Shown one piece after another: positions 1-64,000 of a stretch of 64,000 bases of DNA. Positions within the stretch are counted from its first letter, which is position 1; every line of letters starts with the position of its first letter. The stretch covers positions 62,001 to 126,000 of the forward strand of contig NZ_CP100763.1 of the NCBI RefSeq assembly GCF_024296685.1. The letters are read 5' to 3'. Origin of the DNA: Natrinema marinum. GTDB lineage: Archaea > Halobacteriota > Halobacteria > Halobacteriales > Natrialbaceae. Made by a program: the position numbers and the translations under genes. The notes under the pieces are model-generated. The model made no database searches, had not been told where the DNA came from, and saw nothing but the letters and a program-made list of their open reading frames with translations.

Positions 1-1
1 A

Positions 2-484
2 CGGGGATTCGTCACCGTCGCGTGTTCGGCCTGCGAGGAGTGGCCCGGCTTCACGTATCCGTTCCCGAAAAACGGGTTCGCGGGACGGAGCGCGGACGCG
101 GTCGCGCGCGAAACCGCGCGCCGCGCCCGGTTCCACGTCGGCTTGGCTCGGACCGGACAGTGTCCCTTCTGTGCGGGGACGACGACCGTCGATCCCTGCC
201 TCGAGGACGGGGCCGACGCCGTCGAGATCTCCTGTGATACCTGCACGTTCCTCGTCGGCATCGATCCGCTCTCGCCGCTGGTTCGGGACGGCCGCGTCGC
301 CGCGGTGCTTGCCGATATCGGCGTCGACCTCGAGCGCCCGGACTGGGAACTTCCCGAGCCGACGGTACGGATCGAGTCCCGAGAGCCGGTCCGAATCGCG
401 CTCGCGGTCGAGGGCGATACCGGAACGGTGACGATCGTCGTCGACGGCTCGCTCACCGTCCGATCGATCGATGTCGATCGGTAG
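2..484 (+). CDS. ArsR-type transcriptional regulator, C-terminal part
   Basis: The reading frame is open from the left edge of the window, so the N-terminus lies outside. What is seen is about 160 residues with three CxxC pairs: ACSAC near the edge, CPFC about 45 residues later, and CDTC after that. They are followed by an acidic beta-rich tail. In haloarchaea this tail is typical of ArsR-family winged-helix proteins that carry a C-terminal zinc-ribbon-like domain. The DNA-binding half is not visible, so the regulator call is inference from that resemblance. A TTG at 143 could serve as a start but would cut through the cysteine-rich part, so the upstream extension is preferred. Confidence 0.6.
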   Translation, partial: RGFVTVACSACEEWPGFTYPFPKNGFAGRSADAVARETARRARFHVGLARTGQCPFCAGTTTVDPCLEDGADAVEISCDTCTFLVGIDPLSPLVRDGRVAAVLADIGVDLERPDWELPEPTVRIESREPVRIALAVEGDTGTVTIVVDGSLTVRSIDVDR

Positions 485-593
485 TCGACCCGCGCGTTCT
501 CCGGCCGGCTTCGGTAGCGGCCGATCGAGTCGGTCGTGACGCGTGTTCACCACACCGTGAGTGTCGTCGTTCTCGGACTGTTGCCGAAGTGAT

Positions 594-603
594 GTTTTTA
601 AGG
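594..603 (+). promoter_or_regulatory. TATA-like box of the pspA gene
   Basis: TTTTTAAGG lies about 28 nt before the ATG at 627. This spacing fits a leaderless haloarchaeal transcript starting at or just before the start codon. Confidence 0.6.
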
Positions 604-626
604 CCGGAGATCCATACGTTGCGAGT

Positions 627-1475
627 ATGGGCATCCTCTCTCGGACCTCCTACGTCATCCGGTCGAAGCTCAACTCGATACTCAACCGGGCCGAGGATCC
701 GACCGAAACGCTGGACTACTCCTACGAGCAGATGCGAGACCAGCTCCAGCAGGTCAAACGCGGTATCGCCGATCTCACCACGCAGAAAAAGCGCCTCGAG
801 ATGCAAAAGCGCCGCCTCGAGGAGAACGTCGACAAACACAACGATCAGGCCCGCACCGCCGTCCAGCAGGGCCGAGAGGATCTGGCGCGACGCGCCCTAG
901 AGAAGAAGAAGACGAAGATGAACCAGATCGAGGATCTGGAGCGCCAGATCTCCGATCTCCAGAGCCAGCAGGACAAGCTGATCAAGCAAAAAGACGAACT
1001 CCAGACTCGCATCGAGGAGTTCCGCACGAAAAAGGAAACGATGAAGGCGCGCCACGAGGCCGCGAAGGCCAGTTCCTCGGTCTCGGAAGCGATGACCGCA
1101 ACCGGCGAGGAGTTCGAGGACGTCGGCCGCGCAATCGAACGCGCCGAGGAACAGACCGAGGATATGGAGGCCCGCGCTGCCGCGATGGACGAACTCCACG
1201 AATCCGGCGCGTTCGAGGACGTCATGTCCGACAAAGATGACATCGACCGCGAACTCGAGCAACTCGAGACCGACAGCGGCGTCGAGGCCGAACTCGAGAC
1301 GCTCAAGTCCGAGGTCGGCGCGGGCGAGACCGACTCGGACGCCGAGCCCGAGGCCGATACGGAGACCGAACCGGCGGCGGACGCCAGCGAGGACGAACTC
1401 ACGGAACTCGAGGCAGACGATCAGGAAGACGTCGAGGCCGAACTCGCGGAGCTACAGGACGAGGAGAACGCTTAA
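627..1475 (+). CDS. pspA: PspA/IM30 (ESCRT-III-like) family protein
   Basis: A 282-residue, almost wholly alpha-helical protein starting MGILSRTSYVIRSKLNS, the amphipathic N-terminal helix typical of PspA/Vipp1. Long coiled coils rich in Glu, Lys and Gln follow (about residues 25-190), then a very acidic disordered tail (about 215-282) of Glu/Asp/Ala/Thr. The family assembles into ESCRT-III-like polymers on the cytoplasmic membrane and protects it under envelope stress; in haloarchaea such proteins respond to salt. An upstream GTG at 561 is in frame, but ATG at 627 matches the family start and sits 28 nt after a TATA box. It is monocistronic by spacing. Confidence 0.92.
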   Translation: MGILSRTSYVIRSKLNSILNRAEDPTETLDYSYEQMRDQLQQVKRGIADLTTQKKRLEMQKRRLEENVDKHNDQARTAVQQGREDLARRALEKKKTKMNQIEDLERQISDLQSQQDKLIKQKDELQTRIEEFRTKKETMKARHEAAKASSSVSEAMTATGEEFEDVGRAIERAEEQTEDMEARAAAMDELHESGAFEDVMSDKDDIDRELEQLETDSGVEAELETLKSEVGAGETDSDAEPEADTETEPAADASEDELTELEADDQEDVEAELAELQDEENA

Positions 1476-1651
1476 CCTGATGACAGCCAGCGGTGCCGTG
1501 TTCCGGATAGCGGGCCGCGTCGGACGGTCACGGGCCACCGGTGTCGCCCAGTCAGTCGCCCAGTTTCTCATGGTCGTTCCACTCCGTCCGTCACTCCCGT
1601 TCCGTGCGACCGGGAGAAACGGTTACCATCGTCCGTGAATAACCCCTTCGT

Positions 1652-1996
1652 ATGACCGAAACAGCGACGTTTGATTCCCTCTCGCTGACCAATCAGGTGG
1701 TGCTGCTGGGTGTCGCCGACCTCGCCGCCGACGGCGAAACGCCGATCCAAACCCACACCGTTCGACAGCACTGCCAGCAACACCTCGAGGACGTAGACAC
1801 GGAGGTCGTCGGGACGATCACCGAGGTCGACGTCATCCGGTCGCTGTACCGACTCGAGGACGCGGGGCTCGTCGAGGAACGCGAGCCGTCGTCGACGACC
1901 CCCACCGGCAAGGGGCGGCCGGCGTACTCGCTGGCCGTGAGCGTCGATGCCGTGTACGACGGGGTCGCCGACGCGCTGTTACAGGGGACAGACTGA
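1652..1996 (+). CDS. winged-helix DNA-binding protein, small
   Basis: A 114-residue protein with a predicted winged helix covering most of its length. An N-terminal helix (SLTNQVVLLGVADLAADG) is followed by a recognition region around residues 35-70 and a wing near 80-95 (TPTGKGRPAYSL). The opening helix and the 'DGETPIQTHTVRQHC' stretch resemble the C-terminal winged helix of archaeal Orc1/Cdc6, but there is no AAA+ domain, so it is not an origin-binding ATPase. Role unknown; a regulator is the simplest guess. It stands alone between pspA and a convergent lipoprotein gene. Confidence 0.75.
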   Translation: MTETATFDSLSLTNQVVLLGVADLAADGETPIQTHTVRQHCQQHLEDVDTEVVGTITEVDVIRSLYRLEDAGLVEEREPSSTTPTGKGRPAYSLAVSVDAVYDGVADALLQGTD

Positions 1997-2029
1997 GTCG
2001 CGACGCGATGTGACGTGGTCGACCGCCGA

Positions 2030-2536
2030 TCACGTCGGCGTTCCCAGAACCGCGATATCGTAGCTCGCGACATCTGCGGGGGCCTCGAGGACGATGACCT
2101 GAAACGCCCACGTCGAGCCGGCGTTGAGGTCGCCGGTAGTGGCGAGATACCGGCCGAGGAGGGTTCCCGTGTCGTCGTAGACTCGCGTCCGCACTTCGGC
2201 GGTCCGGATGCGACTGCTGCCGTCGTTTTCGACCGTTCCCTGGATAGTCGAGCCGAGATAGCCACTCTCGAGGACGAACTCGTGGTCGAGCAACGCGAGA
2301 GAGCCAAGCGGCGTGACCGACGTGCTCGACTGCTGGGTGGCCAGCGCCGCTGCCGTCGCCATCTCGCTCGTCGATCGGCTGGCGTTAGCACTGACGTTCC
2401 CGATGTCGACGGTGCCCTCCTCGTAGGTCGGCTCGCCGCCGAGGCCGCCGCCGCTACAGCCCGCGATCGCGGCCGCGATCCCCGTACCGACCGACGCGAG
2501 AACGCGCCGTCGGCTCGCGGGCCCCGACCCGGTCAT
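2030..2536 (-). CDS. Tat-exported lipoprotein with FxLYD-type domain
   Basis: A 168-residue protein with a twin-arginine motif (RRR at residues 9-11), a hydrophobic h-region and a lipobox AGC near residue 26. It should therefore be a lipid-anchored extracytoplasmic protein. The mature part holds one beta-sandwich of about 100 residues with the features of FxLYD/DUF3426-type domains: an acceptor strand (LVL-like), 'GTVENDGSS', then 'VRTRVYDDTGTLLGRY'. No enzyme motif is seen. Convergent with the winged-helix gene at 1652-1996. The target of this domain is unknown. Confidence 0.85.
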   Translation of the reverse strand: MTGSGPASRRRVLASVGTGIAAAIAGCSGGGLGGEPTYEEGTVDIGNVSANASRSTSEMATAAALATQQSSTSVTPLGSLALLDHEFVLESGYLGSTIQGTVENDGSSRIRTAEVRTRVYDDTGTLLGRYLATTGDLNAGSTWAFQVIVLEAPADVASYDIAVLGTPT

Positions 2537-3186
2537 CGCTGTCGGACCCGCGTCCGCGAACAGTTACCGTTACCGAGCATATCCCGTATCAACGATCCGG
2601 GCGCATTTCAGTGCCGCCCTTGAAGAGGCAGCGATCGGGCCGCTTGCCATCCGGGGAGGTCGTGTCGCGGCTGAACGTTCGATCGTTCGACCGCCGGGAT
2701 CGTCGGCCTAGCCGCGCCGGCCCGGCCGTACCACGAGTTGACCCGCGGGCCGTCGTTACTCGGCCATAGACGTGTGCAACGCACCCCTATCGTCGGGGCG
2801 ATGGAACGTCTCGGTATGGGTTCCCCGGAGAGCGACGAGCCGCTCGAGACCGACGGAGCCGATATCACCGGCTCGAGCGTCAACATCGTGGCGCTGCCCG
2901 ACGTCGCCATCGGACTGATCGTCGTCGTCCTCTCGCCGCTGTCTCCTCGCATCGTTCATCCTCCGGACGACGACGATCACCTGCCGGACCGCGTCGACCG
3001 GGCCGATGCTCCCCAGAAGGACCCCGAGGAAGGGCCGTTCGACGGACACTATGGCGACGACCGGTCGCTCGCGTTCACCGGAGCCCGCGGTCGCCGACGG
3101 CTGCCGTCGGCCGGTCGCCACGGAATCGTCGCCTGCAGACGTGCCAGAAGTATTTCCGCGCGGTCGTGGTACCTCGAGCGCGTACG
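2537..3186. other. 650-nt gap without a convincing gene
   Basis: The only reading frame that looks at all coding is on the plus strand from ATG 2816 (or 2801). It gives an acidic N-terminus, one predicted membrane helix (LPDVAIGLIVVVLSPL, about residues 30-45) and a DDDD stretch. It runs on to 3190 with an Arg-rich, non-haloarchaeal-looking end. It may be the 5' part of a decayed small membrane-protein gene. A minus-strand frame (2756-3121) is less likely. Confidence 0.3.
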
Positions 3187-4224
3187 ATGAGCGGCGACGG
3201 CACCCAGCCGAGCGATACGATGGCCCAGCGCAGCGACGCTCCGACGCTGAAACAGCGACTGCTGCTGGATACGAGCCGCTGGCTCATCGCTGCCGGGCTG
3301 ATGCTGTTCGTCTTCGGCGGGCTACTCGTCGCCGCCCGGTTCAGCCCCGTCTCGCTTCGTCTGCTCGTGCAGACCGGCGACCCGATCGAGACCGCGTTTC
3401 AGGCGCTCGTGACCGCGTTGATCACCGGCGTCACGCTCGTCGTGACGATCAACTCGCTGGTCCTCTCGCAGGAACTGGGCGCCGTCGAGGACCAGCGCGA
3501 GCGACTCGAGGGGGCGATGGACTTCCGGGAGGACGTTGAGTCGTCGATCGACGCGCCGATCAGCCCGCCGGAGCCGGCCTCGTTCCTGCAGGCGATCGTC
3601 GCCGCCTCGCAGGAGCGAGCGAACGGGTTCCGGTCGGCCGTCGCCGAGAGTCACGACGAGACGTTCGTCGACCGGGTCGACGACTTCGTCGACAACCTCA
3701 CCTCCCACGCGGACTCGATCCGCGACGAACTCGAGGCCGCCCAGTTCGGCACCTACGACGTGCTCAAGGCGGCGCTGGACTACAACTACTCCTGGAAGAT
3801 CTTCCGGCTGCGCCGGATCGAGGACGCCCACGCGGACGCGTTCGACGACGAGACCGGGGACCGATACGACGAGTTGCTCGAGACGCTGGAGCTGTTCGGC
3901 CTCGCGCGCGAACATTTCAAGACGCTGTACTTCCAGTGGGAGCTGATCAACCTCTCGCGGGCGATGATGTACGTCGCCGTGCCCGCGCTGGTGGTCACGC
4001 TGTCGATGCTGTTCTTTTTCGACGCGAGCGCCGTCTCGGGGACGCTGCTGGGGACCGACGCGCTGGTGTGGGTCGTCGCGCTGGCGGTGACCGTCGCCGT
4101 CACGCCGTTTCTCCTGTTGATCGCTTTCATCCTGCGGATCGCGACGGTCGCAAAGCGGACGCTTGCGATCGGGCCCTTCATCCTCCGGGACTCGAGTCGC
4201 GGAGAGGAGATCGACTGGGAGTGA
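3187..4224 (+). CDS. four-helix integral membrane protein, unknown family
   Basis: A 345-residue protein. Two membrane helices near residues 30-52 and 68-95 are followed by a soluble helical domain of about 145 residues rich in Asp/Glu, and then two more helices near 262-282 and 295-318. The loop before the third helix (HFKTLYFQWELINLSRAMMY) is similar in sequence and position to the protein at 52141-53571, so the two are paralogues of one architecture (2 TM, cytoplasmic domain, 2 TM). No known catalytic motif. ATG 3187 is preferred over 3166 because the extra residues are Arg-rich and not part of the shared core. Function unknown; a channel- or sensor-like role is speculation. Confidence 0.85.
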   Translation: MSGDGTQPSDTMAQRSDAPTLKQRLLLDTSRWLIAAGLMLFVFGGLLVAARFSPVSLRLLVQTGDPIETAFQALVTALITGVTLVVTINSLVLSQELGAVEDQRERLEGAMDFREDVESSIDAPISPPEPASFLQAIVAASQERANGFRSAVAESHDETFVDRVDDFVDNLTSHADSIRDELEAAQFGTYDVLKAALDYNYSWKIFRLRRIEDAHADAFDDETGDRYDELLETLELFGLAREHFKTLYFQWELINLSRAMMYVAVPALVVTLSMLFFFDASAVSGTLLGTDALVWVVALAVTVAVTPFLLLIAFILRIATVAKRTLAIGPFILRDSSRGEEIDWE

Positions 4225-4304
4225 CGTTGCGGGGCGGTCGTCCGGCGGGGACGCTTGCAGGCGTCAGTCACGAGGCTTTTCGGCCGCAGTCCGAACCGGC
4301 GGCC

Positions 4305-4439
4305 ATGTCCACGGCCTCCGACACTACCGACTCCCAGCAGTGCCCGACCTGCCAGACCGAAAGCGATCCGTTTTACGCCTACTGTCGGCAGTGTCTCGCG
4401 GAGTTACCGTCGAAATCGTCGACCCGGTCGATCGTGTGA
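4305..4439 (+). CDS. small zinc-ribbon protein (44 aa)
   Basis: A 44-residue protein with CPTC at residues 13-16 and CRQC at about 28-31. The two CxxC knuckles should bind one zinc, and the tail is short and polar. Small single zinc-finger proteins of this type are common in haloarchaea and several act in regulation or biofilm and lipid phenotypes, but the role of this one cannot be read from sequence. It lies 80 nt after the membrane protein and 62 nt before the kinase gene, so co-transcription is possible. Confidence 0.6.
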   Translation: MSTASDTTDSQQCPTCQTESDPFYAYCRQCLAELPSKSSTRSIV

Positions 4440-4501
4440 CCCTCACGGCGCACCGTCCCCGAATCGACTCATTGGTATGGCGGCGTCCGCTACCGACGGC
4501 C

Positions 4502-4948
4502 GTGATCGTCGTCGTCTGCGGGCCGCCGGGTGCGGGGAAGACCACCCTCGCGACCCGAGTTCGGGACCGCCTCGAGGCGCGAGCCGTCCCCGTTCGGCTC
4601 TTTCACTCGGACGACTTCTCGAGTCGCACCTACGACCAGTTGTCCGAACGGGTCCGCGACGCGCCGCCGGCGGCGGTCACGCTGGTCGACGGCACGTTCT
4701 ACCGCCGCGAGTGGCAGCGCCGGTTCCGGGCGCTCGGCGACGTTCGGTTCGTCCACGTGACCGCGAGCCTCGAGACTTGCCTCGAGCGCAACCGCCGCCG
4801 CACCGATTCGATCGACGAACAGGGCGTTCACGTCGTCTACCGCGAGTTCGAGAGCCCCGACGCCGATCTGGTGATCGACACCGACCGCCGTGACCCCGAC
4901 GAGGCGGTCGACCGGCTCGCCGTGGCGCTCGAGACGTGGCCGGAGTGA
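4502..4948 (+). CDS. P-loop small-molecule or tRNA kinase-like protein
   Basis: A 148-residue protein with a Walker A motif GPPGAGKT at residues 8-15, a 'FHSDDF' strand near residue 37 and a 'VDGTF' segment near 63. A lid-like 'CLERNRRR' follows. This is the layout of the AAA_33/gluconate-kinase-like kinases and of the kinase core of L-seryl-tRNA(Sec) kinase. The protein is shorter than PSTK and has no extra tRNA-binding domain, so the substrate is open. The start is uncertain: GTG 4502 sits right at the first beta strand, and TTG 4472 would add ten residues. Confidence 0.75.
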   Translation: MIVVVCGPPGAGKTTLATRVRDRLEARAVPVRLFHSDDFSSRTYDQLSERVRDAPPAAVTLVDGTFYRREWQRRFRALGDVRFVHVTASLETCLERNRRRTDSIDEQGVHVVYREFESPDADLVIDTDRRDPDEAVDRLAVALETWPE

Positions 4949-5065
4949 CGGCTGTAGCGACGACGGCGGTCGCCGTCGTGTCTCCGTTCACGGCTCCGCG
5001 GTCTCGCTTCTACCCGATCGACTGTCACCCTAATGTTCAACACAGTATCCCTCGTTCTTCCGAGT

Positions 5066-5266
5066 ATGGAATTCAGAAACTGGCTCCGCTGCCCGGCCTG
5101 TTCCACGGCCGAGGCAGTGAGTGTCCTCGCCTACGGGACGGAGGTCGTCCTCGAGTGCTACGAGTGTGGCCACACGGGCGAGTTCACTCTCGGCCGAGAC
5201 ATCCCGTTTCAAGATGTGGCGGACGGGGTGGCCGACGGTGGCTTCGACGACGGCCGTCCCGAGTGA
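5066..5266 (+). CDS. small zinc-ribbon protein (66 aa)
   Basis: A 66-residue protein with CPAC near residues 9-12 and CYEC near 31-34, joined by a short beta hairpin (VLAYGTEVVLE). This is the classic zinc-ribbon layout seen in archaeal RNA polymerase-associated and translation factors. The C-terminal 25 residues are acidic and probably disordered. ATG 5066 is chosen over the upstream start at 5033 because the ribbon begins directly after it. No partner can be named; the neighbours are a kinase and a TrmB regulator. Confidence 0.7.
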   Translation: MEFRNWLRCPACSTAEAVSVLAYGTEVVLECYECGHTGEFTLGRDIPFQDVADGVADGGFDDGRPE

Positions 5267-5606
5267 ACGGTACCCCTCGTTGGGATTCCAGTGAGTGCCA
5301 GCTGCTCGAGCCTCTCAGCGGTCGTAGGAATGTCACTCGAGGTAGTGAGAATGCGCAACTGCGTGTGGACTGACCGATGTCCGTTCTGGTGAGAATGGTG
5401 AGCCCCGGTGTGGTTGGGCCATAGCGGGACTCACCAGTCGCACCTTATTGGTGGACCGCCAAATAGATTGTGTGACTATTCGAGTAACAAATCGGCCGTA
5501 CCCCGGTTCGCGAAACGGCTACTTCTACCGGTGAAAACCAGAGAGATGAACCCTTTTGCATCTCCGCGTCCTACGTTGCATGATCGGATATGTTCGTGGT
5601 TGGGCC
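5267..5606. other. 340-nt intergenic region before the TrmB gene
   Basis: No gene is seen. The stretch is more AT-rich than its surroundings and should hold the trmB promoter. The 13-mer GTGGTTGGGCCAT occurs twice, at 5410-5422 and 5596-5608, the second copy running into the ATG of the regulator gene. Confidence 0.5.
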
Positions 5607-6422
5607 ATGACACAAGACGAAACGATACAAAAGGCGACCGAGTTGCTACAGGATCTCGGGCTGCAGGAGTACGAAGCGCGCTGTTTCGTGGCGCTGAACC
5701 AGCTCCCGAGTGGAACGGCCAAGGAGATCCACGAGATCTCCGGGGTGCCGCGGACGAGGGTATACGACGCGATTCGCGTCTTGGAGACGGAGGGCTTGGT
5801 CGAAGTTCAACACTCCAATCCGCAGGTGTACCGTGCCGTCGATATCGATGAGGCCACGCAGACCCTCCGAAGGAAGTACACGAATCGGATCGAAACCCTC
5901 GAAACCCACCTCAAGAACACGGACGTTCGGAAGACCGAGGAGAAAGATCACGTTCAGGAAGTCTGGTCGTTGTCCGGCAACGACGCGATCGAGTCGCGGA
6001 TGCTCGAGCTGATCGACGGCGCGGAGTCGGAGATCGCGCTCGTCGTCGTCGACGAAGCGATCCTATCCGAGACGCTGTTCGACGAACTGGCGGAGGCAGC
6101 GAAGAGCGACCTCTCGATACTGCTCGGCGGAAAGACCGACGCGATTACGGACCGGTTCGGATCGGAACTACCGACCGTTCGGATTTTCGAAACGAGTCTC
6201 GACTGGCTGACCGGGATGCCGGGCGAGGAGGCAGTCGCAGTCAGCCGCATTCTGCTCGTCGACCGTGAGGTGCTCCTGATCGGCTCGTACTATCCGGACG
6301 ACAACGAGGCGAAAGCGAAAGAACAGGCCGTGTTCGCGCGCGGCCTCGAGAACGGGATCGTCGTCCTGCTTCGCCGCCTGATAACGATGGGGCTCTCGAC
6401 CGTCGGCGATCCGACGGACTGA
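5607..6422 (+). CDS. TrmB-family transcriptional regulator
   Basis: A 271-residue protein. Residues 5-75 are the TrmB winged helix ('LGLQEYEARCFVALNQL', then 'SGVPRTRVYDAIRVLETEGLVEV'). A helical linker comes next (about 85-115), then an effector-sensing domain with the PLD-like fold typical of the family. TrmB proteins control sugar and central-carbon genes in archaea by binding a sugar or metabolite. No sugar transporter lies next to it, so the regulon is probably elsewhere. ATG 5607 fits the domain start; earlier starts only add unrelated residues. Confidence 0.9.
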   Translation: MTQDETIQKATELLQDLGLQEYEARCFVALNQLPSGTAKEIHEISGVPRTRVYDAIRVLETEGLVEVQHSNPQVYRAVDIDEATQTLRRKYTNRIETLETHLKNTDVRKTEEKDHVQEVWSLSGNDAIESRMLELIDGAESEIALVVVDEAILSETLFDELAEAAKSDLSILLGGKTDAITDRFGSELPTVRIFETSLDWLTGMPGEEAVAVSRILLVDREVLLIGSYYPDDNEAKAKEQAVFARGLENGIVVLLRRLITMGLSTVGDPTD

Positions 6423-6485
6423 CGGGTAGCTCGAGGAGCGATCTGACGAGAGGCCGGGCCCAACCGACTGCGACTGGGAGCTGCT

Positions 6486-6732
6486 GAGCCGGTAGGGATG
6501 CTCAGCCGTGTCGCTGGCGTAGGTGAGGGCGGGGTGGAGCGCCACCGCGACGGTCAGCAGGCCGACGTTCCACCAAGGCGAGTTGTACCAGATCAGGTCG
6601 ATCTCGAACGGATCGGAGAGCCCGACCTCGTCGGGCGTCCGACCGGGGACGAGGTGGTCCGGCAGCGCGTCCCGGCCGATGCCCGGAGCAACGCTTGTCG
6701 GATACCGTTCGGATCGTCGGTACCGTCGCGCA
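6486..6732 (-). pseudogene. frameshifted remnant of a small membrane protein gene
   Basis: On the minus strand an ATG at 6732 opens a coding-like frame (MRDGTDDPNGIRQALLRASAG). The sense then continues in a different frame from about 6668 (LPDHLVPGRTPDEVGLSDPF, later 'WWNVGLLTVAVALHPALTYA'). The second part has GC-rich third positions and ends with a predicted membrane helix. Joining the halves needs one frameshift, and no intact frame spans both. The 409-nt gap between the TrmB gene and the response regulator holds no intact gene. Confidence 0.35.
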
Positions 6733-6831
6733 TACCAACTGATCGACATCGACCGCCGGCACGAAACCGTGTTGCCGATGAGCCGGACAGTCCGCCCAGT
6801 GGTGTGCCGACCAGCGGCCGCTGTCGACCGG

Positions 6832-7752
6832 TCAGTTAAACTCGGACTCGAGGACGGTCGCCAGTTCGCGGTCGCTCATCCCGACCGCCAAGCCGTCGTC
6901 TCGCCCGTCACCGTCGGCGACGTACTGCTCGGGGGTCTCACAGGTAAAGCCGTAGATGCCGATCGCGCCGTCCTCGAGGTCGATGCGACCGTCGCCGTCG
7001 GCTTCGAGCCAGGCGTAGTCGTCGCCCGACGGCAGCAATTCGCCGACCGGCTCGAGCTTCCCTGCTTCGAGCAGCGCGTCGATCTCCGACGCCAGCGCGC
7101 CCGCGACCGAGACGTGTACCTCGCGGTCGTCCGCGGCCGTGTCCGCGCCACCGGTGTACAGTTCGTAGACGACGGCCCGGTCGTCGACCGCGGCGACCTC
7201 GAGACGGTCGTAGGACCAGCGAGCCGCAAAGCGCCGAAACAGCGGGTTCTCCTCGGGCCGATCGAGGTGGTACTCGAGCAGGCTGGCCTTGCGGGCGTCG
7301 GTGTAGGGCTCCAAGGCGGTGGCCGCATCGAGGCGAACGAGCAGGGAGAGTTGCTTGACGAGCGTCTCCTTGTCGATCGGCTTGACCAGATAGTCGTTGA
7401 GCGGGAGCGTGATGATGTCGTGTTCGGGGGCGACGGCGGTGATCATCACGGTGATCGCGTCGAACCGGGCGGTCACGGCGTCGAGCAGTTCGCGGCCCGG
7501 TCCGTCCGGCAGCCGCCGGTCGAGCAGCGCGATATCGAGCGTCGAGCACGACTCGAGCGCCGCCGTGCCGTCGGCGACCGAGTGCGCGACGGTGACGGTG
7601 GTCTCGCCCCCGCAGCAGTCGTTTACCCAGACGCGAAGGAGCTCCGCGAGTTCTTCGTCGTCCTCGACGATCAGTACGTGCCGAGGGGTCGTCTCGGGCG
7701 GGTCTGTCCCGGCGGCCGCATCGGCGACGGCGTCGGATGAGTCTGCAGGCAT
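6832..7752 (-). CDS. response regulator receiver protein
   Basis: A 306-residue protein. Residues 25-145 form a CheY-like receiver domain: acidic pocket Asp31/Asp32, phospho-acceptor Asp78 (ALLDRRLPDG), a Thr at about 105 (MITA) and Lys124 (YLVKPID). A helical segment and a C-terminal domain of about 120 residues without a recognisable DNA-binding motif follow. This resembles haloarchaeal receivers with HalX-like or unknown output domains. No histidine kinase gene lies nearby, so it probably works with an orphan kinase. Transcribed alone and away from the TrmB gene. Confidence 0.88.
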   Translation of the reverse strand: MPADSSDAVADAAAGTDPPETTPRHVLIVEDDEELAELLRVWVNDCCGGETTVTVAHSVADGTAALESCSTLDIALLDRRLPDGPGRELLDAVTARFDAITVMITAVAPEHDIITLPLNDYLVKPIDKETLVKQLSLLVRLDAATALEPYTDARKASLLEYHLDRPEENPLFRRFAARWSYDRLEVAAVDDRAVVYELYTGGADTAADDREVHVSVAGALASEIDALLEAGKLEPVGELLPSGDDYAWLEADGDGRIDLEDGAIGIYGFTCETPEQYVADGDGRDDGLAVGMSDRELATVLESEFN

Positions 7753-7880
7753 ATCTGTCGGTCACTCGCTGGAAGCGGTTGCTGGGGACCCTTTCGGCTC
7801 GGTCCGTAAATAGCTCTAGAGGTCGCTGTTCACGTCGGTGACACGAGCGGCGTCTCGAGGCCCGTCGACTCGGGACACCC

Positions 7881-8927
7881 TCACGCCGCGTCGAGGACGG
7901 CTCCGGTCCCGGGCCGCTCGAGTCCCGCGAGATTGATCCGACCGTCGGGCATCGGGACGCCGTCGGCGGGGTCGTCGGCCAGCAAGAGCGAGCCGTCGAG
8001 GTCGGCGTAGTCGACCAGCGGCGCGAGGTGACAGGCCGCCGCGATCGAGGCGTTCGATTCGGTCATACAGCCACACAGTACCTCGAGGCCCTGAGCACGA
8101 GCGGCGCTGATGATCCGCCTGGCCTCGAGCAGCCCACCGCATTTCATCAGCTTCAGGTTCACGATGTCACAGCGGTCTGCGACCCGCGGGACGTCCGCGA
8201 GCGTTCGGCAGGACTCGTCGGCGGCGATCGGCAGCGCCGAGCGCTCGGAGACGAATTGCAGGCCCTCCGGGTCGTCGGCGGAGACCGGCTGCTCGACGAA
8301 CGCCGGATCGAACTCGACGAGTCGCTCGATCTTGCGGACGGCCTCGCGAGGGCTCCAGGCCTCGTTCGCGTCGACGAACAGCCGCGCGTCGGGCGCGACC
8401 GACCGGATCGTCCGGACGATCTCCAGGTCCCGATCGGTGCCGAGTTTGACTTTCAGCGTCCCGAAGCCGCGCTCGAGGGCCGTCTCCGTCTTCGCGCGCA
8501 TCGTCTCCGTCTCGTCTAGACCGATCGTGTAGGAGGTCTCGAGCGTGTCCGCGGGATCGAGCCCCCAGTAGCGATAGAGCGGCACGTCGAACCGCTTTGC
8601 GACGAGGTCGTGCAGGGCGACGCTCACCGCAGCGCGGGCGCTCGGATTTTGCCGAACCGTCTCACGCATGCGGCGTTCGATCCGCTCCAGTTGGTGGGGA
8701 TCGCCGACTCCTTCGACGACCGACAGCAGGTCGGGCAGAACGGCCTCGGCCGTGGCGGCGGTCTCGCCGTAGCGCGCCGACGGCGCGGCGGCACCGACTC
8801 CCGTCGCGCCGTCGTCGTCTTCGATCCGGACGAACACCGCGTCGGTCTCCGTCGTCGTCCCGCGAGCGATCCCGAAGGGGTACTCGAGCGGGAGCGAGCG
8901 CCGTTCGAACGAGGTCTCGAGACTCAT
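7881..8927 (-). CDS. dgcA: N-acetyl-D-glutamate racemase / dipeptide epimerase family (enolase superfamily)
   Basis: A 348-residue enolase-superfamily enzyme. The lid domain covers residues 1-120 and the barrel the rest. Visible motifs are KVK with Lys159 and Lys161 (acid/base), metal ligands Asp186 (VDANEAW), Glu212 (EQPV) and Asp237 (ADES), and the opposite-face Lys near 259-262 (LKLMKCGG). By family alone it would be an L-Ala-D/L-Glu epimerase. Its coupling to a DUF1611 gene by an ATGA overlap matches the DgcN-DgcA pathway described for marine bacteria and halophilic archaea. There DgcA converts N-acetyl-D-glutamate to N-acetyl-L-glutamate. The specific substrate is inferred from this context. 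Confidence 0.85.
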   Translation of the reverse strand: MSLETSFERRSLPLEYPFGIARGTTTETDAVFVRIEDDDGATGVGAAAPSARYGETAATAEAVLPDLLSVVEGVGDPHQLERIERRMRETVRQNPSARAAVSVALHDLVAKRFDVPLYRYWGLDPADTLETSYTIGLDETETMRAKTETALERGFGTLKVKLGTDRDLEIVRTIRSVAPDARLFVDANEAWSPREAVRKIERLVEFDPAFVEQPVSADDPEGLQFVSERSALPIAADESCRTLADVPRVADRCDIVNLKLMKCGGLLEARRIISAARAQGLEVLCGCMTESNASIAAACHLAPLVDYADLDGSLLLADDPADGVPMPDGRINLAGLERPGTGAVLDAA

Positions 8928-9949
8928 AGCAGGGCCGCGAGCAGGTCGTCGGTGCCAAAGCGGAGCACGTCGGTCGCGGGCGCGCCGAGGGCATCGGCGT
9001 AGTCGTCGACGGCGTCGCGGGCGGCCGCGTCGCGCTCGAGGCCGGCCGTGTTGAGCGCGCCGGCGACGACTTCGGCCTCCGCGACCGGCGCGGCGACGGA
9101 CTCGTAGAGGTCGACGTAGGTCGGGATCGACGGCAGCGCGAACGACTCGTAGCCGTGGAGCAGATCGCGACCGGCCTCGTGACAGAGGACGAGTTCGTCG
9201 GCCATCGAGCCGTGGAGGATCCCCAACGTGACCGGCGAGTACGCCGGATGAACGATGCTGCCCTGCCCCTCGACGAACAGGTAGTCGTGGTCGTCGCCTT
9301 TCTCGAGGATCATCTCCTCGACGGCTCCTGCCGCGAAGTCGCTGACCACGCGATCGATCGGCGTCCCCCAGCCCTCGATGAGGATGCCGGTCTGGCCGGT
9401 CGGGATCACCGCGGCGTCGTGACCGGCCGCACGAGCCGCCCGCGCCAGTTCCATCGTCGTCGTCATCTTGCCGACCGAGCAGTCGGTGCCGACGGTGAGG
9501 ATGACCTCCGCGTCGACCGCGTCGGCGACGCCGTCGGCGACGGTGAGATCGTCCGGCGGGTTCCGTACGTCCCGCAGCTCGCAGCCGCGTTCGGCCGCCA
9601 GCCGGGCGAACTCCTCGTCGTCCGCCAGGAAGTAGTGGAGCCCAGAGATCACGTCCCAGCCGTACTCGAGGGCCGTTCGCACGTCGTCGCGCCAGCTCTC
9701 GTCGAAACCGCCGCCGATCGGGGCGATGCCGATCAGCAGAGCGTCGATCTCGTCGGCCTCGGCCTCGAGATCGCTCGTTTCGGCGACGATCGGTGCGTCC
9801 TGAACGTCGGAGACGAACGCGGAGACCCGGCGGCCGGCGGTGTCCCTGTCGAGGACGGCGACCACGTCGTGGTCGGCGTACCGGAGGACCCCCAGGGCGG
9901 TCTTGGCCCGGTCGGGAAACTTCTCGTGGGCGAGGATCGCAACGCGCAT
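8924..9949 (-). CDS. dgcN: DUF1611 protein, predicted D-glutamate N-acetyltransferase
   Basis: A 341-residue protein. The N-terminal Rossmann-like domain covers residues 1-140 ('MRVAILAHEKFP' to the 'GLHYFLADD' segment). The C-terminal P-loop domain has GTDCSVGKM at 154-162, 'IPTGQTG' near 195 and 'DYLFVEGQGSI' near 240. This is the DUF1611 (DgcN) architecture. Together with the overlapping dgcA it is predicted to N-acetylate D-glutamate before racemisation, feeding L-glutamate into central metabolism. ATG 9949 lies 26 nt after a CTTAAG box; an in-frame GTG at 9973 is inside the promoter and is rejected. Confidence 0.87.
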   Translation of the reverse strand: MRVAILAHEKFPDRAKTALGVLRYADHDVVAVLDRDTAGRRVSAFVSDVQDAPIVAETSDLEAEADEIDALLIGIAPIGGGFDESWRDDVRTALEYGWDVISGLHYFLADDEEFARLAAERGCELRDVRNPPDDLTVADGVADAVDAEVILTVGTDCSVGKMTTTMELARAARAAGHDAAVIPTGQTGILIEGWGTPIDRVVSDFAAGAVEEMILEKGDDHDYLFVEGQGSIVHPAYSPVTLGILHGSMADELVLCHEAGRDLLHGYESFALPSIPTYVDLYESVAAPVAEAEVVAGALNTAGLERDAAARDAVDDYADALGAPATDVLRFGTDDLLAALL

Positions 9950-9970
9950 ACGGGGACATAGACGAGGGGT

Positions 9971-9980
9971 CACTTAAGCA
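9971..9980 (-). promoter_or_regulatory. TATA-like box for the dgcN-dgcA operon
   Basis: CTTAAG, centred about 26 nt before the dgcN ATG on the minus strand, fits a leaderless haloarchaeal promoter. The divergent MFS gene starts about 95 nt away, so the two may share control. Confidence 0.5.
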
Positions 9981-10070
9981 GTCGTTCGGGCGACGACTGA
10001 CGCCGCGAGCGACCGGTGCTCGAGCCGAACGATCGTCACACCTTACTCGTTCGCGACGCAGGGTGACGCA

Positions 10071-11441
10071 ATGAGTGATCGGTGGCTCGCCGCCTGGGGG
10101 CTCGGCTCGATCGCCTTCGGCGGCGCCTCGCTTTTGGTCCCGCTCTATCTCGTCGAACTCGGCGCGTCGCCGGTTCAACTCGGCCTGTTGGCCGCGACGG
10201 CCGCCGGCGTCGGTGCGCCCGGTGCGATCGCGTTCGGCCGGCTGGCGAACCGGGTCGACCGTCGACGGCTGCTCGTGCTCGCGACGCTGATCGGCGTTGC
10301 GATCTCGATGGCTGCGATTCCGTTCCTGACCTCGATCGCGGCCGTTATCGTCGCCAACGCGGCGCTGTGGTTGTTCGTCTCCTCGATCGGGCCGGTCCTG
10401 ACGATGCTCGTCGTCGACGACACGCCGGAATCGCAGTGGAGCGAACGGATCGGACTCGTGAACGCGTACCAGGGCTACGGCTGGGCCGGCGGGCTCGTTC
10501 TCGGAACCGTCTGGCCGCTTCTCGGCGGGCGACTGCTCGCTGCCGGGACGGTAACGCGGTCGCTGTTCTGGCTGCTCGCGGCGTGTGCCGGCGCGAGCGC
10601 TGTCCTCGCCGCGCGAACACTGCCCCGGCCCGTGTCGTCGGCCCACGTCACCGACGGGCGCGCCGTCAGGCGAGTCGGCCGGCTCCTCGCGACCTCGAGC
10701 CGCGGCGTCAAGGGGGCGACGTTCGCCTTCTCGCCGACCCGCCTCTACTGGACGACGCGGGGAATCGATCCGCGACGGCTCGCAGCCCGAACCGACCGCA
10801 CACTGGCGACGTACTTCGTCGCAGGGGCCTTCTTTTTCACCGGTTCGGCGGCGTTCTGGGCGCCGCTGCCGCTGTACCTCACCGACCTCGGTTTCGACTC
10901 GGGTCGAGTGTTCGCGTGCTATCTGGCCTCGAGTCTCGGCTCCGCGGCCTGCTACGGCCTCGCCGGTCGGCTGTCGTCGCGGTACGACGTTCGGCATCTG
11001 CAATCCGGCGTGCTGGCCGTTCGCGGGGCCTTGTTTCCCTCGATCGTCGCCGTCGCGGGAGCGGGACTCGCCGTCGCGTTCGGTACGGTCGGCCTCCTCC
11101 TGGCGCTCCTCGGGGTCACGTGGGCCGGCATCGCCGTCGTCGGAACGGCGATCGTCACCCGGCTCGCGCCGCCGGACGCCCGCGGCGAGGTACTCGGAGC
11201 CTACGTCGCACTGGGCGCGGTCGGCGGCGGGCTCGGTGGCGTCCTCGGCGGCTGGGTGGCGACCTTCGGCTACGCCGCCGCCTTCGCCGTCGCTGGAGGG
11301 CTCGTTCTCGCCGGCGCGGTTCTCGTGGCCTCGCTCGAGTCGATTTCGAGCGGCGACCGCACCGTGACGACCCACCCCGAGACGGTCGCCGAGCGCGCGG
11401 ACGACGACACCGCGATGGCCTCCTCGACCCGCCGCGAGTGA
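10071..11441 (+). CDS. MFS transporter
   Basis: A 456-residue membrane protein with about 12 hydrophobic segments in two halves, separated by a hydrophilic loop around residues 190-245. The MFS loop 2-3 signature appears as 'GRLANRVDRRRLLVL' near residues 62-76. The sequence does not reveal the substrate. It is divergent from dgcN-dgcA with a shared 120-nt promoter region, so uptake or export of an amino-acid-like compound is a reasonable but unproved idea. The C-terminal 30 residues are polar. Confidence 0.88.
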   Translation: MSDRWLAAWGLGSIAFGGASLLVPLYLVELGASPVQLGLLAATAAGVGAPGAIAFGRLANRVDRRRLLVLATLIGVAISMAAIPFLTSIAAVIVANAALWLFVSSIGPVLTMLVVDDTPESQWSERIGLVNAYQGYGWAGGLVLGTVWPLLGGRLLAAGTVTRSLFWLLAACAGASAVLAARTLPRPVSSAHVTDGRAVRRVGRLLATSSRGVKGATFAFSPTRLYWTTRGIDPRRLAARTDRTLATYFVAGAFFFTGSAAFWAPLPLYLTDLGFDSGRVFACYLASSLGSAACYGLAGRLSSRYDVRHLQSGVLAVRGALFPSIVAVAGAGLAVAFGTVGLLLALLGVTWAGIAVVGTAIVTRLAPPDARGEVLGAYVALGAVGGGLGGVLGGWVATFGYAAAFAVAGGLVLAGAVLVASLESISSGDRTVTTHPETVAERADDDTAMASSTRRE

Positions 11442-11816
11442 CGTACCAACGCGATCGCCGAACGGCCGCCGGTCGGTTCGCCTGGGGGATACACGGGAAT
11501 GCGGAACCCGAGCGAGCCGCGGTGGAGTCGGACCCGCTTCAAAATCGCCGCCACGCACACGTCCGAGACGGGTTCGAACTCGGTTGGATTCGGTCAAACG
11601 GTCGTCTTCGAGTACGGTATCGTTTCAGGCTGCCTCGGCTGCGGTCGTCCCGCCATCCGAAATCACTGCTTCGACGGTAGTAACAGCGTTTTTCGACACG
11701 CTTCTCGCCGCCGTACTCGGATTCACGCCGCCGAACGCTCGCACGGTCCGGGCCGTCCGACCGCCGCCGATCAACGGACAGTGCACTTATGTGCGTTGGC
11801 AGTGACAACCAGTAGC
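11442..11816. other. 375-nt intergenic region
   Basis: I see no gene here. Open frames on both strands are Arg/Ser-rich and lack acidic composition. The last 40 nt should carry the promoter of the small gene at 11817. Confidence 0.5.
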
Positions 11817-12011
11817 ATGAATGGTGTTCTGAACGAGACGACCAACAAGATCCACAAGTACGAAGCCGGTCGGTCGGACTTTCAGACGAGTTGCGGGGCG
11901 ACCTCCCACGTCGCACACGAGTACCTCCGACTGATGCCCGTCGAGCGGGCGGTCAGCGACACCGACGCGAACCGTTGCGGGCGCTGTTTCGCCGACGGGG
12001 ACGGTCACTGA
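11817..12011 (+). CDS. small haloarchaeal protein with CxxC (64 aa)
   Basis: A 64-residue protein with one Cys at residue 26 (QTSCGATSH) and a CGRC pair at 54-57. It also has several His that could complete a metal site. It looks like a conserved small haloarchaeal protein rather than a chance frame: normal acidic composition, a plausible start, and a stop just before the convergent Vms1-like gene. The function is unknown. The mixed Cys/His set suggests a zinc-stabilised fold. Confidence 0.6.
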   Translation: MNGVLNETTNKIHKYEAGRSDFQTSCGATSHVAHEYLRLMPVERAVSDTDANRCGRCFADGDGH

Positions 12012-12024
12012 GCCGCGGACCGCG

Positions 12025-12969
12025 TCAAAGCACCCGCAGTTCCGTCGTCCAGAAGGAGCGAACGGCGTCCTCGAGCGCCGGCTTCGGGTCGCCCGTCGCG
12101 TCGACGGCGGCCGTCGCGGCCGGCTCGAGTTCCGATTCCTCGACCAGCGTCTCGACGACGCCGCGCTGTCCGACGAGATAGAGTGGGGTTTCCGCGCGCT
12201 CGCCGCCGGGTTCGTACGCGGCGAGGACCTCCCGGCAGCGCTCGAGGTGGTCGTCGATCTGGCCGTCGCGGATCCGTTCGAACCGAGCCTGCGAGAAGCC
12301 GCCCTTCGAGTGGCTTCCCTTGACGTCGCTCTCGAAGCCGCGGTAGTCGACGCGCTCGTCGCCTTCGTAGACGCCGACCGCGAAGAGGTCGGTTCGGACC
12401 AGCGCGACGGCGTGGTCGCCGGTCGGCAGGAACCACTCGCGCTCGAGGGCGAAGCGGTCGTCCCACGTCGCCGGGCGCTCGGGGGTGACGGGCGGCTCGA
12501 GGGTCAGCGCGATCAACCCGGCGTCGTCGACACAACAGAGACACGGCGCGGCGTCGTCGACGAGCGCGGTCCGATCGCCGAGCACGTCTGTCAGGTCCCC
12601 GCGAGTCGATTCGGTCAGCCCGTCATCGTCGACGCCGACCGTCAGCGCGCCTTCGGGGCCGGTCCGAAACGAGTTGAGGCGGTCGAGGACCGCCTCGAGA
12701 CGAGCGCCGCGCAGGTCGTCGCGACGGCGAACGGCGAGCCCGGACTCGTCCTCGTCCGCCCGCTCGAGTTCGCCCTCGAGCTGGGCGATGCGGTCCTCGA
12801 GCCGGTTGACCCGTTCTTCGGCGTCCTGTCGCGCGGTCGCGGCTTCGGCCCGGCGCTCGGATTCGGCCTCGTAGCGCTCGCGCAGCCGGTCGTTTTCCTC
12901 CTCGAGGTCGTCGATTCGCTCCTTGAGCGATGCGCGGCCGAGCAACTCGTCGAGCATCCGGCCGAACAC
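12025..12969 (-). CDS. Vms1/Ankzf1-like peptidyl-tRNA hydrolase
   Basis: A 314-residue protein. Residues 10-75 are a coiled coil, followed by a release-factor-like (VLRF1) domain. Its loop 'KGGFSQARFERIR' at about 222-234 carries Gln227, at the place of the catalytic GxxQ-type glutamine of Vms1/Ankzf1 and eRF1. In eukaryotes Vms1 frees stalled nascent chains from peptidyl-tRNA on split ribosomes. The archaeal relatives are predicted to do the same, which suggests ribosome rescue here. It lies 17 nt before the small DUF gene at 12987 in the opposite sense of reading order, both on the minus strand, so co-transcription is likely. Confidence 0.8.
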   Translation of the reverse strand: MFGRMLDELLGRASLKERIDDLEEENDRLRERYEAESERRAEAATARQDAEERVNRLEDRIAQLEGELERADEDESGLAVRRRDDLRGARLEAVLDRLNSFRTGPEGALTVGVDDDGLTESTRGDLTDVLGDRTALVDDAAPCLCCVDDAGLIALTLEPPVTPERPATWDDRFALEREWFLPTGDHAVALVRTDLFAVGVYEGDERVDYRGFESDVKGSHSKGGFSQARFERIRDGQIDDHLERCREVLAAYEPGGERAETPLYLVGQRGVVETLVEESELEPAATAAVDATGDPKPALEDAVRSFWTTELRVL

Positions 12970-12986
12970 GGGAAGCGAGCCTACTT

Positions 12987-13379
12987 CTAGGTTCCGGCGT
13001 TGGGGAAGCCGTCGTCGGGCGATCCGCCAGTGTCGTCGCGCCAGCCGCCGGCGAACGCGAGCAACTGTCGCGCCCGCTCGCGCCGGGCGAGGAACACCTC
13101 CTGGAGCGACGGTGGATTTCTGATCTCTGTGCCGTCGAGCATCGATTCGGGCAGTGCGAGCGTGTTCGTCGGCACGTCCGCCGCGCCGTGGACGGGGAAG
13201 TGCTGAGACTCGAGTTTCATGACCAGCGGCGTATCGAGGCGCTCGAGACCGTCGCCGGTCGCGTACACTTCCTCGTTGATGCGCTCGTGTTGCTCGTCGT
13301 GCATGAGTGCGTGGTCCCCGTCGGTCGGGGTCACGTAGAGACGTCCGAGATAGTAGCTTTGCGAGAAGACCTCGAACAT
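12987..13379 (-). CDS. conserved haloarchaeal protein (DUF5802-like)
   Basis: A 130-residue protein beginning MFEVFSQSYYLGRLYVTP, with conserved-looking blocks 'HERINEEVYATGDGLERLDTPLVMKL' and 'QHFPVHG'. This pattern matches a family found across haloarchaea that I recall as DUF5802; the name is from memory. No enzyme motif or membrane helix is visible. The upstream ATG at 13409 would add ten residues and lies in the promoter region. It precedes the Vms1-like gene by 17 nt and may be co-transcribed with it. Confidence 0.8.
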   Translation of the reverse strand: MFEVFSQSYYLGRLYVTPTDGDHALMHDEQHERINEEVYATGDGLERLDTPLVMKLESQHFPVHGAADVPTNTLALPESMLDGTEIRNPPSLQEVFLARRERARQLLAFAGGWRDDTGGSPDDGFPNAGT

Positions 13380-13739
13380 GCTAACTAGTACCATGGTCCG
13401 GACGGACATAACTGTTTGCAGATACGTTTAAATCGGCGCGCTATCAGATCGGTCGCCCGGCATCGGCGGACCGCAAGCGACGACGACGATCCGGCCGCTC
13501 GGCCACGGAGATAGCGGACTTCCCGCAGATGTAGGTCGCGATTGACGAGCCAGAAACCAGATGAAACGGTTCGAACGATCGTGCCGGAAACGGGGCGGTT
13601 TCGGTGGTCGCCGGCCCATCGTGACGAAGACTGCGCCCGGCTTGAACGCTCAGAACGAATTTCAGGGGCTGCCTGGAGCGATTAAACGGTACGAACGAAG
13701 GTCTGTCTTTTTAGTATATTCGGTGTCACAACTAACGTA
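13380..13739. other. 360-nt divergent intergenic region
   Basis: No gene is seen. It holds the promoters of the DUF5802-like gene (minus) and the secreted repeat protein (plus). Confidence 0.5.
13707..13720 (+). promoter_or_regulatory. TATA-like box of the secreted repeat protein gene
   Basis: CTTTTTAGTATATT is centred about 26 nt before the ATG at 13740, as expected for a leaderless or near-leaderless transcript. Confidence 0.55.
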
Positions 13740-14555
13740 ATGACCACCACTCGGTCCGTTGCGGTCTTCGTGGCCCTCGCGGTCGTCGGTCTCACGGTCG
13801 CACCGCTCGCGAGCGGCGCGGTCGTGAGCCCGTTCGCAGCCGCCGAAACCGGCCAGTCCGAGACGGCAACGACGAACGCGTCCGTCGGGACGCTGATGCA
13901 AGCGAGCGCAGCCGATACGAAGAACGGAGTCGAAACCGGCATGTTCGAAGCCGCGTACGAAACGGCGGACAACGAGAGCAAAGCGACGGTCGTCACCGAC
14001 CGAACCGCAGCGCTCGAGGACCGATTAGACGCACTGGAAGCCGAGCGTGCCGAACTCCGCAACCAGCGCGAAAAACTTTCACAGGGCGCCTACCGCTCTC
14101 GGATGGCGAAACTGACGGTCGAAATCGCCAGCCTCGAGCGGTCGATCGAGCGAACCGAGCGCCGCGCCGCCGAGGTCGGCGTCGGGGAGGACCGTCTGGC
14201 AGAACTCCGCGGAACCGCGGCGTCGATGCGAGAAAACGCCGCTTCGAAAGCCGGTCCAGGCGTCGCAGCGCTCGCTCGCGGCCTCTCTACCGGCGGCGGT
14301 CCGCCGGACGGTGCGGGGCCACCGGACGGTGCGGGTCCGCCGGACAACGGCGGCTCCCCCGGTGAGGCGCCGAAAAACGGACAGAACGGTGGCTCGGGAA
14401 ACGGTAACTCGGGAAGCGGTAACCCGGGAAACGGTAACTCGGGAAGCGGCAACCCGGGAAACGGTAACTCGGGAAGCGGTAACCCGGGAAACGGTAACTC
14501 GGGAAACGGTAACTCGGGGACCGGCACCCCTGGTAACGGGCAAAACGGTAACTAG
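13740..14555 (+). CDS. secreted coiled-coil protein with Gly/Asn/Ser repeat tail
   Basis: A 271-residue protein. A Sec-type signal peptide covers residues 1-27 (hydrophobic run, cleavage near ASGA). A helical part follows (about 80-165) with a heptad-like pattern ('LEDRLDALEAERAELRNQ', 'LTVEIASLERSIERTE'). The low-complexity tail has three copies of DGAGPP-type units (about 183-200) and then repeats of GNGNSGSGNP to the end. The tail looks like a flexible extracellular spacer. It lies 89 nt before an ArsR regulator in the same direction. A surface or matrix protein is likely; no anchor motif such as a C-terminal membrane helix is present. Confidence 0.85.
   Translation: MTTTRSVAVFVALAVVGLTVAPLASGAVVSPFAAAETGQSETATTNASVGTLMQASAADTKNGVETGMFEAAYETADNESKATVVTDRTAALEDRLDALEAERAELRNQREKLSQGAYRSRMAKLTVEIASLERSIERTERRAAEVGVGEDRLAELRGTAASMRENAASKAGPGVAALARGLSTGGGPPDGAGPPDGAGPPDNGGSPGEAPKNGQNGGSGNGNSGSGNPGNGNSGSGNPGNGNSGSGNPGNGNSGNGNSGTGTPGNGQNGN
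14390..14520 (+). repeat. tandem 30-nt repeats in the secreted protein gene
   Basis: A unit of about 30 nt encoding GNGNSGSGNP is repeated roughly four times with few silent changes (AACGGTAACTCGGGAAGCGG and its variants). Near-identity at the DNA level suggests recent slippage or expansion. Confidence 0.85.
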
Positions 14556-14644
14556 CTCGCTCGCGGACTCCGTCACGTCGACCTTCTCACCTCGAGTCCG
14601 GCAAGCAGACACGCTTTTCAGCGACGGTCTCTAACTCCACGTCG

Positions 14645-15304
14645 ATGGACTCCGCCGCGTTGTTGGATCTACTTGGCAACGAAAACAGGAGGCGAATCCT
14701 TCGGCTGCTCGCTCGCAAACCCTGTTATGTCACCGAAATTTCCGAATACCTCGGCGTGAGTCCCAAGGCGGTCATCGAACACCTGCGGAAACTCGAGGAG
14801 GCGGGCCTGATCGAGAGCCGAGTCGACGATCAGCGCCGGAAGTACTTTCATATCGCCCGGAACGTTCGCCTCGAGGTCAACGTCTCGCCCTATGGCTTCG
14901 CGAGCAAGAGCGCGTATCCGGCCAACAGCAGTTTCGATATCACGACCTGTCGCCACCTGACGCTCGACATCTCCTGGGACGATACTGACGATTTAGACGA
15001 ATTACTCGCCGCTCTGGAGGACTTAGAACAGCTCGAGAACGAACTCTCCTTGGCCCAGCGGTGGGTTCAGGGGCGGCTCTGTGACGTGCTCGACCAGATC
15101 TCCGAAAGCGTCGGTGCCGACCCCGAGAGCCGGATCTACGCCGATCTCCTCGCGAGCGTCCGGTCGGAGCCGAAATCGGTCGGCGAACTCAGTGACGATG
15201 TCGAGGCCCCGCGGGAGGTCGTCGCCGACCTGCTCGAGGTGATGGCCGACAACGGCGTCGTGCGCCGGACCGAGCGCGGCTGGGAGCTGACGACGAACGG
15301 CTAA
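14645..15304 (+). CDS. ArsR-family transcriptional regulator
   Basis: A 219-residue protein. Residues 1-75 form an ArsR winged helix ('LLGNENRRRILRLLARKP', 'YLGVSPKAVIEHLRKLEEAGLI'). A central region contains 'NVSPYGFASK', seen in archaeal Phr/ArsR-like regulators. A second helix-turn-helix-like segment lies near the C-terminus ('SVGELSDDVEAPREVVADLLEVMADNGVV'). No Cys pair for arsenic or metal sensing is present, so it is probably not a metal sensor. It follows the secreted repeat protein in the same direction and may control it. Confidence 0.88.
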   Translation: MDSAALLDLLGNENRRRILRLLARKPCYVTEISEYLGVSPKAVIEHLRKLEEAGLIESRVDDQRRKYFHIARNVRLEVNVSPYGFASKSAYPANSSFDITTCRHLTLDISWDDTDDLDELLAALEDLEQLENELSLAQRWVQGRLCDVLDQISESVGADPESRIYADLLASVRSEPKSVGELSDDVEAPREVVADLLEVMADNGVVRRTERGWELTTNG

Positions 15305-15305
15305 C

Positions 15306-15935
15306 TCAGTCGATGTCCGTCGTGAGTCCATCGCGGAGGTCGCGACCGAAGTAGTAGCCCACGAGCGACGCGAGCAGTCCGACGGCTCCGCCGACCGCGA
15401 CCAGCGTCCCGGCCGAGTCGGCAGCCGCGATGAGCACGGCGTGGGTGAGCAGCGCCGAGACGGCACCGACCGAGACGCCGGCGGCGCTCACCTCGAGGTA
15501 CCGGCGCTTCGACGCGAGCAGGCCGACGAGGAAGGTGACCGCGAACATGCCGACCATGCGGCCGGCGATCGGGAGCACGGTCGCGCCGGCCAACAGGCCT
15601 GCGCCGACGACGAGCACGAGCGCGAGGAACGCCTTCGGCGAGAAGTACCGCCCGAGCGAGAGCCGCGATGTCAGCGGGGAGAGCAACGACGACGGCGAGA
15701 ATCGCGACGAACCACTATCGGCCTCGGCGCCGGCGTCACGCTCGGTGGCCGATCCGAACGCTTCCGCGTCGGCTCCCGACTCCGAGGTGGCAGCCGCAGC
15801 GTCGGCCCGCGGTTCGGCGTCGCCGGCCCCGGTCCCCACCTCCGAGAGCAATCGATCGGTCTCCTCGAGGAGGTCGTCGGTGCTGGAGCCGTCTCGGCTC
15901 CGGCTTTCGGTCACCTCGTCCGAACGGTCGCTCAT
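15306..15935 (-). CDS. membrane protein with long acidic N-terminal region
   Basis: A 209-residue protein. The first 85 residues are Ser/Ala/Glu/Asp-rich and disordered. Four hydrophobic segments follow (about 105-125, 127-145, 153-172, 178-195), with a short cytoplasmic-type loop 'ASKRRY' between. No motif for transport or catalysis is visible. The stop is 1 nt from the end of the convergent ArsR gene, so the two transcripts run into each other. Function unknown. Confidence 0.8.
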   Translation of the reverse strand: MSDRSDEVTESRSRDGSSTDDLLEETDRLLSEVGTGAGDAEPRADAAAATSESGADAEAFGSATERDAGAEADSGSSRFSPSSLLSPLTSRLSLGRYFSPKAFLALVLVVGAGLLAGATVLPIAGRMVGMFAVTFLVGLLASKRRYLEVSAAGVSVGAVSALLTHAVLIAAADSAGTLVAVGGAVGLLASLVGYYFGRDLRDGLTTDID

Positions 15936-16013
15936 GTGTCATCAATGGCAGCCCGTCGTCATGGACCTTTCCCCGGCCGCAGCGTATACGTGGACGGCCG
16001 CCCCACCGGAACC

Positions 16014-16223
16014 ATGACCTGGGCTGTGACGGCTGCCCTCGGGCTGTTCTCGGTCGGAATCGGCGCGTTCGTCTACGTGCTCGTGTCGAACCTCGAGCCC
16101 CAGCCGGAGTATCCGGAACTGATGACCGACGCGCTACGGCTCGTCGGACTCGCGGTCGCGACCGCTGCAGTCGGCATCGGAATCGTCTTTCTCCTTTCTG
16201 CCGGCCGGGCCTATACGTGGTGA
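16014..16223 (+). CDS. small two-helix membrane protein (69 aa)
   Basis: A 69-residue protein with two predicted membrane helices (about residues 3-25 and 42-63) joined by an acidic turn 'NLEPQPEYPE'. It is convergent with ppsA and divergent from the membrane protein at 15306-15935, with about 80 nt between the divergent starts. Composition and GC3 support a real gene. No function can be assigned. Confidence 0.7.
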   Translation: MTWAVTAALGLFSVGIGAFVYVLVSNLEPQPEYPELMTDALRLVGLAVATAAVGIGIVFLLSAGRAYTW

Positions 16224-16259
16224 CGAACGCGAAACAGGGGCGATCCGGGAACCGTGTCG

Positions 16260-18590
16260 TCAGCGAACCGAGTCGAGTAGCAGCTTCTGTTCGACCCGTT
16301 TGACCTCGTGTTGCACGTCGCGGACGGCGTCGATGTTCGCCGAGATCGAACTAATTCCCTCGTTGACGAGGAATCGGGCCATCTCGGGTTTCGAGCCCGC
16401 CTGCCCGCAGATGCTCGTATCCACGTCGTGCTCGCGGCAGGTCTCGATCACGTTGCCGATCAGCCGGAGGACGGCGGGGTGGAGCTCGTCGAACCGGTCG
16501 GCGACGTTCTCGTTGTTCCGGTCTACGGCGAGCGTGTACTGGGTCAGGTCGTTGGTGCCGAACGAGGCGAAGTCGATGCCCGCTTCGGCCATTCCCTCGA
16601 CCGACAGCGCCGAGGCCGGCGTCTCGATCATCGCACCCCAGCGGCGCTTCTCGGGGTCGATCCCCGCCTCCTTCATGAGTTCCTTCGCCTGCAGCACGTC
16701 TTCGGCGTCGTTGACCAGCGGGAACATGATCTCGACGTTGTCGTAGCCCATCTCGTAGAGTCGGCGGAACGCCTCGAGTTCGTGGGCGAAGACGTCCGGC
16801 CGGTCGAGCGAGCGCCGGATGCCCCGGTAGCCCAGCATCGGGTTGTGCTCGTTGGGCTCGTCGTCGCCGCCCTCGAGCTGGCGGAACTCGTCGGTCGGCG
16901 CGTCGAGGGTGCGAACGCGGACGGGACGCGGGTAGAACTCGTCGGCGACGCCGCGGATGCCCTCGACGAGTTCTTTGATGTAGGCGTCCTCGCCGTTCTC
17001 CTCGATGTAGTTGGCGGGCGTCTGGTTCAGCGAGAGAATCATGTGCTCGGTTCGCAGGAGGCCGACGCCGTCTGCACCCGTCGCGGCCGCGCGCTCGGCG
17101 GCCTCCGGGATGGAGACGTTGACCTTGACCTCGGTCGCGGTCATCGGCTTGACCGGCGACTGCGGGCGGACCTCCTCGACAGGTTCGGTCTCCTCGTCGG
17201 GCTCGACCGTCGTCCCCTCGAGTACCGATCCCTTCTCGCCGTCGAGAGTGACGACTTGCCCGTCCTCTAGGACGGTCGTCGCGTTGGTCGTGCCGACGAT
17301 GGCGGGGACACCGAGTTCGCGTGAGACGATGGCGGCGTGGCTGGTCATGCCGCCCTCGTCGGTGATGATCCCCGAGGCGCGCTTCATCGCGGGCACCATG
17401 TCGGGCATGGTCATCTCGGTGACGATGATGTCGCCCTCGCCGACCTTCGCCAGGTCGTCGAGTTTGGTGACGATCCGTGCGGGGCCGCTGACGGTCCCCG
17501 GACTCGAGCCCAGCCCGTCGACGAGCACGTCGCCGGAGGAACTCGCGTCGGCCGCGCCGCCCCCGCTTTCGGCCGCCTGGACGCCGCTGCCGTCGGTCAG
17601 CCCCTTCGAAGCGTCTCCGCCGCTGGCTGCCTCGGCGGCGTCGCCGCTCTCGTCGATCGTCGTGATCGGGCGGGACTGGAGCATGTACACGTCCTCGTCG
17701 ACGATCGCCCACTCGACGTCTTGGGGCTCGTCGTAGTGGTCCTCGACGCGCTCGCCGAGGTCCATGAGATCGTCGATCTCGTCGTCGGAGACGACCCGCT
17801 GGGTCCGCTTGTCCTCCGGCACGTCGCGCTCGACGGTCTGGCCGGTTTCCTCGTCTTTCTCGTGCATCACCTTCTTCTCGGCGATGGTAACGTCCATCGA
17901 CCGGTCCTCCCGATCGATGACGTAGTTGTCCGGCGAGACGGCGCCGGAGACGACGGCCTCGCCGAGTCCCCAGGCGGCTTCGATGATCATCGTCGGATCG
18001 CCCGTCGAGGGGTGACTCGTAAACATCACGCCCGACTTCTCGGCGTCAACCATCTGCTGGACGACGACCGCGATGTTGACCGCAGAGTGGTCGAAGCCCT
18101 GCTCTTGGCGGTAGTAGATCGCCCGCTGGGTAAACAGCGAGGCCCAGCACTCGCGGACGCGATCGAGCAGGTCCTCCTCGGTGACGTTGAGGAAGGTCTC
18201 CTGTTGCCCGGCGAAGGAGGCGTCGGGCAGGTCCTCGGCGGTCGCCGACGAGCGCACCGCGACGAACGCCTCGCCGTCGCCGACCTCGCGGTAGCTCTCG
18301 AGAATCTCTTCGCGGAGGTCGTCGGGGAACGGCGTCTCGAGGATAAGTTCCTGTGCGCGGTCGGCCGCGTCGGCCAGCGCGGCCGAGTCGTCGACGTCGA
18401 CGTCGACGGCCGCGAACAGCTCCTCGTCGATTTCGGCTTCTTCGATAAACGATCGATAGGTCCCGGCGGTTACGACGAATCCCGGGGGAACGGGTAGCCC
18501 AGCACCCGTGAGTTCGCCCAGGGAGGCACCTTTACCGCCGACCTTCTCGAGGTCGCCGGCACTGATCTCGTCCAGCCAGAGTACAGCCAT
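16260..18590 (-). CDS. ppsA: phosphoenolpyruvate synthase
   Basis: A 776-residue pyruvate, water dikinase that makes PEP from pyruvate and ATP for gluconeogenesis. The ATP-grasp domain covers about residues 1-312 ('GGKGASLGEL', 'AVRSSATAEDLPDASFAGQQ'). The swivelling phosphohistidine domain has His418 in 'GGMTSHAAIVSRE'. The C-terminal PEP-binding barrel has 'LLRTEHM' near 511 and a CGQAGSKPEM motif near the end. Between the first two domains is an unusual Gly/Ser/Ala-rich linker of about 40 residues (313-353). ATG 18590 matches the family start MAVLWLDEI; the upstream in-frame start is rejected. Confidence 0.95.
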   Translation of the reverse strand: MAVLWLDEISAGDLEKVGGKGASLGELTGAGLPVPPGFVVTAGTYRSFIEEAEIDEELFAAVDVDVDDSAALADAADRAQELILETPFPDDLREEILESYREVGDGEAFVAVRSSATAEDLPDASFAGQQETFLNVTEEDLLDRVRECWASLFTQRAIYYRQEQGFDHSAVNIAVVVQQMVDAEKSGVMFTSHPSTGDPTMIIEAAWGLGEAVVSGAVSPDNYVIDREDRSMDVTIAEKKVMHEKDEETGQTVERDVPEDKRTQRVVSDDEIDDLMDLGERVEDHYDEPQDVEWAIVDEDVYMLQSRPITTIDESGDAAEAASGGDASKGLTDGSGVQAAESGGGAADASSSGDVLVDGLGSSPGTVSGPARIVTKLDDLAKVGEGDIIVTEMTMPDMVPAMKRASGIITDEGGMTSHAAIVSRELGVPAIVGTTNATTVLEDGQVVTLDGEKGSVLEGTTVEPDEETEPVEEVRPQSPVKPMTATEVKVNVSIPEAAERAAATGADGVGLLRTEHMILSLNQTPANYIEENGEDAYIKELVEGIRGVADEFYPRPVRVRTLDAPTDEFRQLEGGDDEPNEHNPMLGYRGIRRSLDRPDVFAHELEAFRRLYEMGYDNVEIMFPLVNDAEDVLQAKELMKEAGIDPEKRRWGAMIETPASALSVEGMAEAGIDFASFGTNDLTQYTLAVDRNNENVADRFDELHPAVLRLIGNVIETCREHDVDTSICGQAGSKPEMARFLVNEGISSISANIDAVRDVQHEVKRVEQKLLLDSVR

Positions 18591-18612
18591 CTCTAGTTGT
18601 GTGATCACTGGA

Positions 18613-18622
18613 ACGAATAAAG
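18613..18622 (-). promoter_or_regulatory. TATA-like box of ppsA
   Basis: CTTTATTC on the minus strand is about 27 nt before the ATG at 18590, consistent with a near-leaderless transcript. Confidence 0.45.
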
Positions 18623-18841
18623 AAGGTTGCGAACGGTCGCGCACAGTCGCAACTCGAGACTGAATGAGTTTCTATCAGGCGAAGCGCTCGGAGAGCCGGG
18701 CGGCCAGAAATCGTCGGTAAATCGAACGCGTTAGGGCGTTGCAAACGGGATATCGTCGGCGCTCGAACGCCCTTCGCCGACGTGACGATTCGCGGATTGT
18801 TCGTCCATAGCGATTAAACAACCTCGGTGACTGTCGTGGGT

Positions 18842-19417
18842 ATGGACCTTCGAAATCCGTTCAGATGGGCGATCGTCTATCGGCTGGTCGCGGTCGGGTC
18901 GCTGGTGCTCGGTCTGGCGCTGGTCGCGCTCGGTCTCGTCATCGGGTTCGGCGGTGCGGTCACGGTGCTGTTCACTGCTCCGCTCGATCCCGGTCCGGCG
19001 ATCGAGCAGGCGAATCCCGTGATCACCGTGGTCTTCGCCGTCCTCGGCGTCGTCGTCTGGCAACTCGGCAAGACATACGCGCTGTTCGCCACTCTTCCCC
19101 GCGCGGCGGGTCGGGCCGCCGGCCGTCAGGTCGACGCCAACCGTGTCGCGAGCGAAGTGCGTGACAGCCTCGAGGAGCGACTCACCGATCTGGAGTCCGA
19201 AATCGAAGCGACGCGCCGGGCCGTCGAGGCCCTCGACGACGGCGATCGACGACTGACCTACGACGAGCGCGAGCACCGCGAGGAAGCGTCGTCGGAATCG
19301 GAACCGAATCCGTCGTCGGATCGGGGACCGTCACCACCCTCGAGCCCGAAACAGACCGGGAGCGACGGCGATATCGGATCCGATCACGCCGATAGCAGCG
19401 GCGACCCGCTCGCCTGA
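18842..19417 (+). CDS. membrane-anchored coiled-coil protein
   Basis: A 191-residue protein. Two membrane helices (about 10-40 and 58-80) are followed by a cytoplasmic helical segment with a coiled-coil pattern (about 100-140, 'SLEERLTDLESEIEATRRAVEAL'). The tail is Ser/Asp/Pro-rich and disordered. The start ATG 18842 is chosen because the helix begins right after MDLRNPFRWA. It is convergent with the PhzF-family gene. No known family; a scaffold or membrane-tethered adaptor is a guess. Confidence 0.78.
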   Translation: MDLRNPFRWAIVYRLVAVGSLVLGLALVALGLVIGFGGAVTVLFTAPLDPGPAIEQANPVITVVFAVLGVVVWQLGKTYALFATLPRAAGRAAGRQVDANRVASEVRDSLEERLTDLESEIEATRRAVEALDDGDRRLTYDEREHREEASSESEPNPSSDRGPSPPSSPKQTGSDGDIGSDHADSSGDPLA

Positions 19418-19425
19418 GCCGCTTC

Positions 19426-20325
19426 TCATGCCTCGAGGATCTCGTCTTCCTCGTCGTCGGGGACGGCGATCGAGCCGTCGAGAACGGTCACGCCGCGACC
19501 GCCGACCCGCACCGCTTCGTCGAGTCGCACGCGGACCAGTCCCGGCCGGTCGACGTAGTGGCCCTGCTCGAGGCGGAGTTCCTCCGGCAGGTCGTCGTCG
19601 AACGCGCCGAAGCGATCGAGGTACGCGCCGACGGCCCCGCTCGCGGTGCCCGTAACGGGATCCTCCGGGACGCCGGCTCCCGGCGCGAACATGCGGCCGT
19701 GGAGCGTCGAGTCGCGCTCGAGCGCGTCGAAAGTAAAGAGGTAGATTCCGGTCGCGTCGACCGCGTCGGCCAGATTCTCGATCGCGCGCATGTCCGGCTG
19801 GGCGCTCCCCACGTCTGAGAGGTACGTGATCGGGACGATCAGGAACGGCAGCCCGGTCGAGGAGACGGCCAGCGGGAGATCGGCGCTCGCGCCCTCGAGC
19901 GCGGCCGCGTCGACGCCCAGTGCGTCGGCGACCCGATCGTAGCCGATATCGACCTCGCGGATCGTCGGCTCGTCCTGGGTCATCCAGACCGTTCCGTCCG
20001 ATTCGACGTCGATCTCGAGGACGCCAACGTTCGTCTCGAGGGTGGTCGTTCCCGGCTCGAGGCCCTCGTCGCGGAGGTGCGCGAAGCTGCCGATCGTCGC
20101 GTGACCGCAGAGGTCGACCTCCTGGGAGGGAGTGAAGTAGCGGATTCGACGGTCGGCGGCGTCGCTCGAGCGGAGAAACGCCGTCTCGCTGACGGCCATC
20201 TCGTCGGCGATTGCCTGCATCTGATCGGTCGAGAGTCCGTCCGCGTTCGGGACGACGCCCGCCGGATTGCCGGTCAGCGGTTCGTCGGTGAACGCGTCGA
20301 CCTGCAAGATCCGAATCGTCTTCAT
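19426..20325 (-). CDS. PhzF-family isomerase
   Basis: A 299-residue enzyme of the PhzF/diaminopimelate-epimerase fold. Seen are the N-terminal 'FTDEPLTGNPAGVV' (residues 12-25), the catalytic Glu47 in 'VSETAFL', 'GHATIGSFAHL' near 78 and 'DPVTGTASGAVGAYL' near 222. These family motifs are all intact. PhzF itself isomerises a phenazine precursor, but most archaeal members have unknown substrates and there are no phenazine genes here. The start at 20325 removes ten non-family residues given by a start at 20355. Probably a housekeeping isomerase of unknown substrate. Confidence 0.88.
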   Translation of the reverse strand: MKTIRILQVDAFTDEPLTGNPAGVVPNADGLSTDQMQAIADEMAVSETAFLRSSDAADRRIRYFTPSQEVDLCGHATIGSFAHLRDEGLEPGTTTLETNVGVLEIDVESDGTVWMTQDEPTIREVDIGYDRVADALGVDAAALEGASADLPLAVSSTGLPFLIVPITYLSDVGSAQPDMRAIENLADAVDATGIYLFTFDALERDSTLHGRMFAPGAGVPEDPVTGTASGAVGAYLDRFGAFDDDLPEELRLEQGHYVDRPGLVRVRLDEAVRVGGRGVTVLDGSIAVPDDEEDEILEA

Positions 20326-20480
20326 ACGACGTGGGTCGGCCGACCGGCGTATCAATCCTCGGTCTATCGATCAAAACGGCTCCTGTTCGTAGCGAGCGGG
20401 TGAGGACCGCAATTATCTCCAGACTACTGCTGGATGCTGCGTCTCCCCCGACGACCGCGCGTGGCGTCACCTCGGCTGTG

Positions 20481-21209
20481 TCACTGGAACGAGAAGGTCG
20501 TCTCCGAATTCGGTGCGATCGTTTTCATCATCGCGGCAACCACGTCGTAGTCCGGTCGCGGCTCAATTTCACAGCTCGATGCTTTCAACGTCGAGACAAG
20601 TTCGACGTGAACGAGCGCGTCCTCGAACGGAACGGTCGCGTGAGCCGTCGTCCCGTAGGCTGCCGTCGACGCCGCGCTGACGAGCGCGGTTCGCGTCTCG
20701 CCGTCGTACTCGTAGGAGACCTCCTCGTAGTTGCCACTGCTTTTGGTCTCCTCGAGGAATCCGTCGGTGACGGCGGCGTAGGAACACCGAATCTGAACGT
20801 CGACGTAGGCGTTGCCATCGCTTCCGAACCCGTCTCGAGTCGCGTTCGCCTGCCACCGGTCGTCGTACTGGTCGGTCGTACTCGTCTGCCAGCCACAGGG
20901 GTAGTCGATGGTAATCGGCAGTGCGGTCCCGGCCGCGTCGAACGGCGTGAGGGCGCTTGCGTCATCGGCGACTTGCTGACACGCGGGGTCGCCGTCGCTG
21001 TGTCCGGGCGTACATCCACCGCCATTGCTATCTTCGTTTTCGTCGGCCCCTTCGTCTCCGGAGCCGTCCGTCCCCGTGTCGGTGGAATCGCTCGTGTCGC
21101 CGGCACAGCCGGCGATGCTCACCGCCCCGGCAGTGAGTCCGGTCGCAAGTAGTCGGCGGCGGCTATACGGCTGTCGTGTGTCGTCCGCGGTCGTCTCGGA
21201 TGCGTTCAT
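20481..21209 (-). CDS. Tat-exported lipoprotein, unknown
   Basis: A 242-residue protein with a twin-arginine motif (SRRRLLATG, residues 16-24) and a lipobox AGC near 35. An acidic Asp/Gly/Thr linker covers about 40-65. The mature domain of about 175 residues holds four Cys (CTPGHSDGDPAC, a PCGW segment and C near IRCSYAA) that could form disulfides. No enzyme motif is seen; the domain looks beta-rich. The start codon overlaps the stop of the preceding gene (ATGA), so the two are translated together. Confidence 0.82.
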   Translation of the reverse strand: MNASETTADDTRQPYSRRRLLATGLTAGAVSIAGCAGDTSDSTDTGTDGSGDEGADENEDSNGGGCTPGHSDGDPACQQVADDASALTPFDAAGTALPITIDYPCGWQTSTTDQYDDRWQANATRDGFGSDGNAYVDVQIRCSYAAVTDGFLEETKSSGNYEEVSYEYDGETRTALVSAASTAAYGTTAHATVPFEDALVHVELVSTLKASSCEIEPRPDYDVVAAMMKTIAPNSETTFSFQ

Positions 21210-21595
21210 GATTCTGGTTCGGTGAGTGCAAGTAGCGTGCCGGTGCTGTTCGATGAGAAGACATGGCTCGCGGTGAGGGCGCCCGGTTTCTCGAGCGGGC
21301 CGGGTTCGTTCGGTGCGTGGCCGGAGTTGGCGACATCGATCCGGTACATCGCAGTGCCGTCTGCGGCGCCAGTGTTCGAGGAACCCGCCGCCGCCGATCG
21401 TTCGGTCCGCGTCGAATTGTCGGCATCGTCGTCGCCATTCCCGTCTCCGTTGTCTCCCCCCGGCGAACGACTGTCAGTCGTCGACGAACAGCCAGCCAAC
21501 CCAACTATTCCGGCAGTCCAGAGCGGCTTCAGCGCCGTTCGTCGATCCCACTGAGAACGGCCCGTTTTCCGTTCCCTTTCAGTCCATCTCCCCAT
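21206..21595 (-). CDS. truncated beta-propeller-type lipoprotein (stub)
   Basis: A 129-residue product. An arginine pair (DRRTALK, 18-19) and lipobox GLAGC near 36 are followed by an Asp/Gly/Asn linker, then 'AMYRIDVANSGHAPNEPGPLEKPG'. That last stretch is the typical opening of haloarchaeal PQQ-like/BamB-type beta-propeller proteins, which normally run to 380-450 residues. Here the frame stops about 25 residues later. It reads as the N-terminal stub of such a protein, perhaps kept because its end is coupled by ATGA to the next lipoprotein. It may also be a true pseudogene. Confidence 0.55.
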   Translation of the reverse strand: MGRWTERERKTGRSQWDRRTALKPLWTAGIVGLAGCSSTTDSRSPGGDNGDGNGDDDADNSTRTERSAAAGSSNTGAADGTAMYRIDVANSGHAPNEPGPLEKPGALTASHVFSSNSTGTLLALTEPES

Positions 21596-21828
21596 TCATT
21601 CGGTTACGTAGAAGTATTTACTTATAAATGGGCGACCTATTCAAATAGTGTTCACGTGCGGACAGTACTAGGGGAAAGAACCGAATTTCACGGCTACACC
21701 GGGATATAGCCGTAGAAATCGCTGCCGCGACGTATGCCATATCCGTCCGCTGTGTGCAGCAATACGGTGTCAGCGTCCAGTCCGTTTCGAGGCGTTCGAT
21801 GTCCCGTCTCGCTTGCGCGCCGGCGCGC

Positions 21829-23166
21829 TTAGCGCTCACCGATCCAGCCTGCGAGATCGGTGACGACTCCCTCGGCCACGTTGTTCCGAACGGTGTAGGC
21901 GAACTCCACCGACGGTCCCTCGCCCGGCATGAACAGGTGATCGAGGTCGCCGTCCGTCTCGAACGTCGTCTCGGACTCCCCACCGAGTTCGGACCGCCAG
22001 CGCTCGAGGTCGTCCGCGACGGAGACCTGGAAGTCCCGCCCGCCCTGCAGGAAGTACGCCGGCACGTCGAGTGCCGCCGCGGTACCGACGTGATCGTAGG
22101 CGGCGAGGCTGTCCCAGAACGCGCCGGGCTTACCGAGGAGCGTCTCCGTTGGCTCGTACTCGCCCGAGCGGACCCGCTCGATCTGGCCGGCCCATCGGTC
22201 GTGGATGGCCGCCAGGTCGTCCCACTCGATGGAGCCGACCGAGACCTTGTGCTCGAGTTGCTCGAGGGTCAACTCGTGGTACGGCCGGGCCGGCGCGGCC
22301 AGGCCGACAATCCCGGCGAGACTCCCGTCTCGAGCGGCGATCCGGGGTGCCGCCCGGCCCCCGAGACCGTGCCCGACGACGACGATGCGATTCGGGTCGA
22401 CGCCGTCGACGTTTCGGAGTCGCTCGACGGCGACCAGCGCGTCGTCGACGGTGACGCGATCGAGGGTGTACGAGCCGGGGTCGACGTCACAGGTGGGGAT
22501 TCGCTTGTCGTAGCGGAGGGCCGCGACGCCGTTCGACGTGAGGCCCTCGGCCAGATCCTTGAGCGCCTTCGTGCCGCCGCGGTCGTTGTTTCTGGTCCCC
22601 GCACCGGCGTCGTGGACGAGGACGACGCCGGGGACCTCCCCCGACTCCGCCGTGGGCGTCGTGACGGTTCCCGGCAGCGAACAGTCCGCGACCGAGAGCG
22701 TCACGGTCCGCTCGGCGATCGCGTTCGGATCGACGTAGGCCGGTCGGGCGTAGCCGTCGACGATCCCGCAATCGAGGAGCCGCGATTTCCCGTCGACGAC
22801 AGCGCGGAAGTCGTGGTCGCCGCCGTCGAACGACAGCGTCAGATCGACCGCCGTCCGGGTTCGCTTGGCCGCCGTCTTCGTCTCGGCGACCTCCTCGAAC
22901 GAGCCGCTGACCGATCCGTACGCCATCCAGAGCCGCTCGAGTCGGGCGGGATCGCCGCGTTTGTCGCGTTCGCGCTCGGCGAACCGTTCGCTGGCTCGCT
23001 CGAAGTTCTCGTCTGCGAAGTCGTCGATCAGCGCCGTCGCCACGTCGGTGGGTGTAGTCGGGCCGCCATCACCTGTCGAGTCCGAGAGTAGGTCGGAACA
23101 GCCGGCCACTGCTGACGCCGTCGCCGTCGATACCGCCGCGAGTACGGTCCGCCGTCGGGGTGCCAT
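21829..23166 (-). CDS. lipoprotein with alpha/beta-hydrolase fold lacking the nucleophile
   Basis: A 445-residue protein. A Tat-like signal (RRRTVLAAV, 4-12) and lipobox AGC near 23 are followed by a DUF3887-like domain (about 40-145) and an alpha/beta-hydrolase domain (about 155-445). The expected nucleophile elbow reads VVGHGLGG at 263-270, with Gly267 where the catalytic Ser should be (usual GHSLGG). The rest of the triad is visible: an Asp in 'LQGGRDFQV' and a His in 'DLDHLFMPG'. The protein is exported and lipid-anchored. It is either a pseudoenzyme with a binding role or one that works without a serine. The start at 23166 fits the signal peptide. Confidence 0.87.
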   Translation of the reverse strand: MAPRRRTVLAAVSTATASAVAGCSDLLSDSTGDGGPTTPTDVATALIDDFADENFERASERFAERERDKRGDPARLERLWMAYGSVSGSFEEVAETKTAAKRTRTAVDLTLSFDGGDHDFRAVVDGKSRLLDCGIVDGYARPAYVDPNAIAERTVTLSVADCSLPGTVTTPTAESGEVPGVVLVHDAGAGTRNNDRGGTKALKDLAEGLTSNGVAALRYDKRIPTCDVDPGSYTLDRVTVDDALVAVERLRNVDGVDPNRIVVVGHGLGGRAAPRIAARDGSLAGIVGLAAPARPYHELTLEQLEHKVSVGSIEWDDLAAIHDRWAGQIERVRSGEYEPTETLLGKPGAFWDSLAAYDHVGTAAALDVPAYFLQGGRDFQVSVADDLERWRSELGGESETTFETDGDLDHLFMPGEGPSVEFAYTVRNNVAEGVVTDLAGWIGER

Positions 23167-23292
23167 CGTTGTCGGACCCTCCACGGTGTGTCGGATAAGT
23201 ACGAGGTCGATTCTCTGTGACTGTGTTCGGCTTTGATATACGAAGTCGACGGCTGGTGTCACGCGCCGATGGGTGACGGCCGGCGGCGGCGC

Positions 23293-24732
23293 TCAATCGT
23301 CGCTCGCTTCCTCGAGCGGGTCGCCGTGGTCGGCCATCGGCGGCAAATCCCCCGAGGCGTGGGTGCCGACCGGCGGCCGGTTGACCTCCGCGGCGGACGA
23401 GTTCTCGAGGTCGGTTCCCGCGTCGTCCTCGAGCGACGCCATCTCGCCGTCCGCTCGAGCGTCCTGATCGATCCGCATCGAACAGAACTCCGCGCCGCAC
23501 ATCGAGCAAAAGCGCGCCTCCTTGTAATTGTCGCCGGGTAGCGTCTGGTCGTGGAACGACCGCGCGCGCTCGGGGTCGAGCGCGAGGCGGAACTGCTCGC
23601 GCCAGTCGAAGTTGTATCGCGCCTCCGAGAGCGCGTCGTCCCAGTCGCGCGCGCCAGGTCGTTCGGTCGCCACGTCGCCGGCGTGGGCGGCGATCCGGTA
23701 GGCCGCCAGCCCGTCCCGAACGTCCTCCTCCTCGGGGAGCCCGAGGTGCTCTTTCGGCGTGACGTAACACAGCATCGCGGCGCCCGCTTGGGCCGCTATC
23801 GCCGCACCGATGGCGCTCGTGATGTGGTCGTAGCCCGGCGCGACGTCTGTCACGAGCGGTCCGAGCACGTAGAAGGGTGCGCCGTCGCAGACCTCCTGCT
23901 GGCGCTCGACGTTCTCTGCGACCCTGTGCATCGGGACGTGGCCAGGTCCCTCAACCATCACCTGGACGCCGTGGTCCCAGCCGACCCGCGTCAGTTCGCC
24001 CAGCGTGTCGAGTTCGGCGTACTGGGCCTCGTCGCAGGCATCTGCCAGACAGCCCGGTCGTAGGCTGTCGCCGAGGCTGAAGGTGACGTCGTGTTCGGCG
24101 AAGATCGCACAAATCTCGGGGAACACCTGATACAGCGGGTTCTGTTCGCCGTGTTCCTCCATCCACTTCGCCATGATCGACCCGCCGCGAGAGACGATTC
24201 CGGTCTTTCGGCCGTCGGTCAGCGGCAGGTGCTCGGCGAGGATTCCGGCGTGGATCGTCATGTAGTCGACGCCCTGCTTGGCCTGCTTTTCGATGATCTC
24301 GAGCAACAGGTCGGTCGTGATAGCCGCGGGACTGCCCGCCTGCTTGACCGCCTCGTACAGTGGCACCGTCCCGAGAGGAACCGGCGAGTGCTCGACGTGG
24401 GCCTCGCGGATCTCGTCTAGGTCGCTGCCGGTGCCGAGGTCCATCACCGTGTCCGCACCGTAATGGACCGCGGTGTGGAGCTTCTCGAGTTCCGTCTCGA
24501 GGTCGCTGGTCGTCTCGCTGTTGCCGATGTTGGCGTTGACCTTCGTCGCGAACTCCCGGCCGATGATCATCGGATCGAGCGCGTCGTGGTTTCGGTTGGC
24601 CGGGATCACGGCCTGTCCCTCGGCGACCTGTTCGCGGACGTATTCGGGGTTTCGGTTCTCTCGCTCGGCGATGCGTTCCATCTCGGGCGTGACCGTCCCG
24701 TCGCGGGCGGCCTGCATCTGGGTTTGCGGCAT
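23293..24732 (-). CDS. thiC: phosphomethylpyrimidine synthase ThiC
   Basis: A 479-residue radical-SAM enzyme that turns aminoimidazole ribotide into hydroxymethylpyrimidine phosphate for thiamine synthesis. Family blocks are all present: 'NANIGNSE' near 68, 'DTVMDLGTG' near 93, '[10 protein letters not shown]' near 180 and 'VEGPGHVP' near 252. The C-terminal 4Fe-4S ligands Cys409, Cys412 and Cys417 lie in [12 protein letters not shown]. After them is an extra acidic tail of 60 residues that looks disordered. It stands alone. The start lies about 28 nt after a TATA-like box embedded in an inverted repeat, suggesting repression by a thiamine-responsive regulator rather than a TPP riboswitch, for which no fold is seen. 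Confidence 0.95.
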
Positions 24733-24733
24733 C

Positions 24734-24769
24734 GATAACTAGGTTATACTACGGTGTTATATAGTTATC
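24734..24769 (-). promoter_or_regulatory. inverted repeat and TATA box before thiC
   Basis: GATAACTA at 24734-24741 is inverted as TAGTTATC at 24762-24769, with a TATA-like ATATAAC between them on the minus strand. The repeat brackets the core promoter, as an operator would. Confidence 0.5.
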
Positions 24770-24993
24770 TCCGATCTCGAGACGGCGGCGCGACGCGTAG
24801 CGACCCTCGGCCTCGAGACCCGCCCGATTGAGTACCACACGCTCCCTAGTGGCGGGTTTCTGACGGCGTTCGTCGGGGGCGTCCGATTCGACCTCGAATC
24901 GATGACTGTGACGTTAGCATTGGAAATATATGCGTTTGAACGTCATACAAATTTACAATAGTTTCATTGGCTGCGGCGAAGCGGGTACTATGT

Positions 24994-26049
24994 ATGGTAA
25001 CAAGTAGCAGGCGGAGGGTGCTGACGGCGGCGAGTGGGATCGGTATCGGTGTGCTGGCCGGTTGCCTCGGCGGTGGTGGCGACGGTGGGCCGACATCGCT
25101 GAGCGTCGGCATTCCGAGTGCAAGCACGACGACCGGTGCAGCGAGCAATTCCTTTCAGCGAGTCGTCAAGGAACAGTCGGGTGACACCGAGCCGGCAGGC
25201 GAAATTCGCTGGCAGAATCAGGAGACGGGAGGGGACCCGCCGAGTCTCCGCCAGTTCTCGCAGGGGAACTTGCAGGCGCTGACCGCGGGGAACTTCATCG
25301 TCGCGTCGGCTCAGGAGGACCAGCCGCCGTTCGCCGAGCGGCCCCTGGACACGCTGCCAAACCAGATGTTCTCGATCACGCCGCTGCACATGCACATTCT
25401 CTCGGTGTCGGGATCGGGAATCGAGACGACCGACGACCTCGTCGGCAGCAACTTCTGGCCGCTGCCCCCGCAGTGGGGGCTGCGCCAGCAGGCCGAGACG
25501 GTGCTTTCGAACGCCGGTCTCTGGAGCGAACTCCAGAACTCCGATTCGGTCGTCGACGCCGGTACCGGTGACGTGGCCGGACTCATCGAGGAGGGCAACA
25601 TCGACGCGATGATGGGCTACGGGGCCGGGTTCACGAACCTCGCCGGCTGGGCGACAGAAGTCGACGCCCGTGCCGACCTCCAACTCGTCGAATTCTCCGA
25701 CAGCCTCCAGGAGGCCGCGAACAACACCCGCGGGACGAGCTACAGTTCGATCGACGTCTACGGCTGGGAACAACAGAGCTTCGACGCCGACCAGATGGAT
25801 GTCTACGGCGCGGACTTCCAGTTCTGGCTCGGCAGCGATGTCTCCCGCGACGTCGGCTACGAACTCGCGCGGATCAGCAACGAAAACACCGCGTCGATTC
25901 AGGAGGGCCAACCGGCGTACCTCGACCACAGCGACCCCCAGAACATGGCTTCGCTGTATCTCGAGGACGTTCCGGTCCATCCGGGGCCGTACGACTACCT
26001 CGAGGAGCAAGACGTCGACATGAGTGCCTACACGCGCGGCGGCGAATAG
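24994..26049 (+). CDS. TRAP transporter substrate-binding protein, TAXI type
   Basis: A 351-residue lipoprotein. The Tat signal (SSRRRVLTAAS, 4-14) ends with lipobox LAGC near 27 and a Gly-rich linker. The binding domain starts at 'SLSVGIPSASTTTGA' (about 38), the typical first strand of TAXI-type TRAP binding proteins. It is probably anchored outside the cell and hands its ligand to the large membrane subunit. The gene ends 7 nt before the permease start, so they form an operon. The ligand is not readable; organic acids are usual for the family. The start at 24994 is chosen for its fit to the signal peptide. Confidence 0.85.
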   Translation: MVTSSRRRVLTAASGIGIGVLAGCLGGGGDGGPTSLSVGIPSASTTTGAASNSFQRVVKEQSGDTEPAGEIRWQNQETGGDPPSLRQFSQGNLQALTAGNFIVASAQEDQPPFAERPLDTLPNQMFSITPLHMHILSVSGSGIETTDDLVGSNFWPLPPQWGLRQQAETVLSNAGLWSELQNSDSVVDAGTGDVAGLIEEGNIDAMMGYGAGFTNLAGWATEVDARADLQLVEFSDSLQEAANNTRGTSYSSIDVYGWEQQSFDADQMDVYGADFQFWLGSDVSRDVGYELARISNENTASIQEGQPAYLDHSDPQNMASLYLEDVPVHPGPYDYLEEQDVDMSAYTRGGE

Positions 26050-26056
26050 CGCGCTC

Positions 26057-28063
26057 ATGAGCGAGACCCAGAGCGAACCGTCGGTCTGGTCGCCGCTGGA
26101 TCTCCGGCGCGAGCACCTGCTGAACAACCTCGTCGTGCTCGTCGCGGTGCTCTTCTGGGCGCGGGTCCTGTGGTATGCATACTTTCAGGAGGTACCGCGG
26201 GCGAAATACGGCGCCGTCTTCCTTGCCGGCGGGATTCTGATCTACGTCCTCGACGAACTCAGGGGACTGGAGCGCAGTCAGTGGCTCGAGCGCATCGGAC
26301 TGTGGGCGTGTGCCATCATCGGTGTCGCCGTGCCGGCCTACGTCTGGCTGCACTACGAGGTACTTGAGACCCAGCGGATCGGCTACGCGTTGGGCTACGA
26401 GTACGCTATCGGCGGCCTGTTCGGGCTCGTCGTCCTCTATCTGACCTACCGCGCGTTCGGGGCCGCCTTCGCGGGCGTCGTAATCGCCGCGATCCTGTAC
26501 GCATTCTACGGCAACCTGATCGTGGGGTTGCTGGGTCACGGCGGCATCGGGATCAGGCAGATCATCAACCTGTTGACGATGGAGTTCGACGGCTTCTTCG
26601 GCTCGATCACGCAGATCGTCGCCGCCTGGGTCGCACTCTTCTTGCTCTACGCGGGGCTGATGCGCGGCTACGGGGCCTTTCAGCTCATCATGCGGCTTTC
26701 CTTCCGGACGGCGAAGTACCTCCGGTCGGGGGTCGCCCAGTCGGCGGTGATCTCGAGTCTGATCGTGGGGTCGATCAACGGCGCCCAGACGGCGAACGCG
26801 GCGATGACGGGTTCGTTCACGATTCCGTTGATGAAAGAAAGCGGGATGAAGGCGGACTCGGCTGGCGGGATCGAGGCGGTCGCCTCCTCCGGTGGGCAGA
26901 TCATGCCGCCGGTGATGGGCGCGGCCGCGTTCGTCATGGCCTCGCTCATTCCGGGGATCGGCTACGTCGACGTGCTCATCGCCGGGATCATCCCGGCGCT
27001 GGTGTTCTACATCTCCGTCGCGATCGGCGTCCACTACATGTCGGTCAAACAGCTCCCCGAGGGCGGCGTCGACCTAGACCAGCGCATCGACGACCTCGAG
27101 GAGGGGTACCACCCCGTAATCGAGGCGATCCGTTTCGGCGTCCCCTTCGCCGTGTTGCTGTACACGCTGGGGATCGCCCAGTGGACGGTCATCTCCTCGG
27201 CGCTGTACACCTGTGGGGCGATGGTGCTGACCGGTGCGGGGATTCCGATCGTGCTCAGCGCCGTCGACGACGGCGAGCGCGTCGGCGAGACCACGTTCGA
27301 GGCGCTGAAGAACACGGTTTCGGGGTTCAAATTCGGCGCGGTCACGCTGGCACCGATCGCGATCATCATCGCGGCGGTCAACGGGATCGTCGACCTGCTG
27401 AACGCGACCGGACTTCCCGGCAAGCTCTCGCTGGCGTTAGTCGGCGTTGCGGGCGGGGTCCTCCTGTTCACGACCATTCTCGCGATGGTCGTCTGTCTCG
27501 TGCTGGGACTGGGGATGCCGACCGTGGCGGCGTACACGATCGTCGCCTTGCTCATCGCGCCGACGCTGACCGGCGAGTTCGCCATTCCCGCCCTCGCCGC
27601 GCACTTCTTCGTGTTCTACGCGGCGATCCTCTCGGGGATCACGCCGCCGATCGCCATCGCGGTCGTGGTGACCACCGGCATCGCGGAGTCGAACTTCTGG
27701 AAAACGGCGCTCGAGGCGCTGAAGCTCGGCCTGCCGCTGTTCGTCCTCCCCTTTACGTTCATCTACAACCCCGAAATCGTGACGGGGGGATTCGATCTGA
27801 CGACGGCTGGCTCGGGGCTGATCGTCCTGTTGGGCGCGGTCGCGATCACCCACGGACTCAACTGCGCACCGCGGCCCTTCGGCATCCCGTCGCCGCTGAG
27901 CTACGGTGCGCGCGCGGCCTACGTCTCGCTGGGCGTCTTCGCGATGGTCTGGCCGGCGACGATGCCCCGTATCGCGGCCGTGACCGTCGCACTCGTCCTC
28001 ATCGCGCTCCAGACGCAGGTGACCCGCGACACCGGCTTCGGACCCGTCGCCGAGAGCGAGTGA
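26057..28063 (+). CDS. TRAP transporter permease, fused 4TM-12TM
   Basis: A 668-residue membrane protein with about 16-18 hydrophobic segments. The first part (about residues 20-175) corresponds to the small DctQ-like subunit and the rest to the large DctM-like subunit. Conserved-looking blocks such as 'NAAMTGSFTIPLMKESGMKADSAGGIEAVASSGGQIMPPVMGAAAF' (given here in outline only, near 245-290) are typical of TAXI-TRAP permeases. It pairs with the TAXI binding protein just upstream. Transport is secondary, driven by sodium or protons. The start 26057 fits the operon spacing. Confidence 0.93.
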   Translation: MSETQSEPSVWSPLDLRREHLLNNLVVLVAVLFWARVLWYAYFQEVPRAKYGAVFLAGGILIYVLDELRGLERSQWLERIGLWACAIIGVAVPAYVWLHYEVLETQRIGYALGYEYAIGGLFGLVVLYLTYRAFGAAFAGVVIAAILYAFYGNLIVGLLGHGGIGIRQIINLLTMEFDGFFGSITQIVAAWVALFLLYAGLMRGYGAFQLIMRLSFRTAKYLRSGVAQSAVISSLIVGSINGAQTANAAMTGSFTIPLMKESGMKADSAGGIEAVASSGGQIMPPVMGAAAFVMASLIPGIGYVDVLIAGIIPALVFYISVAIGVHYMSVKQLPEGGVDLDQRIDDLEEGYHPVIEAIRFGVPFAVLLYTLGIAQWTVISSALYTCGAMVLTGAGIPIVLSAVDDGERVGETTFEALKNTVSGFKFGAVTLAPIAIIIAAVNGIVDLLNATGLPGKLSLALVGVAGGVLLFTTILAMVVCLVLGLGMPTVAAYTIVALLIAPTLTGEFAIPALAAHFFVFYAAILSGITPPIAIAVVVTTGIAESNFWKTALEALKLGLPLFVLPFTFIYNPEIVTGGFDLTTAGSGLIVLLGAVAITHGLNCAPRPFGIPSPLSYGARAAYVSLGVFAMVWPATMPRIAAVTVALVLIALQTQVTRDTGFGPVAESE

Positions 28064-28075
28064 CCCGTTTCAGCC

Positions 28076-28086
28076 AACTTAAGGGG
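28076..28086 (+). promoter_or_regulatory. TATA-like box before the phosphoribosyltransferase gene
   Basis: AACTTAAGGG lies about 40 nt before ATG 28121. Confidence 0.4.
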
Positions 28087-28120
28087 GCTGCGCTCGAGAC
28101 ACCGGGTAGGTGGCCATCAG

Positions 28121-28819
28121 ATGTCCGACTTACCGGACGATTTCGACTGCACGATAACCAACTGGGAGTACATTTACGGCCTGTGCCGGGACGTTGCAGA
28201 CGACGTACGCGACGACGAGTTCGAACCCGACGTCGTCGTCGCGCTGGCCCGCGGCGGCTGGTTCGCCGGCCGCTGTCTCTGTGATTTCCTCGGCATGGAT
28301 GATCTGACGAGCCTGAAGATGGAACACTACGTCGGCACCGCCGAGAAGTCCGGCGAGCCGACCGTCCGCTATCCGATGCCCGAGGGGAGCGTCGAGGACA
28401 AGGACGTGCTCATCATCGACGACATCGCCGACACCGGCGGCTCGATCAAACGCGCCTACGAGTACGTCGACGACCGCGACGCCGGCGAGGTCCGCACCGC
28501 GACCCTCCAACTGCTCGGTACCAGCGAGTTCCAGCCCGACTACGTCGGCGAACGGCTCGAGGCGTGGACCTGGGTCGTCTACCCGTGGAACTTCATCGAG
28601 GATATGGTCGATCTGATCTCGAGCGCCATGGAGAAGGCCGATCAGGAGACCTTCACGGCCGACGAGATCCGCCACTTCCTCACCGAACACCACGGCATCG
28701 AGCGCATCGAGATGGAGATCGCCCAGCCCGATCGACTGCCCGAAGTCCTTGCGGAGATGGAGCGCCGCGGGGTGCTCGAGGCGGCCGGAGCCGACGAGTG
28801 GAGCGTAGTTGAGGACTGA
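28121..28819 (+). CDS. phosphoribosyltransferase family protein
   Basis: A 232-residue protein with a type I PRTase domain in residues 1-160. The PRPP loop 'DVLIIDDIADTGGSI' lies at 95-109 and 'VALARGGWFAG' near 40-50. The C-terminal part (about 165-232) is helical and acidic, with 'RLPEVLAEMERRGVLEAAGADEWSVVED' resembling a small winged-helix end. Base specificity cannot be assigned. Haloarchaeal proteins with this arrangement are often annotated as hypoxanthine or xanthine-guanine PRTases or as regulators of purine use. Confidence 0.88.
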   Translation: MSDLPDDFDCTITNWEYIYGLCRDVADDVRDDEFEPDVVVALARGGWFAGRCLCDFLGMDDLTSLKMEHYVGTAEKSGEPTVRYPMPEGSVEDKDVLIIDDIADTGGSIKRAYEYVDDRDAGEVRTATLQLLGTSEFQPDYVGERLEAWTWVVYPWNFIEDMVDLISSAMEKADQETFTADEIRHFLTEHHGIERIEMEIAQPDRLPEVLAEMERRGVLEAAGADEWSVVED

Positions 28820-29250
28820 TTGCCCTCAGACAGTTGATTACATTGGGACCGTCTGGGGTAGATCCACACTGCAAACGATGGGTGTGGTGTCGTCATCGAA
28901 ATGGATAGTAATCCATTTGCCCCCGTCACGACCACATTAGTGGAATACTCTCAATAGCATCCATCTATGAGATAGATATCATATCTGTCGAATGGACCTA
29001 CAAAACTCCTTTCCGCTGGGTTCTCGTCGATTGGAGTCATCGGCTTTCTATTCTTTGGCACAGTTGGAGCGATCGGTATGCTCTACAAACTCTATGAAAC
29101 ACGTGACTCGTCATCGATACGGAGAACGTAGAGTGTAATCCCACGCTGATACCGGGTGAGTTGCCGCCACGTGCGTTAACATAATGCCGGTCCGTCAGCC
29201 GTTTCGTATCCGCCCACCGTCGCCGATCACCACTGCTGTCAATCAGACAA
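28820..29250. other. AT-rich intergenic region
   Basis: This gap is clearly more AT-rich than the genes around it. It holds only a membrane-protein fragment at 28976-29131 and a tiny 18-codon frame from ATG 28901 that ends quickly. It looks like the scar of an inserted and decayed segment. Confidence 0.5.
28976..29131 (+). pseudogene. remnant of a small membrane protein gene
   Basis: A frame without a usual start codon encodes 'SAGFSSIGVIGFLFFGTVGA', then 'MLYKLYETRDSSSIRRT' and a stop. It is a convincing single membrane helix with a basic end, but the upstream part is closed by a stop at 28973. Codon usage is more AT-rich than the neighbours. It is probably the 3' end of a decayed gene. Confidence 0.35.
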
Positions 29251-29260
29251 AATATTTAAG
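29251..29260 (+). promoter_or_regulatory. TATA-like box of the Spo0M-like gene
   Basis: AATATTTAAG is centred about 30 nt before ATG 29286. Confidence 0.55.
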
Positions 29261-29285
29261 GGGCGGCTGTGACGGCTCTCATCGT

Positions 29286-30014
29286 ATGAAGCGAATCCTC
29301 TCGAGCCTCGGTATCGGTTCGGCGACGGTCGATACGGTCCTCCCGACCACCCTCACGGCGGGCGAATCCGTCGACGCGCGCGTCGACGTTACCGGCGGCA
29401 ACGACAGCCAGGAGGTCGACGGCATCTACTTCGCGCTGGCGACGCGCTACGAGACCGACGAGAGTCACGGAACGGCGAAGATCGAGACCTACGACCTCGC
29501 CGAGTCGTTCACGATCGACCCCGACGAGGAACGGTCGTTCACCGTCACTATCGACGTGCCCTACCACACCCCCGTCACGCACGGGCGAACGAACGTCTGG
29601 CTCGACACCGGCCTCGACATCGACTGGGCGGTCGACCCGGACGACCGCGACCCCATCGAGATCGAACCCGACCCGCTCCGCGAGGCGCTGTTCGACGCCC
29701 TCGAGTCGCTCGGCTTCACCCTTCGGACGGCCGAATGCGAGGCCACGGAGTCTCTGTTCGCGAGCCGCCGCTTCGTCCAGGAACTCGAGTTCGTCCCCCG
29801 GTCCGGCCCCTTCGCGGGCGACCTCGACGAACTCGAGGTCGTCACGCTGCCCGAAGGCGAGGGCTTCGACCTGCTGCTCGAGGTCGACCGCCGCGGCGGC
29901 CTCTTGTCGGAACACTTCGATGTCGACGAGCGCTACGACCGCGTCTCGCTTCAGCCGGGCGACGAGGCGGACCTCGAGCGACGGCTGCGAGCGGCGGTCG
30001 AGCGGAATCTCTGA
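29286..30014 (+). CDS. Spo0M-like sporulation-control family protein
   Basis: A 242-residue protein. Residues 1-130 are the arrestin-like Spo0M domain ('MKRILSSLGIGSATVDTVLP', 'DVPYHTPVTHGRTNVWLDTGLDIDWAVDP'). A smaller C-terminal domain covers about 140-242 and ends in a helical, acidic tail. Archaea do not sporulate; the family name comes from Bacillus, and the role in haloarchaea is unknown. Spacing to its neighbours is large, so it is monocistronic. The start at 29286 follows the TATA box by 30 nt. Confidence 0.88.
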   Translation: MKRILSSLGIGSATVDTVLPTTLTAGESVDARVDVTGGNDSQEVDGIYFALATRYETDESHGTAKIETYDLAESFTIDPDEERSFTVTIDVPYHTPVTHGRTNVWLDTGLDIDWAVDPDDRDPIEIEPDPLREALFDALESLGFTLRTAECEATESLFASRRFVQELEFVPRSGPFAGDLDELEVVTLPEGEGFDLLLEVDRRGGLLSEHFDVDERYDRVSLQPGDEADLERRLRAAVERNL

Positions 30015-30059
30015 TCGAGGAAGCCGTCTCCGTCTCTCTGCGCCCGTCGCCGCCCGCCG

Positions 30060-31505
30060 TTACTCCGCGACCGACTCCGAGTCGGTCGCCTCGGCCGATC
30101 TCGAGCCGTCCCCGCTATCGCCGACGATCGACCGCTTCCACGTCCCCCGCGTAAACCACGCGGCGGCCGCCATCGCCCCGGCGATGTCGCCGACGACGAC
30201 GCCCGTCCAGACGCCGGTCGGCCCCCAGTCGGCGACGAAGACGAGCGCGTAGGTGACGGGCACGCGGACGATCCAGAGCCCCAGCACGGCGAACGCGAGC
30301 GCCGTCTTCGTGTTTCCGGCCCCGCGGAACGCGCCCTGAATCACCTGCAAGACCCCCATGAACGCGAAGCCGACCGCGGCGAAGCGGAGGTAGGTCGCGC
30401 CGTAGTCGATCGTCGCCGCCTTCCCCGCCGCGTCGGCCGTGACGAACACCGAGACGAACGGCTCGGGGAACAGCGCGGCGACCGCGCCTGCCGAGAGCAT
30501 GATCGCCGCGATCGTCCCTGCGGCGATCCTGACCGCTCGCGCCGCGCGGTCGGGTTTGCCCGCCCCCAGGTTCTGGCCGACGATCGTGTCCGTCGCTTGT
30601 CCCAGCCCGAGCGCTGGCAGGAACGCCAGCGAGAGCAGCCGGTTACCCAGCCCGTACGCCGCGACCACCGCTGGCGGGAAGGTCACGACCATCGCCGTCA
30701 TCGCGACCAGCGCGAGGGCGGTCATCGACTGCTCGAGCGCCGACGGCGTCCCCAGTCGCGTGATCTTCGTGACGTACTCCAAGCGCGGACGGAGGTGTGC
30801 GGCCCGGATGTCCGGCCCGACGTTGGTGTAGTACAGCAGATAGACGCCGATCAGCGTCGCGAGCCCGCGCGAGATGAGCGTCGCGACGGCGGCACCTTCC
30901 ACCTCGAGGCGAGGGAACGGGCCGACGCCGAAGATGAACAGCGGATCGAGCGCGAGGTTGAGCACGACGCTGACGAGCATCACCCGCATCGGCGCGCGCG
31001 TGGTGCCGTAGCCGCGCATGAGCGCGACGAAGACGTAGAAGCCGAAGAGGAAGGGAAGCCCGAGGAAAAAGATCTGTAGGTAACCCGCCGCGAGCGGGAT
31101 GATCTCGGCCCCCGTCTCGGCGTCGGCGGGCAGAGCGGCCAGCATCGGCTCGGTCGCGACGAAGCCCAGCGCACCGAGGGCGGCGGCGACCAGCGAGACG
31201 AACGAGAGCGTCTGGCCGGCGATCAGCCCCGCGTCGCCGCTTTTCGCGCCGGTGTGTTGGGCGATCAGGATCGCGCCGGCGGTCGTAAAGCCGCCGCCGA
31301 CCGCGATCAGTAAGAAGAGGAGCGGAAAGGCGAGGCTCACCGCCCCGACTGCGTCCGGCGAGAGCGCGCCCAGCCAGAAGGTGTCGCCGACGTTGTAGGT
31401 GACCTGCAGGAGCTGGATGACCACCAGCGGCCACGCCAGCCGGAGCATCGGCCGGACGAGCGGGCCGTCGGTGAGCCCGCCGTCGGAATCCTCTCGAACT
31501 GCCAT
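30060..31505 (-). CDS. MATE family efflux transporter
   Basis: A 481-residue membrane protein with about 12 hydrophobic segments in two homologous halves. The N-terminal part 'MLRLAWPLVVIQLLQVTYNVGDTFWLG' is the typical MATE opening, and 'GYLQIFFLGLPFLFGFYVFVALMRGYGTTRAPM' lies near 145-180. Such proteins export cationic drugs, flavonoid-like compounds or metabolites using Na+ or H+ gradients. The C-terminal 25 residues are acidic. ATG 31505 is taken; ATG 31511 just two codons earlier is equally possible. Confidence 0.92.
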   Translation of the reverse strand: MAVREDSDGGLTDGPLVRPMLRLAWPLVVIQLLQVTYNVGDTFWLGALSPDAVGAVSLAFPLLFLLIAVGGGFTTAGAILIAQHTGAKSGDAGLIAGQTLSFVSLVAAALGALGFVATEPMLAALPADAETGAEIIPLAAGYLQIFFLGLPFLFGFYVFVALMRGYGTTRAPMRVMLVSVVLNLALDPLFIFGVGPFPRLEVEGAAVATLISRGLATLIGVYLLYYTNVGPDIRAAHLRPRLEYVTKITRLGTPSALEQSMTALALVAMTAMVVTFPPAVVAAYGLGNRLLSLAFLPALGLGQATDTIVGQNLGAGKPDRAARAVRIAAGTIAAIMLSAGAVAALFPEPFVSVFVTADAAGKAATIDYGATYLRFAAVGFAFMGVLQVIQGAFRGAGNTKTALAFAVLGLWIVRVPVTYALVFVADWGPTGVWTGVVVGDIAGAMAAAAWFTRGTWKRSIVGDSGDGSRSAEATDSESVAE

Positions 31506-31666
31506 AGCCACACAGTAACGACGGCGCTACTTGGGTGCTCCTGAGCCGTGATAGCGACGGCCACCGTTCCCGGTCGGCGGCCTCGACGCTCGTCGACGCT
31601 CCGCGCCGCGGCCTGAGGCGAGGCGAGAACCGGAGCTTTAGGGGACTGCTCGACGCACGTTCCCGC

Positions 31667-32524
31667 ATGACCATCGGCGTTATCGGCGGCAGCGGACTGT
31701 ACGAGGCGCTGGCGCTCGAGAACACGCGCAGCGAGGACGTGTCGACACCCTACGGCGAGCCGAGCGAGGCGATCACGATCGGCGAACTCGCCGGGCGGGA
31801 GGTGGCATTCCTTCCGCGCCACGGCGAAGACCACCGGCATCCGCCGAGCGATGCGCCCTACCGGGCGAACCTCTACGCGCTCAAATCGGTCGGCGTCGAC
31901 CGCGTGATCGCCACGAACGCGGTCGGGAGCCTGCGCGAGAACCTCCCGCCGCGGGCGCTCGTCGTGCCAGACCAGATATTCGACCGGACCAAGCACCGCT
32001 CGCCGACGTTCTTCGGCGACGGGATGGTCGTCCACATGGGCTTTGCCGAGCCGTACTGCCCGGCGATGGTCGATCACCTCGCGACGGCGGCTGCGGCGGC
32101 CACTGGCGACGAGACGGCGACCGAGCGGGGCGGCACCTACGTCTGCATCGAGGGCCCGCAGTTCTCCACGAAGGCGGAAAGCGAGTTCTACCGGTCGCAG
32201 GGCTGGGACATCGTCGGGATGACCGCCATCCCGGAGGCCAAACTCGCCCGCGAAGCCGAACTCAGCTACGCCACCGTCGCCGGCGTCACCGACTACGACG
32301 TCTGGAAGGAGGACAGCGAGGTCTCCCTCGAGGAGGTCCTCGCGAACGCCGCGGCCAACGAGGACGCCATCAACGCGGTCGTCGAACGCGCGATCCGGAC
32401 GATGCCCGACGACTTCGAGAGCGAGGCTTGGTCCGCGCTCGAGGGGACCATCAACACCCCGACCGAGGCGATCCCCGAAGAGACACGCGAGCGCGTCGAC
32501 CTGCTGGCCGGCGACTACCTCTGA
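31667..32524 (+). CDS. mtnP: S-methyl-5'-thioadenosine phosphorylase
   Basis: A 285-residue enzyme of the PNP/MTAP family. The N-terminal phosphate loop 'GVIGGSGLYEA' covers residues 4-14, 'FLPRHGEDHRHPPS' lies near 46-59, and 'GTYVCIEGPQFSTKAES' near 160. A 'GMTAIPEAKLAREAELSYA' block typical of MTAP lies near 185. It splits methylthioadenosine into adenine and methylthioribose-1-phosphate, recycling the by-product of polyamine or SAM chemistry. Six-oxopurine PNP is the alternative. Convergent with the zinc-ribbon membrane protein, with no gap between the two stops. Confidence 0.9.
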   Translation: MTIGVIGGSGLYEALALENTRSEDVSTPYGEPSEAITIGELAGREVAFLPRHGEDHRHPPSDAPYRANLYALKSVGVDRVIATNAVGSLRENLPPRALVVPDQIFDRTKHRSPTFFGDGMVVHMGFAEPYCPAMVDHLATAAAAATGDETATERGGTYVCIEGPQFSTKAESEFYRSQGWDIVGMTAIPEAKLAREAELSYATVAGVTDYDVWKEDSEVSLEEVLANAAANEDAINAVVERAIRTMPDDFESEAWSALEGTINTPTEAIPEETRERVDLLAGDYL

Positions 32525-33190
32525 CTACTCGAAGGCGCGTTTGAGTTCCAGCGCCGTCGTCTCGTCCGTTCGGTCGACGCGACGAGCGGGCTCGAGTCGG
32601 GGCGTGTCGTGACCCGCGGGGGTTGCTGTCTCTGCCGCCGGTGCATCCGTTCTCGGCGTCGATGCCTGGGGTTGCGATGGGTGGTCCGACGCCGCCGCCT
32701 GATCCGGGGCTGCCGTTTCGGTCCGGTCTGCCGTCGGCTCCGGCGACCGGTTCGGAGTGGGACCGTCCCCGCCCTCGACGCCTGCCGCGAGCGCCACGCA
32801 GTCGGGACAGAAGTCGTTGTCTCCCCACTCGAGGGTGTGCACGGGAACGCCGAGGACGACGATCTGTTTGGCGTAGCGGCGGTGGGTCCCGGATTCGGCC
32901 GGCGTCCCACAGCGGACGCACTCGCGCTGGTCGGCGTCGAACGGTTCCTCCTCGTATCGGTACTCGAGCCCGAACGTGTGGGCCGGATAGAGCGGGAGTT
33001 GGCTCGCGAGGTAGAGGCCGACGAGGACCAGCGGAACGAGCAGCGCCGAGAGCCACATCGCCACCGTCGGCTCGAACCGGAACAGCGGGCCAGCCAGCGC
33101 CCCTGCGAGCAGGGCGATCGGGAGCAGTTTCCGCAGCAGCGCGAACGCCTCGACCCAGGTGCGAAAGATGGCATCGTCCGGTCTGGGCAT
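32525..33190 (-). CDS. membrane protein with zinc-ribbon domain
   Basis: A 221-residue protein. Two hydrophobic segments (about 22-36 and 42-65) are followed by a zinc-ribbon-like part with CVRC (near 90-93) and CPDC (near 128-131). The tail of about 85 residues is Pro/Thr/Ala/Glu-rich and disordered. The ribbon faces the cytoplasm if the N-terminus is inside. It lies 108 nt before scpA's end on the same strand and probably has its own promoter. The function is unknown. Confidence 0.82.
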   Translation of the reverse strand: MPRPDDAIFRTWVEAFALLRKLLPIALLAGALAGPLFRFEPTVAMWLSALLVPLVLVGLYLASQLPLYPAHTFGLEYRYEEEPFDADQRECVRCGTPAESGTHRRYAKQIVVLGVPVHTLEWGDNDFCPDCVALAAGVEGGDGPTPNRSPEPTADRTETAAPDQAAASDHPSQPQASTPRTDAPAAETATPAGHDTPRLEPARRVDRTDETTALELKRAFE

Positions 33191-33298
33191 TGCCCCGACG
33201 TTTCGCCGGTGCGGGCTAAACGCTTGTGGGCGCTCCGCTCGATCTCCCTGCGGACGCTCCGTCGCGTCGACTCCGCTCTTTCGACCGTCTCGAAAATA

Positions 33299-34396
33299 TT
33301 AGTCGGCGATCGCTTCGCTCGCCTCGGACTCCACCGTGACCTCCTGAATCCAGAGGTCGCCGAACAGTTCGTCCTGCTCGAGCCTGACTCGACCGCGATG
33401 GGCGAGAAAGAGCAATGCGAGATACGTCATCACGCGCGTGCCGCCGACCTCGTCGATCTCGGCGTAGAGCACCTCCTCGCGACCCCGCTCGTAGTGGGCC
33501 TCGAGTTCGGCCTCCACGTCGTCGATGACCGACTCGATGTCCTCCTCGTGGGTCGTGTGAGTCACGTCGTCGCTGGTCGGCTCGTCGTCGACCCGGAAGT
33601 CGTCCCCCGAGTGGTAGTTCAGCTCTTGGACGCCGCGATCGTACCCTTTCGGCGAGTCGCTCGTGTCGTACGTCCGCGATTCCTTCCACCAGCTGTCGCG
33701 CTCTGCGGTCCGGAGTTCCCGGACGAGTTCGTCCAGCGTCTCCGGCTTCCCGCGGGCGTGTTTGCGCTCGAGGCGTCGCTCCATCTCTTCTTCGAGATTT
33801 TCGATGGGGTCGAACCCCGGCGGATGCCCCTCGCCGCCGCCCTCGGCATCCATCGCACCGTCGTCGGCGAAGGGGGCCTCCCACGGCGGCAGCTCCTCGT
33901 CGTCGGGCTCGTCGGTCGCGAACAGCTCGTCGCTTTTCATCCGCAGGAGGACGCTCGCGTAGAACAGCGCCCGCCCCGACGTGCGGAGGTCGGCGTCTTC
34001 GATCGCCTCGAGGAACTTGTCGGTGACCCGGACGACGTCGATGTCCCAGGGGTCGATCTCGCCGTCCTCGGCGAGTTGGACGAGCAGTTCGACGGGTTCG
34101 ACTTCCTCGTCGTCCGCGTCGTCCGCGGCGTCGGTTTTGACATCCGTGAACTCGAGGACCGATTCGTCGGACTCGTCCGCTGACGTGCGGTCCTCGCCGC
34201 CGCCGGGGACCGTCTCGCCAGGCCGCTCGCGGTCCTCGTGGCCGGTGATGTTCAGTGGAATGTCGTCGTCTCGCTCCCCGCTCGACTTTCCGGAGTCACT
34301 GTGCGACTCCCGTCGCTCACGGGTCGTTTCCCTCCCCGTTCGCTTATCCGAGGAGCCTTGCGTCGCCGTTGGCTCCTCAGGCTCCTCGCTAGTCAT
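33299..34396 (-). CDS. scpA: segregation and condensation protein A
   Basis: A 365-residue kleisin that bridges the two Smc heads. The first 95 residues are charged and disordered. The N-terminal kleisin part starts at 'EPVELLVQLAEDGEIDPWDIDVVRVTDKFLEAI' (about 98-135) with 'SGRALFYASVLLRMKSDEL' after it. The C-terminal winged helix lies at about 300-365 ('VMTYLALLFLAHRGRVRLEQDELFGDLWIQEV'). The gene overlaps the end of smc by 8 nt, so the two form an operon and should be made in fixed ratio. No scpB is visible here. Confidence 0.93.
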   Translation of the reverse strand: MTSEEPEEPTATQGSSDKRTGRETTRERRESHSDSGKSSGERDDDIPLNITGHEDRERPGETVPGGGEDRTSADESDESVLEFTDVKTDAADDADDEEVEPVELLVQLAEDGEIDPWDIDVVRVTDKFLEAIEDADLRTSGRALFYASVLLRMKSDELFATDEPDDEELPPWEAPFADDGAMDAEGGGEGHPPGFDPIENLEEEMERRLERKHARGKPETLDELVRELRTAERDSWWKESRTYDTSDSPKGYDRGVQELNYHSGDDFRVDDEPTSDDVTHTTHEEDIESVIDDVEAELEAHYERGREEVLYAEIDEVGGTRVMTYLALLFLAHRGRVRLEQDELFGDLWIQEVTVESEASEAIAD

Positions 34397-37300
34397 CGGC
34401 GGGAACCTCCCCGCTACTCAGATCGATACCGGTCACCGCGCTCACGTTGTCCTGTTGCATCGTCACGCCGATCGCCCGCTCGGAGCGGTCGAGCATCGCC
34501 GAGCGGTGGGAAACGACGACGAACTGGGCCTTCTCGGAGAGTTCGTCGACCATCTCGCCGATTCGCTCGGCGTTGACGGCGTCGAGGAAGGCGTCGACCT
34601 CGTCCAACGCGTAGAACGGGGCCGGGTTGTGCCGCTGGATCGCGAAGATGAAGGCGAGCGCGGTCAGGGACTTCTCGCCGCCGGACATCGCGTCCAGCCG
34701 CTGGATCGGCTTGTCGCCCGGCTGGGCCTTCATCGTCAGCCCGCCGTCGAACGGATCGTCTTCGTTCTCCAAGTGGAGCGTCCCGGTCCCCTCCGAAAGC
34801 TTCTCGAAGATCTCCGTGAACTGTTCGGCGATCTCGTCGTAGGAGTCCATGAACGTCTGCTTCTTCTGGGTCTCGTACTGCTCGATCCGGTCGCGAATGC
34901 CTTCCGCCTCCTCGACTAGCGTCGCCTTCCCCTCCTCGAGTTCCTCGAGGTCGCTTCTGACCTCGTCGTACTCGTCGATCGCGAGCATGTTGACCGGCTC
35001 CATCGCCTCCATATCGGCCTGCAAGAGGTCGATCATCTCGAGGACGGTGTCGTGATCGGGCACGTCTTCGGGGTCGTAGTCGCCGACCTCCGACTCGAGC
35101 GATTCGATCTCCCACTCGAGGCTGTTCGCGCGCTCGCGTGCGTCCTCGAGTTTGCTCTCGACGGTGTTGACCCGGTCTTGCTGCTGGTCGCGTTTCGTCC
35201 GGGCCTCGGAGAGTTCGTCCTTGAGGTCGCTCCGTTCGGCTTTCAGTTCCGTCAGTTCCTCCTCGAGTTCTTCGACCGCCTCGCGTTTGTCCTCGAGTTC
35301 CTCGCGCTTTCCGCCGATCTCCGCTTCGTACTCCTCGATCCGCTCTTCGTGTTCGGCTTTGCGGTTCTGCGCGCTCTCGATGTCGTCGTGGAGATCCTCG
35401 ATGGCGTCCTCGGCGTACTCCTTCTCGAGGCTCAGTTCGTTCAGTTTGCTGTCGAGGTCCTGAATGCGGCCCTCGCGTTCGTCGATCTCGGCCTCGAGTG
35501 CCTCGATCTGATCGGTCAGCTCGGGGATCTTCGAGTCGGCGAGTTCTCTCTCGAGTTCGGCTATGTCGGCTTCGATCTCCTCGACGGCGGCCGTCTTCGA
35601 TTCGATCTCGCCGGAGATCTCGTTCATCCGCTCGTCGACGGACTCGCGCTCCTCGCGGAGGTCCGCGAGGTCGTCCTCGAGGTCTTCGATCTCCGCTTCG
35701 ATCCGCTCGCGCTTCTCGTCGAGTCCCTCGATCTCGGACTCGATCGAGCGCACCTCGTCTGCCGCGTCGCTCTTGCGGTCGCGGGCGTCGTCGAGGCGCT
35801 CCTCGACGCCCCGTAGCTCCTCGCGGATCGACTCGCGTTCCTCCTGAAGCTCGGTGATCTGTTTGGCGACGCGCTCGAGTTGGCCCTCGCCGCCGCCGGT
35901 GAACGAGTACCGCGAGCCGCCGCCCGAGCCGCCGGTCATCGCGCCGCTTTTCTCGACTAAGTCGCCGTCGAGCGTGACCATCCGGTAATCGCCCATGTAC
36001 GAGCGGGCGGTCTCGATGTCCTCGACGACCAGCGTATCGCCGAGGACGTAGGAGAAGACGCCGGCGTACTGGTCGTCGAAGTCGACGAGGTTGTACGCGA
36101 AGTCGACGATCCCCGGACCGCTCGGCGCGTTGGGAAGCCGGCGCTGGCTCATGTCCGTCAGCGGGAGGAACGTCGCCCGGCCCGCGTTGCGCGATTTGAG
36201 GTGTTCGATACACTGCTGGCCGATCACGTCGTCGTCGACGACCACGTTCGCCAGCCGGCCGCCCGCTGCCGTTTCGCACGCCACCGCGTACTCGCCGGGG
36301 ACGGTCCCGAGCTGGGCGACCGCGCCGTGGACGCCGTCGATCCCCGAGTTGAGGATCGTCGTCACCGCGCGACCGAACGAAGAGTCGCCGCTCTCGCCTG
36401 CGTTTGCCTCGAGTTCGGCGTACTCCTGCTGTTTGGCCTGGATCTCATCGTCCAGATCGTCGGCGTCGGATTGGAGCCGTCGCTTCTCGCGTTTCAGGTC
36501 GTCGACCACTTCCGCGATGTTCGCGCGGTTTCGCTCGGCCTTCTCGAGTTCGCGCTCCAGGTCGCCGCGCTCGCTCTCGATCTCGGGGAGTGCTTCGCGG
36601 CGGTCCTCGATCGTGGCTTCTTTCTCGCTGATGGCGTTCGAGCGCCGTCGGGCCTCGTCAAGCAGGCGGTCTTGTTCGCGCTGGAGGTCGTTCTTCTCGG
36701 TTTTCGCTTCCTCGAGTTCGTCTTTGCGCTCGGCGAGGTCGGCTTTGAGCTCGTCGAACTCGGTGTCGACGGCCTCGATCTCGGCCTCGAGATCGTCGCG
36801 TTCGGCTTCGCGTTCCTGGATTTCTCCCTTGAGCGAAGCCTTCTCGAGCTTGTGCTCGCGCATCTCGCTCTCGAGGTCGTCGATCGTCTCCTGCTTGCGG
36901 TCGATCTGGACGAACGCCTCGCGGCGCTTCGACTCGGCCTCTTCGATCGTTTCGTCGCTGGCCTCGATTTTGTCCTCGAGCCGCGAGATGTCGCCTTTGA
37001 TCTCCTCGATCTCGCTTTTGATCCGGAGCTGTTCGTCCTCGCCCTTGCGCTCGATTTCGGCGTTTAAGTCCTCGAGATCCTCCTGTAAGCGGACGACCGT
37101 CCCCTCGCGCTCGTCGAGTTCGCGCTGGAGTTCTCTGTGCTCGTCCTCGAGGTCGTCGACGGTCGACTCGAGCGAGTCGAGTTCGTCGCGTTTTTCCTCG
37201 AGTTCGCTGGCTTTCTTGTAGCCCTCGTACTCTTCCTTTTCGCGGCGGAGCCGGCGGTAGCGCATCGCTTGCCGGCGCTCGTCGGCGAGTTGGTCGAGCC

Positions 37301-37961
37301 GATCGCGTTTCTCCTCGATGCGGAGTTCGGCCTCGTCGATGCGTTCTTGAACCGTCTCGAGTTCGCCGAAGGCGTCCTCTTTTTTCGCGTCGAACTCGGC
37401 GACGCCCGCGATCTCGTCGATGATCTCCCGGCGGGCGTGGGGCGTCATGTTGATGATCTCGGTGACGTCGCCCTGCATGACGACGTTGTACCCCTCCGGG
37501 GTGACGCCGGCCTGTGCGAGCAGGTCCTGAATGTCCGAGAGGTTGACCGAGCGATCGTTCAGGTAGTAGTAGGAGTAGTAGTTGTCCTCGGTTTCCTTGA
37601 CGCGGCGACGGATGCGGATCTCGTCGACATCGCCGACGTCGTCGCTGCCCGCCGCGTTGACGACCTGCGAGCGCGTCAGCGTCTCGTCTTCGTTGTCGAG
37701 GATGACCTCGACGGTGGCCTCGCGGGGGCCGGCCGAGGAGTCGCCGTCTTCGTGGCCGGGGTTATAGATGAGGTCCGTCAGCTTCTCGGCGCGGATTCCC
37801 CGCGTTCGGGCGAGTCCGAGCGCGAAGAGGACGGCGTCGATGATGTTCGACTTGCCGGAGCCGTTCGGCCCCGTGACGACCGTGAAGTCCTCGTAAAACG
37901 GGATCTTGGTCTTCCGGCCGAAGCTCTTGAAGTTGTCCAGGACCAGCGCCTTGATGTACAT
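34389..37961 (-). CDS. smc: chromosome segregation protein Smc
   Basis: A 1190-residue SMC ATPase, usual length for archaea. The Walker A motif GPNGSGKSN lies at about residues 32-40. Two long coiled coils flank a hinge domain at about 510-670 ('DGVHGAVAQLGTVPGEYAVACETAAGG', then Gly-rich 'GGSGGGSRYS'). The C-terminal head has the ABC signature 'MSGGEKSLTALAFIFAIQ' followed by the Walker B stretch 'FYALDEVDAFLD'. It organises and segregates the chromosome with ScpA. Coupled by overlap to scpA downstream. The coiled coils are very acidic, as expected in a haloarchaeon. Confidence 0.97.
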   Translation of the reverse strand: MYIKALVLDNFKSFGRKTKIPFYEDFTVVTGPNGSGKSNIIDAVLFALGLARTRGIRAEKLTDLIYNPGHEDGDSSAGPREATVEVILDNEDETLTRSQVVNAAGSDDVGDVDEIRIRRRVKETEDNYYSYYYLNDRSVNLSDIQDLLAQAGVTPEGYNVVMQGDVTEIINMTPHARREIIDEIAGVAEFDAKKEDAFGELETVQERIDEAELRIEEKRDRLDQLADERRQAMRYRRLRREKEEYEGYKKASELEEKRDELDSLESTVDDLEDEHRELQRELDEREGTVVRLQEDLEDLNAEIERKGEDEQLRIKSEIEEIKGDISRLEDKIEASDETIEEAESKRREAFVQIDRKQETIDDLESEMREHKLEKASLKGEIQEREAERDDLEAEIEAVDTEFDELKADLAERKDELEEAKTEKNDLQREQDRLLDEARRRSNAISEKEATIEDRREALPEIESERGDLERELEKAERNRANIAEVVDDLKREKRRLQSDADDLDDEIQAKQQEYAELEANAGESGDSSFGRAVTTILNSGIDGVHGAVAQLGTVPGEYAVACETAAGGRLANVVVDDDVIGQQCIEHLKSRNAGRATFLPLTDMSQRRLPNAPSGPGIVDFAYNLVDFDDQYAGVFSYVLGDTLVVEDIETARSYMGDYRMVTLDGDLVEKSGAMTGGSGGGSRYSFTGGGEGQLERVAKQITELQEERESIREELRGVEERLDDARDRKSDAADEVRSIESEIEGLDEKRERIEAEIEDLEDDLADLREERESVDERMNEISGEIESKTAAVEEIEADIAELERELADSKIPELTDQIEALEAEIDEREGRIQDLDSKLNELSLEKEYAEDAIEDLHDDIESAQNRKAEHEERIEEYEAEIGGKREELEDKREAVEELEEELTELKAERSDLKDELSEARTKRDQQQDRVNTVESKLEDARERANSLEWEIESLESEVGDYDPEDVPDHDTVLEMIDLLQADMEAMEPVNMLAIDEYDEVRSDLEELEEGKATLVEEAEGIRDRIEQYETQKKQTFMDSYDEIAEQFTEIFEKLSEGTGTLHLENEDDPFDGGLTMKAQPGDKPIQRLDAMSGGEKSLTALAFIFAIQRHNPAPFYALDEVDAFLDAVNAERIGEMVDELSEKAQFVVVSHRSAMLDRSERAIGVTMQQDNVSAVTGIDLSSGEVPADD

Positions 37962-38059
37962 TCTCGTTACGAGCCCTCCGTTCCGCAGTGGTTCGTCGCC
38001 GCGGAGTCGGGTATCGCGTTCGCGACCCCGTCCCCTCCCCTCCGCGGCGTCGGCCGCAG

Positions 38060-38362
38060 TTACGCGACGATAATGTCGTCGCTACCTGAGTCTTCCGCTT
38101 CGTCCCCGGCCGCGCCGTCTTCCTCGGCGTCGGCAGCCGCCTCGGCCACCTCGTCGGGTTCGGCTTCGGGCGTCTTCGACGACTCGGTGCCCGCCTCCTC
38201 GCTGCGCCGTTCGGGAACGCGCGTCGGCGTGTCAGCATCGAGTTCTGCCTCGAGGACGCGGATCCGCTCTTTCGCCTCGATCAGCTCGTCCGTCAGCCCT
38301 TCGACCGTCGACTCGAGTTCCGCAACCGTCGATTCCAGTTTCTCGACGCGGTTGTTCGACAT
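38060..38362 (-). CDS. small coiled-coil protein (DUF7518-like)
   Basis: A 100-residue protein. Residues 3-45 form a coiled coil ('VEKLESTVAELESTVEGL', 'LIEAKERIRVLEAEL') and the rest is a disordered acidic tail ending in DDIIVA. It is conserved beside smc in haloarchaea as far as I recall, under a DUF name I take to be DUF7518. It lies 98 nt upstream of smc on the same strand and is probably co-transcribed, so a link to chromosome maintenance is likely but not shown. Confidence 0.8.
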   Translation of the reverse strand: MSNNRVEKLESTVAELESTVEGLTDELIEAKERIRVLEAELDADTPTRVPERRSEEAGTESSKTPEAEPDEVAEAAADAEEDGAAGDEAEDSGSDDIIVA

Positions 38363-38566
38363 ATCAACTAGGGGTCCGTCCGGCCACATAAACGTACGTC
38401 AGACGACTATAAGAACTCTTACAGGTGCTCGTCGGCGATGCAAGCGAGCGGGTCGCTCGAGGTGCGACGGATCGGTCGTAGGACGCCCGAAACCTCGGTC
38501 GGACGCGAGCGCGACCGACGCGGCGGCGGGCACACGTCACCGATCGGTTGCCGTCGAGTGCCGGCC

Positions 38567-38576
38567 ACTTTTATCG
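38567..38576 (+). promoter_or_regulatory. TATA-like box of the dehydrogenase-synthetase operon
   Basis: ACTTTTATCG lies about 36 nt before ATG 38608. Confidence 0.4.
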
Positions 38577-38607
38577 TGATCCGGAGAGACGGGTATCCTG
38601 AGAACGC

Positions 38608-39465
38608 ATGTCCCAGCAACAGGTGACGGCACCCACCGTCTCGAACGAAGAGATCTACCGGTTCCCCGACGACTCGTTTACCGAGCGCAACGTCTGTCTC
38701 GTGACGGGCGCGGCTTCGGGCATCGGCCGGGCGACCGCGCTGGCCGCCGCCGGCAATGGACTGACCGTCGCGGCCACCGACATCGACGAGGACGGACTCG
38801 CGGGGACCGTCGACCGCGGCGAGGAACTCGATCTCGAGGGACGAATCGAGTCGGTTCCCGGCAATCTGACCGATGACGACGACCTCGAGCGTGTCGTCGA
38901 GGAGGCCGCGGAGTTGGGCGATATCAAGTACCTCGCGAACGTTGCGGGGATGCAACACATCGACCCGATCGACGAGTTCCCGATGGAGACCTACGACCGG
39001 ATGCATCAGATAATGCTCCGGGCGCCGCTGTACCTCTCGAAGCTCTGCATTCCGCACTTTCGGGAGACCGAGGACGGCGCGGGCTGTGTCGGCAACATGG
39101 CCTCGGTCCACGGCCACTACGTCACCAGCGACAAGGTCGCCTACAACGTCTCGAAGTTCGGCCTGCGCGGGCTGACCCAATCGATCGCCGCCGAGGGCGA
39201 CGGACGGATTCGGGCGTTCTCGATCAGCACCGGCTACGTGAAAACGCCGCTGGTGACAGCCCAACTCGAGGACACCGCCGAACAGCGCGGCATTTCGGTC
39301 GACGAAGTGATCGAGGACGTGATGCTCGGCCAGTCCCGCGTCAAGGAGATGATGGAGCCGATCGACGTCGCCAACCTCTACCTGCTCGGCTTCTCCGATC
39401 TCGGCCGACACTTAGACGGCGGTGACCTGTTGTTTGATGGTGGCATGACGCTAACCTACGAGTAA
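38608..39465 (+). CDS. SDR oxidoreductase, 3-hydroxybutyrate dehydrogenase-like
   Basis: A 285-residue short-chain dehydrogenase. The NAD-binding TGAASGIG loop lies at 33-40, 'NVAGMQH' near 111 and the catalytic set Ser166, Tyr179, Lys183 (YNVSK). A C-terminal part 'KTPLVTAQLEDTAEQRGISVDEV' is typical of D-3-hydroxybutyrate dehydrogenases. It is expected to oxidise 3-hydroxybutyrate to acetoacetate with NAD+. Only 2 nt separate it from the acyl-CoA synthetase gene, which could activate the acetoacetate. Acetoacetyl-CoA reductase or another SDR role is the alternative. Confidence 0.87.
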   Translation: MSQQQVTAPTVSNEEIYRFPDDSFTERNVCLVTGAASGIGRATALAAAGNGLTVAATDIDEDGLAGTVDRGEELDLEGRIESVPGNLTDDDDLERVVEEAAELGDIKYLANVAGMQHIDPIDEFPMETYDRMHQIMLRAPLYLSKLCIPHFRETEDGAGCVGNMASVHGHYVTSDKVAYNVSKFGLRGLTQSIAAEGDGRIRAFSISTGYVKTPLVTAQLEDTAEQRGISVDEVIEDVMLGQSRVKEMMEPIDVANLYLLGFSDLGRHLDGGDLLFDGGMTLTYE

Positions 39466-39467
39466 CA

Positions 39468-41492
39468 ATGTCCGGAAACACCAGCCCCAGCCTCGAGGAC
39501 ATCGACGAGATCGTCCACGAGCCCAGTCGGGAGTTCGTCGAGTCGACGAACGTCTACGACTTCATGCAGGAGTACGGGATCGAGGACTACGACGAGCTCA
39601 TCGAACGAACGACGACCGACCTCGAGGGCGAACCCGAGAGCGGCGTCGACTGGTTTTGGGACGAACTCGTCGACTACCTCGGGATCGAGTTCTACGAGGA
39701 GTACGACGAAATCCGGGACGACAGTGAGGGACCGCAGTTCACCGACTGGTACCCCGGCGGCGAACTCAACGTCGCCCACAACGTCGTGGACCGCCACGCC
39801 GAACTCGGCGAGGAGCGACGAAACAAGGTCGCGACCATCTGGGAGGGCGAGGACGGCGAGGTCAGGGAGATAACCTACCACGAACTCCGCAGGCAAGCGA
39901 ATCAAGTGGCGAACGCCCTCGAGGAGCGCGGCGTCGAAACGGGCGACACCGTCGGGCTCTACATGCCGATGGTCCCCGAGGTCGTCTCGATCCTCTATGG
40001 CTGTTTCAAGGTCGGCGCGATCGCGGTGCCGATCTTCTCCGGCTTCGGCGTCGACGCGGCGGCGACCCGGATCGCCGACTCCGAGCCGTCCGTACTGTTC
40101 ACCGGCGACGGCTTCTATCGGCGCGGCGATCCGGTCTTCCTCAAGTCCGCGGCCGACGAGGCGATCGAGGAAGCGGGCTACGTCGAGTCGACGATCGTCT
40201 TCGACAGATTGGGCTCGAGCACTAAAACGAGCGAACACGAGATCCCGTGGGACGACGACCGCGACGAGTGGTGGCACGACGCCGTCGAGACCCGAGACGA
40301 CGAGTACGAGACGAAATCGCTCGACTCGAGCCAGGAATCGATGCTGCTGTACTCCTCGGGGACCACGGGCCAGCCGAAGGGGATCGTCCACACCCACGCC
40401 GGCGTGCAGGTCCAGTGTCCGAAGGAGGTCTACTTCGGGATGGACCTCAAACCGTCCGACCGATTCTTCTGGGTGTCGGACATCGGCTGGATGATGGGGC
40501 CGTGGACGCTGATCGGCACTCACACCTTCGGCGGCACCGTCTTCATGTACGAGGGCGCGCCGGACTACCCCGATCCCGACCGGTTCTGGGAGATGATCGA
40601 CCGCCACAAACTCACCCAGTTCGGTATCTCGCCGACTGCCATCCGCGCGCTGCGCAAGCATGGCGATGACTGGCTCTCCGGCCACGACCTCTCGAGCCTC
40701 CGAATTCTGGGCTCGACGGGCGAACCGTGGGACCCCGAGTCCTGGCACTGGTTCTACGAGAACGTCGGCGGCGGCGACGCGCCGATCGTCAACATCTCCG
40801 GGGGCACCGAGATCTGTGGCTGCTTCCTGATGCCGATGCCGACCCAGTCGCTCAAACCCTGCACGCTCGGCGGTCCGGGCCTCGGGATGGACATCGACAT
40901 CGTCGACCGCGAGGGGAACTCGATCAAAGACGACCACGAACGGGGCTACCTCGTCGCGCGAGACTCCTGTCCCTCGATGACGAAATCGCTCTGGTCGGGC
41001 GACGAGCGCTACCTCGAGGAGTACTGGTCGACCTTCGAGGACATGTGGAACCACGGCGACTGGGCCCAGCAAGACGAGGACGGCTTCTGGTTCCTCCACG
41101 GCCGCGCCGACGACACGTTGAACGTCGCCGGTCGCAAGGTCGGCCCCGCCGAGGTCGAGGGCGCGCTCATCGACCACGACGCGGTCAACCAGGCCGCCGC
41201 CATCGGCGCGCCGGACGACACCACCGGCACCGCGGTCGTCACCTACGTCGTCCTCGAGGCCGGCCACGACGAAACGGACGACCTCCGCGAGGAACTGCGC
41301 GCGCAGGTCGGCGACGAGTTAGGAAAGCCGTTCCGCCCGCGCGAGGTGCTGTTCGTCGACGAGTTCCCCAAGACCCAGTCGGGCAAGATCATCCGCAGAG
41401 CGATTCAGGCGACCTACGTCGGCGAGGACCTCGGGGACATGAGCAGCATCGAGAACCCAGCGGCGCTGGAGGAACTCGAGGACGCGCGCTAG
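39468..41492 (+). CDS. AMP-forming acyl-CoA synthetase (acetyl/propionyl/acetoacetyl-CoA synthetase-like)
   Basis: A 674-residue ANL-superfamily enzyme that makes acyl-CoA from acid, ATP and CoA through an acyl-AMP. The P-loop 'YSSGTTGQPKG' lies at 295-305, 'STGEPWDPESWHWFYENVGG' near 420, and the hinge 'HGRADDTLNVAGRKVGPAEVE' near 544. The catalytic Lys lies in 'KTQSGKIIRRAI' near 643. Size and the first 120 residues fit the acetyl/propionyl/acetoacetyl-CoA synthetase group. The operon with the 3-hydroxybutyrate-type dehydrogenase favours acetoacetate. Substrate is inference. Confidence 0.92.
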   Translation: MSGNTSPSLEDIDEIVHEPSREFVESTNVYDFMQEYGIEDYDELIERTTTDLEGEPESGVDWFWDELVDYLGIEFYEEYDEIRDDSEGPQFTDWYPGGELNVAHNVVDRHAELGEERRNKVATIWEGEDGEVREITYHELRRQANQVANALEERGVETGDTVGLYMPMVPEVVSILYGCFKVGAIAVPIFSGFGVDAAATRIADSEPSVLFTGDGFYRRGDPVFLKSAADEAIEEAGYVESTIVFDRLGSSTKTSEHEIPWDDDRDEWWHDAVETRDDEYETKSLDSSQESMLLYSSGTTGQPKGIVHTHAGVQVQCPKEVYFGMDLKPSDRFFWVSDIGWMMGPWTLIGTHTFGGTVFMYEGAPDYPDPDRFWEMIDRHKLTQFGISPTAIRALRKHGDDWLSGHDLSSLRILGSTGEPWDPESWHWFYENVGGGDAPIVNISGGTEICGCFLMPMPTQSLKPCTLGGPGLGMDIDIVDREGNSIKDDHERGYLVARDSCPSMTKSLWSGDERYLEEYWSTFEDMWNHGDWAQQDEDGFWFLHGRADDTLNVAGRKVGPAEVEGALIDHDAVNQAAAIGAPDDTTGTAVVTYVVLEAGHDETDDLREELRAQVGDELGKPFRPREVLFVDEFPKTQSGKIIRRAIQATYVGEDLGDMSSIENPAALEELEDAR

Positions 41493-41495
41493 CCG

Positions 41496-42743
41496 TCACC
41501 GACCGCCGTCGCGCCCGCTCGACCCCGGTCTCCGCTCGCGCTCGACGATGACGCCGCCGGCACCGACCGCGACGTCGACGGGCGCGGTCGCCAGTCCGGC
41601 GTCGACGTCGGCGCTCGAGCGGGCCAGCGCGAGGCCGAGCAGCGACTGTTCGGTGGGTACGTCGCGCTCGAGCCAGCGGACGCTCCGGTCGCGCTCGTAG
41701 AGTCGGCCGCCGCTCGCGACCGCGAGAGCGTTCCCGCCGGTCGAGCGAATCGACTGCAGGTCCCCCTGACCGACGGACAGTGGCGTCCAGTTCTCACAGC
41801 GGGGATCGTACCGATAGGCGATCCCGTCGGCGCCGGCGATGAAGACGGACTCGTCGTCGGCCCAGACGTCCTGAAAGTTGACCTGGGCGTTGCGGACGCC
41901 GATCCGCTGCCACTCGTCGGTCGGAGCGGTATCCGTCGGTTCCGTATCCGCCGGCGCACCGTCTCTGGGGTCGCTTCTCGGCGACTCGTCGCCGTCCGAT
42001 CCGTCGGACCGGGGCTCGAGGTAGGCCCCGCTGCTGGTGTCGACGGCGTAGAACCCGTCGGGGCCGGCGGTCAGGCCGGTGATCGTCGACCCGCCGCCCG
42101 GTTCGACCACTGCGCCCCACGTCGGACAGCCGTTCTCGACGATGCAGTCGAGCACTTCCCCGGAGCCGTTCGCGACGCGGACGCGTTCCTCGCCGGTCTT
42201 CCCGGTGACGGCGATCGCTTCCCAGGTGCTCGTCTTCTCCATCGGCGCGGAGTAATCGCTGAGGTGGCCGTCGGCTACGTCGTAGTAGCCGAGTGCGCCG
42301 CTGTCGCCGGCGAACCAGAGCCGACAGCCGTCGTCGGTTGCGCCGATAGCCCGGAGGGTGTTCTCCGAGACGTTGGGGCCGCGTTCTAAGAGGACGCGCC
42401 AGCCGTCGTCCCCTCGGTGGAGGAGGAGTCCGCCCTCGCCGCAGGCGTAGGGGCCGTCCTGTCCGTGGACGACGCCGTGGAGGGTCCGCGACGCGGGCGA
42501 TTCGACGAGTTCCCAGTCGGCGCTCGTCCCGGTTCCGGGGTCGACTCCGTCGCTCGAGGCCGCGACGGCGGCATGGTCGCCGTCGGAGCGTGTGTCACCG
42601 TCTCCGTCGTTCTCGGAGTCGGCGACGGGTCGATCAGCTCCTCGGCCGTCGCTCTCGCCGTCTCCCTCGTCGAGCTCCGGCAACTCGAGGGGCCCGAACC
42701 AGCCGCGGACGTCGCGCAGCGACCGCTCGAGTCGGTCTCTCAT
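41496..42743 (-). CDS. beta-propeller (YCF48-like) protein without signal peptide
   Basis: A 415-residue protein. The first 70 residues are acidic and disordered. The rest shows repeated beta-propeller blades with the pattern 'GDSGALGYYDV' and 'YACGEGGLLLHRGDDGW'. An acidic, Pro/Thr-rich loop lies near 250-280. It is clearly a paralogue of the Tat-lipoprotein at 53568-54539 (shared 'AGDSGALG.YDV', 'SAPMEKTSTWEAIA' against 'SAPLEKTTSWTAIA') but has no export signal, so it should stay in the cytoplasm. Its start overlaps the stop of the GDH-like gene upstream (ATGA). Predicted to be a binding partner of that protein or of another complex. Confidence 0.87.
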   Translation of the reverse strand: MRDRLERSLRDVRGWFGPLELPELDEGDGESDGRGADRPVADSENDGDGDTRSDGDHAAVAASSDGVDPGTGTSADWELVESPASRTLHGVVHGQDGPYACGEGGLLLHRGDDGWRVLLERGPNVSENTLRAIGATDDGCRLWFAGDSGALGYYDVADGHLSDYSAPMEKTSTWEAIAVTGKTGEERVRVANGSGEVLDCIVENGCPTWGAVVEPGGGSTITGLTAGPDGFYAVDTSSGAYLEPRSDGSDGDESPRSDPRDGAPADTEPTDTAPTDEWQRIGVRNAQVNFQDVWADDESVFIAGADGIAYRYDPRCENWTPLSVGQGDLQSIRSTGGNALAVASGGRLYERDRSVRWLERDVPTEQSLLGLALARSSADVDAGLATAPVDVAVGAGGVIVERERRPGSSGRDGGR

Positions 42744-44023
42744 CGCACCACCTCGTAGGCGGCGGCGACGCGGGAGAGGCCGACGCTGTAGGCGGCCTCG
42801 CGCCAGCTCAGCCGGCAGCTTTCGCGGCGGTCTCGCACGTCGTCGACCGCGTCGGTGAGCGCGTAGCCGAACTCGTTGGTCACGCGGGCGTCGCTCAGCT
42901 GATCGCGTCCGTTGCTATCGACCCACTCGAGGTGGGCCGCGATCGGCCGGCCGACCGTCGCGAGCACGTCGGGAACGACCGGGATGTCCCGCTCCGAGAG
43001 GATGGACTGGCCGCCGGGGGTGACGCTCCCGGTCGCCCCTTCGACGACGAGGTCGGCGGCGATCGTCTCGGCGTTCTCGGCGGTCACGACCGTTGCGGGC
43101 TCGGCGAGGACCAGCACGTCGGCGTCCCGTCCGAGGACGTTCTCCGTGCCGGTCACCGTCCCGTCGTCGTACGCCGAGAGCGCGTCGGGGCGCTCGAGGT
43201 AGCTCGGGACGAGATCCGTATCGAGCCCGTTCTCACTCTCGGGGGCGGTGAGTCCGGCCCCGTCGCTGCACATCGCGACGACGGTGCCGCCCTGGAACTC
43301 GAGGAGGCGGGCGGCCGTCGCGCCGAGGTGGCCGGTGCCGTAGACGGCGATCGTCGCGTCGGACAGCGGGCGATCGTGGTCGGTCTCGAGGAGGTCCTGC
43401 GTGACGTGCGCGACGCTGTGGCCGCTTGCGCGCGTGATGGCTCGAGTGCCGCCAAGGGCCGGCGGCTTGCCGGTGACGGCCCCCCGCTGTGGGCCGTCGG
43501 GGCGGCCGGCGATGGCATCGGCGACCTGCGCCATCGTCCGTTCGTCGGTCCCGACGCCGGGGGTGAGCACGTCGGTTTGGGAGCCGATGCCGGTGACGCG
43601 AGTCGCGTACGAGCGGGTGAGGTTGACGCGCTCTGCTCGGGAGAGGTCAGTTGGATCGATCGCGATCCCCCCTGCGGCACCGCCGAAGGGAACGTCGGCG
43701 ATCGCGGCGCTGACGGTCGTCGCGGCCGCGAGGCCGGCGCAGTCGTCGCCGGTCAGCCCGAGATCGTATCGATGCGGACCCAGATAGGGGCCGCGGACGC
43801 CGTCGTGGCGGACGCGGTACCCCTCACAGATGCCCCGGCTGCCGTCGTCGCGTTCGAACGGCACCGTGGCTCGCTGGCGCTGGCGGGGGTAGAGGAGTCG
43901 CTGCTCGATCTCGTCCGGAAGCGTGAGACGACGCGCGGCAGCGGTCGCGTACGTCCAGGGCGCATCGAGATCGGGAGTCGTTCGACTGGTCTCGTCGCTA
44001 TCGGTGTCGTGAAATGATGTCAT
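42740..44023 (-). CDS. glutamate dehydrogenase-like protein lacking catalytic residues
   Basis: A 427-residue protein with the Glu/Leu/Phe/Val dehydrogenase fold: an N-terminal substrate domain to about residue 205 and a Rossmann domain with 'IAVYGTGHLG' at 225-234. The active site is gone. Where the family has YKGG it has YLGP (Leu81). MTWKNA is TTVSAA (Ser105 for the substrate Lys). GAKGGI is GAAGGI (Ala117 for the catalytic Lys). PDVGT is PGVGT (Gly156 for the catalytic Asp). Oxidative deamination should be impossible. The dinucleotide loop is kept, so it may bind NAD(P) as a regulator or scaffold. It is coupled by ATGA to the propeller gene. Confidence 0.9.
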   Translation of the reverse strand: MTSFHDTDSDETSRTTPDLDAPWTYATAAARRLTLPDEIEQRLLYPRQRQRATVPFERDDGSRGICEGYRVRHDGVRGPYLGPHRYDLGLTGDDCAGLAAATTVSAAIADVPFGGAAGGIAIDPTDLSRAERVNLTRSYATRVTGIGSQTDVLTPGVGTDERTMAQVADAIAGRPDGPQRGAVTGKPPALGGTRAITRASGHSVAHVTQDLLETDHDRPLSDATIAVYGTGHLGATAARLLEFQGGTVVAMCSDGAGLTAPESENGLDTDLVPSYLERPDALSAYDDGTVTGTENVLGRDADVLVLAEPATVVTAENAETIAADLVVEGATGSVTPGGQSILSERDIPVVPDVLATVGRPIAAHLEWVDSNGRDQLSDARVTNEFGYALTDAVDDVRDRRESCRLSWREAAYSVGLSRVAAAYEVVR

Positions 44024-44092
44024 GGTAGGGGAGAGGCGGTCGACAGCTTCCCGCCTGCGATCGCCGTCGGATGCGACCGCGGACGGACCGAG

Positions 44093-44482
44093 TTACGGGA
44101 GTTCGCAGAACAGACAGCGACGCTCCCACTCGTAGTGTTCCTCGAGGCGCTCGTTGGCGCGCGTACTCGGCCGGTAGGCGTTGGTCCGGCCGTCGAGCGG
44201 ATGTTTCTCGACGTAGCCCTCTTCGACGAGTTCGCCCAGGTTCTGGTAGAGCCGCCCCTGGTTGATCTCCTCGTCGTAGTAGCAGTCGAGTTTGTCCTTG
44301 ATGACGAGCCCGTGGGGGTTACGATCCGCGAGCATTCGGATGACGAACAGTTGGTCGCGTTTGAACCCGGTGAGGTTCGTCAGCGGCCGAGGGTCCGAGA
44401 TCTCGTCGGTCGGTCGTTCCTCGCCGTCGTCGGGACTCGATTCGTCACAGTCGTCGGTATCGGTGGGGGTGTGATTCGACAT
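44093..44482 (-). CDS. PadR-family transcriptional regulator
   Basis: A 129-residue protein. The first 30 residues are acidic and disordered. Residues 38-115 form the PadR winged helix ('FKRDQLFVIRMLADRNPHGLVIKDKL', then 'INQGRLYQNLGELVEEGYVEKHPLDGRTNAYRPS'). A CxxC pair lies near the C-terminus (CLFC, 123-126), unusual for PadR proteins and possibly metal- or redox-sensing. The small membrane protein at 44569 follows on the same strand upstream of it, so it may control the membrane and oxidase genes here. Confidence 0.88.
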   Translation of the reverse strand: MSNHTPTDTDDCDESSPDDGEERPTDEISDPRPLTNLTGFKRDQLFVIRMLADRNPHGLVIKDKLDCYYDEEINQGRLYQNLGELVEEGYVEKHPLDGRTNAYRPSTRANERLEEHYEWERRCLFCELP

Positions 44483-44568
44483 CGGTTCATCAACGGCGGC
44501 GACGCCGCCGAAACTACGCGCGGGGATCGAACCCGCAGCCGGCCCGGATCCGGACGCAGCGATCGGCT

Positions 44569-44895
44569 TCAGGGCCCGAATTCCTTCCGATGTTCTCGGT
44601 AGAGGACTGCGACGAACACCCCCAGCGGCAGCAAGCCGAGGATGATCAGCACGAGCCCGGCGTCGATGGTGGCGGGAAGCTGTAACTGCGCGAAGAAGTA
44701 CGACAGGACCCCGACTGCGGCCGTGAGCAACAGCGTGATACACGACGCGACGAGTCCGAAGCTCAGCTTCCGATACTTCCACTTGAGGTTGTCCGACCGG
44801 CGCAACAGGTTGATCAGGACGACGGTCGACGGGATCGTGATCGCGATCAGTTGAATGAGCATCAGTGCGACATCGGTGCTTGGTGTAGTTGACAT
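44569..44895 (-). CDS. small membrane protein with three helices (108 aa)
   Basis: A 108-residue protein. Hydrophobic segments lie at about 10-29, 44-66 and 76-97, the last followed by 'YREHRKEFGP', a positively charged end. No cysteine or charged residue lies within the helices except near the ends. It stands 86 nt upstream of the PadR gene on the same strand. Pairs of a PadR or similar regulator with a small membrane protein are common in haloarchaea, but the function of this one is unknown. Confidence 0.82.
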   Translation of the reverse strand: MSTTPSTDVALMLIQLIAITIPSTVVLINLLRRSDNLKWKYRKLSFGLVASCITLLLTAAVGVLSYFFAQLQLPATIDAGLVLIILGLLPLGVFVAVLYREHRKEFGP

Positions 44896-45078
44896 GGATG
44901 AAGGGATACCTACCGAACGGCAGCGGAACGCGCGCGTCTACGCTGGTCGAGTGTCGGTACGACTGATCGACGCGGATACCGTCTCGGGCGACAGGTCGGT
45001 TGCGACGGAGACGGTCGTCGCGATCGAACCCGGTTCGCCGGCTACGCGGGCGGCGAGCCCGCTGGACTGCAGCGGACT

Positions 45079-46620
45079 CTACCGCCATTCGCGTGCGTGC
45101 GACGGACCGTCCGCGAGCGACCACGGATCGTCGAGCGCGCAGTTTTCGCCCACCAGCGCGCGGGCGAGGGCCGCGAGGAAGACGAGCTGGCCGGCCGCGA
45201 TGACGTAGGCGCCGACGGTCGCGAGCTGGTGCAACGGCGCGTAGGTCGCCGGGTACGTCGCCACCCGGCGCGGGAGTTCCGCCAGCCCGACCACCAGGAG
45301 CGCGCCGAAGGCGACGGCGACGCCGACGATCGTCAGCCAGCCGTGCAGGCGGGCGAGCCCCGGCTCGAGGCGCCGTCCCGTCAGGAGGGGACACCAGTAG
45401 TACGCGCCGGCGACGAGCGCGAGGCCGACGAAGCCGGCCAGCAGCAGGTGGAAGTGGGCGACGACGTAGTAGGTCCCCGTGTAGCGGACGTTGATCGGGA
45501 CGACGGCGAGGAAGACGCCGGTGACGCCGCCGACGACGAAGAAGCCGACGGCGGCGACGGCGGCCAGCATCGGTGCAGTATAGCGGATCGCGCCGCCCCA
45601 CAGCGTCGCGAGCCAGGTGTAGAGCTTCGCCGAACTCGGCAGCGCGACCGCTAGCGTGGTGCCCATGAACACCGTCCGAACGGACGGCCCCATCCCGGTC
45701 GCGAACATGTGGTGGGCCCAGACGGTGAAGGAGACGACGCCAATGGCGAGCGTCGAGTAGACCGAGGATCGGCGGCCGGCCAGCCGTCGGCCGGCGAAGC
45801 GCGGCAGGACGTGACCGACGATCCCCATCGGCGGCAGGACCAGCACGTACACCAGCGGATGCGCGAAGAACCAGAACAGGTGCTGCCAGATCAACGGCCC
45901 GCCGTTCCCGAGGAGGAACGCGGTGCCGAACGTCCGATCCGTGAGCAGCAGGGCGACCGTCATGGCGAGCACCGGAAAGGCGACGACCGACATCGCCGCG
46001 CTCGTCAGCACCGTCCAGGTGAACGTGTCCACGTCGAGCCACCTGATCGACCGCCGACAACGGATCGTGACGACGAGGTTGACCGCCGTCGCCGCGGTCC
46101 CGACAGACACGAGCAGGAGGCCGACCAGCACGGCGTCGACCGCCGGGTTCGGCGACAGGATGCTCAGCGGTGGGTACAGCGTCCAGCCGCTCGCGACCGG
46201 CTCGAGGCCGGCCACGCCGAGGATCCCGCCGATCGTGCCCGCCCGGAGCGACAGCGCGGCCGGCACCTGCAGCCAGAACGCCCAGATGCCGAGCCGGGGG
46301 AACGCGGTCCGGTCGGCCCCGATCAGCGGGGGGACGGCGGCGTAGGCGAACCCCCAGATCGCCGGCAGCGCGAACAGGAACAGCATCGTCAGCCCGTGGG
46401 TCGTGAAGAAGGCGTTGTAGGTCTCGGCCGGGAACCGGTCGAGTCCCGGCGTGACCAGCGCGGTCCGGAGCAACAGCGCGTCGAGTCCGCCCCACGATCC
46501 CATCGCCAGCGCGAAACCGAGGTACCAGCGGCCGAGCCGTCGGTGGTCGACCTGCCAGAGTCCCGCGAGGGTTCCGTTCGTGGCCTCGAACGCGCGGCGC
46601 GGCGTGGACCGCCGGCTCAT
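45079..46620 (-). CDS. heme-copper oxidase subunit I-like protein
   Basis: A 513-residue membrane protein with about 12-13 helices. Metal ligands are all present: His75 (TTHGLT, low-spin heme), His254 with Tyr258 (FFAHPLVY, CuB and cross-link), His303 and His304 (WAHHMF, CuB), His389 and His391 (AHFHLLL, hemes). A K-channel Lys is likely at 332 (SSAKLYTW). Unusual points: the motif is HPLVY instead of HPEVY, so the D-channel-end Glu is Leu256, and no YS pair replaces it. No subunit II, III or heme A synthase gene is nearby. The start overlaps the upstream MFS gene by ATGA. Confidence 0.9.
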   Translation of the reverse strand: MSRRSTPRRAFEATNGTLAGLWQVDHRRLGRWYLGFALAMGSWGGLDALLLRTALVTPGLDRFPAETYNAFFTTHGLTMLFLFALPAIWGFAYAAVPPLIGADRTAFPRLGIWAFWLQVPAALSLRAGTIGGILGVAGLEPVASGWTLYPPLSILSPNPAVDAVLVGLLLVSVGTAATAVNLVVTIRCRRSIRWLDVDTFTWTVLTSAAMSVVAFPVLAMTVALLLTDRTFGTAFLLGNGGPLIWQHLFWFFAHPLVYVLVLPPMGIVGHVLPRFAGRRLAGRRSSVYSTLAIGVVSFTVWAHHMFATGMGPSVRTVFMGTTLAVALPSSAKLYTWLATLWGGAIRYTAPMLAAVAAVGFFVVGGVTGVFLAVVPINVRYTGTYYVVAHFHLLLAGFVGLALVAGAYYWCPLLTGRRLEPGLARLHGWLTIVGVAVAFGALLVVGLAELPRRVATYPATYAPLHQLATVGAYVIAAGQLVFLAALARALVGENCALDDPWSLADGPSHAREWR

Positions 46621-47993
46621 CGGTACCCGTCGAAGCTGAACGCGCGGACCAGTTCGCGCACGCCGAGCAGGCCGACCGTCGTCGCGGCGGTGACGGCCAC
46701 GAGCGGATCGATCGCGTACAACAGCCCGCCGAGCAGCGGCGCGGGGACGACCGCGACTTCGACCCCCGTCCTGATCTCGGGCGGAAGCTCGCTTCCGGGG
46801 ACCGGTGCGGCGCGAGCGCTCGCTCCGGCGGTCGGCCGGATCGGCTCGATGACGGTTCGACAGCCGAGCGCACCGAACAGGGCGGCGACGGCGCTGGCTC
46901 GAGCCGGCGCGACGACGAGCGCCATCGGCACCAGCGAGAGCCCGGTTAGGCCGAGCACGAGGAGGTGTCGCCGATCGATTCGGGAGACGAGCGCGGGGGC
47001 CGCCATTGCACCGAGGATCGCACCGCCGGCCTCGGCGAGGACGAACAGCCCGAAGACGGCGGTCGGCGCGAACGAGAGGCCGCCCATCGAGAGGCCGATC
47101 GCCCGGTACTCGGCGACCAGCAGGATCAGATACGGGAGGATCCCCGCGAACGCCACCCGAACGAGCGCGTCGCCGATGACGGCCCACCGACGACGGTCGG
47201 GGAGCCGCGAGACGGCGTCCCGGACGACGGTGAGCGAGGAGTCGGCGTCGCCGGACCGACCGTCGCGTCCCGGCCGGCCGCCGAGCAGCGGCGGTCGGTC
47301 GCGGACGCTCCCGAGCGCGACCGCGCCGACGAGGGCGGTCGTCGCGCCGGCCGCCGCGAGGAGCGCGAAACCGGCACCGACGGCGTCGGCGCTCGCCATG
47401 GCCGCCGTCGCGATCACCGCCGCGGCCGCGACGCCGAGTGCGCCGACGACGATCCGCGTTCGTCCGTTGGGGACGGTCACCCACCGCGGGGATCGGTCGC
47501 CGGCACCGTCGGCCTCGAGACCGTTCCCGCTCGAGGGCGGCGTCGCGGCGCACCGCTCGGTCGGCCAGAGCCCGCGTGCGGGGCCGGCGAGGTGCCAGCC
47601 TCCGAGGAGGGCGACGCCGAGCGCGAGCCAGCCCAGCGCCGACAGCGGCGTGCCGAGCAGACTATCGAGCGTCGGCGCGCCCGCCCAAGTGAACAGGCCG
47701 ATCGCGGCGAGCACCGTCGCCAGCAACGCGGCTGCCGTCGACCGCGTCCCGACGGCCGGCGTCGACCCGCCATCCGTCACGGCGCGCGATCGTTCGGACG
47801 CGGCGACGGCGATGCCCAGCCCCAGGGTCACGAGCACCCCGACGACGATCGGGCCGTAGCCGAGCGCGGCGAGGTACTCGGGGAGGTAGCGTTCGGCCAG
47901 CCGAACCAGCCCGTGGGTCGCCACGAGGGCGGCGAGGCAGACGAGTCGAACCGGATCGCTCCGATCGGTGCTATCGGTCGATGGTGGTGTCAT
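46617..47993 (-). CDS. MFS-like membrane protein
   Basis: A 458-residue membrane protein with about 12 hydrophobic segments. Hydrophilic linkers lie near residues 70-85, 145-180 and 245-270. The second half contains 'GLFVLAEAGGAILGAMAAPALVSRIDRRHLLVLGL', which resembles an MFS loop, but the typical MFS signature is weak. Its stop codon overlaps the start of the oxidase subunit I gene, so the two are translated together. This suggests a transporter serving the oxidase (for example copper or heme), which is inference only. Confidence 0.78.
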   Translation of the reverse strand: MTPPSTDSTDRSDPVRLVCLAALVATHGLVRLAERYLPEYLAALGYGPIVVGVLVTLGLGIAVAASERSRAVTDGGSTPAVGTRSTAAALLATVLAAIGLFTWAGAPTLDSLLGTPLSALGWLALGVALLGGWHLAGPARGLWPTERCAATPPSSGNGLEADGAGDRSPRWVTVPNGRTRIVVGALGVAAAAVIATAAMASADAVGAGFALLAAAGATTALVGAVALGSVRDRPPLLGGRPGRDGRSGDADSSLTVVRDAVSRLPDRRRWAVIGDALVRVAFAGILPYLILLVAEYRAIGLSMGGLSFAPTAVFGLFVLAEAGGAILGAMAAPALVSRIDRRHLLVLGLTGLSLVPMALVVAPARASAVAALFGALGCRTVIEPIRPTAGASARAAPVPGSELPPEIRTGVEVAVVPAPLLGGLLYAIDPLVAVTAATTVGLLGVRELVRAFSFDGYR

Positions 47994-48084
47994 GGATACT
48001 GAGACGGGGAATCGATCGGCAGGCGGTGCGGTCGTCCGGCGGCTCGAGCGGGCGCGAACGGAGGGGGACGCGCGGCGGTCGGAC

Positions 48085-49590
48085 TCACTCCAGTCCGCGG
48101 TCCTCGAGCGCGTAGGCGACCCGCTCGAGGGCCTTGTGGGCGTGATAGAGGACGCCGGCGACGTGGGGAGCGAGCCGATTCCCGAGCCGGACGCGTTGCT
48201 CGGGATCGAGGGCGACGTACACCTGAATCGCGAGGATCGGGGTGGCGACGACGTTGAACAGGGTCGTGAACGTGCCCGAGGCCGAGCCGCCCGCGGCGCT
48301 GTGAGCCGGGACGAGGCCGAGGCCGCCGAAGACGAATTCGACGACGAGGCCGGCGACCACCGCCGCGAGGAAGAACGCGACGAAGATGGCGAGGGCCATG
48401 CGGGTGCCGTAGTAGCGCCGGTAGGTGCGGACCAGCGGGAGGATCAACAGATCCGCGAAGATGAAGGCGAGGACGCCCCCGAAGGAGACGCCGTTGTCCC
48501 AGAGGACGACCGCGAAGGGGACGTTGCCGACCGAACAGAGGAACGTCACCACGCCGACGACGGCCCCGAGGACGACGTTCGAGACGGACCGGAGGACGGT
48601 CCCCTCCGCGCCGACGCCGAAGAGCGCGGTCCACCAGGCGGTCGGCACGAGCGCGGCCAGCAGCCCGGCGATGAGAAAGCCAAGCGCGATGTCGCGCCAG
48701 AGCATGTCCCACTCGCGGATCGCGTTCGCGGTCGCCGCCCGCCAGCGGTCGGCCTCGAGCAGCGCGGGCCCGGCGGTGACCGCCTCCCGGTCGTCGCCTG
48801 GATCGTACGCGCCGCGACAGCCGCCACAGCAGAAGTACCGGCGCTCGCCGTCGAACTCACGAACGACGGTGTCCGCGTCGGTCGGCTCCGCGGCCATCCC
48901 GCAGGTGGCACACTCGATCTCCTCGAGCGCCCGCGCGTGGGTTCGAGCGCGGTCGACCCACGACTCGGGAACGAACCGGCGGTAGACCACCGCGACGACG
49001 GCGACGGCGACGAGACCGCCGACGATCTCGGCGGCGGCGAACTGCCAGCCGAGCAGGATCGTCACCACGAGCGCGAGTTCGAGGACGAGATCCGTGCTCG
49101 CGAACTGGAACGCGCCGAGGCTGGCCGCGGCGGAGGCGCCCTTGGTGAACAGCGTTCGGGTCGTCGCCACCGCCGAGAACGAGCAACTCGAGGAGGACGC
49201 GCCGAAGACGGTGCCGTAGCCGATCTCCCGCCAGCCGTCGTCGCCGAGGTAGTCCGTGAGCCGCTCCTCGGCGACGAACTCCTGGACGGCACCGGTGATC
49301 GTAAAGCCGAGGACGAGCGCCCACCAAGTGTCCCAGGCCATCCGGGCGGCGATGGCGACGCCCTCGAACAGCCCGAGCAGGAACGCGCCGAGCAGCCCGA
49401 CCAGCCGGGCCGCGAGCGCGAGCCCGCCACCGGTCTGGGCGACGGCCGCCGTACCGATCGGGCGGGCGGCCGGGAGTGGCCACAGAGCCGGATCGCTGTG
49501 ATCGATCGCGAGCGACAGGGCGGCGAGCGGCTGCCCTGCTGCTGGCGCGATGCTGGACGCGTCCGTGAGAGGGTGTATCGCTGAGAGCAT
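48085..49590 (-). CDS. DUF318-type permease with inserted Cys-rich metal-binding domain
   Basis: A 501-residue membrane protein of the permease family that includes ArsP/YraQ. Two membrane halves have the 'SSSSCSFSAVATTRTLFTKGASAAASLGAFQFAST' and 'LCSVGNVPFAVVLWDNGVSFGGVLAFIFADLLIL' patterns. Between them is a soluble domain with Cys at about 227, 230, 254, 255 and 258 (CATCG, CCGGC), like YHS/TRASH metal-binding domains. A metal, arsenical or thiol-linked cargo is likely. The start is uncertain: ATG 49590 is chosen; a TTG at 49728 is in frame and lies just at the expected transcription start. Confidence 0.82.
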   Translation of the reverse strand: MLSAIHPLTDASSIAPAAGQPLAALSLAIDHSDPALWPLPAARPIGTAAVAQTGGGLALAARLVGLLGAFLLGLFEGVAIAARMAWDTWWALVLGFTITGAVQEFVAEERLTDYLGDDGWREIGYGTVFGASSSSCSFSAVATTRTLFTKGASAAASLGAFQFASTDLVLELALVVTILLGWQFAAAEIVGGLVAVAVVAVVYRRFVPESWVDRARTHARALEEIECATCGMAAEPTDADTVVREFDGERRYFCCGGCRGAYDPGDDREAVTAGPALLEADRWRAATANAIREWDMLWRDIALGFLIAGLLAALVPTAWWTALFGVGAEGTVLRSVSNVVLGAVVGVVTFLCSVGNVPFAVVLWDNGVSFGGVLAFIFADLLILPLVRTYRRYYGTRMALAIFVAFFLAAVVAGLVVEFVFGGLGLVPAHSAAGGSASGTFTTLFNVVATPILAIQVYVALDPEQRVRLGNRLAPHVAGVLYHAHKALERVAYALEDRGLE

Positions 49591-49746
49591 AGCGGGGACT
49601 CGAGCTGACTCCGTGATGGCGGCAAAGAAGGCGACCGACCGGGGTGCCGGCCGGACAGTAGCGGCTGTGCTGTTTGGCCAGGAGGTCATCCGCGCCGGTG
49701 GCGCGTCGTCCGGGCCTACCAACAGCAATAACCAATAGATTGTGCC

Positions 49747-49755
49747 CTATAAAAA
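49747..49755 (-). promoter_or_regulatory. TATA-like box of the permease gene
   Basis: TTTTTATAG on the minus strand places the transcription start near 49725, next to the in-frame TTG at 49728. If the ATG at 49590 is used, the leader is about 135 nt, which is long for this genome. Confidence 0.45.
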
Positions 49756-49833
49756 TGGACGAAGCCTAGAGAATTCGAACCGCGGTCGGTGCGTTCGACG
49801 GGTCGGTCGGCGACGGTGCGAATGCGATCGCTC

Positions 49834-50277
49834 TCAGCGGGTTAACAGTCCGATCTCCTGATGGCGGTTGTAGAGATAGGTGAGACAGACCGCGACCGTC
49901 GAGAGCAGAAACGCGACGACCGCGATCGCGATCGCGATGCCGAACCCGGCCGCCAGCCCGGAGAGAGCGCCCAGGAGTAGCGGCGCAGCGACCGCCGCAC
50001 CGACGTATATCTCCCGGTCGGGCGTCCACGAGTCGGTTTCCGTCGCGACGAACTCCACGTCGCGCCAGAGCGCGGGCAGCGTGACGGCACCGCCGACGGC
50101 GACGACGATCAGGAGTGCGACGCTACCGAGTCCCGTCGCCAGCACCGAACCGCCGCCGGTGAGGCGGGCGAGCGAAACGATTCCGAGCAGGCTCAGGACG
50201 GGATAGCCGATCAGAACGTACCAGTACCAGGGCGTGCGATCCGACGGATCGACGGCTGAAAACTCACCACGTGACAT
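49834..50277 (-). CDS. four-helix membrane protein, unknown (147 aa)
   Basis: A 147-residue protein. Hydrophobic segments lie at about 18-40, 46-69, 91-112 and 114-135. The N-terminus 'MSRGEFSAVDPSDRTPWYWYVLIGYP' and the C-terminus 'YLYNRHQEIGLLTR' are polar. The family is not recognised. It lies divergent from the zinc-ribbon/DUF389 cluster across a 200-nt AT-rich region and 245 nt beyond the permease start, so it seems to be its own unit. Confidence 0.82.
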   Translation of the reverse strand: MSRGEFSAVDPSDRTPWYWYVLIGYPVLSLLGIVSLARLTGGGSVLATGLGSVALLIVVAVGGAVTLPALWRDVEFVATETDSWTPDREIYVGAAVAAPLLLGALSGLAAGFGIAIAIAVVAFLLSTVAVCLTYLYNRHQEIGLLTR

Positions 50278-50302
50278 GACGCACTCGCCGTTCGAACCAC
50301 TT

Positions 50303-50312
50303 CCTTATAAGA
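50303..50312 (-). promoter_or_regulatory. TATA-like box of the four-helix membrane protein gene
   Basis: TCTTATAAGG is centred about 30 nt before the ATG at 50277 on the minus strand. Confidence 0.5.
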
Positions 50313-50485
50313 TGTCTAGATTCATAATATTATTACACAAAATAATCGAAACATACGTCTAGGGGCGGCGATGAGTCCGTATCTTTATTGTAGACACTCT
50401 CACTATTGTGTCAGTTTATACCACTGGCAGCCCTAACCGGGGATACGGTCGGACCGCTCTGTCGGTTCGATCGACCTCCAAACAG

Positions 50486-51052
50486 ATGATTGGTAAATAC
50501 GCATTCTGTCCGACCAGCGGTGCCTCTCTCTCGCGAGAGGTCCACTACGACGAACGCGGCCGTCCGGAACGCGTTCCCCAGTCCGATGACCTCTCGCCGA
50601 ACGCGACACTCGATGCGCCGCTCACGACGGGGAAACGGCGGTCGTCGAGGCGCGCCCTCGTGACCTATTTCCGGCGGTGTCATCGCCGACACGCCGACCC
50701 CGACGACGACCTCGACCGTCGCGCGGCACTCGCGATCGGGCGGCTCAAGCGGACGGCGACGGGACGCCAGGAGCGCGATCTCGTCGTCTGGTACGCGCTC
50801 GGTGACCGCCTCGCTCACGATGGGTTCGACGTAGACTGGATGACGGCACACGCCGAACCACGGTGTCCGGCCTGTGGCGGCCCACTGACCTACGTCGTCG
50901 GTCCCGATGGACCGATCGGCCGCTGTGCCGGCTCGTGCGACGACGCCGGCGACGATCGTCTCGAGACGATTCGGGAGACCGTCCGCTCGCTCTTCGCGCA
51001 AACCTTCCCCGATGACCCGACCCCAGCGACCGATGCGCTCGAATTGCTGTGA
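50486..51052 (+). CDS. zinc-ribbon protein heading a DUF389 cluster
   Basis: A 188-residue protein. A basic N-terminal third is followed by an acidic helical part ('LDRRAALAIGRLKRTATGRQERDLVVWYALGDRLAHDGFDVDWM') and a zinc-ribbon-like set with CPAC near 130 and a second Cys pair near 152-156 (RCAGSC). Start uncertain: ATG 50486 is chosen; GTG 50408 would add 26 residues and lies near a TATA box at about 50381-50393. Its stop lies 50 nt before the DUF389 gene, so it opens a four-gene cluster. Confidence 0.72.
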   Translation: MIGKYAFCPTSGASLSREVHYDERGRPERVPQSDDLSPNATLDAPLTTGKRRSSRRALVTYFRRCHRRHADPDDDLDRRAALAIGRLKRTATGRQERDLVVWYALGDRLAHDGFDVDWMTAHAEPRCPACGGPLTYVVGPDGPIGRCAGSCDDAGDDRLETIRETVRSLFAQTFPDDPTPATDALELL

Positions 51053-51102
51053 TCGACCGCGACGGTCGTCGCCGGACCGGCTCTCCCACGGACACGTCGA
51101 AC

Positions 51103-52116
51103 ATGCGTCTGCTGACGGTGCTTACCTCGTCGGCGTCGAGTACCGACGAGGTCACGGCCATCATCGACCGCCACGACCTCGAGTACAGTCTCACCGACCA
51201 CGCCGACGGCGAGAGTCGGACGATCACGGTGCCCGCCCCCGCACACGCGGTCGAACCGCTCGAGGACGATCTGGCGGCGGTCGAGGGCGACGTGGCCATC
51301 GTCGTCGAGGAGCCGATGGCGATCGTGGGGCGGGGCTGGGACGACTCGCCGCCCGACGGGCGACGCGAGTGGCTGTCCTTCGAGCGCATTTCGCGCAGCG
51401 AGTTGCGGTCGAAAGCGCAGTCGCAACTCCCCTCGCTCGTCATCTTCGCCGCGATGACGGCGATCAGCGGGGTCGTCGCGACCACCGGCGTCCTGCTGAA
51501 CTCGCTCGCCGTCCTGGTCGGCGCGATGGTGATCGCGCCGCTGCTCGGGCCGGCGATGGCCTCGAGCGCCGCGACGGTGCTGGACGAACGATCGCTGTTC
51601 GTCCGCGGCGTCAAACACCAGCTGGTCGGCATGGGCGTCGCGACGACGAGCGCCCTCGCGTTCGCGATCTTCGCGCGGACCTCGCGAGTCATCACGGGCG
51701 CGGTCGACTTACAGGCGAGTCTCGGGCTCGGCAGCCACGGCCTGCCGCCGTCGCTGCTGGTGACCGTCGCGGTCTGCTCGGGCATCGCCGGCGGCCTCGG
51801 CATGGCGACGACCGGGATCACCGATCTCATCGGCGTGATGATCGCGGCCGCGATCATGCCGCCCATCGGCGTCGTCGGCGTCGGCGTCGCCTGGGGCCAG
51901 CCCGAAGCGGTGCTAGGCTCGCTCGTCGTCGTCGCGGTCAACGTCATCGCCATCAACGTCGGCGCGATCGCGACCCTCTGGACCGTCGGCTTTCACCCCT
52001 CGGACCGATCGCGCATCAGGACCACCAGGGGCGCCATCATCAGACGGGTGTTCGTCCTGACCGGCCTGCTACTGCTCTCGATTCGCCTCCTCGAGGCCGT
52101 CTCGAACGGCCTCTGA
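51103..52116 (+). CDS. DUF389 (TIGR00341) membrane protein
   Basis: A 337-residue protein. Residues 1-95 are a soluble alpha/beta (ACT-like) domain ('MRLLTVLTSSASSTDEVTAIIDRHDLEYS'), and five to six hydrophobic segments cover about 125-310. 'LNSLAVLVGAMVIAPLLGPAMASSAA' near 145-170 is the DUF389 signature. The function of this family is unknown; transport or membrane sensing is usually suggested. It ends 24 nt before the next gene, so the cluster is an operon. The start at 51103 fits the first beta strand. Confidence 0.9.
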   Translation: MRLLTVLTSSASSTDEVTAIIDRHDLEYSLTDHADGESRTITVPAPAHAVEPLEDDLAAVEGDVAIVVEEPMAIVGRGWDDSPPDGRREWLSFERISRSELRSKAQSQLPSLVIFAAMTAISGVVATTGVLLNSLAVLVGAMVIAPLLGPAMASSAATVLDERSLFVRGVKHQLVGMGVATTSALAFAIFARTSRVITGAVDLQASLGLGSHGLPPSLLVTVAVCSGIAGGLGMATTGITDLIGVMIAAAIMPPIGVVGVGVAWGQPEAVLGSLVVVAVNVIAINVGAIATLWTVGFHPSDRSRIRTTRGAIIRRVFVLTGLLLLSIRLLEAVSNGL

Positions 52117-52140
52117 ACTCCTTTGAAACGATTCATCTCC

Positions 52141-53571
52141 ATGACTGACGATCCTTCATCACCGACCGCCGACCGGGAGTCCGATCCGGAACCGACCGCG
52201 GGGCCCCGTCCAGACGGGCCTCCCGAACCACCGCGCGACGGTCGCTCGAGCGACGAGACGGACGGGCGACCCGACTACGAGGACCACGTCGATCGCGCGG
52301 GCAGCTCCGACCGCGACGACAGCGACGACTCGCCGCTCGGCGTCTCCCTCGTCGGCTACGTCCTCCGGCTGACGGTCGCCGCGATCGCGGCCGGCGCCCG
52401 CCTGTGCTGGGCGGGGGTTCAGTTCGGCGCACAGTACTTGACTGATACCCGGTCGCGGCGGCGCGCTCGCCGGTGGCTCCTGCTCGAGGGCGACCGGCGG
52501 GTGATCGTCGGCGGCTTCGTCACCGGGATCTTCGCGCTCGCGCTCGTTCTCGGCGTCAGCGACGTTATCGGCGTCAGAGAGAGCCGGTTCGTGACGACGA
52601 TGTTCAGCACGATGATCGCGGGGCTGTTCTCGTTCATTCCGATCGTCGTCGCGGTCAATCAGTTAATCATCTCGCGGCTGTTCGGTACGCCCGATCGCCT
52701 CACCGATCGCATCGCCGGCGTCCACGAGTTCCGCAGCCGGGTCGAGGCCCAGACCGAAGGCGACGGCGTCAGCCCGACCGACCCCGCCCCGTTCCTGGCC
52801 CGGCTGGCCGGGACGCTCGGCAGCCGCGCCGACGAACTCGCGACCGTCTGCGAGGAGCTACAGCGCCCCGCGGCGGGCGACGGCGAGCGGAGTACCGTCG
52901 CCGCCGACGGGGACGACGTGCCGATCTCGGCCCTCGAGTCGATCCGCGGCTTCGCGGCGCGCACGCGCGACCACACGACGGCCCTCTCGTCGCGACTCTC
53001 CGGGGAGACGGAATCGGTCTTCGCGGTCGTCCTCCCGACGATCGATCACGACTACGCCGGCGCGGCCAACGAGGCGCGGCGGCTCCACCGGCGCTTCGAC
53101 GGGGAGCTGTCCGACCGCGCCGAAGCGTTGCTCTCGGAGATTCGAGAACTGTTCGTCACCGCGGACGCGACCCGGCAGTACTTCACGACGATCTACCTCC
53201 AGCGCGAACTCGCGCGGCTGTCGCGGCTGATCACTTACAGCGGCACCGCCGCGATCCTGCTCTCGTCGCTGGTCATCATGATCCACGCGAGCGGCTATCC
53301 GCCGGTGGCCTTCGAGGGGTGGCTGCTCGTCCTCGTGAGCCTCGCGCTCGCGGTCGCCTTCAGCCCGCTCGCGGTGCTGTTCGCCTACGTCGTCCGGATC
53401 TCCGCGATCCTCATGCGGACCTCCGCGCCGGGGGCGTTTACCCCGCCGGGCGGCTTCCACGAGTCACACGGCTCCGCCGGCGCGACCCGACCGGCCGACA
53501 TGGGCGGCCCGGCTCGGGCCGCCGACGCTGATACGGCGGCCGAGGCGCGCTCGAGCCAGCCCGAGCCATGA
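52141..53571 (+). CDS. four-helix integral membrane protein, paralogue of the protein at 3187
   Basis: A 476-residue protein. The first 60 residues are acidic, Pro/Ser-rich and disordered. A short hydrophobic helix near 70-90 is followed by two helices near 120-140 and 155-180, then a helical soluble domain (about 195-345) and two helices near 355-378 and 385-415. The soluble-to-helix junction (TRQYFTTIYLQRELARLSRLITY) aligns with the protein at 3187-4224, so both belong to one family. No catalytic motif is seen. The stop overlaps the start of the propeller lipoprotein by ATGA. Confidence 0.85.
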   Translation: MTDDPSSPTADRESDPEPTAGPRPDGPPEPPRDGRSSDETDGRPDYEDHVDRAGSSDRDDSDDSPLGVSLVGYVLRLTVAAIAAGARLCWAGVQFGAQYLTDTRSRRRARRWLLLEGDRRVIVGGFVTGIFALALVLGVSDVIGVRESRFVTTMFSTMIAGLFSFIPIVVAVNQLIISRLFGTPDRLTDRIAGVHEFRSRVEAQTEGDGVSPTDPAPFLARLAGTLGSRADELATVCEELQRPAAGDGERSTVAADGDDVPISALESIRGFAARTRDHTTALSSRLSGETESVFAVVLPTIDHDYAGAANEARRLHRRFDGELSDRAEALLSEIRELFVTADATRQYFTTIYLQRELARLSRLITYSGTAAILLSSLVIMIHASGYPPVAFEGWLLVLVSLALAVAFSPLAVLFAYVVRISAILMRTSAPGAFTPPGGFHESHGSAGATRPADMGGPARAADADTAAEARSSQPEP

Positions 53572-54539
53572 CCGGCCGGTTCCACTCCAGACGCCGCTTC
53601 CTCTCGACGATCGGCGCCGCCGCCGGCTCGCTGGCGCTGGCCGGCTGCGGCGGCCCCGACAGCCAGTGGATCGCCGCCGACGTGCCCACCGACGCGGCGC
53701 TGTACGACGTCGTGCCGACGGCCGAAGGTACCTACGCGGTCGGCGAGGACGGCGTCGTCCTCGCCCGCGAGGGCGGCGACTGGACCGTCGCACTCGAGCA
53801 CGGCCTCTCGGGAGCTGGCGACGGGCTCCGTACCGCTGCGGTCACGAGCAACGGCCGAGCGCTGTGGACCGCCGGCGACAGCGGCGCGCTCGGGCTGTAC
53901 GACGTGGTCGCCGACCGCGCCGTCGACTTCTCGGCGCCGCTCGAGAAGACCACCTCCTGGACGGCGATCGCGGCCGCTGGACTGGCCGGCGACGAGCGAA
54001 TCACGGCCATCAACAGCTCCGGCGAACTCCTCCGTGGCCGGCGCGACGGTGCGGACGTCTCGTGGGGCGACGTGAGCGAACCGGGCAGCGGCTCGAGCGT
54101 CACCGACATCGCGCTCACGTCGCTGGCCTACGGCTACATCGTCGACACCGACGGCGGCGTCTTCGAGTCCCGCGACGGCGGCGTCACCTGGACCCGCATC
54201 GGGATCGACGGCGCGGGCGTCGACTTCGCGGCGGTCGCGGCGATCGACAGCGGCCACGTCACGGTCGCCGGCGGCAACGGCGCCGTTTACGGCTACAACG
54301 GCGTCGATTGGTCGCGGACGACGCTGGGCGAGCAGCCGATCGCGGCGCTCGCGCGGGACCGCGACACCGCGCTGGCGGTCTCCGCGTCGGGGGTCATCTA
54401 CGAGCGCAGCTTCGACGGCTGGGAACCGCTCGTCCGCCTCCGGCCGGGCAACGACCTGCACGCGGTCGCGCTCGGGACCGCTCGCTCACCGCAACTCGTC
54501 GTCGGCGAGTCGGGAACGGTGTTCGAACGGCGGTACTGA
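53568..54539 (+). CDS. Tat-exported beta-propeller lipoprotein (YCF48-like)
   Basis: A 323-residue protein. A twin-arginine signal (SRRRFLSTIG, residues 7-16) and lipobox AGC near 26 put it on the outer face of the membrane. The mature part has about six blades with 'GDSGALGLYDVV', 'VFESRDGGVTWTRIG' and 'VYGYNGVDWSRTTLGEQPIAALARD', a YCF48-like propeller. It is a paralogue of the cytoplasmic propeller at 41496-42743. It overlaps the membrane protein gene by ATGA, so a physical complex with that protein is likely. Ligand or partner unknown. Confidence 0.88.
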   Translation: MTGRFHSRRRFLSTIGAAAGSLALAGCGGPDSQWIAADVPTDAALYDVVPTAEGTYAVGEDGVVLAREGGDWTVALEHGLSGAGDGLRTAAVTSNGRALWTAGDSGALGLYDVVADRAVDFSAPLEKTTSWTAIAAAGLAGDERITAINSSGELLRGRRDGADVSWGDVSEPGSGSSVTDIALTSLAYGYIVDTDGGVFESRDGGVTWTRIGIDGAGVDFAAVAAIDSGHVTVAGGNGAVYGYNGVDWSRTTLGEQPIAALARDRDTALAVSASGVIYERSFDGWEPLVRLRPGNDLHAVALGTARSPQLVVGESGTVFERRY

Positions 54540-54600
54540 GCGTCCGCTCGCGATTCGACTCTCTCCGCGGCAGTGACGAAGCGAGGGTGAACGACAGCGG

Positions 54601-54933
54601 TCACGCCCCGTCTCGTTCGACGTTCTGGCCCCAGTATCCGGAGTGTTTCCGAACGACGAGGTTGTCCTCGACCGGCAGTTGACACGACAACCGGAGCCCC
54701 GATTCGAGGCTGTGGGGCGGCAGTTTGAGACGACGGCGCTCTTGCCCCGCCGGATCGCTGACTTCACCCGAAACGATTTCCACGGCGCACGTTCCGCAGA
54801 ATCCGTTGCCGCGGCAGTTCGTGTACCGTGCGCTCCCGTTGTGCGGCGAGAGGCCCGCGTCGAGCAGCGCCTGACGGAGGTTCTCTCCGGTCTCGGCGTC
54901 GATCGTCTCACCCTCGAATTCGATCGTGGGCAT
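54601..54933 (-). CDS. 2Fe-2S ferredoxin
   Basis: A 110-residue ferredoxin of the adrenodoxin/plant-type fold. The cluster ligands are Cys40, Cys46, Cys49 (CRGNGFCGTC) and Cys84 (LSCQ). It carries electrons for oxidoreductases or P450-type enzymes; no such partner is adjacent. The start at 54933 is chosen because the fold begins MPTIEFEGETID; an upstream in-frame start adds 32 unrelated residues. Divergent from gatB with about 155 nt between them. Confidence 0.92.
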   Translation of the reverse strand: MPTIEFEGETIDAETGENLRQALLDAGLSPHNGSARYTNCRGNGFCGTCAVEIVSGEVSDPAGQERRRLKLPPHSLESGLRLSCQLPVEDNLVVRKHSGYWGQNVERDGA

Positions 54934-55088
54934 GCAACACCGTGCCACGTCCAGCCACAAATACGTGCGACCGACCCGCGCCGCCGAGACGATTTCGGCG
55001 GCAGCAGACGGTCGGTTCCGGGCCGGCACCGGACGCCCGCGAGTCCGTCCCGTTACGTTTTACCCCGCCCGGCTCGAATCGAGGCGCA

Positions 55089-56585
55089 ATGACTGCCCAG
55101 ACCGTCCAGCAGGGCGACCTCGTCACCGTCATCGGGCTCGAGGTCCACGTCCAGCTGGAGACCGACACGAAGATCTTCTGTGGCTGCTCGACCGAGCCGA
55201 CCGACGGGCCAAACGAGAACGTCTGCCCGGTCTGTCTCGGGCTGCCCGGCGCGCTGCCGGTCCTCAACGAGGCCGCCGTCGAAGCCGCCGTCAAGATCGG
55301 GAAGGCGATCGACGCCGACATCCCCGAGGAGACGCGGTTCCACCGGAAGAACTACTACTACCCCGACTTGCCCAAGAACTTCCAGATCACCCAGTACGAC
55401 GAGCCGATCTGTCAGGAGGGGGAACTCGAGATCTCCGTCGAAGGCACTCGGCGCTCCGTCGAGATCGAGCGCGCTCATTTGGAGGAGGACCCGGGCAGCC
55501 TCCAGCACGTCGGCGGCGGTGGCGGCATCGACTCCGCGGAGTACACCCTCGTCGACTACAACCGCGCGGGGACGCCGCTGATGGAGATCGTCACCGCGCC
55601 GGACTTCCGCAGTCCGAGCGAAGTGCGGGCTTTCCTCGCCGAACTCGAGGAGGTCCTCGAGTATCTGGGCGTGTTCGACGCCGAGCGCGACGGCAGCCTG
55701 CGGATCGACGCGAACCTCTCGATCATCCCCGAAGAAGAGATCGAGGGCGACGACACCGACGACATCGGAATGGACGCGCTCGAGGCGGCCAACCGGACGG
55801 AGGTCAAGAACATCTCGAGCCACAAGGGCGCGGAGAAGGCCCTGGCCTACGAGGAGACCCGCCAGAAGAACGCGATCCAGCGCGGCCGCGCGGTCGAACA
55901 GGAGACCCGCCACTGGGACGAGAGCCGGGGGATCACGGTCTCGATGCGCTCGAAGGAAGAAGAGAAGGACTATCGCTACTTCGAGGAGGCCGACCTCCCG
56001 CCGCTTCGCGTCTCGGGCTGGAAAGACGAGATCGCGATCCCGGAACTCCCCTCGGCCCGCCGCGAGCGGTTCCAGGCGGAGTACGGCCTGAGCGAGGAGG
56101 CCGCCTCGAAGCTCACCTCGACGAAGCAGGTCGCCGACTTCTACGAGGACGTCGCCGGCGAGTTCGACCCCGACCTCGCCGCCACCTGGGTCGCGGACAA
56201 CCTGCTCGGCGAACTCAACTACCGTGACATCGAGATCACCGAGATCGAAGGCCGACTCGAGGAGATCACCCGGCTGGTCGAACTCGTCGCCGAGGACGAG
56301 ATCACGGCGAAGAACGCCCGCGAGACGGTGCTGCGGTCGATGCTCGACGACGGCCGGACGCCCGACGACGTCGTCGCCGAGGAAGGACTGGGCAAGACCG
56401 GCGAAGACGAGGTCCAGCAGGCGGTCGTCGAGGCGATCGACGAGAACCCTGGTGCCGTCGACGACTACGAATCCGGCGACGACGGTGCGATCAACTTCCT
56501 CGTCGGACAGGTCATGCAAAAGACCGGCGGGAGCGCGGACCCGGGCGACGTAAACCAGTTGCTGCGGACCGAACTCGAGGAGTAG
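55089..56585 (+). CDS. gatB: aspartyl/glutamyl-tRNA amidotransferase subunit B
   Basis: A 498-residue enzyme. It starts 'MTAQTVQQGDLVTVIGLEVHVQLETDTKIFC' and has 'NVCPVCLGLPGALPVLN' near 40, 'FHRKNYYYPDLPKNFQITQYD' near 82, and 'AHLEEDPG' near 131. The 'DYNRAGTPLMEIVT' and C-terminal tail domains (YqeY-like, about 340-498) are typical of GatB. With GatC and GatA it amidates Asp-tRNA(Asn) or Glu-tRNA(Gln), which archaea need. GatA and GatC genes are not beside it, as usual in haloarchaea. The ATG at 55089 gives the family length. Confidence 0.97.
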   Translation: MTAQTVQQGDLVTVIGLEVHVQLETDTKIFCGCSTEPTDGPNENVCPVCLGLPGALPVLNEAAVEAAVKIGKAIDADIPEETRFHRKNYYYPDLPKNFQITQYDEPICQEGELEISVEGTRRSVEIERAHLEEDPGSLQHVGGGGGIDSAEYTLVDYNRAGTPLMEIVTAPDFRSPSEVRAFLAELEEVLEYLGVFDAERDGSLRIDANLSIIPEEEIEGDDTDDIGMDALEAANRTEVKNISSHKGAEKALAYEETRQKNAIQRGRAVEQETRHWDESRGITVSMRSKEEEKDYRYFEEADLPPLRVSGWKDEIAIPELPSARRERFQAEYGLSEEAASKLTSTKQVADFYEDVAGEFDPDLAATWVADNLLGELNYRDIEITEIEGRLEEITRLVELVAEDEITAKNARETVLRSMLDDGRTPDDVVAEEGLGKTGEDEVQQAVVEAIDENPGAVDDYESGDDGAINFLVGQVMQKTGGSADPGDVNQLLRTELEE

Positions 56586-56632
56586 CAGCCTTTCGGGGCG
56601 AGCGAAAAAACCGAGCGTCGAACGCGAGCGGC

Positions 56633-57760
56633 TCAGGCCGTCGTTCGCGGCTCGGGACGGTCGCCCATCGTGACGCTGACGGTTTGGCGCTCCCCGTCCC
56701 GGATGACGGTCATGTCGACGGTCTGTCCGGGTCGCGTCTCGGTCAACACGTACCCGAGGAGTTCTTCTCTCGTCTCTACGCTCTGATCGTCGATGCCGAC
56801 GATGACGTCACCGCCGACGGGCACCCGTTGCCGATTGACGATCTCGAAGCCGGTCGGTCCCTGTAGCTCTTCGCTGGCGGGCGAGCCGCGCAACACGCCG
56901 GCGACGTAGACGCCGCTGGTCGCGTTGAGGTCGTTCGCCTCGAGAATCGGCTGGGTGAGCGGCGCCGGGCGGATGCCGAGGTAGGGGTAGTCGTACGTGC
57001 CGTTCTCGATGAGTGCGGGGACGATCTGGTCGACGAGCGACGCCGAGATCGCGAAGCCGATGTTCTCGGCCCCGCCGGCCCGGTTGACGCCGGCGACCGT
57101 GCCGTTCCCACACAGGACGAGCGGTCCGCCGCTGTTCCCGGGGTTGATGGGGGCGTCGGTCTGAATCGTGTTCGGCAGCACGCCGGCCCGCGTGGGCATC
57201 GTCCGGTTGACGCCGCTGACGATGCCGGAGGTGATGGTGCTCTCGAGGCCGAACGGGCTACCCAGCGCCGCGACGCGCTCGCCCGGCCGTGGCGTCTCGT
57301 TGGCCACTGGAAGCGCTTCGGCGGACGCCGGCGTCTCGTTCACGCGGACGACCGCGAGGTCGGCGTACGCGGTCGCGCCGACGACCTGACCCGTGCTGAG
57401 GTTGCCCCCGCTGAACCGGACGCCGACGATTCCGCTCTCGTTGACGACGTGCTCGTTGGTCACGACGTAACTCGTCTCGTTTTCCTCGCTCCGGTCGAAC
57501 ACGAAGCCGGAGCCGAGCCCGCTCGCCGTCTGAATCTGAACGATCGAGTCGATCGTCCGGTCGTAGAGCTGTGCGTAGTTACACGTCCCGTCACCCGCCT
57601 GCTGGATCTGGCCGGTGCCTGCGTCGGTCGCGTTTGTCGTATTCTGGACCGCGGGCGACGGCTGTGCGCCCGCCGTCGACTGCCCCAGCGTCGCGACCGG
57701 GACACTCGCGACTGCAACGGTGATGACGAAAAGTAGCGTTAGCGTTTGTCTTGCGCCCAT
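56633..57760 (-). CDS. HtrA/DegP-type trypsin-like serine protease
   Basis: A 375-residue exported protease. A Sec signal peptide covers about residues 1-26 (AVASVPVATLG), with a Thr/Asn-rich linker after it. The protease domain (about 58-255) has the catalytic triad His104 (NEHVV), Asp134 (AYADLAVV) and Ser210 (NPGNSGGPL). A PDZ domain follows (about 265-362, 'VGGDVIVGIDDQSVETREELLGYVLTE'). Asn-rich sites (NETS, NTTNAT) could be N-glycosylated. It handles misfolded proteins outside the cell membrane or acts in regulated cleavage. ATG 57760 fits the signal peptide. Confidence 0.94.
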   Translation of the reverse strand: MGARQTLTLLFVITVAVASVPVATLGQSTAGAQPSPAVQNTTNATDAGTGQIQQAGDGTCNYAQLYDRTIDSIVQIQTASGLGSGFVFDRSEENETSYVVTNEHVVNESGIVGVRFSGGNLSTGQVVGATAYADLAVVRVNETPASAEALPVANETPRPGERVAALGSPFGLESTITSGIVSGVNRTMPTRAGVLPNTIQTDAPINPGNSGGPLVLCGNGTVAGVNRAGGAENIGFAISASLVDQIVPALIENGTYDYPYLGIRPAPLTQPILEANDLNATSGVYVAGVLRGSPASEELQGPTGFEIVNRQRVPVGGDVIVGIDDQSVETREELLGYVLTETRPGQTVDMTVIRDGERQTVSVTMGDRPEPRTTA

Positions 57761-58285
57761 GCCACACTGTTCGACACCGTGCCGGTGGAAAAAGGGGCGG
57801 CCAGCACTCGCTCCCGTGCGGCGATCGGGGAGCGACTACGCCGCCGACCCCTGTTCGCTGGTCCGTCCGATGTCCTCTCCGCTGGTTCCCTCGGCGGTAT
57901 CGGCAGATTGCAGGCCGAACTCTTCCGCCCACCTGCGCCAGTACTCGTCGTACCCCGCTTCAGACTCGCTGACGGTACTCCGACCCTGATCGATCCGCGA
58001 CAGATTGAGGTTGACCTCCTCGAGCAAGGGCTCGCCGACGACCCCGTCGAGGAGCCGACTGCCCGCGCCGAGAAGATCCTCGAAATCCTGCGCGAGCACG
58101 CCCCAGCCGTCGCTTGGTCGGTCAGCGCGCAGTTGTTCGGTGACCTCCACGGCATCTACATCGGCCACGACCCCGGCGAAGCCGACGCCCACCTCGATCA
58201 TTTCCGACACGACGGGGTCGTCGCGGCCGACGACGGTTACTATCAGTTAGAAGATATGCAGGTTACACTCGAGGAGATGCTCTAA
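57746..58285 (+). CDS. possible winged-helix protein (real part probably the C-terminal ~90 aa), overlapping a minus-strand frame
   Basis: The frame is open for 179 codons, but the first part overlaps the HtrA start and is Arg-rich, so the real start is downstream and not clear. The last 90 residues ('AEKILEILREHAPAVAWSVSA' to 'DDGYYQLEDMQVTLEEML') look like a small winged helix with a wing at 'DGYYQLED' and have typical GC3. No standard ATG or GTG lies between 57746 and there; a TTG near 57908 is one option. The minus-strand gene covers most of the same DNA. Confidence 0.35.
   Translation: MSCAHATLFDTVPVEKGAASTRSRAAIGERLRRRPLFAGPSDVLSAGSLGGIGRLQAELFRPPAPVLVVPRFRLADGTPTLIDPRQIEVDLLEQGLADDPVEEPTARAEKILEILREHAPAVAWSVSAQLFGDLHGIYIGHDPGEADAHLDHFRHDGVVAADDGYYQLEDMQVTLEEML
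57836..58210 (-). CDS. possible acidic helical protein, overlapping a plus-strand frame
   Basis: A 124-residue frame with acidic composition and no Lys, containing 'YDEYWRRWAEEFGLQSADT' near 84-102. Third-position GC is high in its C-terminal half (57836 to about 58070) and weaker in the N-terminal half, where the plus-strand frame looks better. It ends 75 nt before the HtrA start. No family is recognised. I cannot decide between this and the plus-strand alternative; both may be real in part. Confidence 0.4.
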   Translation of the reverse strand: MSEMIEVGVGFAGVVADVDAVEVTEQLRADRPSDGWGVLAQDFEDLLGAGSRLLDGVVGEPLLEEVNLNLSRIDQGRSTVSESEAGYDEYWRRWAEEFGLQSADTAEGTSGEDIGRTSEQGSAA

Positions 58286-58352
58286 TTCGCGCCGCTCGCC
58301 TACAACGGACCATCAGTGTATAGTTCACAAGATCCTTGCTAACTTCCTGCAT

Positions 58353-58363
58353 CTTTATTAAGG
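58353..58363 (+). promoter_or_regulatory. TATA-like box of the liv operon
   Basis: CTTTATTAAGG lies about 50 nt before the livK ATG, leaving a short leader. Confidence 0.5.
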
Positions 58364-58409
58364 GTGACTCGAAACTGGTGACTGAGAATCGGTAACTCAG
58401 TGACACACA

Positions 58410-59756
58410 ATGGCTAACGAAGGTAACAATACTTGCGAATCGGGTAGAGTTGGTAAGGGGTCGGTCGGTCGACGAACGTTCCTCGGTGCGACCGGTGCTG
58501 GGGCTGTCACGACGGCGTTCGCCGGCTGTCTCGGCGGTGTCAGTAGCGGTGGCGACGACGGCGTGTTCACGATCGGGCACCTTGCTCCCACCGGCATGTC
58601 GATGGGACTTGGATCGGAGCGAAGTGCCGAGATCGCCGTCGACGAGATCGGGAGCGTCCGCGATCAGGAGATCGACCTGATCAACGAGAACACTGAACGA
58701 GACGTCAGTACGACGAGCGAGATCGTCGAACAGTTTATCGCGGAAGACAATGTCGACCTGATCGTCGGGACGTTCTCCAGCGAAGTGACGCAGGGGATCA
58801 CGGACACGATCGCCGACAGCAATGTGCCGTTCATCATCACCGGCTCGGCCGACTCGAGCACGCTGACGGAGACGACAGGCCAGAATTACGAGAAGTACAA
58901 GAACATCTTCCGAACGGGTCCGATCAACTCCGAACTGCAGGCCGAGGGGATGGCCGATTACGCCGAGTTCCTCTCGGACACGCACGGCTGGAACTCCTTC
59001 GCTCACCTCGCCGAAGAGGCCGCCTGGACCAAGCCGTTCCAGGAGTTGCTTCCCGGTTACCTCGAGGATCGCGGTCTCGATGTCGTCTACGACAATACCG
59101 TCAGTCTGAGTACTGACAACTATACGCCCATTCTGGACGACATCGAAGCGGCAGGTGCGGACGCCGTTATCCGGTTCTTCGCGGCCGGGGGCCAGGGGAA
59201 ACTGATCGGCCCGTGGATTCAGAACGAGTATCCCTTCGCCGTCGAGGGAACCCACGTCGCATCGATGTCACCCGAGTTCTGGCAGCAATCCAGCGGTGCG
59301 TGCATCTACGAGACGACGTCCCAGTCCGGTGGTGGCGGCGTGGGCGAACTGACGGGCAAGACGATGGACTTCGTCGAGAAGTACGAGGAAGAGTACACCG
59401 GCGAAGGGCAGGACCCGCCGAGCAAGCCCATGTATATGGGATTCAACACCTACGACGCGATTCACTTCTACAGCAAGGTCGCCGAAGAGGCTGGCACCAT
59501 CAACTACAGCGACAACCTCGACGACATCGTCGAGGCGATGCACTCCGTCGAGTACACCGGTGCCGCCGCCGAAATCTCGCTGTACGGCGAGGACTCGAAG
59601 TATCCGAACGACGCGAAGGAAGCGCGGACCAACGGCAAAATCTCGAACTTCCCGATCACGCAGTGGCAGCCGACCGAAAACGGCGGCAAACAGGAAATCG
59701 TCTACCCACCGGCAAACGCGACCGCCGATCACATGATGCCTCACTGGATGTCATAA
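58410..59756 (+). CDS. livK: branched-chain amino acid ABC transporter, substrate-binding lipoprotein
   Basis: A 448-residue lipoprotein. A twin-arginine signal (GRRTFLGATG, 20-29) and lipobox AGC near 40 are followed by a Gly/Asp linker. The periplasmic binding fold type I starts at 'FTIGHLAPTGMSMGLGSERSAEIAVDEI' (about 53-80) with 'VDLIVGTFSSEVTQGITDTI' near 115. It should capture the ligand outside the cell and deliver it to LivHM. Residues that would fix the ligand cannot be judged, so amides, urea-like compounds or other amino acids remain possible. It is the first gene of a five-gene operon, 3 nt from livH. Confidence 0.93.
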   Translation: MANEGNNTCESGRVGKGSVGRRTFLGATGAGAVTTAFAGCLGGVSSGGDDGVFTIGHLAPTGMSMGLGSERSAEIAVDEIGSVRDQEIDLINENTERDVSTTSEIVEQFIAEDNVDLIVGTFSSEVTQGITDTIADSNVPFIITGSADSSTLTETTGQNYEKYKNIFRTGPINSELQAEGMADYAEFLSDTHGWNSFAHLAEEAAWTKPFQELLPGYLEDRGLDVVYDNTVSLSTDNYTPILDDIEAAGADAVIRFFAAGGQGKLIGPWIQNEYPFAVEGTHVASMSPEFWQQSSGACIYETTSQSGGGGVGELTGKTMDFVEKYEEEYTGEGQDPPSKPMYMGFNTYDAIHFYSKVAEEAGTINYSDNLDDIVEAMHSVEYTGAAAEISLYGEDSKYPNDAKEARTNGKISNFPITQWQPTENGGKQEIVYPPANATADHMMPHWMS

Positions 59757-59759
59757 GAC

Positions 59760-60650
59760 ATGCTCGATCAAATTCTCTCGGTCTTACTCCTCGGTGCGGT
59801 GGTCAGTGCCATCTACGCGCTCGTCGCGATCGGGTTTACGATGATCTTCGGCGTGGGGGGCGTTCTGAACCTCGCTCACGGCGGATTGATCATGGTCGGT
59901 GCGTACGCCTACGTGGTCCTCACGTCGCCGTCTATACTCGGGGGAATCACGATTCCGCCGGTCGCGGGGTTCGCCGGTGCAGTCCTGATCACTGCTCTCG
60001 CCTCGTATCTGTTGTACGCGGGTCTCGTCAAATACATCGAGGACAACATCATCATCACGTTCCTCTCGACCGTGATGGTTGCGCTCCTCTTGACGGAACT
60101 CATCCACCACGAGTTCGGCGCGAGTCCGCAGGGAGCCCCGGCGGTCCTCTCCGGCAGTCTCCATCTGGAAGGGGTCGGTACCCGTATCGGGTACATGTAC
60201 CTCCTCGGATTCGTCCTCTCGTGGATCACGATCGGATTACTATGGTATTACGTCACGCAAACCGACGAAGGTCGATCGATACTCGCAACGTCGATGAGCG
60301 AACGCGGCGCACAGCTGACCGGCGTCGATCTCACGTCCGTGAAATCTCGAACGTGGCTGATCGCCGGCGCGTTCGCCGGGATCGCTGGCGTCATTCTGGG
60401 AACGGTCGAACCGACGACGCCGGCGATGTGGCTCAATCCGCTCGCGAACGCGTTCATCATCGTCGTGATCGGCGGCATCGGCAGCATCAAGGGCTCCGTC
60501 GTCGCTGCCTACCTGATCGGCTATCTCCAGCAGTTCACGATCGAATTCGTCGGTCAGGGCTACGTCGGCATTCCGTCACTGATCGTACTCGTAGCTGTCT
60601 TGCTCCTCCTTCCGGAGGGGCTCTACGGGAGGGAGTTCGCCCATGAGTAG
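59760..60650 (+). CDS. livH: branched-chain amino acid ABC transporter permease LivH
   Basis: A 296-residue membrane protein with about eight helices. 'YALVAIGFTMIFGVGGVLNLAHGGLIMVGAYAYVVL' near 20-55 is the LivH hallmark, and 'GITIPPVAGFAG' and 'MSERGAQLTGVDLTSVKSRTWLIAGAFAGIAGV' (near 180-215) contain the coupling helix that contacts the ATPase. It forms the pore with LivM. The gene starts 3 nt after livK and overlaps livM by 8 nt, so translation is coupled. Confidence 0.95.
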   Translation: MLDQILSVLLLGAVVSAIYALVAIGFTMIFGVGGVLNLAHGGLIMVGAYAYVVLTSPSILGGITIPPVAGFAGAVLITALASYLLYAGLVKYIEDNIIITFLSTVMVALLLTELIHHEFGASPQGAPAVLSGSLHLEGVGTRIGYMYLLGFVLSWITIGLLWYYVTQTDEGRSILATSMSERGAQLTGVDLTSVKSRTWLIAGAFAGIAGVILGTVEPTTPAMWLNPLANAFIIVVIGGIGSIKGSVVAAYLIGYLQQFTIEFVGQGYVGIPSLIVLVAVLLLLPEGLYGREFAHE

Positions 60651-61728
60651 CGAAACCGGACGCTCGAGCGAAGCTGTTCTCGATCGGCTCAGTACCGTCA
60701 CTGGCCCGGTCAACCGGGCGCTACAGCCGCTCGCAAACGCGTACAACCGCCTACTCGGCGGCTACTTCGGCGAAATGAACGGGCTACAGTTCGTGCTGAT
60801 CGTCGGCACGCTCGTTGGCCTGCTAACCGCGCCGTTGTGGGGGAACTACGCCCTCATTCAGTCGATGGTGGCGGCCAGCATCTGGGCTATCCTCGCGATG
60901 GGGTGGGATATCCAGAGCGGCTACACCGGTTACATCAGTTTCGGCCACTCCGTCTTGTCCGGCGGCGCGGCGTACACGACCGCGATGCTGATCCACAACG
61001 TCAATCCGGAGCTGCCGCTGCTGGTGACGATACCCGTGTCAGTGCTCGCCGCGCTGGGTATCGGGCTCCTCATCGCACTGCCGTCGCTCCGGCTGAGCGG
61101 CCCGTACTTCTCGCTGATCACGTTCGTCGCCGTGTTGATCTTCTACCGGATGATGAACCCGTTCAGCGAGTACACGGGCGGTGAAACCGGCCTCTCCGGG
61201 CTCGAGAAGATCTTCGACGTCACCGCTCCCGCCGCGAGTTACTACCTCTTTTTGCTTCCGATGCTCGCGGTCGCGGCGGCGCTGCTGATCGTCGCGCGGT
61301 CGAACATCGGGCTCATCCTCGTGGCGATCCGCGAGAACGAGTCGGCGGTCGAAGCTGCCGGGATCAACGCGACCAAGTTCAAGATCTGGTCGTTCGTCCT
61401 GAGCTCGATCCCGATGGGAATCGGTGGCGTGTTGCTCGCACACCGATTCGGGAACGTCGATCCCGCAACGTTCATCGTTGTCGACAACAGCATCGAGATG
61501 ATCGCGATGGCCGTCGTCGGGGGCATGAGTTCGATACTCGGCCCGCTCGGCGGTGCGTTCCTCATTATCTTGCTGGAGGATGTCGTCTTGCACGCGCTCG
61601 GGCTCGAGGCCGAGCTTCGGTGGGCGATCCTCTGGGCGATCGTTCTGGCGATCCTCGTGTTCGCCCGCGACGGCCTGTTCCGGAAGCTCTGGCACGGGCT
61701 CGAGCGGCTCGGGGGTGATCGCCGATGA
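60643..61728 (+). CDS. livM: branched-chain amino acid ABC transporter permease LivM
   Basis: A 361-residue membrane protein with eight to nine helices after a soluble N-terminal stretch of about 45 residues. 'GWDIQSGYTGYISFGHSVLSGGAAY' near 86-110, and the coupling region 'RSNIGLILVAIRENESAVEAAGINATKFKIWSFVLSSIPMGIGG' near 225-265, are typical of LivM. It partners LivH. It overlaps livG by 4 nt. The long N-terminal stretch is more than in bacterial LivM but common in haloarchaea. Confidence 0.95.
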   Translation: MSSETGRSSEAVLDRLSTVTGPVNRALQPLANAYNRLLGGYFGEMNGLQFVLIVGTLVGLLTAPLWGNYALIQSMVAASIWAILAMGWDIQSGYTGYISFGHSVLSGGAAYTTAMLIHNVNPELPLLVTIPVSVLAALGIGLLIALPSLRLSGPYFSLITFVAVLIFYRMMNPFSEYTGGETGLSGLEKIFDVTAPAASYYLFLLPMLAVAAALLIVARSNIGLILVAIRENESAVEAAGINATKFKIWSFVLSSIPMGIGGVLLAHRFGNVDPATFIVVDNSIEMIAMAVVGGMSSILGPLGGAFLIILLEDVVLHALGLEAELRWAILWAIVLAILVFARDGLFRKLWHGLERLGGDRR

Positions 61729-62453
61729 GCGTCCTCGAGGTCGACGGGCTCACGAAGAAGTTCGGCGGGCTCGTCGCCGTCGACGACTTCTCGTTCGAGG
61801 TCAACGAGGGCGAGATCGTCGGTCTGATCGGCCCGAACGGCTCGGGCAAGTCCACGGTGTTCAATTGCATCATGGGTATCTACGACGTGACCGATGGCTC
61901 GATCCAATTCAACGGCAACGACATCACCGACGATTCGACGCACGAAGTCGTCAACAAGGGCCTCTCGCGGGTCTCTCAGGAGTCGAATCCGATCGACTCG
62001 ATGTCGGTCGCCGGCAACATCAAGCTGTTTACGCTACCGAACAGCATCGTCTCGCTGCGCGGCGGCGCGAGCGAGAAGGAGATCTACGAGTACGCGGCTC
62101 GCATCGACATCGAAGAGCATCTCCACGAGATGCCGGACGAACTGCCCCACGCGGACGTCCGCCGGCTCGAGATCGCCAAGGCGCTGGCGACCGAGCCCGA
62201 GCTGATGCTTCTCGACGAGCCGTTCGCCGGGATGAACCAGGCGGAGATCGGTGAACTGGCCGCCCAGATCGAACGCTTCCGCGAGGCTGGGATGACGATG
62301 GTCGTCGTCGACCACAACATGGGCGGGCTGATGGAGCTCGTCGATCGGGTCGTCGTGCTCAACAACGGCGACTTCCTCGCGGAGGGCACGCCCGACGAAA
62401 TCGCTGCGAACCAGCGGGTCCAGGAAGCATACCTCGCTGGGGAGGGACTCTAA
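61725..62453 (+). CDS. livG: ABC transporter ATP-binding protein LivG with degenerate signature
   Basis: A 242-residue ATPase. Walker A GPNGSGKST is near 37-45, the Q-loop near 87 (VSQESNP), Walker B 'LMLLDEPFAG' near 162-171 and the H-loop 'VVVDHNMG' near 193-200. The ABC signature that should read LSGGQ (LSYGQ in LivG) before RRLEIAKAL instead reads LPHAD. So one of the two ATP sites of the LivFG dimer, the one using LivF's Walker A, would have a degenerate signature. LivF keeps a normal signature. The two genes overlap by 1 nt. The rest of the protein is normal. Confidence 0.94.
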   Translation: MSVLEVDGLTKKFGGLVAVDDFSFEVNEGEIVGLIGPNGSGKSTVFNCIMGIYDVTDGSIQFNGNDITDDSTHEVVNKGLSRVSQESNPIDSMSVAGNIKLFTLPNSIVSLRGGASEKEIYEYAARIDIEEHLHEMPDELPHADVRRLEIAKALATEPELMLLDEPFAGMNQAEIGELAAQIERFREAGMTMVVVDHNMGGLMELVDRVVVLNNGDFLAEGTPDEIAANQRVQEAYLAGEGL

Positions 62454-63172
62454 TGACCGATCCGATACTCGAGGTCGACGACCTCAACGTCTACTACGGC
62501 AAGTCGCACGCGCTGAAAGGTGTCTCGCTGTCGATCGAGGAGGGCGAAATCTACGGCGTGATCGGCCCGAACGGGGCCGGCAAGACGACCATGCTCAACG
62601 CCATCGCCGGCTTCGTCGACTACGAGGGCACCATTCGGTACGACGGGACTGACCTCGCGACCGTGAGTCCACAACAGCGCGTCAGGGATGGCCTGATCTA
62701 CTGCACCGAGGACCGGGACCTGTTCCCGTACTTCTCGGTCCACGAGAACCTGCTGATGGGCGCGCAGTTCCGGAACGATCGGGGCGCGGTCAAAGACGAC
62801 CTCGCGATGGTCTACGATCTCTTCCCGCGGCTGGACGAACGCCGCGAGCAGGAAGCCGAGACCATGAGCGGCGGCGAACAGCAGATGCTCGCCGTCGGTC
62901 GGGCGCTGATGAGCGACCCCGAGGTGTTGATGCTCGACGAACCGACGCTCGGGCTCGCACCAGTGATCATCGAGGACATCGGCGACGCGCTCGAGACGCT
63001 GCAAACCGAGACCGGACTGACGATCCTGCTCGCCGAGCAGAACTCAACGTTCGCGCTGAACCACGCCGAACGGCTCTCGCTGATCGAAACCGGCGAGATC
63101 GAACTGTCCGGTGACCACGGCGAGTTCACCGACAACGAGTACGTCCGCGAGGCGTACGTCGGCGTCCACTGA
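62453..63172 (+). CDS. livF: ABC transporter ATP-binding protein LivF
   Basis: A 239-residue ATPase. Walker A GPNGAGKTT lies near 37-45, the signature 'MSGGEQQMLAVGRAL' near 136-150, Walker B 'LMLDEPTLGLAP' near 157-168 and the H-loop 'LLAEQNSTFALNHAERL'. It is of normal LivF length and all core motifs are intact. It forms the ATPase pair with LivG at the cytoplasmic side of LivHM. It is the last gene of the operon, convergent with the thioesterase gene. Confidence 0.95.
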   Translation: MTDPILEVDDLNVYYGKSHALKGVSLSIEEGEIYGVIGPNGAGKTTMLNAIAGFVDYEGTIRYDGTDLATVSPQQRVRDGLIYCTEDRDLFPYFSVHENLLMGAQFRNDRGAVKDDLAMVYDLFPRLDERREQEAETMSGGEQQMLAVGRALMSDPEVLMLDEPTLGLAPVIIEDIGDALETLQTETGLTILLAEQNSTFALNHAERLSLIETGEIELSGDHGEFTDNEYVREAYVGVH

Positions 63173-63223
63173 GACTCGGTTCCGGGTCCATTTTTCGCGC
63201 CAGCCGAACGGAGAGCGACGGCG

Positions 63224-63700
63224 TTACTCGGCCGACTCGAGGCCGCCTTGAAACGCCGCGACGGCGTCGCGGAAGTCGTCGGGGATTCTGGTCGGCTCTT
63301 CGGTCTCGAGGTCGACGGCGACCTGCGTGACGGTTCCCTCGGCCAGAATTTCGTCGTCGCGCTTTCGTTTCGCCCGGTGCTCGTACTCGAGACTCGCCGT
63401 TCCGATGTCGGCGACCCGGAGTTCGTTGACGATTTCGTCCTCGAATTCGGCCCCAGTGTAATAGTTCAGTTCCGTGTTGACGACGTGGATCTGCCAGCCG
63501 TCCTCGACCATGCGGTCGTACCCGTAGTCGATCGCACGAAAGAAGGCGGAGACGGCCTCGTCCTGGAACGTGAAGTACTCGCCGTAGAAGACGATACCCT
63601 GCTGGTCGGTTTCGGCGAAACGGACGCGGTTCTCGAAGACGGGTTGGAACGCGGGCCCGTCGGATTCTCGGTTCGGATCGTTCGTGTCTCGGTCTCCCAT
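63224..63700 (-). CDS. 4HBT-family acyl-CoA thioesterase
   Basis: A 158-residue hot-dog-fold thioesterase. The typical 'VRFAETDQQGIVFYGEYFTFQDEAVSAFF' lies at 26-54, where Asp32 and the following GIVFYGEY segment form the active-site loop of the 4HBT/YbgC group. 'AVDLETEEPTRIPDDFRDAV' is the usual C-terminal end. It hydrolyses acyl-CoA esters, substrate unknown. The start at 63700 fits the acidic N-terminus; longer starts are Arg/Thr-rich. It is convergent with livF. Confidence 0.9.
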   Translation of the reverse strand: MGDRDTNDPNRESDGPAFQPVFENRVRFAETDQQGIVFYGEYFTFQDEAVSAFFRAIDYGYDRMVEDGWQIHVVNTELNYYTGAEFEDEIVNELRVADIGTASLEYEHRAKRKRDDEILAEGTVTQVAVDLETEEPTRIPDDFRDAVAAFQGGLESAE

Positions 63701-63791
63701 ACCGGCAACGCCGCCGCAAAGAGCAAAACCGTACCGACCACGGCAATCGATCGCAGTCCGTCGATACGAGTCGCCGCGCCGGAACCGTCCG

Positions 63792-64000
63792 TTACAGCCC
63801 CTCCTGCATCGCCTCGAGGTCCTCCATCGCGTGGCCGCAGATGACTCGCGCGTCGTGGCGGCGCTCGAGGTCTTTGACCGTCCGCAGGCTCTCGAGCCAG
63901 TGGCGCTTGCTCCAGAGGAGTTGGCCACCCATCGGAAGCTTCTGTTCGTAGTTCGCACGCGTGTAGGCCTGATCGCCCGCGAGGATCACGGTGCCGGCGT
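63792..64000 (-). CDS. metallo-beta-lactamase-fold hydrolase, C-terminal part
   Basis: The frame enters from the right edge, so only the last 69 residues are visible. They contain 'VILAGDQAYTRANYE', where the Asp of AGD is a likely bridging metal ligand, and 'ARVICGHAMED', whose His is the last metal ligand. This pattern is typical of AttM/AiiA-like lactonases and other MBL hydrolases. Substrate cannot be told from the fragment; the N-terminal HxHxDH is outside the window. It ends in 'MQEGL' and a stop. Confidence 0.75.
   Translation of the reverse strand, partial: AGTVILAGDQAYTRANYEQKLPMGGQLLWSKRHWLESLRTVKDLERRHDARVICGHAMEDLEAMQEGL

Follow-up and report, generated by a model that had tools for sequence, protein, structure and literature searches.

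Two relatives of glutamate dehydrogenase (GDH) that lack catalytic activity offer the closest described parallels to the protein examined here. The GDH of Thermus thermophilus is a heterohexamer that contains a catalytically inactive, regulatory protein called GdhA (PMC9570180). The YwlG protein of Staphylococcus aureus is a GDH homolog that has been discussed as a possible pseudoenzyme, whose recombinant form was without activity and which interacts with a ribosome hibernation factor (PMC9522360). Our search of the open literature found no description of the protein characterized below, which we call pseudo-GDH, or of its clade or the gene cassette in which it resides.

The gene for pseudo-GDH is located in a stretch of 64,000 nucleotides from the haloarchaeon Natrinema marinum (contig NZ_CP100763.1, positions 62,001 to 126,000), hereafter called the window. 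The gene and its neighbors, with positions numbered from the start of the window, are as follows.

41496-42743, minus strand: beta-propeller partner protein, 415 amino acids; its ATG start and the TGA stop of pseudo-GDH overlap by 4 bp, and the gene is directly downstream of pseudo-GDH in all 25 genomes that carry it
42740-44023, minus strand: pseudo-GDH (protein P0001), 427 amino acids, ELFV dehydrogenase fold without the catalytic residues
44093-44476, minus strand: PadR-family regulator resembling RosR of Halobacterium; a close ortholog is found in exactly 11 of 29 genomes of the genus, those with pseudo-GDH
44569-44895, minus strand: TM108, a small membrane protein of 108 amino acids that is kept in the cassette
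45079-46620, minus strand: COX1-like heme-copper oxidase subunit I, 513 amino acids; its ortholog is found in the same 25 genomes of the family as pseudo-GDH
46617-47993, minus strand: MFS-like transporter, a cassette member
48085-49728, minus strand: ArsP-type permease with a weak TRASH-like stretch, a cassette member
50408-51052, plus strand: zinc-ribbon-like open reading frame at the far end of the cassette
51109-52116, plus strand: DUF389 (TIGR00341-type) membrane protein, a cassette member
52123-53571, plus strand: TM482 membrane protein, a cassette member
53568-54539, plus strand: second propeller (YCF48/PSII_BNR-like), a cassette member

The reading frame of P0001 begins with ATG and has zero internal stops. 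Both Pfam domains of the ELFV dehydrogenase fold are recognized well above their gathering scores, with matches to ELFV_dehydrog_N (PF02812; 1.3e-29, 103 bits versus 25.3) and ELFV_dehydrog (PF00208; 3.9e-32, 112 bits versus 23.4). Among named families, haloarchaeal GdhB (NCBIfam NF041398) gives the best match, but the score of 341 bits leaves P0001 far below the cut-off of 620 bits for this equivalog. An AlphaFold run given an input of three sequences returned a P0001 model with a pLDDT of 34, too low to be usable.

Alignment with solved GDHs and with 44 intact haloarchaeal GDHs places Leu81, Ser105, and Ala117 at the positions of the three active-site lysines and Gly156 at that of the catalytic aspartate, while the Rossmann loop reads GTGHLG. 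Because these lysines and the aspartate are present in all 44 intact GDHs compared, their replacement in P0001 is far beyond chance. The initial annotation had named these four losses within a preserved fold, and each is borne out by the Pfam matches and alignments, but its list was short. The residues equivalent to N329, N354, G357, and S361 of GdhB are T331, T356, R359, and A363 in P0001, and the aspartate that follows the Rossmann strand is S253. Thus, although the GTGHLG loop is present, the aspartate and asparagine contacts to the cofactor are gone. From these substitutions we infer that P0001 would have no GDH activity and would not deaminate glutamate, and the automatic label of 'amino-acid dehydrogenase' for this protein is misleading.

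Close orthologs of pseudo-GDH are found in 11 of the 29 genomes of the genus and, at a strict threshold, in 23 of the 125 genomes of the Natrialbaceae. A lower threshold combined with the presence of the neighboring propeller gene added two more divergent members (genomes G120 and G029), whose pseudo-GDH genes are followed immediately by the same propeller gene, and this brings the number of carriers to 25 of 125. When 392 genomes of the order were searched with a profile, the weakest member of the clade, as constituted before these two were added, scored 668 bits and the highest-scoring ordinary GDH reached 410 bits, which is a clean gap.

None of the 25 members retains any of the three lysines, and all 25 reading frames are open. 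The existence of a separate clade that lacks the lysines had been anticipated in the initial annotation. However, the suggested loss of all four residues holds across the clade only for the lysines. The aspartate is retained in 13 of the 25 proteins, and for this reason its loss in P0001 is a local event rather than a trait of the clade. Likewise, the four losses had been called independent, which cannot be claimed from one clade. A role as an NAD(P) sensor had also been proposed, and we have rejected it as unlikely since the residues of the NAD site are degenerate across the clade: the middle glycine of the Rossmann motif is retained in 16 of 25 members, an acidic residue after the Rossmann strand in two, and the cofactor-side asparagine in none. 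Indeed, the Rossmann motif itself is degenerate in several relatives of P0001. In three pseudo-GDHs (L042, L045, and L046), the nucleotide-binding domain contains an inserted acidic stretch of low complexity, in keeping with a loss of nucleotide binding. The most divergent member, from G029, retains the Rossmann motif, the aspartate after it, and the substrate-side N, G, and S residues. Because part of both the cofactor site and the substrate site persists in this protein, its sequence suggests that the lysines were lost first and the cofactor site later.

The pseudo-GDH genes are also under purifying selection, as had been expected. Ratios of dN/dS estimated by the Nei-Gojobori method for the ten closest pairs range from 0.08 to 0.27. 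For matched genome pairs, the values are 0.08-0.21 for pseudo-GDH, 0.15-0.30 for COX1, and 0.21-0.31 for the propeller, and so purifying selection on pseudo-GDH is about as strong as that on the neighboring oxidase gene. With the lysines absent from every member and dN/dS this low, pseudo-GDH is, on present sequence evidence, a conserved pseudoenzyme.

The genomic context of pseudo-GDH offers clues to what this protein might do. On the minus strand, the genes are arranged in the order ArsP-type permease, MFS-like transporter, COX1, TM108, PadR/RosR-like regulator, pseudo-GDH, and propeller. The 4-bp overlap between the pseudo-GDH stop codon and the propeller start codon was measured automatically in 20 of 24 loci, and some of the exceptions may reflect a wrong automatic choice of start. 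The gaps separating COX1, TM108, the regulator gene, and pseudo-GDH are mostly 50-370 bp and allow for separate promoters. Therefore, the link between pseudo-GDH and COX1 rests on co-inheritance. Among the 125 genomes of the family, an ortholog of the cassette COX1 is found in exactly the 25 carriers, as a raw count that, like that for the PadR ortholog, is uncorrected for phylogeny and concerns genes that form one physical locus. Twenty-four of these orthologs score at least 642 bits and that of G029, which lies beside its pseudo-GDH gene, scores 503 bits; the next match (495 bits) also comes from G029, as a second copy. Because carriers and non-carriers are mixed in seven genera (g1, g2, g8, g10, g11, g14, and g16), the genes of the cassette are gained or lost together as a unit. 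In Natrinema zhouii, the cassette is on a 465-kb plasmid. The TM482 ortholog of this species bears the annotation 'cbb3-type cytochrome c oxidase subunit I', a designation that looks doubtful given that the window copy (52123-53571) has no COX1 domain according to Pfam.

The COX1 protein retains the heme and CuB histidines, the tyrosine of the HPxVY motif, and the K-channel lysine. The heme and CuB histidines expected of a functional heme-copper oxidase are present in all 21 aligned members, an alignment that leaves two proteins (G035 and G036) unscored because they were missed by the motif search. In 20 of the 21 aligned Natrialbaceae proteins, the D-channel glutamate is lost through a change of HPEVY to HPLVY, and it is retained in G029 and in the other families. 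Since G029 has a dead GDH and yet an intact glutamate, loss of GDH catalysis appears to precede loss of this proton-path residue on the same lineage. Neither the window nor any of the cassette loci contains a CuA motif of a subunit II, and COX2 genes are located elsewhere in the host genome. The orphan COX1 (45079-46620) might serve as an oxidase that does not pump or, alternatively, as a sensor of oxygen.

The partner protein encoded immediately downstream of pseudo-GDH was modeled by AlphaFold with low confidence (mean pLDDT of 50). Its better part matches seven-bladed propellers in Foldseek searches, including YCF48, and the paralogous second propeller (53568-54539) has a YCF48-like Pfam match. 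These matches support a propeller fold. YCF48 is an assembly factor of photosystem II, and an assembly role for the cassette propeller would be by analogy only. The propeller family is multi-copy (in addition to 53568-54539, copies are found at G000:C1:593437 and 2412423), and there is a tendency toward more matches in genomes with the cassette (about 4-13) than in those without it (mostly 1-3). The PadR-family regulator yields a phmmer score of 58.4 bits against the solved RosR of Halobacterium salinarum, but it belongs to a separate, cassette-specific ortholog group. The resemblance to RosR (PMC3443676) suggests, by analogy, that the cassette might be controlled by oxidative stress.

These observations are consistent with a proposal to which we assign roughly an even chance of being correct, namely that pseudo-GDH is a non-catalytic scaffold or regulatory subunit that is paired with the propeller and serves the oxidase cassette. 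What remains of the GDH fold would act as an oligomeric scaffold or regulatory platform. The protein would be made together with the propeller from the overlapping downstream gene and would probably bind it, and it might help to assemble, localize, or regulate the COX1-based membrane complex of the cassette. All of this would take place under the control of the RosR-like protein.

Several alternatives must be weighed against this proposal. One is that the old cleft binds a different molecule and that pseudo-GDH signals its presence through the propeller or the regulator. In accord with such a ligand sensor, the loops of the cleft have taken on a new sequence that is strongly conserved (GPHRY and FGGAAGG), with alanine at position 117 in 24 of the 25 proteins (methionine in the other) and H84 in 23. 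However, conserved glycine-rich loops may merely hold the fold, and we regard this reading as unlikely. A search with the DNA pattern for FGGAAGG gave matches outside the family, yet the 11 hits that were inspected have no GDH.

Another possibility, raised in the initial annotation, is that pseudo-GDH joins a true GDH in mixed hexamers and there acts as a regulatory subunit. The T. thermophilus heterohexamer with its catalytically inactive regulatory GdhA (PMC9570180) is a precedent, and genomes of the genus with pseudo-GDH also have GdhB. However, GdhB is equally present in the 18 genomes of the genus without pseudo-GDH. The host genome carries one ordinary GdhB (about 42% identical to P0001) and one GdhA (34%), and their genes are at 1.15 and 2.24 Mb, more than 1 Mb from the pseudo-GDH gene at 0.10 Mb. 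Furthermore, identity to GdhB is modest and the C-terminal LWP tail of GdhB is absent from P0001. Thus, mixed hexamers find no support in the genomes, where the pseudo-GDH gene instead tracks the oxidase cassette and the beta-propeller gene. A partnership with the cellular GDH is accordingly less likely than the role as a cassette scaffold, and we consider it quite unlikely overall.

It also seems improbable that the GDH fold has gained a different reaction. The cleft does contain invariant residues that differ from those of GDH, but neither a conserved new set of acid, base, or nucleophile nor a conserved cofactor site was seen among the 25 pseudo-GDHs, and even the aspartate persists in only about half of them. 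Finally, a functionless, decaying gene copy would account for residues lost at many active-site positions, but this reading can practically be dismissed because it is contradicted by the dN/dS values, the uniformly open frames, and the stable linkage and co-occurrence with the cassette; neither a clade relative with the lysines nor a dN/dS near 1, the signs of a single decaying copy named in the initial annotation, was encountered.

Cassettes outside the Natrialbaceae bear on the origin of the putative scaffold. We searched the order with the propeller and then inspected eleven neighborhoods. Six genomes of other haloarchaeal families (G371, G198, G256, G316, G207, and G156) have the same cassette without a GDH gene, two genomes of another family (G215 and G233) have a GDH gene adjoining the PadR gene in the same cassette, and the loci inspected in three more (G180, G129, and G278) have propellers only. 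Most of the cassettes inspected outside the family lack a GDH gene, which means that the cassette as such does not depend on GDH. The GDH-less cassettes (L163, L165, and L169-L172) include DUF389, TM482, two propellers, the ArsP permease, the transporter, PadR, and TM108, and sometimes a TrkA-C/KefB-type antiporter pair. This GDH-less COX1 cassette, which recurs in several haloarchaeal families, is apparently undescribed.

The two GDHs carried by cassettes (L162 4631-5905; L164) retain all 13 of the 13 active-site residues checked. Their sequence identity is 71% between the two and does not exceed 63% with any ordinary GdhB of their genus. Long branches left the place of some members uncertain in a first tree, and we therefore built trees that include the cassette GDHs and trees without the longest branches. 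When rooted on GdhA, the tree unites the cassette GDHs with the pseudo-GDHs in a single clade (support of 100/98), although branches are long, and the pseudo-GDHs are monophyletic (95/88). The grouping persists at 100/99 once the two longest branches are removed, but for this reduced set an AU test did not reject the alternative placement (p = 0.0645). A single capture is supported independently by the fact that both kinds of gene adjoin PadR in the same cassette. Since the cassette occurs either without GDH or with an intact GDH related to the pseudo-GDHs in the tree, it probably captured a GDH that looked functional and that subsequently lost catalysis under selection. It is possible, although we hold the full sequence of events to be doubtful, that the captured dehydrogenase became a dedicated non-catalytic subunit that, with the propeller, assembles or controls an orphan COX1 complex that later lost its D channel. 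If true, this would represent a new kind of oxidase accessory system in archaea. The finding also points to an uncharacterized and widespread haloarchaeal oxidase cassette.

Pseudoenzymes are usually found after the working ancestor has become blurred. In this case, the stages can still be read: some cassettes have no GDH, others have an intact one, that of G029 has an early dead form, and the remainder have the fully remodeled protein. The path by which an enzyme became a non-enzyme can thus be tested directly. The intact cassette-borne GDHs (L162 4631-5905; L164) resemble pseudo-GDH in adjoining PadR and in grouping with its clade, but they differ from it in having the three lysines and the aspartate, the Rossmann motif, the N/N/G residues, and the serine. 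Haloarchaeal GdhB (NF041398) has the same fold and length as P0001, which differs in that the catalytic lysines, the substrate serine, and the cofactor asparagine are all gone. Like pseudo-GDH, the GdhA of T. thermophilus has a GDH fold and is reported to be inactive. However, its partner is a catalytic GDH, whereas pseudo-GDH shows no link to a catalytic GDH and is strongly linked to a propeller and an oxidase cassette. The YwlG protein of S. aureus is not related to pseudo-GDH by context. Inactive relatives of GDH were already known, and what is apparently new here is the clade, its setting in an oxidase cassette, and an unusually complete set of evolutionary intermediates.
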